From positions 1-31,161 of the IMG/VR virus record IMGVR_UViG_3300035564_000159: a DNA stretch of 31,161 bases. One strand, 5' to 3'. A program made the translations under genes and the position numbers. This DNA is from a virus. The notes beneath the pieces are model-generated. The model was not told where the DNA came from and made no database searches. It was given only the letters and a program-made list of their open reading frames with translations. Positions 1-31,161 of this stretch are shown piece by piece; positions within the stretch are counted from its first letter, which is position 1; every line of letters starts with the position of its first letter.

Positions 1-789
1 ATGAGTATTATGGATATTCGGACGAATATGTTTTTCCGGAACACCAGCGGCTTTTCGTGCAGCAACAACTGCTGGGTCTTGTGGTCCTTTTTCTTTCTGG
101 GCAAGGACTTCACTCATGGACTGTGGACCTCGACCTTTTGCTTCTTCCTTTGGGTGCAAAGCATTCATCACATTAGTGGTGTTAGACCAAGGTTTCTTGG
201 TCTGTTTCTCTCGCAATCCCAACCCCTCTTGTTGGTCAGTTGCTTTCTTCTGCCAAGGCAGTTGCATTTCTGGGTTCTTGACTGGAGGCAACATTTGTTC
301 ATCCGACCCTGGGACGGCAGTTTGTACTTTTCTTCCTGCCTTATTGAATGACTGTCCGCGAAATCCCTTCAGGTCAAGTTTACCTGGAACACCTGGCTTA
401 CCTGGTTTCTGCAAGGGCTTGGTCTTATCGAACTTAGCAAGTCCTGACCCTGACCCACCACTGCCCACTTGCTTTGGTGCACCGAACTTGATTTGCGGAT
501 TGTCTTGCACTTTGGTCGTATCATTCGTACCCTCACCGACCGTGACCTCTTTGGGTTCGAGTGGAAGTGCTTGGGGTCTTGCATACCTTTTACCCCGTTT
601 AGAATTCTTGTTACCACGGTCTAAACTGCCATTCCCTGCAGGTCGATTTTCATCTCGCTTAGATAACTTACCTCCACGATTAAGTGGATTATCTCTTGCA
701 TTCGAGACACCCTGGTCAGATTGCTTAACGAACTGACCTCCACCTTTTCCACCTTTGCGATGATAAGGATTACCTTTTGAGATTGGCAT
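1..789 (-). CDS. Basic, low-complexity head-region protein (partial, runs off left edge)
   Basis: An open frame starts at ATG 789-787 and continues without a stop to base 1 (263 codons seen). Its start overlaps the portal stop by one base (TAATG), with GGAGGTG a few bases upstream. The product is rich in Gly, Lys, Pro, Gln and Asn and looks largely disordered. Residues 6-20 (GNPYHRKGGKGGGQFV) resemble the short 'NPYH..GGQF' motif found near the N-terminus of, or in linkers of, many phage head-morphogenesis, portal-adjacent and Mu F-like proteins. It is co-transcribed with terminase and portal, so a head morphogenesis or minor head role is likely. The catalytic or folded part, if any, would lie beyond the left edge. 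The plus-strand frames over this stretch are shadows. Confidence 0.75.
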   Translation of the reverse strand, partial: MPISKGNPYHRKGGKGGGQFVKQSDQGVSNARDNPLNRGGKLSKRDENRPAGNGSLDRGNKNSKRGKRYARPQALPLEPKEVTVGEGTNDTTKVQDNPQIKFGAPKQVGSGGSGSGLAKFDKTKPLQKPGKPGVPGKLDLKGFRGQSFNKAGRKVQTAVPGSDEQMLPPVKNPEMQLPWQKKATDQQEGLGLREKQTKKPWSNTTNVMNALHPKEEAKGRGPQSMSEVLAQKEKGPQDPAVVAARKAAGVPEKHIRPNIHNTH

Positions 790-2225
790 TACACACCTCC
801 GGGATTGTTCATGTCTATCGGAGCAGGAGCAGCATCGTCAATCTTGCTCTGTGCTGTTGCTTCGTCTTCACCAAAATTCCTCATTCTGAATTCTACCTTG
901 CTCATAATATTGGTGGTGACCAGTCGCAGGTCCTGGGTGAATTGCGCATCTTTGTCCACAATCACACTGTCGTCAAAATCAAAGTTGACATTGTAAGTGC
1001 CCTTGGGTGCAAGGTCATTCAATGTCGTCCAGATGTCCATTGCATAAATCAAATCTTTCAACGCATTGCCGAGGTTCTTCTGGGTATCGGTTATCGTTGC
1101 ATAAGACCTTTGCTGGGCAATCTTCAATTCGGTCGCGGTCTTGTCCACTGTAGCAGGATTGGAAATCGTACCGTATGCAAGTCCGCAGTTGAACTCAACC
1201 CTTCTGAGGATGGAGTCGAGACCGTTCAGAATGCTCTGCTCACGAATGTCTGGTGACCATTCTTCAAAGAATGAGTCCTTGCTTAGGTCTGAGATACCAG
1301 TCAAGGTCTTGTACAACCGTTTGTTTGGCAGGATAGGTTTGCCGCTCTTGTCCTTGTCAAACGCATCTCGGTCTACATACAGTGCCCTCTTGCTTGACTC
1401 GAACTCCCACATCAACCCACTCCACTGCTCATCTGCCTCTCGTATCAAATCGACTGCCCTGGAAAAGCATGAGACACCGAGCGGTGAAGCAGGGTCGATA
1501 TTATTCGCTTGAGGGTTTTTGAAGTAGCCGAACAAAGGTTTGCTTATTCCTGTGATGGTCGCTTCTTCTTGCAAGTCCTTCCAAGCAGGGACATCGGTCA
1601 ATGGGCACTTTGTCCCAAGCACATTCTGCGTATACTGATTACTTGACACACCTGCAGCACGGAATGCCTGGTTCTTTATCGTATACTGACCGTTGTCAAA
1701 TGAATGGAACTCAAGTCGAGTGAATGTGTTACTTCCAATTGTTCGTTGGTCAGCAAAGACGCATGCAGTTATCTTCCCACTCGCATCAAAGTTGACCGGA
1801 TAGAACTGGTCTGCTTGGATGAAGTCCACTGCAATCTGGTCGCCCTCAACATAGGGTTTCATCATCAATCCGCCCTTTGCCACACCATATTCGACCTGAC
1901 GGCGAAGTTTCTCCTGGACAGGGGCAAGTTGCTCTGCTAAGAATTCGGCCCTGGGTCCTTGCCCTTCCAGTTTTATCTTCATCTCAATCGTGACTGCTCG
2001 AGCAATCTCGGCTGAAATTGCAGCAGGTAGATGCAAGGTCCTGAGTGTATCGTCCTTCAGCAACCAAGGTGCTCGGTTGATGTACATCAGTGACCAGTCC
2101 CGCAAAGCGACGAGCATTGGAGCACTAATCGCAATATCCACATTTGCGGCTTGTTTTATATCAGACTGATTAATCATAAGTTTGCTCCATATACTTTTTA
2201 GCCATTCCATTATCCTGGTAAACAT
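789..2225 (-). CDS. Phage portal protein (SPP1 Gp6/A118-like)
   Basis: 478 residues, the usual size for the SPP1 Gp6/A118 portal family. The portal forms the dodecameric ring at the capsid vertex through which DNA is packaged and to which terminase and head-tail connectors bind. The family assignment rests on the N-terminal pattern (an amphipathic start, then a W-rich stretch around 'SLMYINRAPWL'), a mid-protein beta-rich clip-like region, and position directly after the large terminase. The start at 2225 is two bases after the terminase TAG, with AGAGGG upstream serving as a modest ribosome-binding site. The TAA stop overlaps the next gene's ATG. No catalytic residues are expected. I recognise the family by general pattern and context rather than by an invariant motif. 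Confidence 0.8.
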   Translation of the reverse strand: MFTRIMEWLKSIWSKLMINQSDIKQAANVDIAISAPMLVALRDWSLMYINRAPWLLKDDTLRTLHLPAAISAEIARAVTIEMKIKLEGQGPRAEFLAEQLAPVQEKLRRQVEYGVAKGGLMMKPYVEGDQIAVDFIQADQFYPVNFDASGKITACVFADQRTIGSNTFTRLEFHSFDNGQYTIKNQAFRAAGVSSNQYTQNVLGTKCPLTDVPAWKDLQEEATITGISKPLFGYFKNPQANNIDPASPLGVSCFSRAVDLIREADEQWSGLMWEFESSKRALYVDRDAFDKDKSGKPILPNKRLYKTLTGISDLSKDSFFEEWSPDIREQSILNGLDSILRRVEFNCGLAYGTISNPATVDKTATELKIAQQRSYATITDTQKNLGNALKDLIYAMDIWTTLNDLAPKGTYNVNFDFDDSVIVDKDAQFTQDLRLVTTNIMSKVEFRMRNFGEDEATAQSKIDDAAPAPIDMNNPGGV

Positions 2226-2227
2226 TG

Positions 2228-3976
2228 CTATTGCCCTCTTCGTTTCCAGATGAGATTTGTTGCATACCTGGTAGCGTCAATAAAGTGGTTGTTCGCATCA
2301 GGATAAGATGATATGTAATTGCCATCCTTGTCCTGTTCCAATTCATAATCCAAGAACTCTTGAGCACTCTCTGGGCAACGAACATTATCAATGACGATTG
2401 CATTCAACGACTGCAACCACTTCATAGAATACTTGACACTTTCTGGTCCCTTCTCGGCACCTCGAATGCTTGCTCCGTAATCTCGGAAATCAGCGACCGA
2501 CTTTGGTTCTGCACTGTCTGCAATCACCATGTCCTGGACGCTGAACTTCTTCTTCTTGATTAGTGCTTCATATACATCCTTGTTGCCCATCTTCTGGGCT
2601 TTATACTCATCGAATATGTACAGTGTTCGCTTTGCAGCATTGAAGTATGTCTTAACGAATGCAAATGGGTCTGGATAAAATCCCCAGTCAATACCTGGAA
2701 GAATGCGGTCGAACTGTGCAATTTCAGCAGGGGTTATTGCTCGTATCTGGACATTCTCGAATACTTGTCCACCCGCTCCATTCACAACTCCCATGTACTC
2801 ATGGTCGAAGGCAGATGGGTTGACTAACTTAAGATGCTCTGCTTCATCCAAGAATACTTGCCCCAACCACTCCTTGGGCACTGTTGTGTAATCTGACTTG
2901 TGTTGATATTGGGACTCTTTCGGGATTTGCACATACTTGTTTACCCAGTTGCCACTTGTCCTGGGTGGGTTGAACGATTTGAATATCCAAGCAAGGTCAC
3001 CACCACGAATTGCTGATTGCTCAATCTTACGAACTGCCTCAGGTCCATGGAACTGGTCTAACTCTTCGAACCATAGGATTGCAATATATCCAAAGGCGGG
3101 TTTGATTGATTTTATTTTCCCTGCATCATCTGCCCCTCGAAAGTAGATTTTCTGATGAGTAGGCAGGTATTCCATTTCAAGTGGGCTAGTTGTACATTTC
3201 CATTTGTCTGCTTGTCCTAATTCTTCAATTGCCCATCGCAGTTGTGCATAAATACTATCTCGCATAGTATTAGCAACTTGCCGTAATCCAACCATATGAA
3301 TTTCTGGATAGGTCTGTATTAATTCTATACAGATTAAACTTATGAATGAGGACTTAGTGCTACCTCTTCCCCCAAACTCAACATATTCTGTATGCCGTTT
3401 TGCCTTAATGTCTCGATAATCATTGACAAAGTCTGGAGCAAGCATGTCAGCAGGAATTCGTACCGGTGCTTCGGTCGTTGTCGCATTGGTCGTCATATCA
3501 ATCCTGGTCGACCTGGCACCTTGCTCTTTGGCGATGTCTTCCAGTAATCCACGCAGTTGAATGAACTCTTGATGGTTGAAGTCCTTATAATCGAAGGTCA
3601 AGAATTGTGGACCAGACCCTAACCCCTTGATGTTGTCCAACCAGACCTTTTCTTTATCTGGTTCGTCGTGCAACAGGTCGCGAATTAATCTAGCAGCGAG
3701 TGCTTTGAGAACTTTTATCCGTTCTTCCTTTTTTGCTAACCCCTCTGACCAACCCTCTAATTCCGATTGCTGAGCAAGTTGTGCATGTTTGATAGACATC
3801 TTCTTTCTATAATAAGTACAAGCCGCGTCACTAATCTTAAAGGGTGGATGGTAACGGGCAGCGGCTTTGTTTATCTCGGCTGAAGTCAAACCATCTGCTA
3901 GCAAGGAAAGGAAGAAAATTTTCTGAGCGGCAGATAGTCGATGTTTTTTCTGGTTGGTTTTGTTTGGTCTAGGCAT
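2228..3976 (-). CDS. terL: Terminase large subunit with small-terminase-like N-terminal extension
   Basis: 582 residues, about 150 longer than typical PBSX/Terminase_3-type large terminases. The motor ATPase is clear: Walker A GGRGSTKS (about residues 202-209) and Walker B ILWFEEL (about 300-306, acidic pair E304/E305). The C-terminal RNase H-like nuclease has its acidic residues in GIDWG (D430), IADSAEPKS (D487) and NHFIDATRY (D567). Residues 1 to about 165 are separate: a helix-turn-helix-like segment (LSAAQKIFFLSLLADGLTSA), then a helical segment with 'VWLDNIKGLGSGP' and 'LRGLLEDIAKEQGAR', patterns I associate with small terminase subunits. No separate small terminase gene is seen next to it. 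The ATG at 3976 has no good Shine-Dalgarno sequence, and no other start keeps the N-terminal domain. It is the first gene of the minus-strand late operon. Confidence 0.9.
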   Translation of the reverse strand: MPRPNKTNQKKHRLSAAQKIFFLSLLADGLTSAEINKAAARYHPPFKISDAACTYYRKKMSIKHAQLAQQSELEGWSEGLAKKEERIKVLKALAARLIRDLLHDEPDKEKVWLDNIKGLGSGPQFLTFDYKDFNHQEFIQLRGLLEDIAKEQGARSTRIDMTTNATTTEAPVRIPADMLAPDFVNDYRDIKAKRHTEYVEFGGRGSTKSSFISLICIELIQTYPEIHMVGLRQVANTMRDSIYAQLRWAIEELGQADKWKCTTSPLEMEYLPTHQKIYFRGADDAGKIKSIKPAFGYIAILWFEELDQFHGPEAVRKIEQSAIRGGDLAWIFKSFNPPRTSGNWVNKYVQIPKESQYQHKSDYTTVPKEWLGQVFLDEAEHLKLVNPSAFDHEYMGVVNGAGGQVFENVQIRAITPAEIAQFDRILPGIDWGFYPDPFAFVKTYFNAAKRTLYIFDEYKAQKMGNKDVYEALIKKKKFSVQDMVIADSAEPKSVADFRDYGASIRGAEKGPESVKYSMKWLQSLNAIVIDNVRCPESAQEFLDYELEQDKDGNYISSYPDANNHFIDATRYATNLIWKRRGQ

Positions 3977-4002
3977 TAGCAGAATTCCACAACACTAAGT
4001 TA

Positions 4003-4008
4003 ATTATA
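4003..4008 (-). promoter_or_regulatory. Candidate -10 box for the late (minus-strand) operon
   Basis: The minus strand reads TATAAT, a perfect sigma70-type -10, about 27 bases upstream of the terminase ATG. There is no convincing -35 at 16-18 bp (GTTCCA is the closest), as is common for activator-dependent phage late promoters. This is inference from sequence alone. Confidence 0.4.
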
Positions 4009-4081
4009 CATCCCTTCCTCCCCCCTGGAACGGTCATAACCCTGCTGGCAGTGGAAATTCTACAGTGGCATTGGTTGACCA

Positions 4082-4135
4082 TTTTTGCATAACTTTTTTA
4101 TAGTAAAATTTTCTCATGGGAAAGTTATGTAAAAA
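4082..4135. repeat. Imperfect 15-bp inverted repeat, operator-like
   Basis: TTTTTGCATAACTTT (4082-4096) is the reverse complement of AAAGTTATGTAAAAA (4121-4135) at 14 of 15 positions, with a 24-base spacer. The 9-bp core CATAACTTT/AAAGTTATG is perfect. It lies midway between the two divergent promoter candidates. The two half-sites are about 39 bp apart centre to centre, close to four helical turns, so a repressor or switch protein bound at both would face the same side. Function is inferred. Confidence 0.5.
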
Positions 4136-4230
4136 GCATCAACTAATATCACTGAAGCAAAATGGCTAATTTCTATAAGTTTTGCAGTCTGTATTATTTT
4201 GGGTGGTTTCAGTCAACAGAGTTTATCCCA

Positions 4231-4259
4231 TTTACTTTTGTTTATAACTAAAGTACAAT
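4231..4259 (+). promoter_or_regulatory. Candidate early promoter for the primase operon
   Basis: TTTACT (4231-4236) and TACAAT (4254-4259) are separated by 17 bp, matching sigma70 boxes at 4/6 and 5/6 positions. The predicted start near 4266 gives a 5' leader of about 35 bases before the primase ATG. Confidence 0.5.
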
Positions 4260-4299
4260 TCCTTCATTCCAAAACATAACATAAATCATAGGAGCAAAT

Positions 4300-6477
4300 A
4301 TGTCGACTATAGCAATAGAAAGTATACTGTCTTTAGCATCAAAAGGGTTTAGAATGCACCCTCTGCAAGTAAAAGATAAGGTACCTGTCGTCAAAGGTTG
4401 GGAGGTCAAAGCGACATGCGACCCCAATATGATTAGGCAATGGTTCGCAATCCATCGCAATTGTAACTGGGGTCTTGCAACGGGGCATGAGTCAAATGTG
4501 TTCGTTGTGGACATAGATGTAAAAGCGAGTGGGGATAAGACTTGGAAGAAGTTACTTAAGTTGAATGGACCAGTTGAGACCGTTCAGGTACGGACTGGCA
4601 GTGGGGGAATGCACTATTATTTTCAGTACCCAAAATCTATCGACATCCGAAATTCAGCGAGCAAGGTCGGCAAAGGAATAGACATTCGAGGCGAAGGTGG
4701 ACAAGTAGTTATCCCGCCCTCCATCCATCCGAACGGCACCCCATATTCCTGGGAACCTCGGCATAGTCCAGATGATTTACACCCTGCCAAAGCACCCAAG
4801 TGGTTGCTTCAACTTATAAAAGAAGGTCAAGCAAAAATAACCGATGCAATCCCTGGAGGTCCGGTCGAGAAGGGTGATAGGAACAATCAAATCTTCTACC
4901 ATGCCCTTGCCCTCGCAGAACAAAAAGCGGAAAAGTCCTTTGCACTCACTGTTATGCGGGATTGGGTACGGGAGCAAGGGGAAGATGTGCCAGATGATGA
5001 GATAATCGCGACGGTCAACAAGGTGTATGAGTATAATGAGGAACGGAAACAAAAACACACTGCCCATGAGTTGACCGATTATGGGAACGCTCAAAGGATA
5101 CTTGCCCGCTCCGGGAAGATAATGAAATACGTCGTCCCGATTGGATGGCATATATGGGATGGCAGGTGTTGGGCACCGGACTTGGAAGAGTTGCAAGTCA
5201 GAAAGATTGCGGCTGACACAATCTCAGAATTCGAGGAAGAGTTGAAGCAACAACTCATGGCGGCAACTGACCGGAATGTGGCGAACGCGATTTTGAAACA
5301 ACTGCAATTCGCCGTGAACTCCCACAACATCGGGAAGATAACCGCGGCAGTTGAGTCCTGCAAATATGACCCACGAGTTTTTGCTTTGGCTTCGAGTATG
5401 GATGATGAGAGGAGCACTTACCTGCTCAATTGCTTGAATGGAACATTAGACCTCCGAACCTGTGAACTTAAACCCCATGACCCAGACCTGTTAATCACTA
5501 AACTTGCGCCGGTCGAATATGACCCAAAGGCAAAGTGTCCAACATTCTTGCAAACTATGCACTATGCTTTTGGCAAGGATAAAGAGATGGTGCAGTTTGT
5601 GCAAAGAGCCCTGGGTTACTCACTCTCTGCCTCATTGAATGAACAATGCTTCTTTATATGCTATGGTCCAAAGGGGGCGAATGGCAAGACGACAATACTT
5701 GAAGCGGTCCAAACAATCCTGGGGGAAGGGATTTATGCAAAGACATCCTCTGCCAATACGATAACTTCTTCGGCACGGTCCGGGGATGGAATGACACAAT
5801 CCTCACTCGCAGCATTGCGCAAAATCCGTTTCGCATCTGTCAATGAGTTTTCTGCATCCGCTACATTGGATGAGGAGTTATTGAAAAGACTTACCGGTGG
5901 TGACTCAATCGAGGCAAGGTACTTATACAAGGAGGTATTTACATTCAAACCCTGTTTCAAAATCTGGATACGAGCGAACAACGAACCGAACATCAAAGAA
6001 GTCGGTGAAGCATTTTGGAGACGGTTGGTCGAGATACCATTCGAGTTCCAGATACCTGAAGAAAAACGAATAGGTCCGACGGAAATCTCCCTGGCATTGC
6101 AGTCGGAGTCAAAAGGAATTCTGGCATGGATGGTCGAAGGGTTCCAAGACTGGTGGAAGAACGGCGGACTGCGTAAACCAGAAAAGGTAAAAGCCGCAGG
6201 TCTTCAATACCGGAAGGATGCCGATGTGTTCGAACAATTTTTATCAGAGAATACAGTGGAGGAGGTCGATGGATATGTGTCAAGGAAAGAGTTGTACAAC
6301 TCGTTCAGGAACTGGTGTTATGGGCAGGGGATTAAATATGTCATGACACACCGAAAGTTCTCGGATGGGATAGCAAATAAGTTAGACCAGCACAAACAAT
6401 TAAAACAAGGCACTGTCCCTATCTGGCGAGGAATTACTTTGACCAGTGAAGCACAGATGGATATGATGGCACAATAG
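4300..6477 (+). CDS. Primase-polymerase fused to D5-like SF3 helicase
   Basis: 725 residues with two modules. Residues 1 to about 175 are an archaeo-eukaryotic-type Prim-Pol domain: metal-binding VVDIDV (D71, D73), GGMHYYF (H105) and the GIDIRGEGGQVVIPPSIHPNG block (127-145). A linker and D5_N-like region follow (about 290-440), then an SF3/D5 helicase with Walker A GPKGANGKT (456-464), Walker B-like RFASVNEF (E515) and TGGDSIEARYLYKE. The C-terminal 100 residues look like a winged-helix tail. Such proteins prime and unwind DNA at phage and plasmid origins. Start chosen at ATG 4300, preceded by AGGAG five bases upstream. First gene of the rightward operon. Its size is normal for fused primase-helicases. 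Confidence 0.93.
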   Translation: MSTIAIESILSLASKGFRMHPLQVKDKVPVVKGWEVKATCDPNMIRQWFAIHRNCNWGLATGHESNVFVVDIDVKASGDKTWKKLLKLNGPVETVQVRTGSGGMHYYFQYPKSIDIRNSASKVGKGIDIRGEGGQVVIPPSIHPNGTPYSWEPRHSPDDLHPAKAPKWLLQLIKEGQAKITDAIPGGPVEKGDRNNQIFYHALALAEQKAEKSFALTVMRDWVREQGEDVPDDEIIATVNKVYEYNEERKQKHTAHELTDYGNAQRILARSGKIMKYVVPIGWHIWDGRCWAPDLEELQVRKIAADTISEFEEELKQQLMAATDRNVANAILKQLQFAVNSHNIGKITAAVESCKYDPRVFALASSMDDERSTYLLNCLNGTLDLRTCELKPHDPDLLITKLAPVEYDPKAKCPTFLQTMHYAFGKDKEMVQFVQRALGYSLSASLNEQCFFICYGPKGANGKTTILEAVQTILGEGIYAKTSSANTITSSARSGDGMTQSSLAALRKIRFASVNEFSASATLDEELLKRLTGGDSIEARYLYKEVFTFKPCFKIWIRANNEPNIKEVGEAFWRRLVEIPFEFQIPEEKRIGPTEISLALQSESKGILAWMVEGFQDWWKNGGLRKPEKVKAAGLQYRKDADVFEQFLSENTVEEVDGYVSRKELYNSFRNWCYGQGIKYVMTHRKFSDGIANKLDQHKQLKQGTVPIWRGITLTSEAQMDMMAQ

Positions 6478-6486
6478 GAGAATAAA

Positions 6487-6645
6487 ATGCACATCGTCGT
6501 TTTTACCCCACAAACCGGTCAGGATTTGCAAGCACAAGTGAATATGTTTTTGAATAGTATGGGTCCTAACCTGATGATTGTCTCGACCGACCTGGTAATC
6601 AATCCAAGTGGGTTCGTGACTTATGTGATTATATATAGAGCATAG
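6487..6645 (+). CDS. Small hypothetical protein (52 aa)
   Basis: ATG 6487 follows a clean TAGGAG ribosome-binding site and sits nine bases after the primase stop. The frame ends at TAG 6643-6645, where the next gene's ribosome-binding site (AGGAG) begins. The product starts MHIVVFTPQTGQ and has alternating hydrophobic beta-like segments (VVF, LMIVSTDLV, VTYVIIY). No known domain is recognised. Tight operon spacing and paired ribosome-binding sites support it as a real gene. Confidence 0.7.
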   Translation: MHIVVFTPQTGQDLQAQVNMFLNSMGPNLMIVSTDLVINPSGFVTYVIIYRA

Positions 6646-6653
6646 GAGAATAG

Positions 6654-6965
6654 ATGAGTAAAAACTTTCGTGACCCCGTTTCCCGTTTGCCGTTCCGCTC
6701 AAACCCCAACCCCCTGCCGGATGCAATCTGGTGTTCGGCACCTACTCTGATTGCCCTAGTGAAGAAGTTGGAAGAGTTTAAGGTCTTACAGCCTGAAACA
6801 ACTCCGACTGCTTTCGAGAAGAACACTATAATGGGTGTGGAAGTCCAGACCAAGATACACATTCCATTCGGTCTCTTACTCATGACCAGAAACGGTCAAA
6901 TCATTCATACAGTAGACATCAGTCAGAAGGAGAAAAATGACAACGAAGTTAAAACAACTGCCTAG
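6654..6965 (+). CDS. Hypothetical protein (103 aa)
   Basis: ATG 6654 has AGGAG upstream. The gene overlaps the downstream exonuclease gene by 29 bases, which suggests translational coupling. The product is mixed alpha/beta ('MGVEVQTKIHIPFGLLLMTRNGQIIHTVDIS'), with no recognised motif and no membrane segment. It lies between the primase-helicase and a DnaQ-like exonuclease, so a replication accessory role is possible but not shown. Confidence 0.7.
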   Translation: MSKNFRDPVSRLPFRSNPNPLPDAIWCSAPTLIALVKKLEEFKVLQPETTPTAFEKNTIMGVEVQTKIHIPFGLLLMTRNGQIIHTVDISQKEKNDNEVKTTA

Positions 6966-7659
6966 GTTATTCTTTGACATCGAGACGGTCGCAATGAAGA
7001 ACGTGGAAAAATTCCTGCCAGAACCTAAGGTGGACAAACGCCTGAAGGACCAAGAGCAAGCAAGGGCAGACAAGATTGCCGAGATGGTCGAGCGTGCTCC
7101 ATTGGATGCAGACCTGGCAACTGTCAAACTGATAAGCATGCAGATTGGTACGGCTGGTCTCCCGATTATCGCTTTGTGTACAAGCAAGAAGTACACCAAA
7201 GCCCAGAAGGAAAAACTTTCTGCCTTGGTACCGGACAACCGGTTGATGATAGGCAGTGAAAAAGAAATCATCACTCGTTTCTGGGAAGGTCTCAACATGA
7301 CGAATGGTTGCTCGGTCGGTTACAACACGATGGGGTTCGACTTCCCCTTCATCATGCGTAGGTCGATGGACTTGGGCATTCGTCCTGGGATTACTCCAAA
7401 CCTGGCGAAATATCGGACGGAACCGACAACGGACCTCATGGGAATTCTCTTTAACTGGTCATGGGGTGAGAATATCAAGAAACTCAAATGGATAGCAAGT
7501 CGTTACAACTTGGAAGTCCTTGCCCCTGAGGTCGATGGCGCGATGGTCGCGGATATGACCGACGAAGAGTTGATTACTTATGGACTTAGCGACCTGCATA
7601 TCACCGTTCAGTTGTACGAGCGAATGAACGGAATATATTTCAATCACTTAGGAGAATAG
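6937..7659 (+). CDS. RNase H-fold 3'-5' exonuclease (DnaQ/PolB-like)
   Basis: 240 residues with the DEDD exonuclease motifs. FFDIET supplies D14 and E16 (Exo I), GYNTMGFDFPFIMRRS supplies D135 (Exo II), and YGLSDLHITVQLY gives Y215 and D219 (Exo III, DEDDy type). It resembles the predicted 3'-5' exonucleases related to the PolB proofreading domain found in many phages. It could proofread or process replication intermediates, although the phage's own polymerase also carries an exonuclease domain. AAGGAG precedes ATG 6937, inside the end of the upstream gene. Confidence 0.87.
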   Translation: MTTKLKQLPRLFFDIETVAMKNVEKFLPEPKVDKRLKDQEQARADKIAEMVERAPLDADLATVKLISMQIGTAGLPIIALCTSKKYTKAQKEKLSALVPDNRLMIGSEKEIITRFWEGLNMTNGCSVGYNTMGFDFPFIMRRSMDLGIRPGITPNLAKYRTEPTTDLMGILFNWSWGENIKKLKWIASRYNLEVLAPEVDGAMVADMTDEELITYGLSDLHITVQLYERMNGIYFNHLGE

Positions 7660-7661
7660 TA

Positions 7662-7883
7662 ATGGGTACAGCATTTCAATGCGACCGATGTGGACAATTA
7701 TTCGGAGTACAGCCTTCTTCTCATATAACCCTTAGTGGAAGAAATAACATGGGTCTGACAACACGGTCAGAGAATAAACAATCCCTGATTAATCTAGAAG
7801 TAGACTTGTGTGAAAAATGTACTCAAGACTTCAATCATTTTTGGCGGTCAATTGTCAGACCAGTGAAACCAAAGATAGTCTGA
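7662..7883 (+). CDS. Small zinc-ribbon-like protein (73 aa)
   Basis: Two CxxC knuckles, C7/C10 (QCDRCG) and C50/C53 (LCEKC), give a typical four-cysteine zinc site in a 73-residue protein. Phages often encode such small zinc ribbons, but no specific activity can be assigned. The ribosome-binding site (AGGAG) lies in the end of the exonuclease gene and the start follows its stop by two bases. Confidence 0.75.
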   Translation: MGTAFQCDRCGQLFGVQPSSHITLSGRNNMGLTTRSENKQSLINLEVDLCEKCTQDFNHFWRSIVRPVKPKIV

Positions 7884-7913
7884 GACCTTCACAGACCTGT
7901 CCGAAAACCGCCG

Positions 7914-7919
7914 TATAAT
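7914..7919 (+). promoter_or_regulatory. Candidate -10 box (internal promoter)
   Basis: Perfect TATAAT in the only sizeable gap (7884-7938) of this stretch, 25 bases before the next ATG. No good -35 at 16-18 bp. It could restart transcription for the 7939-9933 genes. Confidence 0.35.
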
Positions 7920-7938
7920 TGTGCTCATAGGAGGCAAA

Positions 7939-8280
7939 ATGTTCACTGTAATAGAAGCACTGTACTGGTATAAGATAGGCACCGCTGAGCAGAAAGAGAC
8001 CGCAAGAAATTATCTTATTGGTCTCGAGGACAAGGTCAGATTTTATGAGACCCAAGAGTCGAACAAAGCGGCAGCAGTGGAAATGGACGGGTGTCGAGGC
8101 TGTGAATTTTTTATGCACGGTCTCGCGCAAGGTAACAAAACTGGAGTTCCTGCTTGCAATCACCCAAGGAACATTCAACCTGGAGTACGGAATTTTCAAC
8201 GACAGAAACCATTGAGCACACGATTTTTTCCGACTCCACCTGCTTGGTGCAAAATAGGAGGTAGTGATGTTAAGGAATAA
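7939..8280 (+). CDS. Cysteine-containing hypothetical protein (113 aa)
   Basis: Start set at ATG 7939 because TAGGAGG lies just upstream. An in-frame GTG at 7921 would put the ribosome-binding site inside the gene. The N-terminal half is helical. The C-terminal half has GCRGC (C52, C55), PACNH (C73, H75) and PAWC (C104), a likely zinc-binding cluster. No family is recognised. It overlaps the next gene by 14 bases. Confidence 0.72.
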   Translation: MFTVIEALYWYKIGTAEQKETARNYLIGLEDKVRFYETQESNKAAAVEMDGCRGCEFFMHGLAQGNKTGVPACNHPRNIQPGVRNFQRQKPLSTRFFPTPPAWCKIGGSDVKE

Positions 8281-8950
8281 AGTAGTGAAGTTCGTTGAAA
8301 AACCCGGGGGATGTGAGTTAAACATCATGGGCGAAGGGTTCGATGAAGTGCATGAGGATGAAGCACAGGTCAAGATTGCCGCACTTCGTTGGGCTGTAAA
8401 GATGGCAGTAAGTGAATTGAAACGAGAAGGTTTGACCTTGGGCAACATCCTGCTTGGTCTGAGTATACAGGAAAAACCAGAAGGCATTGACCTGGACAAA
8501 GCATTATCCGACCGGATAAAGTCCCTTCGTAAGAAATTAGAAGAAGACCAACCGTCGAACCTGGACATGGATGCGCTTCGGTACGGTCTCGACCATGGAA
8601 CTGCAACTTCCGACCCTCGCAATGCTTCAGCCAATGTCCTGGATATGGTCGTCAATGCAGCAGTGGAAAAAGCAGGAGCCAAGGAATTGGAAGAGCACCC
8701 GGAAATCGAAGCAATGATGCGAGACCCAAACATGACCCCTGCTGACTTTGCTCGCTTCTTGAATTCCCTGCACCCAGAAGGTCCTCAAGTTTTCAGCGAT
8801 GACTTCCTTGCTAAACTCGATGCAAAGCAGAAGGCACGGGATGAGTTATTGAAGAGAATTGCCGAAGCACAAAAACGTTCTTCTCAGGAAACAACAAACA
8901 ATGAGCAAACCCCAGATGATGAGGACTTGCGACCCATCGAGGTAGGATAA
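8267..8950 (+). CDS. Hypothetical protein (227 aa)
   Basis: ATG 8267 lies five bases after AGGAGG (8256-8261). The GTG at 8264 is too close to that site. The product is charged and mostly helical, with a segment 'ITPADFARFLNSL'-like near the end and a disordered acidic tail (NEQTPDDEDLRPIEVG). No catalytic motif or membrane segment is visible. Its place in the operon, between zinc-binding small proteins, suggests an early phage function that I cannot name. Confidence 0.72.
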   Translation: MLRNKVVKFVEKPGGCELNIMGEGFDEVHEDEAQVKIAALRWAVKMAVSELKREGLTLGNILLGLSIQEKPEGIDLDKALSDRIKSLRKKLEEDQPSNLDMDALRYGLDHGTATSDPRNASANVLDMVVNAAVEKAGAKELEEHPEIEAMMRDPNMTPADFARFLNSLHPEGPQVFSDDFLAKLDAKQKARDELLKRIAEAQKRSSQETTNNEQTPDDEDLRPIEVG

Positions 8951-8951
8951 C

Positions 8952-9482
8952 ATGCAAAAAGAATGTGCGAGATGTCATGAGAAGAAAGAACTGAACACCA
9001 CCTACTTCCCGCACAACTCCAAGTCCAAGGATGGGTTCGATGGTCGGTGCAAAGCCTGCTGGAAACTTATCTCGCAGGAAAAGACAAGGAAGAAGCATTC
9101 AGGTGAAGGAGGTGATAGGGTCGCACGAGAACAGAAGGTCACTCAGGACAAAGTACGGGCTAATGCAAAGGTCAAGGCGTACGACCTGGTGCGAAAGCCG
9201 AAAGCCGAAGTGGTTCCGAACGATGTCCAGATAGTCCCCGTCCAGAGATACACAGATTTGCCAAAGGACACGACTTTCTGGGTGACCGATGATACTCTGA
9301 CCGAAGCGATAGAAAGTTATGTCAAGAAATTCGGTGTTCGTCCGCAGGTGGTTTTTACCCCAGCAAAATTCTATCTCGAACTCCCTGCTGACCAAGATAA
9401 GGCGAAGTTGAATAAGGTCGATACCGTCGGAACAAAGGCGGATAAACCTGCTAAGGCAGGAAAAAAGATAAGGAGAAAATAA
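8952..9482 (+). CDS. C2C2 zinc-finger protein with basic tail (176 aa)
   Basis: Residues 5-36 form a C5-x2-C8 ... C33-x2-C36 zinc finger (ECARCHEKK ... GFDGRCKACW), the treble-clef-like 'CxxC ... SKDG...RCKxC' pattern common in phage HNH-associated and DNA-binding proteins. No HNH catalytic histidines follow, so a nuclease is not claimed. The rest is Lys-rich, with a short alpha/beta segment (about 90-150) and a basic end (KADKPAKAGKKIRRK). DNA or RNA binding is likely. It starts two bases after the preceding stop. Confidence 0.75.
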   Translation: MQKECARCHEKKELNTTYFPHNSKSKDGFDGRCKACWKLISQEKTRKKHSGEGGDRVAREQKVTQDKVRANAKVKAYDLVRKPKAEVVPNDVQIVPVQRYTDLPKDTTFWVTDDTLTEAIESYVKKFGVRPQVVFTPAKFYLELPADQDKAKLNKVDTVGTKADKPAKAGKKIRRK

Positions 9483-9483
9483 A

Positions 9484-9933
9484 ATGTATTGCAAAGACCT
9501 CAAAGTTGGTACGAAAGTAGTTCCAGTAATTCGCACGACAAGTGAAGGTGCCTTGTCCACGAGCAAGGAATGGAAAATCGCTCAAGAGAAAGGTCAGAAG
9601 TTCTTGTACCTGGTCAAGGTCATTGAAGCAGGCGGAAAGAAACCCATTTACATTTGTGCGGTCTCGAAGGATGCCAAGTCAGGTGACCGGTTCAATTCCA
9701 TCGACCTGCGGTCCACGACCTGGAAAGGTTGGGACTCTCGCAAGGAAGGTGCCAAGCACATCACGATGGCAGAAATAAAGAAACGTGCCGAGGCGAAAAA
9801 ACTCGCCGCGAAGAAAGCACCCAAGAAAGTCGCCAAGAAATCGCTTGCCAAGAAAGTCGCAGTGAAGAAACCTGCAGTTAAGGCAGATGTGGTCGATATG
9901 ACCCAAGCACATCCATTTCCTGCCAACTCGTAA
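9484..9933 (+). CDS. Protein with histone-H1-like Lys/Ala tail (149 aa)
   Basis: The N-terminal half (1 to about 95) is a compact alpha/beta region of unknown fold. Residues about 97-137 are a Lys/Ala/Pro repeat tract (KKAPKKVAKKSLAKK) like eukaryotic histone H1 or bacterial Hc1 tails, and probably bind nucleic acid non-specifically. The annotated stop is TAA 9931-9933. A +1 shift there would add 32 coding-looking residues (see 9932-10030). AGGAG precedes the start, one base after the preceding stop. Confidence 0.72.
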   Translation: MYCKDLKVGTKVVPVIRTTSEGALSTSKEWKIAQEKGQKFLYLVKVIEAGGKKPIYICAVSKDAKSGDRFNSIDLRSTTWKGWDSRKEGAKHITMAEIKKRAEAKKLAAKKAPKKVAKKSLAKKVAVKKPAVKADVVDMTQAHPFPANS

Positions 9934-10030
9934 GCCCTGGGATTGGGAAAGGGAGAGTACAGATAAAGGACGAATAAATAAACTGTACCCTCCTGGAACT
10001 GTTTGGAAAGAAAAGAAGGAAGGGGAGTAG
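9932..10030 (+). other. Possible +1-frame C-terminal extension of the upstream gene
   Basis: Immediately at the TAA of the preceding gene, the +1 frame reads KPWDWERESTDKGRINKLYP and onward for 32 codons to TAG 10028-10030, followed by TAA. It has no ATG, GTG or TTG start of its own. If read through, the joined peptide HPFPANS-KPWDWERE reads naturally. This could be a programmed frameshift, an ancestral gene end broken by one inserted base, or a sequencing error. Confidence 0.35.
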
Positions 10031-10041
10031 TAATACTCCCC
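10022..10041 (+). other. RNA hairpin before the kinase gene
   Basis: GGGGAGTA (10022-10029) and TACTCCCC (10034-10041) form a perfect 8-bp hairpin with loop GTAA, 22 bases before the next ribosome-binding site. No T-run follows directly, so it is not a classical terminator. It may be an mRNA processing or stability element. Confidence 0.5.
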
Positions 10042-10075
10042 GAGCAATTATCGAAATTTTATAAGGAGGTGTGAT

Positions 10076-10918
10076 GTGGCAGTAATAATAATAGACGGAC
10101 CAGAGAAGGCTGGGAAAACAACCCTTGCGAACGTGCTTATGAAGTCATTGACTGCCCTGGGTGGGAATGTCAAGATAACAAAGCAGTCCGGTCGTGCACT
10201 TCCAGATGAGACCGTATACTTCAAACAGTTGATGGAAGATGTCTCTCGACCGATAGACCAACGATTGGTAATCTGGGACAGGTCTTGGGCGAGTGAATAT
10301 GTATATGGTAAACTCCTGCACCAGAACCGTCCAATGGCGAAAGACCCGTTCAAGGGTGAGTTCGTCCTGGGTAATCTTGCACAAGCGAATGGTATTCGTA
10401 TCATGCTTGCAGGTCCAGCGGCTACAATCTTAAACGTTCGCCGGGATAGCACCGACCTGGATGTTGACCCGGCTGATGAGCAGGAGTTGTTCATTGAGTA
10501 TGCTCGCAGGTTTGGATGGACAATTCTCCATCCTGAAAGCACTTGGAAAGATGCCGAAGGAATGACCGCCTTTGTCATTGGTGAGTTGACCCGTTGTGTT
10601 CCCCCAAAGTTTACAGCACTTCCCCCGCATTATTATGGAAAGATGGATGCTGAGACTATTATAGTGACCTCAAAATCTCATGCTAAAATAGGAATTGGAA
10701 TAGGTGAGTCAATGGCAATGAAGGTCGGTTGGGTTTACCCTCATCTATGTCCACCACCTGCCCTTCGGCATGCCAAGACCTTGGTGGTGTATGATGCCAA
10801 GGCACTTCGATGGGTGCAGAACTATGTCTTAGAGGAAGGAGGCAATCAGGAACTAATCAACAATGTAGGTAACACATCTCATAACATCAATCAGATAATC
10901 TCTCATAGAAAAGGATAA
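10076..10918 (+). CDS. P-loop nucleotide kinase (thymidylate kinase-like) with extra C-terminal domain
   Basis: 280 residues starting at GTG 10076, five bases after AGGAGGT; the nearby ATG 10074 opens only a three-codon frame. Residues 1 to about 175 fit a thymidylate/deoxynucleoside monophosphate kinase: P-loop DGPEKAGKTT (7-16), DRSWASEYVYG (68-78, the DRx substrate motif) and 'RIMLAGPAATILNVRRD' (a strand and lid region). Residues about 180-280 (ALPPHYYGKMDAETIIVTSK onward) are not part of the usual fold and I do not recognise them. The kinase would feed dNMPs from ThyX into dNTP synthesis. Moderate confidence in the fold, low for exact substrate. Confidence 0.75.
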   Translation: MAVIIIDGPEKAGKTTLANVLMKSLTALGGNVKITKQSGRALPDETVYFKQLMEDVSRPIDQRLVIWDRSWASEYVYGKLLHQNRPMAKDPFKGEFVLGNLAQANGIRIMLAGPAATILNVRRDSTDLDVDPADEQELFIEYARRFGWTILHPESTWKDAEGMTAFVIGELTRCVPPKFTALPPHYYGKMDAETIIVTSKSHAKIGIGIGESMAMKVGWVYPHLCPPPALRHAKTLVVYDAKALRWVQNYVLEEGGNQELINNVGNTSHNINQIISHRKG

Positions 10919-10922
10919 CATC

Positions 10923-11657
10923 ATGGCAACTGCCAAAAAGCCGGTTCGCAGGTCTCCGGCAACTAAAACCCCTGCAAAGAAAAATACCTCCACTGCCATT
11001 CAGCCGTTCAATGGAATGGTCGAAGAAGTGGAAGAGACTGCAGTCTCGAAGAACGCACTCTCGGTTTACTCTGACAAGCCTTTGCTTGATGGCACTGACT
11101 TGTTCATCCCCCGACTTCGCCTTGCTCAAGGTCTCACACAGGAAGTGCAGAACGGTGAAGCAAAACCCGGTCAATGGCTTATTCTTGGAACAGAACCGGC
11201 AGCAGAAGTTACTGTTGTCCCTGTCCTTATGACTCGCCGTCGGGAACTTCGCGACCCCGATACTCGCACGACCGTCTGTCGGTCTGGTGATGCAATCACT
11301 GGGGTTGGTAACCCTGGTGGGGATTGCGCAACCTGCCCGATGTCAATGTGGGTCAAGAGCACGAAGAAGGGTGGAAAGAACTCTGCACCCCCATGCTCCT
11401 TCCTTTATTCTTACATGGTCTACATCGTCGAAGCAAAGACCATGGCAATCCTGGAATTCTCCCGGACAAGCATCTTGACCGGCAAGATGCTCAACACCAT
11501 GATTATGCAGAAGGGTATTGGAGCCTTCGCCGTTCGTCTTGGTGCGGTCAGCAAACAAGGTCCTAAGGGAACGTTCTACTCGCCCACCATTTCCGCTACC
11601 AACGTAAAAGTGGAAGAACTGAAACGGGCTTTAGCCGAAGCCGAAGCAGTCAAATAG
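10923..11657 (+). CDS. Putative phage ssDNA-binding protein with four-cysteine motif (244 aa)
   Basis: A basic disordered N-terminus (KKPVRRSPATKTPAKK, 1-25) leads into a beta-rich core (about 60-225). Four cysteines are spaced like a zinc site: C119, C135, C138 (GDCATCP) and C158 (PPCSF). The core pattern 'FLYSYMVYIVE ... ILEFSRTS ... GKMLNTMI' with a C-terminal 'GTFYSPTISAT' resembles the OB-fold-like proteins many siphoviruses encode beside their DNA polymerase. ssDNA binding is inferred from this resemblance and from position. It starts a few bases after the kinase stop. Confidence 0.5.
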   Translation: MATAKKPVRRSPATKTPAKKNTSTAIQPFNGMVEEVEETAVSKNALSVYSDKPLLDGTDLFIPRLRLAQGLTQEVQNGEAKPGQWLILGTEPAAEVTVVPVLMTRRRELRDPDTRTTVCRSGDAITGVGNPGGDCATCPMSMWVKSTKKGGKNSAPPCSFLYSYMVYIVEAKTMAILEFSRTSILTGKMLNTMIMQKGIGAFAVRLGAVSKQGPKGTFYSPTISATNVKVEELKRALAEAEAVK

Positions 11658-11663
11658 TTTTCA

Positions 11664-11766
11664 AAGGTCTGGTCTAATCGTGACGGTTGGTAACCGTGTT
11701 ATCCATGCTCCTTACCTCCTGGGATAACTCGACGATAGACCGGACCTTAACTTCTATAGGAGCATG
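11664..11766 (+). promoter_or_regulatory. Structured thyX leader: three-way junction with anti-ribosome-binding-site loop
   Basis: The outer helix pairs 11664-11681 with 11732-11748 (17 bp, one G-U, one bulged A). It encloses hairpin P2 (ACGGTT 11683-11688 / AACCGT 11692-11697) and hairpin P3 (GTTATCC 11698-11704 / GGATAAC 11722-11728). The P3 loop side CATGCTCCT (11704-11712) is an exact complement of AGGAGCATG (11758-11766), the thyX ribosome-binding site. The two pairings would compete or form a long-range contact, so this looks like a translational switch. It does not match the purine riboswitch, although that is also a three-way junction. Confidence 0.6.
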
Positions 11767-11768
11767 AA

Positions 11769-12611
11769 ATGAAAACAATAACTCACCCCGTAGTTCGATT
11801 AATAACCTATACCCAGAACCCTCGCAAGGTCGTGGCAATTGCAGCACGAATGACCTACTCGCCGAGGAGTGTTGAGACCTTGACTGAGAACATCACCGAG
11901 GAAGAAATCCATGCCTCGGTCAATGCCATTCTCGAACGAAGGCATTTCTCCGTGCTTAGACATGTGACCTACACTTTCACGGTCTCTGGTGTATCTCGAG
12001 CACTCTCGCACCAATTGGTCCGCCACACTGTTGGGCACTCGTTCGAACAAAGGTCCCAGCATTATCGTACGGAAAAGAACCCGAGTTTTGTTCTCCCCGG
12101 TACAATTGCCGAAGTTCCAGTTGCTTTAAGTTTATATCAACAAGCACTGGAAAACTCGCAGGAAGTATATGAAAGCCTGTTAGAGTGTGAAGTGCCAAAA
12201 GAGGATGCAAGGTTTGTCTTACCCAATGCGACCGAGACCCAACTCATCTGGACTGCGAACCTCGAAGCATTGCTGAACTTCATCCAGACCCGAGCATGCC
12301 GAGTGAACACTGCTGAGATAATCTCAGTGGCAATCCAAGTAAGGTCGGCAGTTTGCAGCACGTTCCCTGAGATGATACCTTACCTCGGACCGACTTGCTT
12401 CACTCGTGGCATGTGCTTTGAAGGGGACAAGTATTATAAGGTCTGCAATCGTCCCTGGAAAACTCCTACAGTCCTGTGGCGACCTGATTTTCCAAAGGTC
12501 ATGGAAATGATTGGGGTAAATATTAAAGATGGGGTGCAGATTACGGAAATAAAAATCACCAAGAACTCTGAGACCAAGTTGGAATACTCCCCGAACCAAG
12601 AGTCAAAATGA
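11769..12611 (+). CDS. thyX: Flavin-dependent thymidylate synthase
   Basis: 280 residues. ThyX makes dTMP from dUMP using FAD and methylenetetrahydrofolate. The family signature is present but altered: RHTVGHSFEQRSQHY at residues 85-99, against the usual RHRxxxSxxQSxRY-type pattern, with Thr and His at two usual arginine positions. Downstream 'TRACRVNTAEIISVAIQVR' corresponds to the second conserved substrate block, and 'LGPTCFTRGMCFEGDKYYKVC' is the Cys-rich end seen in many bacterial ThyX proteins. Start at ATG 11769, six bases after AGGAG; a two-codon ATG-AAA-TGA at 11764 overlaps it. The stop overlaps the next start (ATGA). Preceded by the leader at 11664-11766. Confidence 0.9.
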   Translation: MKTITHPVVRLITYTQNPRKVVAIAARMTYSPRSVETLTENITEEEIHASVNAILERRHFSVLRHVTYTFTVSGVSRALSHQLVRHTVGHSFEQRSQHYRTEKNPSFVLPGTIAEVPVALSLYQQALENSQEVYESLLECEVPKEDARFVLPNATETQLIWTANLEALLNFIQTRACRVNTAEIISVAIQVRSAVCSTFPEMIPYLGPTCFTRGMCFEGDKYYKVCNRPWKTPTVLWRPDFPKVMEMIGVNIKDGVQITEIKITKNSETKLEYSPNQESK

Positions 12612-12961
12612 AGAAAATTCTTTTTGCTAATGGCAAACAGGTCGGAACGGTTATTGGTGATACACTCTATAAAGAAATTCGTGGGTCAAGACACATCCTG
12701 CGAAATGGTCCATCACTCTGCAATGATATTCAACTACTCGATGATGCAGAGAAGGCAGGCGCGAAGTTTGTTCAAATATATGATATAGAAAGTTGTGACT
12801 TTTATTGTGTAGCAATCGAGACTATCCGGGAAGAAGGTAAACGGATAGATTATGACTATGGTGTACAACTTGCCCTGCCACTTTTCAAATGGGCAAGAAG
12901 CCTGAAGGAGGCAAAGACATGGCTAAGCACAAAGAAAAACCACCGGTCGAATGGAAGATAA
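12608..12961 (+). CDS. Hypothetical protein (117 aa)
   Basis: Starts inside the thyX stop (ATGA), so probably translationally coupled. The product is alpha/beta with no recognised motif ('MKKILFANGKQVGTVIGDTL' at the start, basic C-terminus). It overlaps the DNA polymerase start by 43 bases. Located between thyX and the polymerase, it is likely an early gene of unknown role. Confidence 0.7.
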   Translation: MKKILFANGKQVGTVIGDTLYKEIRGSRHILRNGPSLCNDIQLLDDAEKAGAKFVQIYDIESCDFYCVAIETIREEGKRIDYDYGVQLALPLFKWARSLKEAKTWLSTKKNHRSNGR

Positions 12962-14670
12962 CTGTCGATGGGATAGTTCCTCTTCGAGACCCAGTGACGG
13001 CATGCAATCAGTTGGGTAAGGATAAGGTCATTGGTGTTGACCTGGAAACCACCGGTCTTTCACCCTGGAAGAACGATATCGCTTTGATACAACTCTATGG
13101 GGAGCAAACCGGGACCTTGGCAGTGTTGCAAGTCCGGAACGGTGAACTCCCTGTTTGCATATCACATCTTCTTGCATCAGGCAAGAAGTTTATTGTTCAT
13201 AATGGTGTGGGGTTTGATTTACTATTTTTAGACCAGCAGATGGTCGATTGGAAACGGAGCACTTGGCATGATACCCTCGTTGGAGAAACCCTTTTGGCGA
13301 CAAGTGGGCGAAGAGACGTACGTAAGAATTTACAATCTTCTCTTCGTCGTAGACTGGGCAAAGAAATCGATAAGGATATTGAGCATGGTCACTGGGGAGA
13401 CAATAACCTTACAGATGAGCAAATAAAATATGCAGCACAGGATGTGATAAGTCTTCCTGCATTGTACCGGTCTCAATTGGAAAAAGGAAAAGAAAGTAAG
13501 CAGGATGAAGCATTGCAGATGGAAATGGACCTGGTGCCTATCGTAGTTCAAATGACCGCGAATGGTCTTCCATGCACGAAGAAAAGAATGCAGGAATATA
13601 TAGTCAAGCAGAAAGATGAGATTGAAGCATCGGGTAAACGGTTGCATAAACTGTTCGGCAGTATCAACTTCAGGTCTACCAAACAACTGCAAGAGGCATT
13701 GGCTAAACAAGGAATTCAGGTAAGGAGCACGAATAAAGAAACGCTTCTGGAAATATCCCAGTTTGGTGGGAAGGCAGGGAAGATTGTTGACGACCTCATG
13801 CAGTGGAAACATGGGGACCAGAGAATAAAAATGTATAACGAGGAGTGGATGGATGAGCATATTATCAATGGGCGAGTTCACCCGCACTTTTGGCAGTGTT
13901 CCGCAGATACAACTCGTTTTACTTGCTCGAACCCAAACCTCCAGCAAATCCCCAAGGATAGTCGCAGTGATATTATTGGTGGACTTGAAGGATGGCGAAT
14001 GGTCTCTTGTGATTATTCGCAGATTGAAGTGAGGATTGCAGCATTTATTGCGCACGATGCAGTCTTGATGAAGTTGCTTGAGAAAGGTGATGTTCATACT
14101 GCGGTCGCGGCAGCAGTCTTCCAGTGCAAAGAGACAGATGTAACCCCTAAGCAAAGGAAACTTGCTAAGGCAATGACCTTCCTGTTATTGTTCGGTGGAG
14201 GGGTGTCAGGATTTTATAACTACGTGACCATGAGTGGTGGACAGATTACTGAAGAGGAAGCGGGAAAGTACGTGACCCAATTCTTTGCGACCTTCTCAGG
14301 ACTTAGGGCAATGAGAGAGTATGCAGAGAACCTGTCAAGGAAGTATGGTCCGGTCTTCATCAGGTTGCCCAATGGGTCTCGGAGAATGTTGGTCGGATGG
14401 AATAAAAAGTCCACAACCATATTGAACACCATGGTGCAAGGAACGGCAGCAGTGGGGATTAAATACGGGATGCTTGAAGCCGATGCACAAGGTCTGACAA
14501 AATATCTTGGCGGTCAAATTCACGACGAACTTCTTGCGACTGTTCCAATGAAAGAGGCGAAGGAATATGGCAGGGAATTGGAACAAGCAATGGTCAAGGG
14601 AATGAAAAGAATTCTCACATCCTCACTCGTAAAAGCAGAAGTCAAAATAGGAAAGGATTGGTTGGCATGA
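12919..14670 (+). CDS. polA: Family A DNA polymerase with 3'-5' exonuclease
   Basis: 583 residues from ATG 12919, chosen because AAGGAGG lies seven bases upstream (12905-12911); an upstream in-frame ATG at 12889 lacks one. Exonuclease motifs: IGVDLETTG (D41, E43), VHNGVGFD (D100), YAAQD (Y171, D175). Polymerase motifs: A, CDYSQIEVR (D365); B, RKLAKAMTF (R413, K417, F421) followed by LLLFGGG; C, QIHDE (H535, D536, E537). There is no 5'-3' exonuclease domain, which fits a T7-type phage replicative polymerase. The stop overlaps the next start (ATGA). Confidence 0.95.
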   Translation: MAKHKEKPPVEWKITVDGIVPLRDPVTACNQLGKDKVIGVDLETTGLSPWKNDIALIQLYGEQTGTLAVLQVRNGELPVCISHLLASGKKFIVHNGVGFDLLFLDQQMVDWKRSTWHDTLVGETLLATSGRRDVRKNLQSSLRRRLGKEIDKDIEHGHWGDNNLTDEQIKYAAQDVISLPALYRSQLEKGKESKQDEALQMEMDLVPIVVQMTANGLPCTKKRMQEYIVKQKDEIEASGKRLHKLFGSINFRSTKQLQEALAKQGIQVRSTNKETLLEISQFGGKAGKIVDDLMQWKHGDQRIKMYNEEWMDEHIINGRVHPHFWQCSADTTRFTCSNPNLQQIPKDSRSDIIGGLEGWRMVSCDYSQIEVRIAAFIAHDAVLMKLLEKGDVHTAVAAAVFQCKETDVTPKQRKLAKAMTFLLLFGGGVSGFYNYVTMSGGQITEEEAGKYVTQFFATFSGLRAMREYAENLSRKYGPVFIRLPNGSRRMLVGWNKKSTTILNTMVQGTAAVGIKYGMLEADAQGLTKYLGGQIHDELLATVPMKEAKEYGRELEQAMVKGMKRILTSSLVKAEVKIGKDWLA

Positions 14671-15110
14671 GTCACTATGATGCAGTAGGTGCAATGCACA
14701 AACACTTTGGTCTGCCATCGACAAATGATATTGATGTCCCTCATTTGATTGATGCAGATGTGATAAATTTCCGGTTGAAATTCCTGCGAGAAGAACTGGC
14801 AGAACTCCAGAAGGCATACAAGGAAGAAGACCTGGTGGAAATTGCAGATGCTTTGGTCGACATCGTTGTGGTGGCAATGGGCACTGCGCATCTTCACAAC
14901 CTGCCATTCGACCGGATATTCGAGGAAGTAATGGAGACCAATATGAAGAAGGTTCGAGTGATAGACCAGTCTCAATCCAAACGTGGGTCAGGTCTCGACC
15001 TTGCTAAACCTGCCGGGTGGAAACCACCGATGATTGGTCGCATCCTGGCGAAGTTCGGATGGGTCAAGCATGCAAAGGAAGAAAAGTGGGAGACTGATAA
15101 ACTCCTGTAA
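14667..15110 (+). CDS. MazG/PRA-PH-type nucleotide pyrophosphohydrolase
   Basis: 147 residues from ATG 14667 (overlapping the polymerase TGA). The all-alpha NTP-PPase signature is present: E42-E43-x2-E46 (LREELAELQ) and E58-x2-D61 with D65 (VEIADALVDIV). These enzymes hydrolyse (d)NTPs to monophosphates plus pyrophosphate, and phages use them to clean nucleotide pools or lower (p)ppGpp-like signals. An extra basic C-terminus (about 105-147) is not part of the usual domain. Last gene of the replication block; a 430-base non-coding region follows. Confidence 0.82.
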   Translation: MSHYDAVGAMHKHFGLPSTNDIDVPHLIDADVINFRLKFLREELAELQKAYKEEDLVEIADALVDIVVVAMGTAHLHNLPFDRIFEEVMETNMKKVRVIDQSQSKRGSGLDLAKPAGWKPPMIGRILAKFGWVKHAKEEKWETDKLL

Positions 15111-15141
15111 AATTGGCTATGTACATTTAACGGGTTTGTGA

Positions 15142-15147
15142 TATAAT
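15142..15147 (+). promoter_or_regulatory. Extended -10 promoter candidate for the structured-leader gene block
   Basis: TGATATAAT is a perfect TATAAT with the extended -10 TG. A -35 is not clear, which extended -10 promoters tolerate. Transcription would start near 15154 and carry the whole 390-nt leader. Confidence 0.5.
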
Positions 15148-15296
15148 TATATTGAAGTTAGGTTCAGCACTTTAACAAAAGAATAACGCAGACAGACCGG
15201 ACGAGACCTGAGTATGCACGTAGGTTCACTCCGAAGGCAGGCGGTCCGGTTGAGTCTCCAAGACGAATACATAATTTCCCGGTAGCAGGCGAGCGA

Positions 15297-15392
15297 ATGA
15301 AATTAATTTGCGAAGACCCATGCAGCGAAAGATTTTATTTTGCGATAACCCCGGACGAAGACAGAGAAGTCCTCCACTTCTCTTCCTCTTAG
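15297..15392 (+). CDS. Possible 31-codon leader peptide inside the structured region
   Basis: ATG 15297 to TAG 15390-15392 encodes a peptide starting MKLICEDPCSERFYFAIT and ending in HFSSS. The composition is protein-like, but the ribosome-binding site is weak (AGGCGAG). The last codons cover the AGAGAAGT hairpin, and the stop sits in the 5' arm of the 18-bp helix. A translating ribosome would therefore block that helix, the usual arrangement of an attenuator peptide. Confidence 0.35.
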   Translation: MKLICEDPCSERFYFAITPDEDREVLHFSSS

Positions 15393-15507
15393 AGTTTGTA
15401 ACTACACTGAATAATGAATAAATTTGAGATGCCATTCACTTACTACTTGTGAAGACACCAAGGTTCAAACCACTTTCGTAACTCGGCAGGTTACAAACTC
15501 TAAGAGG
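15385..15507 (+). repeat. Perfect 18-bp inverted repeat (long-range helix)
   Basis: CCTCTTAGAGTTTGTAAC (15385-15402) is the exact reverse complement of GTTACAAACTCTAAGAGG (15490-15507), with 87 bases between. Its 3' end shares GAGG with an alternative 7-bp hairpin just before the ribosome-binding site of the next gene. Confidence 0.8.
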
Positions 15508-15542
15508 TCTCTTTCAAGACCTCATTCACATGGAGGTGAATT

Positions 15543-15806
15543 ATGTCTGAAACTTTTGTAGTAAACGGGTCTGTAACTGATGTCGAACTTCGAGACCCAA
15601 AATATCCAAACATAAAAGTTCGTTTGGATGAGTGTGATGGGAATGCTTTTTCAATACTTGGTGTTGTTACAAAAGCATTGAAAGAGAATGGGGTGAGTAC
15701 GGAAGAACGAAGTCAGTTCATGACCGAGGCAGTCGCAGGAAATTACGACCATCTTCTTGCAGTCTGCATGTCCTGGGTAAACACTTGGGACTTGGAAGAG
15801 CAATAA
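15543..15806 (+). CDS. Conserved phage protein of unknown function (87 aa)
   Basis: ATG 15543, seven bases after GGAGG and just outside a hairpin that holds that site in its loop. The central pattern 'LDECDGNAFSILGVVTKALKENGVS ... FMTEAVAGNYDHLLAVCMSWV' is one I associate with a small conserved protein seen in many phages, plasmids and mobile regions. Its role is unknown. First gene of the structured-leader block. Confidence 0.75.
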   Translation: MSETFVVNGSVTDVELRDPKYPNIKVRLDECDGNAFSILGVVTKALKENGVSTEERSQFMTEAVAGNYDHLLAVCMSWVNTWDLEEQ

Positions 15807-15811
15807 AATTC

Positions 15812-15868
15812 GTTGAACCACACATCTGCAGTTTAGGAAACTAGACTGCAGGCAGGGTTGTTCAACCC
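15812..15868 (+). promoter_or_regulatory. Leader RNA element E1
   Basis: Closing helix GTTGAAC (15812-15818)/GTTCAAC (15860-15866); left loop CACACAT; 11-bp helix 15826-15851 with GAAA tetraloop; right loop GCAGGGTT; then CCC. Alternative hairpin GGGTTG/CAACCC. The ribosome-binding site follows in the loop of ATTCAC-ATGGAG-GTGAAT. Confidence 0.75.
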
Positions 15869-15888
15869 AATTCACATGGAGGTGAATA

Positions 15889-16296
15889 ATGAACGGACTA
15901 ATTAGATGGAACCTGGCAGAAGTCGAAAAACTTGTTGAGTTAACTCACTATGCCAAAGTGCACAACAAGATGTTTGGTCACCGCAAAGAAATCCCTGGTC
16001 TTATCCTGGTGAAAGACCAAGGGATTTATCTTATCTCCACCAAGACCTATCCTAAAGGAAAGTCACCTGCAACAGAGGGTGAAGTTCTTTATGCGAAGGG
16101 TTTTGGTCCGGATGCTGACTGGGATAAAGTCCAGTCTGCAGCAGGTGGTGATGACTTTGCGGAATTACTTCCACTGACTGACTTGGATAAAATCATCAAC
16201 ACCTTGAAAGACCAGAAGATTGATTTGAACCAAGCACGCTTGGTGGTTGAATTCTCTGACCGCTGTTTCAAGATTGGAGTAGGGGTCAAGAAGTGA
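15889..16296 (+). CDS. DUF3085-like protein (135 aa)
   Basis: Start at ATG 15889 after GGAGG. The middle of the protein, 'GLILVKDQGIYLISTKT ... VLYAKGFGPDADWDKVQSAAGGDDFAELLPL', matches the pattern of DUF3085 ('lv.DqGvYl ... vaYa.g.dp ... GGDD..E'). The biochemical role is unknown; these proteins are common on phages and plasmids. The stop is followed at once by leader element E2. Confidence 0.65.
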   Translation: MNGLIRWNLAEVEKLVELTHYAKVHNKMFGHRKEIPGLILVKDQGIYLISTKTYPKGKSPATEGEVLYAKGFGPDADWDKVQSAAGGDDFAELLPLTDLDKIINTLKDQKIDLNQARLVVEFSDRCFKIGVGVKK

Positions 16297-16352
16297 GTTG
16301 AATGCACATCTGTCCATCAGGAGACTGGTGGACAGTCAGGGTAATTCAACCC
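16297..16352 (+). promoter_or_regulatory. Leader RNA element E2
   Basis: Begins at the first base after the upstream stop. Closing helix GTTGAAT (16297-16303)/ATTCAAC (16344-16350), with a compensatory change from E1; left loop GCACAT; 11-bp helix 16310-16335 with GAGA tetraloop; right loop TCAGGGTA. The ribosome-binding site sits in an ATGC/GCAT hairpin. Confidence 0.75.
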
Positions 16353-16370
16353 AATGCTATGGAGGCATGA

Positions 16371-16610
16371 ATGATTACAAGAGGTTGTATCCAAGAAGAA
16401 CGTCGTGACGCAAGAGAGTACAAAAACCCGTACCCCCATGGTTCATATCTTTGGGCAAGGGCATATTGGAGATACTTGACCTTGAGTGAAATAAAGGCAT
16501 ATATGATTGCTGACATCAAACAAGGTCGGTATCCAGTAGACATCACTGTAAAAGAACACATCATTGCAACTGCTCTGCAAAGTGAATATGAAACTATTCA
16601 CGACCTATGA
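16371..16610 (+). CDS. Hypothetical protein (79 aa)
   Basis: ATG 16371 after GGAGG. The small charged protein has a Tyr/Trp-rich middle (YPHGSYLWARAYWRYLTLSE). No domain is recognised. It is flanked by leader elements E2 and E3, and its stop codon abuts E3. Confidence 0.68.
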   Translation: MITRGCIQEERRDAREYKNPYPHGSYLWARAYWRYLTLSEIKAYMIADIKQGRYPVDITVKEHIIATALQSEYETIHDL

Positions 16611-16667
16611 GTTGAGCAACACATTTGCCCATTAAGAAATTAGTGGGCAAGCAGGGTCGTTCAACCC
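16611..16667 (+). promoter_or_regulatory. Leader RNA element E3
   Basis: Begins at the base after the stop. Closing helix GTTGAGC (16611-16617)/GTTCAAC (16659-16665), using one G-U pair; left loop AACACAT; 11-bp helix 16625-16650 with GAAA tetraloop; right loop GCAGGGTC. The ribosome-binding site is in the loop of ATTCAC-TGGAG-GTGAAT. Confidence 0.75.
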
Positions 16668-16685
16668 ATTCACTGGAGGTGAATA

Positions 16686-17102
16686 ATGAAACAGAATGAA
16701 GAGTACATCAAGTTCATCAAGGACAACGAGTTGGATAAAGAACCATGTTACGGTTTTTATGATTGGTTCTGTACTAACAAAGCACTGCCTGCTCGAAGTC
16801 GCCGATTGATGCGGAAAATGTTGGAAGTCTTTGATGCCAACAAGGTTGGTCATGTGTTTGACCAGTCTAAAATCAAGGTCTTCTTCAAGAACAACTGCCC
16901 GTGTGTTGGTAAGTTGTATGATGACTTCCGTATCTGTGACAAAGAGACTGGTGAAGTTTTATTCACCATTGTCCCTGCATCTGGTTTTGACCGAAACTTT
17001 GGTCAACCTGAATTGTGGGCACGAATAAAAGACAGTGAGAAGATGGCGGAAATAAGAGTCAATGAATGGTCTGAAGTTGTGGAGTGGTTCAAAGAAGATT
17101 GA
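16686..17102 (+). CDS. Hypothetical protein (138 aa)
   Basis: ATG 16686 after GGAGG. A soluble, mixed alpha/beta protein with a helical first half ('GFYDWFCTNKALPARSRRLMRKML') and a beta-rich second half ('KIKVFFKNNCPCVGKLYDDFRICD'). I do not recognise a family. Its stop codon TGA is part of the closing helix of element E4. Confidence 0.68.
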   Translation: MKQNEEYIKFIKDNELDKEPCYGFYDWFCTNKALPARSRRLMRKMLEVFDANKVGHVFDQSKIKVFFKNNCPCVGKLYDDFRICDKETGEVLFTIVPASGFDRNFGQPELWARIKDSEKMAEIRVNEWSEVVEWFKED

Positions 17103-17189
17103 CCCTCACATCCGTTCTCGAGCAAGTCTCGTAGGTTGCTAGCAATCACAGACTTATGACTCGAGAACGGTCAGGGATGGTTCAATCCC
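17098..17189 (+). promoter_or_regulatory. Leader RNA element E4 (extended-arm form)
   Basis: ATTGACC(C) (17098-17105) pairs with GGTTCAAT (17179-17186) with one mismatch and contains the upstream TGA. Left loop CTCACAT; perfect 11-bp helix 17112-17122/17160-17170. In place of a tetraloop, a second helix AAGTCT/AGACTT and a TTGC/GCAA tip extend the arm. Alternative hairpin GGGAT/ATCCC shows compensatory change against GGGT/ACCC elsewhere. Confidence 0.7.
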
Positions 17190-17202
17190 AATGGAGGTAA
17201 TA

Positions 17203-18234
17203 ATGTCTGACAATATTTTTGGTGAACGTTTTATGTCCGTTCGTCAACCGGCTTGGCATGGTCTGGGAACTGTTATCCAGAAGGCAGTCAAGCCAAGTCT
17301 CGCAGTCAAGAAATTCCATCTTGATTACGAAGTCGGAACATACCCAATGGTTGCAATCGTCGGGAAGAAACAAGTCAAGACCGACAAGGTCGCAATCATG
17401 CGGTCTCCCACTGCTGAAGATAAACAGTGGAGACTGTTTGGGACGGCTGGCGGGAAGTACGAGATTGTCCAGAATAAGGACCTCGCAAATATCATGGACA
17501 CAATCCACGAAGTCTGGGGGTTGGAGACCATGGGTGCGATTGACCTTGGCAAGACAATCTTCATGACCTTCAAGACTGGTGACCAAGACATTGAAGGTGA
17601 CCAGATTAAAGGTTACTTCCTCGTGACGGATACCAAGGATGGTGGAACTTCGGTCAAGTGTGCTTATACACCTGTTCGTGTCGTGTGTTCAAACACACTG
17701 CGGTCAGGTCTAAAGCAAGCGACCATCGCCATCAACATCCAGCATATCACTGGGGCAAAAGACCAACTGGCAGCAAGGGTTAACCTGATTGCCAAAGCAC
17801 AGAAGGCTATTGATGAAACAACGATGGTCTTCAGGCAGTTGGCGAATGCCAAGGTAACTACCAAGCAGGCTGAGTTGATGTTCGACCAAGTTTACCCTCT
17901 TCCTAAAACCCCGGAAGATATGGCACTGGTCGATTACTCGCAGGAAGACCTTGGTGCACTTTTGTTCAAGGGTGTGCAAGACTCCATGTATGCCTACAAC
18001 TTCTATACCAAGCAAGCCCAAGACCTTCGGGCAGGGGCAAGCGAGTTGTACGAGAAGTTGAACGACGAGTATCCTAATCTCGCCGGAAGTGCTTGGCATG
18101 TGTGGAATGCTATCGTGGAGTCTGCTGACTTCCGTGATGGTGGACGAAGCCCTGAAATTTCTTCCTTGTTTGGAGCAAGGGCTCGTGAGAAGGCGACTGC
18201 TTTCAAACTCGCGACCCAGTTCATTAAGAAATAA
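17203..18234 (+). CDS. DUF932 / TIGR03299 phage-plasmid protein (343 aa)
   Basis: Starts at ATG 17203; the ATG at 17191 lies within the ribosome-binding site ATGGAGG. The N-terminus 'FMSVRQPAWHGLGTVI' and the regions 'YEIVQNKDLANIMDTI', 'DGGTSVKCAYTPVRVVCSNTL' and 'NIQHITGAKDQLAARVNLI' match the DUF932 (TIGR03299) family, widespread on phages and plasmids and about this length. No biochemical function is established that I can state with confidence. The strongest family match in this gene block. Confidence 0.85.
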   Translation: MSDNIFGERFMSVRQPAWHGLGTVIQKAVKPSLAVKKFHLDYEVGTYPMVAIVGKKQVKTDKVAIMRSPTAEDKQWRLFGTAGGKYEIVQNKDLANIMDTIHEVWGLETMGAIDLGKTIFMTFKTGDQDIEGDQIKGYFLVTDTKDGGTSVKCAYTPVRVVCSNTLRSGLKQATIAINIQHITGAKDQLAARVNLIAKAQKAIDETTMVFRQLANAKVTTKQAELMFDQVYPLPKTPEDMALVDYSQEDLGALLFKGVQDSMYAYNFYTKQAQDLRAGASELYEKLNDEYPNLAGSAWHVWNAIVESADFRDGGRSPEISSLFGARAREKATAFKLATQFIKK

Positions 18235-18236
18235 GA

Positions 18237-18328
18237 GTTAAACTACCCCAGTGCTCGTAAGTCCAAAACCTGAAGCACATTACCCCTTCATGGCGACAAC
18301 CTTACGAGCACAATGGGTCGTTCAACCC
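18237..18328 (+). promoter_or_regulatory. Leader RNA element E5 (extended-arm form, divergent)
   Basis: GTTAAAC (18237-18243)/GTTCAAC (18320-18326) pairs at 6 of 7. Perfect 11-bp helix GTGCTCGTAAG (18251-18261)/CTTACGAGCAC (18301-18311), with an apical arm TGAAG/CTTCA. Left loop TACCCCA and right loop AATGGGTC depart from the consensus, but their lengths (7 and 8) are kept. Confidence 0.65.
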
Positions 18329-18342
18329 GAATGGAGGTTTAC

Positions 18343-18633
18343 ATGAGTTACGCAGATGTCAAAAGTTTCAAACCCTATTATCACATCATGCTATTCGCAC
18401 ACGGGTTTGAGTCTATTGACTTTGAGGCTCATGAGGTCGATGAAATCCAGTCTACCGTTGCTGGCATAGTTCAGAACTATCGCATAGCAAGGGAGGAATG
18501 GATAGCAGGAAAGATATTCGACATCGATACGAATGAGTTGGTTGGCACTGTTGTTTATCCAACCGGCAAGGTCTTAGACATGGCAGGCAACCCTGTCAAG
18601 TATGGATGGAAGATGATTAGGGACTTGGATTGA
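18343..18633 (+). CDS. Hypothetical protein (96 aa)
   Basis: Start at ATG 18343, five bases after GGAGG; an in-frame upstream ATG at 18313 lies inside element E5. Mixed alpha/beta, with 'YHIMLFAHGFESIDFEAHEVDEI' and 'GKIFDIDTNELVGTVVYPTGKV'. No family recognised. The stop TGA (18631-18633) is part of the E6 closing helix. Confidence 0.68.
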   Translation: MSYADVKSFKPYYHIMLFAHGFESIDFEAHEVDEIQSTVAGIVQNYRIAREEWIAGKIFDIDTNELVGTVVYPTGKVLDMAGNPVKYGWKMIRDLD

Positions 18634-18685
18634 ACTACGCATTTGCAGCCAAGGAGACTTGACTGCAAGCAGGGTCGTTCAACCC
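18630..18685 (+). promoter_or_regulatory. Leader RNA element E6
   Basis: TTGAAC (18630-18635) pairs with GTTCAA (18677-18682) and includes the upstream stop. Left loop TACGCAT; 11-position helix 18643-18668 with one C-A mismatch and GAGA tetraloop; right loop GCAGGGTC; then CCC and GGAGG four bases on. Confidence 0.7.
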
Positions 18686-18698
18686 GAATGGAGGTAAA

Positions 18699-18965
18699 AT
18701 GATAGATAATCAAACTCGAAAAGATATTCTTGCAGCAAGAGTACTAATCCTTCAAAAGCAGGGTTGGATTTTACTCAATCAAGCAGACTTCTCTGCCCAG
18801 TTAAGATTGCCTAAAGGAAATCCTAATGGGTGTTTGCTTTTCTTCCTGCTTATCCTTGCAGTCCTTCCAGCAGTGATATACCTGATACTCTGGTCTATGA
18901 AGAAGGAGGATGTTATAACTCTTGCGGTCGATGAGACCGGTCAAGTAAGTATGATACGAAATTAA
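18699..18965 (+). CDS. Small membrane protein with one transmembrane segment (88 aa)
   Basis: ATG 18699 after GGAGG. The first ~40 residues are soluble ('LILQKQGWILLNQADFSAQLRLPKG'). Residues about 45-67 form a strong membrane segment (LLFFLLILAVLPAVIYLILW) followed by KK. The C-terminal tail ends 'VDETGQVSMIRN'. It could act at the host membrane, but no family or function is assigned. Confidence 0.7.
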   Translation: MIDNQTRKDILAARVLILQKQGWILLNQADFSAQLRLPKGNPNGCLLFFLLILAVLPAVIYLILWSMKKEDVITLAVDETGQVSMIRN

Positions 18966-18975
18966 TCCCAAACCT

Positions 18976-19059
18976 TGTTCCTCCCCTTCTCTGGGGTTGG
19001 GACGGTTTGGGTTCGCCTCCAGGCTCAAACATTCCTGACCCCAACGAAGTGGAGGAACA
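18976..19059 (+). promoter_or_regulatory. Multi-stem leader RNA before the last early gene (E7, different type)
   Basis: Outer helix TGTTCCTCC (18976-18984)/GGAGGAACA (19051-19059), perfect 9 bp. Inside: CTTC/GAAG (18986-18989/19046-19049), GTTGGG (18996-19001)/CCCAAC (19040-19045), or alternatively TGGGGT/ACCCCA, and GTTTG (19005-19009)/CAAAC (19026-19030). It lacks the E1-E6 consensus. The real ribosome-binding site AAGGAG lies outside. Confidence 0.55.
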
Positions 19060-19081
19060 CATTCAATAGAAGGAGAAATGT

Positions 19082-19255
19082 ATGGCAGAGACCAAGGAAG
19101 AAATCATGGCGAAAATGAACAAAGCAGCGAGTGATGCAGAAGCCGAGTTCAAAACCACATGGACCGGTAAGCAGGTCGCAGAGTGGATGAAGAAATGGTA
19201 TATGCAAGCAGGGTATAAGCGATTGTGCAAAATCCTGCTCGCCCAGTACAAATAA
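19082..19255 (+). CDS. Small charged protein (57 aa), last gene of the rightward operon
   Basis: ATG 19082 to TAA 19253-19255, with AAGGAG upstream. The ATG at 19078 is in another frame and gives a short unlikely peptide. The product is helical and charged (MAETKEEIMAKMNKAASDAE at the start, 'WMKKWYMQAGYKRLCKILL' later), with Trp and Tyr typical of a real small protein. The terminator follows within five bases. No function assigned. Confidence 0.7.
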   Translation: MAETKEEIMAKMNKAASDAEAEFKTTWTGKQVAEWMKKWYMQAGYKRLCKILLAQYK

Positions 19256-19259
19256 AAGA

Positions 19260-19297
19260 AAAACCCCCGGGACTGTTCAAGGTCTCGGGGGTTTTTT
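19260..19297. terminator. Strong rho-independent terminator between convergent operons
   Basis: AAAACCCCCGGGAC (19260-19273) pairs with GTCTCGGGGGTTTT (19282-19295) with one G-U, loop TGTTCAAG, and a T-run follows. The A-run on the left makes it work on the minus strand too, ending both the rightward early operon and the leftward late operon. Confidence 0.93.
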
Positions 19298-19313
19298 ATT
19301 GCCTGTTCGTAAA

Positions 19314-19706
19314 CTACCCACCAGGAGTAGACGAGGTGGAGGTCGTAGTAGTCTCGGTCGTCGTTGCTCTGGTCTGAATTTCCGTCACTTTTGCTTGCGC
19401 CATTGCAGATAGTTTTATAACGAGGTCAAGGACAGTATGCCAGAACCTCGAACCTGCAGCGGATAGTAATCCCATCATAACAAAACCTACCCATGCCGGA
19501 ACGACAAGAAATGGCAGGTAGACAATGAGATTAAAGTTGAAGGCAAAAGCAAGACCAACACCGATTGCAAGACTTGCAAGGATATTAGCAGATGTCCTCC
19601 ACTGTTCATTGGCAATCTTGGCAAATGCGGGTTTCAACATTTCCAATGCCGCTTCGACCATGGTTGCCAGCAAAATTAAAACTGTTATTGCGGAAGGTAT
19701 ATTCAT
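19314..19706 (-). CDS. Multi-pass membrane protein, holin candidate (130 aa)
   Basis: Three hydrophobic segments (about 4-22, 42-60, 62-85) and a polar Thr/Ser-rich tail (TRATTTETTTTSTSSTPGG). The 'PAWVGFVMMGLLSAAGSRFWHTVLDLVIKL' region resembles a small membrane-protein family common near phage lysis genes ('TGL...GSnfihdl'). AAGGAG precedes the ATG. Last gene of the late operon. Holin function is inferred from topology and closeness to the endolysin. Confidence 0.6.
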   Translation of the reverse strand: MNIPSAITVLILLATMVEAALEMLKPAFAKIANEQWRTSANILASLAIGVGLAFAFNFNLIVYLPFLVVPAWVGFVMMGLLSAAGSRFWHTVLDLVIKLSAMAQAKVTEIQTRATTTETTTTSTSSTPGG

Positions 19707-19716
19707 TTCACTCCTT

Positions 19717-19887
19717 TTAGAATATCTTGACCAAGTGCAGCAACCAGATGATTGCCGCTATAATCAAGATTGCGTATAAGACCCATTTTATATTCGCGAA
19801 TGGGGCAGGAAGGGGCAGGATGCTGATGAGGTACCAGATTAGGCAGAACACCAGAATAGCGATAAGCAGGGTGATTAATATTGACAT
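19717..19887 (-). CDS. Small two-TM hydrophobic protein, holin-like (56 aa)
   Basis: ATG 19887-19885 to TAA 19719-19717. Two membrane segments flank a 'LPLPAPF' turn (MSILITLLIAILVFCLIWYL first, then 'WVLYAILIIAAIIWLLHLV'). Such tiny 'LPLP' proteins recur in phage late operons. It could be the holin or an antiholin partner. GAGGAAAAATAAA upstream gives a weak but usable ribosome-binding site. It starts one base after the preceding gene's stop. Confidence 0.75.
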   Translation of the reverse strand: MSILITLLIAILVFCLIWYLISILPLPAPFANIKWVLYAILIIAAIIWLLHLVKIF

Positions 19888-19888
19888 T

Positions 19889-20260
19889 TTATTTTTCCTC
19901 GTCGAATGGGTACAGTTTTTTCCTTGCGGGAATAACTGTTTGAGAGGTCACAGTGGCTGTAGCAGTAATGGGTTTTATCTGGACCTCGGCAATTTGCGGT
20001 GGAGTGCTTGTCCTGAAGTGTACGATTATCTCATAGTCTTTTTCAATCTCCACTGCCTCCAGTCTTTTTTCTAGGTTGTCAATTTTCTTAACATACTCCT
20101 CATTCTGCTTTGCAAGAATGCTCTGGGAGTTTGACAGACTTTGAATTGTTGCACCATTCATCGACTGTCTTTCTACGGGTGCTTTCCGCCATAATAGGAT
20201 AACACCTGCTAAAGAGGATATGGCTAGAATTATTGGGAGAACTTTCAAAAAATTATCCAT
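19889..20260 (-). CDS. Membrane-anchored coiled-coil protein (123 aa)
   Basis: N-terminal membrane anchor (about 7-25, VLPIILAISSLAGVILLW), then a predicted coiled coil (about 40-78, 'LAKQNEEYVKKIDNLEKRLEAVEIEKDY') and a Pro/Thr-rich beta tail. The layout is like an inner-membrane spanin or a lysis accessory protein, but no matching outer-membrane partner is seen. I call it lysis-cassette protein of unknown role. Confidence 0.62.
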   Translation of the reverse strand: MDNFLKVLPIILAISSLAGVILLWRKAPVERQSMNGATIQSLSNSQSILAKQNEEYVKKIDNLEKRLEAVEIEKDYEIIVHFRTSTPPQIAEVQIKPITATATVTSQTVIPARKKLYPFDEEK

Positions 20261-20261
20261 G

Positions 20262-20582
20262 CTACTCTGCTCCTCCGTACTTTCTTAGAACTATGTCGAC
20301 TGCAACGGGTGCAAGAAAGAACAGAGACACCATTGGTCTGACAAAGTCGCTGTATTCCCATATCTCACCTACCTCATGTGGTCCAGGCAGAGGTAGCCAG
20401 CCAGTCAACACTGCAACGTAGACCAGAACATTATACAGGATTGTCAATCCCACCAAGGTGTAAACAGTTTGTCGAATGGGTGCTTTCAACCAATAGCGAT
20501 GGAATGCTTGAACAAACATATATACACTTGCTCCCAGCCCGATGAGCGCATTGATTGTTATATTCAGCAAGTTGATATTCAT
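20262..20582 (-). CDS. Three-TM membrane protein (106 aa), lysis cassette
   Basis: Start at ATG 20582, with GGGAGT upstream; a longer frame from 20624 would begin inside the endolysin gene. Hydrophobic segments lie near residues 6-24, 38-62 and 78-96, with a 'GWLPLPGPHEVGE' turn. A holin or holin partner is plausible from its place next to the endolysin. Which of the four small membrane genes here is the actual holin cannot be decided from the sequence. Confidence 0.62.
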   Translation of the reverse strand: MNINLLNITINALIGLGASVYMFVQAFHRYWLKAPIRQTVYTLVGLTILYNVLVYVAVLTGWLPLPGPHEVGEIWEYSDFVRPMVSLFFLAPVAVDIVLRKYGGAE

Positions 20583-20590
20583 AGAACTCC

Positions 20591-21418
20591 CTAAGCAGGT
20601 TGCAAGAATTTGAATGTGACCCAAGTATTATTGGTCAGTTGTACATAAGTATTCACTACGGTCAATGGGGTTTTTATCTGCAATACATCACCTACCTTTG
20701 CGGTCGTCAAGAGTGCATAAGCGGTTGATGGTCCTGACCGAATATTGCAGGGGGTAATTACTCGATACGGTAGGGAAGGAGGAAGAACTACCGGAGGTAA
20801 TATACCCCCTGCAAGTTTCGCCAAAGCAGTCTGGTCACCGCTGAAAAAGTTATGGTCGACCTGAAGACTTTGACATCCATACTTTTGACCATCTGCTCGG
20901 TCAGTGTTCTGCCAGAACAACCAGTTGGTCCAGGGCTTAGGTACTCGAACGATAAACTGGAAGGCTGTGTACCAAGGCAACCAGAGTGGATACTTTGCCC
21001 ACTTAGGGTCGTTCGAACCCCAGTCATTCCAGTAGTAATACCCGACATAGACCATGGGAGTTTTACCCAGGGCTTGTTCTACATATTGTATGAAGTTCCA
21101 GGCACGTGTGGAAACATCGGTTGCCCTCATCCCTGCGAACGGCTTCATCTCTAGGTCCAAGCAGGGTGGAAGTTCCCCAGGGTCAGGTCGCAGGAAGTCG
21201 CAGAACATTCTTGCTTGTGACAACCAGTCAAGACCCCAGTCGAGGTAATGATAACCGCCACGAGGCATAAAGCCTTTGGCACCGTTCCAAGTCTCTTGGA
21301 ACCGTTGGTCCATTCCCCACTGACTGACCTTGACATAAAGAAAAGTAGAACCTGCGGTAACCGCTTTTATCGGGTCTAACTTTCCTTCCCACTTGCTCGT
21401 ATCAATTCCTTCAAGCAT
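20591..21418 (-). CDS. Endolysin: GH25 lysozyme with C-terminal SH3b domain
   Basis: 275 residues. The GH25 fold starts GIDTSKWEG (D6) and carries the catalytic DLE of 'CLDLEMKP' (D88, E90), with 'YVGYYYWND' and 'FWQNTDRADG' further along. GH25 enzymes cut the MurNAc-GlcNAc bond of peptidoglycan. Residues about 215-275 ('YRVITPCNIRSGPSTAYALLTTAKVGDVLQI') are an SH3b wall-binding domain. There is no signal peptide, so release by a holin is expected. This domain pair is usual in phages of Gram-positive hosts. Confidence 0.92.
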   Translation of the reverse strand: MLEGIDTSKWEGKLDPIKAVTAGSTFLYVKVSQWGMDQRFQETWNGAKGFMPRGGYHYLDWGLDWLSQARMFCDFLRPDPGELPPCLDLEMKPFAGMRATDVSTRAWNFIQYVEQALGKTPMVYVGYYYWNDWGSNDPKWAKYPLWLPWYTAFQFIVRVPKPWTNWLFWQNTDRADGQKYGCQSLQVDHNFFSGDQTALAKLAGGILPPVVLPPSLPYRVITPCNIRSGPSTAYALLTTAKVGDVLQIKTPLTVVNTYVQLTNNTWVTFKFLQPA

Positions 21419-21428
21419 GGTAATCTCC

Positions 21429-22874
21429 TTATGAAAAGATTATTTTCGGATAACCGGAAGCCGGAACTGGCGGAATAAAATATCCAGAATAAGTGAAAGT
21501 ATGGATTGTGTATCCACCAGAGTGGGTGATTGTGCCACCTGTGCCGTCTGTAAATAAACTAGATAAATATCTTATGATAACAACTCCGGCACTTCCCGCA
21601 CCACCATCTTGATTATTATAATCACCGCCGCCACCACCTGCCCCATAATTTGCTGTTCCTGCACCGGCGGGTGAAGCGGTTAGTGCACCCTGTCCTCCAC
21701 CATTCGCTCCACCTGCTCCTCGAGTTTGAGTTGCGCCATCACCACCACCTCCTGCTCCGTATTTTATACTTGCCCCACTATAATCACAGGCAAGCCCATC
21801 ACCACCATTACCACCATGGTTCGCACTTGCCGCACCACCGTTAGCACCTGCCCCACCTGCACCCCCACAATAGATACTAGAAGGCGCACCGCCTACATGT
21901 GTAAGGTCTCCGCACCCACCACCAACACCTGTATTATATAAACCACCCCCACCCCCACCAGCAGAAAGTGCACCAACAATGGAAGCGCCACCAGAAAGTC
22001 CGTTAGTGTTGAGTGTTGCTTTTGGTATGCCTGTACTCCCACCCCCAACGGTGACAAGAACAGGTGCATCAAATGATGTTGCAGGAGCAATGTTTACTGC
22101 ACCACCACCACCACCCGCACCAAGATAAGTATCCGTCTTGCCAATATTTCCAGAACCTCCACCACCAACAAGCACAATGTCCTGAAGTACGGCAGCAGTT
22201 GCAGCGGGCAACGGTGCATAAGGCACATTCATCGGAACAAAATTAGAAGTCCATCTTGCCAAACCCTTAATATATCTAAACTCTGCTATCCACCCATTCC
22301 AATAAAACCCGTTATAAATTCCCGGTCGACCAATAGATACAGCGGTAGCAACATCATTGGCTGTCAATCCTGTCACACTACCAACTCCATCGAGAAGTCC
22401 ATCAATATATTGTTTGATGCTGTTGCCATTTCTAACAATGGCTAGATGGTGCCAAGTAGTTGTGTCTGTAATTGTTCTAGTAGAAAGAACTGAAACAGCA
22501 GATGCGCTTTGGTTGAACTGAAACAGCACTGTATTGTTTGCCTGTATTTCCCATGACCACGCACCACTGGCATAAGTAGCATAATCACATTGTCCACCGA
22601 TGTGGTTCCTGCTACCCGTGGCATTGCGTCTTGTCCAACAATCAAATGTGAAGTCACCATTCCCCAATGTAAAATCTGTATGGTCTGGGGTATCTATATA
22701 ATCATCCGTCCCATCGAACAAAGCACAAGAACTACCAAATTTATACTGCGCCGTATCTATCTGCGCATGGTTACGGGCTGTCCATACTTTACCACTTTCG
22801 TCCGTAAAAGTGGTTGAAGCATCTGCCCCGATGAAATGATGCAATACTTTGGTTTCAGTGGTATCAACAGCCAT
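21429..22874 (-). CDS. Tail adhesin: LamG-like domain plus glycine-rich repeat domain (481 aa)
   Basis: Residues about 1-210 form a concanavalin/LamG-like jelly roll ('FGSSCALFDGTDDYIDTPDH ... FTFDCWTRRN ... HHLAIVRNGNSIKQYIDG ... VSIGRPG'). Residues about 225-440 are glycine-rich repeats (runs such as GAGGGGGA and GGGGGGLY), like poly-glycine-II sandwich domains of receptor-binding tips. A short beta tail ends the protein. Sugar or surface binding is expected. It lies just before the lysis genes, as tail fibre genes often do. The plus-strand frames over the Gly-rich part are artefacts of repeat composition. Confidence 0.78.
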   Translation of the reverse strand: MAVDTTETKVLHHFIGADASTTFTDESGKVWTARNHAQIDTAQYKFGSSCALFDGTDDYIDTPDHTDFTLGNGDFTFDCWTRRNATGSRNHIGGQCDYATYASGAWSWEIQANNTVLFQFNQSASAVSVLSTRTITDTTTWHHLAIVRNGNSIKQYIDGLLDGVGSVTGLTANDVATAVSIGRPGIYNGFYWNGWIAEFRYIKGLARWTSNFVPMNVPYAPLPAATAAVLQDIVLVGGGGSGNIGKTDTYLGAGGGGGAVNIAPATSFDAPVLVTVGGGSTGIPKATLNTNGLSGGASIVGALSAGGGGGGLYNTGVGGGCGDLTHVGGAPSSIYCGGAGGAGANGGAASANHGGNGGDGLACDYSGASIKYGAGGGGDGATQTRGAGGANGGGQGALTASPAGAGTANYGAGGGGGDYNNQDGGAGSAGVVIIRYLSSLFTDGTGGTITHSGGYTIHTFTYSGYFIPPVPASGYPKIIFS

Positions 22875-22882
22875 TTTATCTC

Positions 22883-23377
22883 CTATGGTAAACCAAATTC
22901 CAGAGTAATAACAGCGTATGTTACCCCTGTTCCTGCAGCAACTGTTTCAATATTGATTACGTTCCCAGTTGCAACTTCATCATGGGCAGTATCTATAACT
23001 GCAGGAGCAGCGGCGGTGTTTGAGTCATATTCACTTGCATCAATGGTAAGATTAGTCGAAAGCATGTTCTGTGTTCCATTTTGAACAGAGAACTGCGGAA
23101 CACCAGATGATGAAGCCCCTGACGACCCATCAAGACCACAGTTGGCATGAACCGAAGTCAGATTCATTCCGTTCATTGCCGCAGGTATAACAAACTTTGC
23201 ACGATGACTGGTCGTCAAAGCCGATGGTCCGTTCAAATCAATTGTGACAATCTTAACATTGGTCGGGGTTGTCAGTCCAGAAATCAATGTATCAATCAGG
23301 TCTATGATTTGCGCTTCGGTCGGATGGTCACCTGTATTAAAATATCCCTTAAGGACTGCAGCGGTTTGAACTGTCAT
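22883..23377 (-). CDS. Tail fibre/baseplate-associated protein, paralogue A (164 aa)
   Basis: GAGGT precedes ATG 23377. The C-terminal ~115 residues ('PAAMNGMNLTSVHANCGLDG ... SSGVPQFSVQNGTQNMLST ... EYDSNTAAAPAVIDTAHD ... GTGVTYAVITLEFGLP') are closely related to the C-terminus of the protein at 24075-24671. The N-terminal part (about 1-45) differs and is helical. A beta-rich tip domain of a tail fibre or host-contact protein is likely. Confidence 0.65.
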   Translation of the reverse strand: MTVQTAAVLKGYFNTGDHPTEAQIIDLIDTLISGLTTPTNVKIVTIDLNGPSALTTSHRAKFVIPAAMNGMNLTSVHANCGLDGSSGASSSGVPQFSVQNGTQNMLSTNLTIDASEYDSNTAAAPAVIDTAHDEVATGNVINIETVAAGTGVTYAVITLEFGLP

Positions 23378-23380
23378 TGT

Positions 23381-24067
23381 TTACCTCATTCCCTGTACAT
23401 TGGTAACTCGCGGGTATCTTGCGCAACCTTCAAAGACAAGCATACACGGACCTGCCTGTCCATAATCAGCTTTCTGTACTTCATACCAACGATAAGTATC
23501 TCCAGCAGCAACGGCAGTCAATAGAACAATATCAGCCGTGCCCGCATACCCTGTATATGTATGTTCCGTCAATTTAGTTTCAGTAAAAGTGAACCAGTCG
23601 CCAATATTTGTCCAACCCATAATGTTCATGGTAAGGTCACCAGGTTTGCTATCAAGAGTGTGGTCTGGTGAGTTGACATAAGCATCACCATAGTAAGTGG
23701 GACCTTCCATATCTCTTAATGACCTTACATTGCTGACCGTAAAAACAGCAAGACTAGCGGTCTTCTGCCAACTCCAAGTCATTAGAACAGTCTTGACACC
23801 TGTATCTGTATCCGGAACCACGTAGTAAAATGCGGACCATCTTTCATTACCTACATATGTCGAATTATCTCTGAAGATAATTTCCATTGCGTGCCCATCA
23901 TAAGTAGGAGTAGGAGTATAATGACCTGTCGTTCCGACACCCTGCATCAAATAGGCTATAACAATCCGGTGGTCCTTTCCAGCAGGCAGGGTAACATCAA
24001 CCGAGATACCCGTATCCCAATACACGTCTGCCCAAACTATATTATTATCGTAGATTGCTTGACTCAT
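23381..24067 (-). CDS. Tail fibre-region beta-rich protein (228 aa)
   Basis: Start chosen at ATG 24067, seven bases after a TAGGT-type site; the longer frame from 24088 overlaps the upstream gene. Beta-rich, with aromatic motifs 'YVGNERWSAFYYVVPDTDTGVKTVLMTWSW' and 'SPDHTLDSKPGDLTMNIMGWTN'. This resembles domains often found in phage and surface proteins that carry a galactose-binding or jelly-roll-like fold, but I cannot name a family. It is sandwiched between the two paralogues A and B. Confidence 0.62.
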   Translation of the reverse strand: MSQAIYDNNIVWADVYWDTGISVDVTLPAGKDHRIVIAYLMQGVGTTGHYTPTPTYDGHAMEIIFRDNSTYVGNERWSAFYYVVPDTDTGVKTVLMTWSWQKTASLAVFTVSNVRSLRDMEGPTYYGDAYVNSPDHTLDSKPGDLTMNIMGWTNIGDWFTFTETKLTEHTYTGYAGTADIVLLTAVAAGDTYRWYEVQKADYGQAGPCMLVFEGCARYPRVTNVQGMR

Positions 24068-24074
24068 AATATAC

Positions 24075-24671
24075 CTACGGTAAAGCAAACTCTAAAGTGA
24101 CTTCAAGATAAGTTACTCCTGTACCTGACACAGGAATTTCAACCCAGATAATATCTCCTGTCGCAACTCCATCATGAGCAGTGTCTATCACTGCCGGGAC
24201 TGCAGCAGTATTGCTATCATATTCTCCTGCATCAATCGTCAGGTTGGTCGAGAGCATATTGACCGTACCATTTTGTACGGAAATTTCTGGCACTCCTGAG
24301 GATGAAGCACCTGATGCACCATTGAGACCGCAGTTCGCATGGGCTCCGACCAAGTTCATTCCATTCATTACTGAAGGAATTCTATACTTTGCTTTTGCAG
24401 TAACTGACAAAGCATCAGACCCGTTCATCTCGAAGGACACAATCCAGTTGGAGTGCAGGATGGTATTAATATCCGTGCGACAAGCATCAACTCCATTCTC
24501 CAGGTTGTTAAGGTTCGCGGCATTCAGTGGGGTTCCAGGAGTCGTGACACTGGTCGATAAAGCAATCTGCATAGTGGACTTGAATGCAGCCCCAGCATTC
24601 TCTTTTATATCGAACCGCTCAGCACCCGCCAAAACTTCATCGACCCAAACTGTCTTTGTGTATGTTGTCAT
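24075..24671 (-). CDS. Tail fibre/baseplate-associated protein, paralogue B (198 aa)
   Basis: AGGAG upstream of ATG 24671. The N-terminal ~80 residues ('KTVWVDEVLAGAERFDIKENAG ... TPLNAANLNNLENGVDACRTDIN') contain the 'LNAxxLNxLE.g' pattern common at the start of phage tail fibre and baseplate-upper proteins. The C-terminal ~115 residues are shared with paralogue A at 22883-23377. So the protein joins a tail-attachment head to a shared tip domain. Confidence 0.68.
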   Translation of the reverse strand: MTTYTKTVWVDEVLAGAERFDIKENAGAAFKSTMQIALSTSVTTPGTPLNAANLNNLENGVDACRTDINTILHSNWIVSFEMNGSDALSVTAKAKYRIPSVMNGMNLVGAHANCGLNGASGASSSGVPEISVQNGTVNMLSTNLTIDAGEYDSNTAAVPAVIDTAHDGVATGDIIWVEIPVSGTGVTYLEVTLEFALP

Positions 24672-24679
24672 TATGACTC

Positions 24680-26005
24680 CTAACTTATATAGAACGAACC
24701 GACCTTAGAAGACCCTACAACCCAGGGACCATCTTTTACCGCACCTACAATTTCTACATCTGCAGTAAACCCATTGGCAAGGTCGACCGCCATCTTCTCA
24801 ACTATCCCATCAATTGCATAATCATAGAAGGTGTCAATATAAACTTCACTACCCACTGCCGCAACAGGTTCCCGCAGTTTGGTGGTTTGTTTATACCTCT
24901 GTTGGAAATAATCAAACACTGCAGCAAGAATATCTTGAGCATTTGAACTACTGACCAAGGTCGCATCAGTTATTTGTTTGACGTTCTGTACTGCATTATC
25001 TGGTAACCCGCCTACATAAAAACTCAGGACCTTGGTCGTATCATCATACCCTTGACCTGATAATGTCACTGACCCACCAGTCGAATTAACAATTGCATAA
25101 TTTGCACCACTGGAACTGATTGTCCCTGCTCCTGATATACTCAGGTCGTGCATCGGACCTTGGAAATAAATCGTCGTCAACCCCACAGGGAGCGTACCTT
25201 CATATAATTTCTGTGGGGTTGTATTTACCACGTAAGTATGTTGGGTCAGTTCCATGCCGGTCACGAATGGCAGGAGTGTCAGGTTCGTATCATCTCCTTC
25301 TTCCTCTGAAGTAATCTCGATTACTGGGACAACTCCAGACCAGACCGCAGGTCTCCAACGATGTTGCCAGTTCCTTGACTGACCCGCCCCTGAGATACCT
25401 GACCCAGAACCCTGAGCGACCGTACCACTTGCCAACTGTCTGCCTATCTTCAAAGTCCCATTCTGCCGAGAAGTAATCACATAAGCCCCGGCAGCGAATG
25501 CAATCTGTTGAACCGCTTGCCTTACTGTGCAGATAGGTATCCAACCTGTCAATGGGAATGTATCGAAATAAATATCAATTGAGTATGCAATGCCCAATGG
25601 GTCAAGTAAACTCTTTAGCAGGGTGGTTGCATAAGTTGGCGTCAGGTATAATCCACCAAGGCAAGGATACATATCAAGTAACCCAAGGACATCCACACAA
25701 TGAAGGTTGACCGTGTTGTTATCAGGATTTTCCCAAGTGTCCAAGAAGTATTGCCCGATTAAAACTTCGCCGAGTTCAGTCGTCTCATGAACTGTTACCG
25801 GGGTTTTACGTTGAAGCAACAAGTAATCTCCAGCAGGATTTACTAATGAAAAATCTTCATCATCCGAGTGAATGGTCAGGTCTAAAGTGTTGATAGGCAA
25901 GGTCAAGGTAAGAGGACTGAACTCTTCTACTAAGTCGGCAGAAACAATATCTGCTCCTGTAAAAGTCGTCGACCCAAAAGTAACGGAAGGAATAATATTG
26001 GTCAT
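24680..26005 (-). CDS. Tail hub/baseplate protein (441 aa)
   Basis: Follows the Dit-like gene with an ATGA overlap. The N-terminal half ('VTFGSTTFTGADIVSADLVEEFSPLTLTLPINTLDLTI ... GQYFLDTWENPDNNTVNLHCVDVLGLLDM ... TVRQAVQQIAFAAGAYVITSRQNGTLKI') has the pattern of Tal/gp27-like hub and baseplate proteins. The middle has Ig-like repeats. It would close the tail tube and hold the fibre proteins encoded next. No peptidase motif seen. Confidence 0.65.
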   Translation of the reverse strand: MTNIIPSVTFGSTTFTGADIVSADLVEEFSPLTLTLPINTLDLTIHSDDEDFSLVNPAGDYLLLQRKTPVTVHETTELGEVLIGQYFLDTWENPDNNTVNLHCVDVLGLLDMYPCLGGLYLTPTYATTLLKSLLDPLGIAYSIDIYFDTFPLTGWIPICTVRQAVQQIAFAAGAYVITSRQNGTLKIGRQLASGTVAQGSGSGISGAGQSRNWQHRWRPAVWSGVVPVIEITSEEEGDDTNLTLLPFVTGMELTQHTYVVNTTPQKLYEGTLPVGLTTIYFQGPMHDLSISGAGTISSSGANYAIVNSTGGSVTLSGQGYDDTTKVLSFYVGGLPDNAVQNVKQITDATLVSSSNAQDILAAVFDYFQQRYKQTTKLREPVAAVGSEVYIDTFYDYAIDGIVEKMAVDLANGFTADVEIVGAVKDGPWVVGSSKVGSFYIS

Positions 26006-26382
26006 GGTGTTGCAGCCGGTTGTTGAGCAATAAAGTTGACGGTCAAGTTCTTCCAGTAATTTACACTTGCTTCTCTTCGCATCTCATCACCAACATTCGC
26101 AAAGTAAGCAGTGAATGTGTAAGGAGTTGTTGACTCATCTGGAACTGTTACAGTATGATATTCGGTCGCCTCTGAAAGTTTATCCCATAAAGCACGGTAG
26201 GTAGTGAGTTGTGCAGAAGTATGTGGAGACCCGAATTTCAGGGTGTAGTTAAAATAAACTCCGATAAGTTTCCGGTGTAACTTACCGTCCAAAGTCCTTT
26301 GAGCATATCGGTCAAGGAAGTCGGCTTTACGAGTGAGAGATATAATCGGCAGGTTGTAAGTTACCCCGTCTATAATTATCAT
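26002..26382 (-). CDS. Distal tail protein candidate (126 aa)
   Basis: Directly follows the tape measure gene (ATGA overlap), the usual place of the Dit protein. Beta-rich: 'DGKLHRKLIGVYFNYTLKFG ... YHTVTVPDESTTPYTFTAYFANVGDEM'. It is shorter than most Dit proteins, which suggests only the N-terminal ring domain. Assignment rests mainly on position. Confidence 0.55.
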   Translation of the reverse strand: MIIIDGVTYNLPIISLTRKADFLDRYAQRTLDGKLHRKLIGVYFNYTLKFGSPHTSAQLTTYRALWDKLSEATEYHTVTVPDESTTPYTFTAYFANVGDEMRREASVNYWKNLTVNFIAQQPAATP

Positions 26383-27968
26383 GACACACCTCGAATTAAG
26401 TTTGTCCCCACCCGCATGTTCTCTTTATCGATTGCAGGTTTCATAACACGAACCAATGCCGCCATTGACCCGGTGAAATTGACCGACACTTTCTGGTTGG
26501 CAGTCTCTTCTCGAACTATCTGCCTGATTAACTCTTCAGGTGCTTCAACATTAGTACCAGAGGTCTGGTCACCAAGTATTGCCGCAAATGCAGAGTTAGG
26601 TGGAATAACTGCACCACCTGCTAACTGTGGCATTGCGTGACCATAGTTCAAGTTTGTTGCTCCTGAAACAGTGAAGGCGGGCATTGGAATACGTCCGATT
26701 TGAAAACCAGTAATGATGGGTTTCATGTGAACACCAGGAATTAAATTGACAAGACCTATCATCTCATTCAATCCTGCAATTACTCCGGTAATCATTCCAT
26801 TGATTACATCTATAATCACATTCACTGCTCCAACAACAATTGCAGCAACGGTGAAGAATATTCCCGTCATTCCTAGTTTCAATCCCTCCCATGCCTTAAG
26901 CCAGTTACCTGTAAAGACCCCAGTAATAAACTCTAGAAATCCCCAGAACCAAACAGTCAATCCACCACCTATACCTTTGATGGTCTCAACAACTGTATTG
27001 AATATTGCAGCAATAGTATTCCATGCTCCCATAAATCCTGCAACTAAATATGGCCAGAAAAATAAACCCGCTTTTAATATGAGGTTTACAACTGTATTAA
27101 AAGCATCCATCATCGGACTGAATGCCGGTCCGAACAATGCAACTCCACCTTTGCGGATGTCTTCCCATAAAGTATACCAAGCAGTTTTCAAAGCAGGGAG
27201 TATGGTCTCAGTCCATAATGTATTAAGCCCAGGAACAAATGTTTTATTCCACCAATCCTGTATATCCTGCCAGACTTGACTGAGACTTTCTAGGTCTGTA
27301 GTCCACTTGAATTGACCCGCCCCTGGATTTATCTGAGCACCTTGGTCAAGTACATTTATCTGGTCGAATGCCGCTAAAGCACCTTGTGCTCCGGTCATTA
27401 AACTGTTTGCAGAACCTGCGACATATTGCCAAGCACCTTTTTGTCCGAGCAATGCAGCAGTGATACGACCAATCAGGTTGAACAACTGCACAAGTAGATT
27501 TACAATGTACATAATAGCAGGGGTGATTGCCGTAATAATAGGGGCAAAGGCGGCATAGATTGCCTGCTGAATTCCACCGAACGCATCACTAATTTTCCTG
27601 ACCTCTCGACTTAGTTGCTGGGAACTGTTCATCGAGGCGGTCATTTGATTAATCAGTTTTACCCCGAAGTCCACAATCGCTCCAGCAATAGCAATGGTCA
27701 CTGTAAGAATAGTAACGAATATTCCAATAATAAATGCAGCACCCATCGCAACATACATCAGACCCATAACAATGTCCATGACCGCAGGTCCAATTGCATC
27801 AACAATCCCTAACAGGGTTTGCATTCCGCCTGCGGCTTTTTGTGCACCTCCTCCACCACTATCGGTCTTGGAGAATGCTTCTTCCATTGACTTACCGACA
27901 TCTTCAACATCTTTCTTTACATCGTCGGTATTTATTCTTGCATCAATCTCAAGGGTTCCATCAGCCAT
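26379..27968 (-). CDS. Tail tape measure protein (529 aa)
   Basis: The largest tail gene here, located after the two chaperone genes and before the distal tail gene. Residues about 50-110 are very hydrophobic ('VMDIVMGLMYVAMGAAFIIGIFVTILTVTIAIAGAIV'), and long helical and hydrophobic stretches follow, as in tape measure proteins. At roughly 1.5 angstrom of tail per residue (a known rule of thumb) the tail would be about 80 nm, short for a siphovirus. It overlaps the upstream gene by 8 bases. Confidence 0.82.
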   Translation of the reverse strand: MADGTLEIDARINTDDVKKDVEDVGKSMEEAFSKTDSGGGGAQKAAGGMQTLLGIVDAIGPAVMDIVMGLMYVAMGAAFIIGIFVTILTVTIAIAGAIVDFGVKLINQMTASMNSSQQLSREVRKISDAFGGIQQAIYAAFAPIITAITPAIMYIVNLLVQLFNLIGRITAALLGQKGAWQYVAGSANSLMTGAQGALAAFDQINVLDQGAQINPGAGQFKWTTDLESLSQVWQDIQDWWNKTFVPGLNTLWTETILPALKTAWYTLWEDIRKGGVALFGPAFSPMMDAFNTVVNLILKAGLFFWPYLVAGFMGAWNTIAAIFNTVVETIKGIGGGLTVWFWGFLEFITGVFTGNWLKAWEGLKLGMTGIFFTVAAIVVGAVNVIIDVINGMITGVIAGLNEMIGLVNLIPGVHMKPIITGFQIGRIPMPAFTVSGATNLNYGHAMPQLAGGAVIPPNSAFAAILGDQTSGTNVEAPEELIRQIVREETANQKVSVNFTGSMAALVRVMKPAIDKENMRVGTNLIRGVS

Positions 27969-28539
27969 TTTTCACCTTCAGAGACTGGTTGAATATCGCC
28001 TCTGCTTCTCGTTCTTCAATGGTCAGGTTATTATCATCTTCTGGCAGGCCGAATACTTCTTCCATCTCCCTTGCCATGTGTCGTTCTTCTTTCGTTGCTT
28101 CACCGGTCTTTATCCGTTTACGAATATTGACCATGCTACAAAAAGCCGTTTCACTACCAAGGTCCATGAACAGTGCAAGAAATTTCCACCAGTGCATGTT
28201 CATTTTCTCAAGGTCTATTCCATGGGTCTGACGAAAAGCAGCGAAGATAAAATTGGCGTCCTTTGAAAAGGAATAAACTCTCAGACCCGGTTCTGTAGTG
28301 CTTATAACTTCCTTGCCACCATTCAAGAACTTAATTCCCTGCTTCAGTGCTTCTTCAATGTTGGTCGGAATTACAGGGTACATCAACTCAAGCATGATGA
28401 TGTTCTTCTCATACATCGCTATTTCAGGGTCTTCAAATGCCAGAATGATTTTCAAGCAAGTACGAAAGTCTGTGACAATCTTATAAACCTTGTCACCAAC
28501 TTTCACCCTAGTAGGAAGTTCATCAACAAGAATATTCAT
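27961..28539 (-). CDS. Tail assembly chaperone, Gp15 family (192 aa)
   Basis: Bacteriophage Gp15-type protein. 'YKIVTDFRTCLKIILAFEDPEI' near the start, 'DLEKMNMHWWKFLALFMDLGSETAF' in the middle and 'EEREAEAIFNQSL' at the end are characteristic of this family, which in A118-like phages lies just before the tape measure gene and acts in tail assembly. Start overlaps the upstream stop (ATGA) with little ribosome-binding site, so translational coupling is likely. Confidence 0.82.
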   Translation of the reverse strand: MNILVDELPTRVKVGDKVYKIVTDFRTCLKIILAFEDPEIAMYEKNIIMLELMYPVIPTNIEEALKQGIKFLNGGKEVISTTEPGLRVYSFSKDANFIFAAFRQTHGIDLEKMNMHWWKFLALFMDLGSETAFCSMVNIRKRIKTGEATKEERHMAREMEEVFGLPEDDNNLTIEEREAEAIFNQSLKVKNG

Positions 28540-28994
28540 TGCATGATAGTCCGAGGTTTACGACCTTTACCTTTAGCAGGTTGAATTTTAGGAACGTACT
28601 TTACGACCTTTTCTTCCCTGGAGGATTTTATGTAAGGAGTGATACCAGAAAAGAACTGCTCGAACGCCCGCAAGACCATTGCATCCCCAAAGCACTTCTG
28701 ACTTGTACCTGTTCCGAACACTATGTCAATTTGTTCTCGGAGATAACTGCACATGTCGTTTATAAGCACAAGGCTTCCTGGAAGAGTCGACAAATCTTTT
28801 TCCCCTTTGCTTTCCAGTTTTAACTTATCTGCTCGTGCATCAAAATCTTTTTTCTTTTCAGCGAAGTCTTGCATGAGTTTATAGAACTTATCCACGAATA
28901 AAGTATCTTCAGGGTTGAACTCTATAAACTCTGGTCCTCCGTTTATGAGAAGATGCACAATCCCACTATCGATTACAAGGTTCCTAGTTTCCAT
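28536..28994 (-). CDS. Tail assembly chaperone, first component (152 aa)
   Basis: Precedes the Gp15-type gene and follows the tail-tube genes, the usual slot for a gpG/gp14-type chaperone. Helical, with 'INGGPEFIEFNPEDTLFVDKFYKLMQDFAEKKKDF' and 'YLREQIDIVFGTGTSQKCFGDAM'. The basic C-terminus ends KGKGRKPRTIMQ. AAGGAG precedes the ATG. I see no slippery sequence at the junction, so overlap coupling rather than frameshifting is favoured. Confidence 0.72.
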   Translation of the reverse strand: METRNLVIDSGIVHLLINGGPEFIEFNPEDTLFVDKFYKLMQDFAEKKKDFDARADKLKLESKGEKDLSTLPGSLVLINDMCSYLREQIDIVFGTGTSQKCFGDAMVLRAFEQFFSGITPYIKSSREEKVVKYVPKIQPAKGKGRKPRTIMQ

Positions 28995-29019
28995 GACTTA
29001 AACTCCTTCTTTAGTTTGG

Positions 29020-29802
29020 TCAGGATGCGGCACGAGTAATGTCTATGTGATAGGTCACAACCTCGGTGCCAACTGTTACTTCAATGGTCAGATGATTTAC
29101 ACCGACCGACAATGCAGCACTTCCTGCTTGATTGACAACATCAGTCCCGACCTTCTGCACAATCACTGCACCTGCAGCAGAACAGGTCGAGGTCATTGAA
29201 ACACTGGTCGTTGCATTCGAGACCGTTCCAGAATAGTATAACTTCTTTTTATCGGTCGCGAACAATGGGGACAAAGTGACCGAGCCAATGACCATGGTCG
29301 CAAGGACTGCAAGGTCAGGTTGGGCAACGAACTCAGCAGTGGGTGTCGGATTGAACTGACCGTGAGTTGCATCTCCAATGAAGTTGATGGTATAACTTAT
29401 CTTTGCCATCCCACCACCATCCCCGCCGAAGTCATCAATCTGAATGGATACAGGTTGTAACTCGGCAGGGTAAAAACCAAGGTGGATATCTTCATATAAG
29501 TACACACTTACAATCTCAGTCTCGGTATCGGACAGGACTTCTCGACCGTACCGGAGATTGTCGATGTACTCGAATGCAGGGTCTTCTGATTTTATGGTCA
29601 TTTCAATCGGCAACTTAGGAGCATAGGACTCCACCGAAATTTCTGCATTCTCTTCCGAAATCCAAGTCTCATTCGCGACCTTTGGATTATATGCAGTTTT
29701 CCCGGCAGCAACTCCATCGCCGACCAAAACCCACACTGGAGACTCATGAGTTCCTGTGTTAAGGAAAATCTTATACTTACTTCTGCGGATTGAGGTCGTC
29801 AT
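29020..29802 (-). CDS. Long major tail (tube) protein with Ig-like C-terminal domain (260 aa)
   Basis: Residues 1 to about 155 are a clear paralogue of the next tail-tube gene: both share MTT.., 'GDGVxAGKxAYNPKVxNETxI', 'SYAPKxP', 'QIDDFGGDGG' and 'KISYTINxIG'. Residues about 165-260 are a cadherin-like/Ig-like beta domain ('PLFATDKKKLYYSGTVSNATTSVSMTSTC ... NHLTIEVTVGTEVVTYHIDITR'), which would decorate the tail surface. AAGGAG precedes the start. Confidence 0.8.
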   Translation of the reverse strand: MTTSIRRSKYKIFLNTGTHESPVWVLVGDGVAAGKTAYNPKVANETWISEENAEISVESYAPKLPIEMTIKSEDPAFEYIDNLRYGREVLSDTETEIVSVYLYEDIHLGFYPAELQPVSIQIDDFGGDGGGMAKISYTINFIGDATHGQFNPTPTAEFVAQPDLAVLATMVIGSVTLSPLFATDKKKLYYSGTVSNATTSVSMTSTCSAAGAVIVQKVGTDVVNQAGSAALSVGVNHLTIEVTVGTEVVTYHIDITRAAS

Positions 29803-29811
29803 GTTTGCTCC

Positions 29812-30294
29812 TTACGAAGGTGTGAAGGCACTGGTCGTGGTGTTGAACGTCCCAGCAACTGGAGCACCAATATAGTTGATGGTGTAACTAATCTTCGTAA
29901 CATTTCCACCATCACCACCAAAGTCATCAATCTGAATTGAGACCGTTTGCTTTTCAGCAGGATAGGCAGTTGGTCCACCTGACTTGTACGCCCAGACGTT
30001 CACAATGTCGGTCTCAGCATCCTGCAAGATTGCACGAGCAATCCTGATTGCATCAATGAACTCAAAGACCGCATCACCAACTTTCGCGGTCTGTTCGACC
30101 GGCATCTTCGGGGCGTAAGAGTCAACAGTGATTGTTGCACTGTCCATGTTGATATAGGTCTCATTGGTGACCTTCGGGTTATAAGCAATCTTCCCTGCCA
30201 CAACACCATCACCGATTAGTGAGTAAGTCGCGGATGAAAGTGGAGTGGTATTCAAAAAGGTCTTGACAGAACTGCGCTTGACTTTTGTCGTCAT
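29812..30294 (-). CDS. Short major tail (tube) protein (160 aa)
   Basis: 160 residues with the same tube-domain features as the longer paralogue next to it (GDGVVAGKIAYNPKVTNET, DSYAPKMP, SIQIDDFGGDGG, KISYTINYIG). It lacks the C-terminal Ig-like domain and ends 'NTTTSAFTPS'. AAGGAG upstream of ATG 30294. It follows the Minor_capsid_3-type gene, the normal tube-gene position. Probably the main tube subunit. Confidence 0.8.
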   Translation of the reverse strand: MTTKVKRSSVKTFLNTTPLSSATYSLIGDGVVAGKIAYNPKVTNETYINMDSATITVDSYAPKMPVEQTAKVGDAVFEFIDAIRIARAILQDAETDIVNVWAYKSGGPTAYPAEKQTVSIQIDDFGGDGGNVTKISYTINYIGAPVAGTFNTTTSAFTPS

Positions 30295-30302
30295 AATTCT
30301 CC

Positions 30303-30734
30303 TTATGGGTCTTGCATGTAGAATAGTCTACACTGTATTTGATAGACACCGGTCTCTGACGCACCTTCTTCATACAAGTATCCAGACCCAGTGGCTTCCA
30401 GTTTTACTGCGGTCTTTTTACTTGGCAGGGTTGGCAAACTATCTTTTATATATTCAGACTCCAACCAATCTGAGAATGCTTCGTAAAATCCACTCGACTC
30501 CAACCGTTCCAATTCATCTGCTGTACTTTCCATCGATTGAAAAGCGAATGGATAAACTTTGTAAGCACCTTCATTTAAGTATCTTTCAACGACTGCTTCA
30601 CCTGGTTGTGGAACAATCGAGTAGGCAGTTGGGTCTGTTCCAAGATAGTTGACCCATACAGGGGAATTGGCTTTAAGAGAAGTGTATCCGGCAAGATATT
30701 CTTGAAGACCTTCGAGTATAGTTGTAACTGTCAT
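30303..30734 (-). CDS. Minor capsid/tail completion protein, Minor_capsid_3-like (143 aa)
   Basis: In A118/PSA-type phages this slot holds a protein annotated minor capsid (Minor_capsid_3) that probably acts as tail terminator. The order 'minor capsid 2 - this - tail tube' and the pattern 'ILEGLQEYLAGY ... PVWVNYLGTDPTAYSIVPQPGEAVVERYLNEGAYKVYPFAFQS' fit. Start overlaps the upstream stop (ATGA), with AAGGAG. Confidence 0.75.
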   Translation of the reverse strand: MTVTTILEGLQEYLAGYTSLKANSPVWVNYLGTDPTAYSIVPQPGEAVVERYLNEGAYKVYPFAFQSMESTADELERLESSGFYEAFSDWLESEYIKDSLPTLPSKKTAVKLEATGSGYLYEEGASETGVYQIQCRLFYMQDP

Positions 30735-31161
30735 TTCGGTCTCCTTGCCACCATTGCCTTTGCTTGCATAATCAATCTCTTACCGCCTGCTTCCTTCCAC
30801 CGCACGAACCAGAATGGTCCACGAAGTGGTCCAGTCTCAGACCCTGCTTTTCTTGACATAAAGTATTGTCTGCGAGCGTAAGGTGCAATCCATCGAATAA
30901 ACCCACTGCCGACATAGGTCCCGAGTATACCTGACATGACAAGCATTCCCGTTCGTAGGGGGATATAAGGTTCGCATTCTCTCAGGATGGTTTCATCAAC
31001 GAACTTCTGGATTGAGTTGAATGTCGAGTTTATTGAAGGGGCGAACTTTGCATTCCATTCTAACCGTGCTTTTCCATTCTTACCTGCTTTGAATATTCGT
31101 CCTCGTGGAGTTTGGATTGCAGGTCGTTCTACGTTCGGTGCTTGGGACAGGCTGATGGTCG
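30731..31161 (-). CDS. Minor capsid protein, Minor_capsid_2-like (partial, runs off right edge)
   Basis: The minus-strand frame is open from base 31161 to the TGA at 30733-30731, so this is a gene end, not a 71-residue ORF. The visible part contains 'FNSIQKFVDETILRECEPYIPLRTGMLVMSGILGTYVGSGFIRWIAPYARRQYFM', close to the Minor_capsid_2 pattern ('...dseP.vP..tG.L..SG......G...y..PYAr..yy'). It is a head-tail connector-like protein. The N-terminus and the capsid genes before it are outside the window. Confidence 0.8.
   Translation of the reverse strand, partial: TISLSQAPNVERPAIQTPRGRIFKAGKNGKARLEWNAKFAPSINSTFNSIQKFVDETILRECEPYIPLRTGMLVMSGILGTYVGSGFIRWIAPYARRQYFMSRKAGSETGPLRGPFWFVRWKEAGGKRLIMQAKAMVARRPK

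Follow-up and report, generated by a model that had tools for sequence, protein, structure and literature searches.

All six gaps (15812-18685) in a block of seven viral genes (15543-18965) contain the same RNA element of ~60 nt, one copy per gap, which belongs to a family with three covarying helices (P1, P2 and P3); its probable function is to cut or cap the portion of a common message that belongs to each gene, or to control it in some other way. The block lies in a stretch of 31,161 nucleotides (IMG/VR record IMGVR_UViG_3300035564_000159), hereinafter denoted the window. Throughout the family, P2 is a hairpin of 10-14 bp, P1 is formed by the P3 loop and a strand located at the stop codon of the upstream gene (strand a), and P3 is a hairpin of 4-5 bp, GGG(A)U / 6-nt loop / A(U)CCC, immediately 5' of the Shine-Dalgarno sequence (SD).

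Copies of the element in the window

The six elements that the initial annotation had placed in the gaps (E1 to E6) were all located, each on the plus strand. E1 (15812..15868; 57.4 bits with the covariance model) consists of strand a, GTTGAAC (15812-15818), the P2 helix CTGCAGTTTAG/CTAGACTGCAG (15826-15851) with a GAAA loop, and P3, in which GGGT (15855-15858) and ACCC (15865-15868) enclose the loop TGTTCA (15859-15864); the SD, GGAGG, is next, and the downstream gene occupies 15889-16296. E2 (16297..16352; 55.9 bits) has the strand a GTTGAAT (16297-16303) and a P3 composed of GGGT (16339-16342), the loop AATTCA and ACCC (16349-16352), followed by a gene at 16371-16610. In E3 (16611..16667; 54.4 bits), strand a is GTTGAGC (16611-16617), P3 consists of GGGT (16654-16657), CGTTCA and ACCC (16664-16667), and the next gene spans 16686-17102. 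The strand a of E4 (17097..17189; 50.7 bits), GATTGA (17097-17102), includes the TGA stop codon of the upstream gene; P2 has a long arm, P3 is GGGAT (17174-17178), GGTTCA and ATCCC (17185-17189), and the downstream DUF932 gene extends from 17191 or 17203 to 18234. The upstream stop codon TGA is likewise part of the strand a of E6 (18629..18685; 50.8 bits), ATTGAAC (18629-18635); here P2 contains one mismatch, P3 is GGGT (18672-18675), CGTTCA and ACCC (18682-18685), and the gene that follows occupies 18699-18965.

E5 (18237..18328) is a deviant copy. Its P2 helix, GTGCTCGTAAG/CTTACGAGCAC, carries a long arm, its P3 consists of GGGT (18315-18318), CGTTCA and ACCC (18325-18328), and the downstream gene is located at 18343-18633 (from ATG; a longer ORF starts at 18313). 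The closing helix that had been described in all six elements is mismatched (GTTAAAC/GTTCAAC) in E5, with its degenerate strand a GTTAAAC (18237-18243), and membership of this copy was recognized from its 11-bp helix and P3 hairpin together with its position. An ACCC in the left linker of E5 can alternatively pair with GGGT.

E1, E2, E3 and E6 form a 58-nt direct-repeat family. The folding z-scores for the single strand are -5.9, -3.6, -5.6, -6.0, -5.6 and -2.9 for E1 to E6, respectively, where those of E4 and E5 pertain to stretches that do not reach past the end of the element. A search of the window for tRNA and tmRNA found none. The leader of the block's first gene (15385..15539, plus strand) could contain a further, P3-like structure, a possible E0, judging from resemblance by eye: an 18-bp stem (15385-15402/15490-15507) is followed by the hairpin GAGGTCT-CTTTCA-AGACCTC, which has a 6-nt loop ending in TTCA, directly precedes an SD hairpin and overlaps the long stem with its 5' strand. 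E0 is not a full member of the family.

Covariation and competing folds

In the alignment of 24 distinct copies, most of which are paralogues from one phage group, 98.6% of the cells in P1, P2 and P3 are paired, 18 of the 22 pairs show two-sided changes, and none of 500 shuffles matches this covariation, which bears out the earlier claim of genuine structure at the RNA level. For the P2 arms taken separately, the paired share is 98.9%, and 11 of the 12 pairs have changed on both sides. The pairing of P3 is intact in every copy (GGGAU/AUCCC, GGGAC/GUCCC, GAGGC/GCCUC, GGUGC/GCACC, GGGGU/ACCCC); its consensus is GGGAU-CGUUCA-AUCCC, with the SD outside, and the loop is 6 nt long in 23 of the 24 copies and 5 nt long in one. 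The closing helix and P2 of the originally proposed architecture are retained, whereas its single nested layout omitted P3: what had been described as a right loop, CAGGGT, forms this hairpin with the trailing ACCC, in competition with the closing-helix ends. The central helix, described as fixed at 11 bp, varies between 10 and 14 bp in the relatives, and the GNRA caps are present in window copies and only there.

Because the closing helix uses the P3 loop, either the RNA is a pseudoknot or two of its folds compete. Covariation is seen in the P1 core as well as in P3, yet pairs by which P1 extends into the P3 strands, and which are incompatible with P3, are also retained (22 and 19 of the 24 copies; permutation p 0.0026-0.059). 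This modestly suggests an alternation between state A (P1+P2) and state B (P2+P3), unless the P1 core and P3 form together as a static pseudoknot. In folding models of 23 copies, the median probability of P3 is 0.03 in the intact RNA versus 0.95 once the 5' half is removed, and in 10 of the 17 copies scored for the blocking of strand a, the P3 probability rises above 0.9 from no more than 0.35. The nested fold P1+P2 comprises 18-28 bp in 23 of the 24 copies and 35 bp in E4. Unpaired positions are mostly weakly conserved (0.5-1.2 bits), and only three unpaired bases are near-invariant, namely the A before GGG (23/24), the U before P2 (22/24) and the A that begins the P2 loop.

Detection, specificity and distribution

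A covariance model trained without E4 recovered this copy with 50.7 bits (E 5.9e-13), and across 1.2 Mb no unrelated match exceeded 31 bits, the score of what proved on inspection to be a plain hairpin with T-rich sequence after it. The full model misses E5, of which only the P3 end, GGGTCGTTCAACCC, was matched (10.6 bits). Two weak matches (L206 and L221; 31 and 27 bits) were identified as a plain hairpin ending in a T-rich stretch and as coding sequence, and were rejected. A structural descriptor that combines a/a', P2, P3 and the SD (score of at least 14) has no match in 5.2 Mb of unrelated strands. For the plain 14-base pattern CAGGGTNNTTCAACCC, nearly all matches in IMG/VR are due to chance, and true homologues could be distinguished only once P2 pairing was required. 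Rfam 15 gives no match to the window at the gathering level, and under relaxed thresholds only chance-level ones (miRNA, CRISPR and one short viral pseudoknot model), in agreement with the view that no described family is involved.

Homologues were identified in four other IMG/VR contigs, all from one distant phage group. The only proteins detected in both groups are PolA, DUF932 and endolysin, which are 24-49% identical. A protein-based search retrieved no close relative of the window phage from IMG/VR. Among named phages, nothing matched the DNA of the block, of L097 or of L244, and an element gave matches at chance level only; Brevibacterium phage LuckyBarnes, which has several gene types in common with the window, lacks it. 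The lack of the element in ~1,190 bacterial genomes of three phyla is a weak negative, as the set contained no positive-control genome; pattern matches in genome contigs were without P2 and were discarded. The initial annotation had made its proposal contingent on three points, and on each the outcome agrees with it: covariation extends beyond the six copies, homologues stand before other phage genes, and Rfam offers no match.

The copies stand before unrelated genes, and the module is absent where genes overlap. As first noted for the window, where elements often start at or within the upstream stop codon, this codon either coincides with strand a or precedes it by 0-10 nt in almost every copy, and the SD follows P3 by ~3-11 nt, again in nearly all. 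One copy is without an adjacent SD, one is without an adjacent upstream gene, and one is preceded by an ORF of only 5 codons. A link to DUF932 was considered and dropped because the DUF932 genes are outside the element block in L097 and L244; a block gene that was first taken for DUF932 is phrog_421.

Possible roles of the module

Among the roles initially proposed, RNA processing fits best with the anatomy of the element. It is possible, although this can be advanced only tentatively, that a multicopy cis-acting RNA marks the cistron boundaries of a polycistronic phage message, such that cleavage is followed by capping with P3. Under this scenario, the intact message would adopt state A, an irregular hairpin of 18-28 bp, comparable in this respect to T7-type RNase III sites; it would be cleaved on the 3' side, before GGG, by an endonuclease, for which RNase III is the simplest candidate; the 3' end of the upstream mRNA would then be the P2 hairpin, and the freed 5' end would refold into P3, a terminal hairpin capping the downstream mRNA at the SD. 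Every translational unit would thereby become a separate, protected mRNA. RNase III sites need no conserved P3-like hairpin, and P3 could therefore serve another role. With somewhat greater reserve, the module might be regarded as a new class of phage RNA, a portable separator of ~60 nt between stop codon and SD, with mutually exclusive folds that would recruit cleavage and then cap the 5' end, or with a pseudoknot acting as a roadblock.

That one phage or host protein recognizes the pseudoknot at every gene of the block and co-regulates translation is rather unlikely, even though a single structure precedes many unrelated genes of one block next to the SD, the near-invariant unpaired A and U could be contacts, and precedents exist in the pseudoknot operator of T4 gene 32 and the RegA regulon (PMC3014915). 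The helix sequences vary freely. If the A that begins the P2 loop is set aside, conservation of the remaining unpaired bases is weak to moderate, and PolA, DUF932 and endolysin are not known RNA regulators. The placement of the stop codon, together with the rise of P3 upon blocking of strand a in the models, would also suit a device in which a ribosome terminating near strand a opens P1, so that P3 forms and upstream translation is signaled to the SD. This appears improbable: the switch has no consistent effect on SD access, the stop placement may reflect only compact genomes, and one copy has an ORF of 5 codons as its sole upstream frame. A static roadblock, whereby the pseudoknot halts 5'-3' decay (by an RNase J-like enzyme) and shields the downstream cistron without a dedicated cut, is consistent with the compact, pseudoknot-compatible fold directly 5' of each unit and with the near-constant P3 loop, but would render the conserved extension of P1 into the P3 strands superfluous, and we consider it distinctly improbable.

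Sequestration of the SD as the output was rejected, as its accessibility does not change consistently upon the switch in folding models (17 and 23 copies); combined with the scarcity of conserved unpaired bases, this argues against an SD-masking riboswitch and against the small-molecule binding that had been contemplated at the outset. The element is a compact structured leader with competing folds, as a small-molecule riboswitch or a self-cleaving ribozyme would be; still, either is very improbable considering the Rfam result, the many copies before unrelated genes and the conservation profile, since in ligand pockets and catalytic cores the unpaired bases are conserved. A DNA operator as the main role was rejected because the arms vary while staying complementary.

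Relationship to known systems

To our knowledge, phage operons rarely have structured RNAs that recur at one gene start after another, and the cases known to us comprise single operators, fixed motifs or RNase III sites. The present family is absent from Rfam, covaries strongly in two phage groups and combines an intercistronic hairpin with a competing hairpin adjacent to the SD. If segmentation and capping occur, the module would be a compact natural insulator for synthetic operons and would reveal how a phage with densely packed operons can set the expression level of every gene separately; should it act as a regulon-wide operator, its reader protein should be findable.

The RNase III signals of T7 early mRNA are irregular hairpins with unpaired internal stretches between consecutive genes. 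The module resembles them as an irregular intercistronic hairpin of ~60 nt, one per gap, and its predicted nested fold compares with the ~20 bp typical of such sites, but in the module the closing helix additionally faces competition from the covarying P3 hairpin next to the SD. In T7 R1.1, a 60-nt intercistronic hairpin, a single cut yields products of 47 and 13 nt (PMC4858673).

Repetition before gene starts is shared with SAS of cluster K mycobacteriophages, present in up to 19 copies per genome just 5' of the starts of non-structural genes; SAS is a fixed 13-bp motif, GGGATAGGAGCCC, that includes the SD and tolerates at most 2 mismatches (PMC3203893), whereas the motif of the module differs and the SD is outside P3. 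The associated ESAS is an inverted repeat upstream of SAS, the arms of which do not covary and which was judged a likely DNA-protein site (PMC3203893), in contrast to the strongly covarying P2 arms. RegA acts on about 30 mRNAs, and the T4 gene 32 operator is a pseudoknot in the mRNA leader upstream of the initiation region, from which gp32 spreads through A+U-rich sequence (PMC3014915). The module, if a pseudoknot, would resemble the latter as a phage leader RNA, but that operator serves one gene, at 67 nt from the start codon, whereas the module has other helices and occurs in many copies, 3-11 nt before the SD.

Architecture and covariation of the intercistronic elements

An RNA element in every gap of the rightward gene block at 15543-18965 of the window was proposed in the initial annotation and is indeed present in all six gaps (E1-E6, 15812-18685, plus strand). 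Each of the six copies has its own 11-bp arm sequence, yet complementarity of the arms is kept. The folding z-scores of the elements range from -2.9 to -6.0, those of E4 and E5 being computed on stretches that end at or before the element end. The window itself is a complete IMG/VR virus record of 31,161 bp that encodes portal, terminase, PrimPol, PolA and tail genes.

Each element begins with strand a (consensus UUGAAC), which lies at the upstream stop codon or overlaps it. Next come a left linker, a 10-14 bp hairpin (P2) that carries either a variable loop or a long arm, a short linker with a final A, strand b (GGGU or GGGAU), a loop of 6 nt, and strand b' (ACCC or AUCCC), with the Shine-Dalgarno sequence (SD) usually 3-11 nt further downstream. 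The last five nucleotides of the 6-nt loop constitute a', which is complementary to strand a. The b/b' helix (P3) is paired in 24/24 copies, as GGGU/ACCC, GGGAU/AUCCC, GGGAC/GUCCC, GAGGC/GCCUC, GGUGC/GCACC or GGGGU/ACCCC, and the a/a' helix (P1) varies from UGAA/UUCA to AGAA/UUCU and AGAGC/GCUCU. For P1, P2 and P3 combined, 98.6% of cells form pairs and two-sided changes occur in 18 of the 22 pairs, although the fitting of the alignment to P2 and P3 biases both helices towards the model (P1 was outside it), and the copies are paralogues and represent fewer independent events than cells. None of 500 shuffles reached the observed covariation, and slid controls were at most 51% paired.

Two mutually exclusive folds or a pseudoknot

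P1 and P2 can form one long nested hairpin, the alternative being P2 with P3; the P1 core and P3 together would make a pseudoknot. The closing helix of the nested fold can gain two pairs with b' (22/24 and 19/24 paired), the outer extension pairs showing U-A/C-G and A-U/G-C exchanges, and also extends inwards by pairing with b, as through GCA/UGC when b reads GGUGC; these extension pairs exclude P3. A permutation test lends them modest support, with p of 0.0026-0.059 for the outer pairs, varying with the collapse of near-identical copies, and of 0.00015-0.13, again by collapse, for the inner pairs, a measure that includes one P3-compatible pair. The nested fold has a minimum free energy of mostly -24 to -36 kcal/mol versus about -18 to -27 kcal/mol for P2 with P3 in most copies, so that, between these two folds, the calculated energies favour the nested one.

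Distribution of homologues

No similar DNA was detected among 50,697 phage records. Pattern scans of IMG/VR, with true relatives recognised by a hairpin arm between two conserved ends, identified such relatives in contigs L069, L097, L244 and L248, with up to about a dozen copies per contig, nearly every one with a stop codon on its 5' side and an SD on its 3' side. L069, L097 and L248 form one close group to which L244 is related (protein identity mostly 55-78%); among called ORFs, the window has only PolA (~25%), DUF932 (~26%) and the endolysin (49%) in common with these contigs. The genes after the module are unrelated between phages, and the leader RNAs of the initial annotation do have homologues that precede other genes elsewhere.

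The covariance model yielded 45 matches (24 distinct, 49-86 bits) and recovered E4 of the window even though it was outside the training set. Other viral DNA (1.2 Mb) gave a top match of 31 bits, which was a different hairpin, and a descriptor of the full architecture gave 0 matches in 5.2 Mb of unrelated strands. No Rfam family fits the element, and a limited literature search found no published description of this RNA.

Two copies have unusual surroundings. The element at L069 6633-6698 (minus; G002 20926-20991) follows an ORF of 32 aa whose end falls on strand a and has no SD directly 3', the next gene starting ~150 nt downstream. No gene lies within reach upstream of the one at L244 2828-2896 (minus; G003 30579-30647), where the only ORF to end on strand a has 5 codons (MVGED) and may be a leader peptide or a chance occurrence.

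Possible function and comparison with known systems

Units of one to several genes begin with the module, which is absent where genes overlap. Our preferred interpretation is a putative cistron separator, in which the long hairpin would be cut in an RNase III-like manner, so that the upstream message would end 3' in P2 and the next one would be capped 5' by P3. This reading would explain the retention of both folds, the closeness of the two sides to stop codon and SD, and the irrelevance of gene identity. In partition-function models, the median P3 probability is 0.03 in the intact RNA versus 0.95 without the 5' half, while SD access is nearly constant (0.48 versus 0.55).

The rivals to a cistron separator are a regulon-wide translational operator, a coupler that senses termination and a static exonuclease roadblock. 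When strand a was blocked in the folding models, mimicking a terminating ribosome, the P3 probability rose above 0.9 in 10 of 17 scored copies. Three unpaired bases are nearly invariant, namely the A preceding GGG, the U preceding P2 and the initial A in the P2 loop; conservation of the remaining unpaired bases is weak to moderate. Given this mostly weak to moderate conservation and the absence of SD masking in the folding models, a riboswitch with SD output is disfavoured, and the small-molecule binding suggested in the initial annotation gains no support.

By behaviour, the nearest known systems are the intercistronic RNase III signals of T7, of which R1.1 is cut once, into 47+13 nt (PMC4858673). 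By structure, the nearest is the T4 gene 32 pseudoknot operator, reported in 2010 to be possibly the sole viral pseudoknot in translational autoregulation (PMC3014915). The SAS/ESAS of cluster K phages are nearest by placement; their authors reported little support for RNA pairing (PMC3203893), and membership of the element in this group is excluded.

Other structures in the window

The leader of the first block gene (15385-15539) contains an 18-bp perfect stem around 87 nt and, immediately 5' of the SD, a hairpin whose 6-nt loop ends in TTCA; it resembles an outsized relative of the E elements because the 5' strand of this hairpin overlaps the long stem. A small hairpin with the SD in its loop (TTCAC-ATGGAG-GTGAA type) is found before the first block gene (15524-15541) and after E1 (15870-15887), with a shorter version after E3 (16668-16684). 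A very stable long hairpin at 18963-19070 (-50.8 kcal/mol, z -6.0), unlike the E elements, precedes the last small gene (19082-19255), which is followed at 19258-19300 by a strong hairpin resembling an intrinsic terminator (ACCCCCGGGAC...TCGGGGGTTTTTT), the probable end of the rightward transcript. The ORF at 28536-28994 in the leftward structural region contains an imperfect inverted repeat (28875-28931) whose 24-nt arms are separated by a 9-nt spacer.
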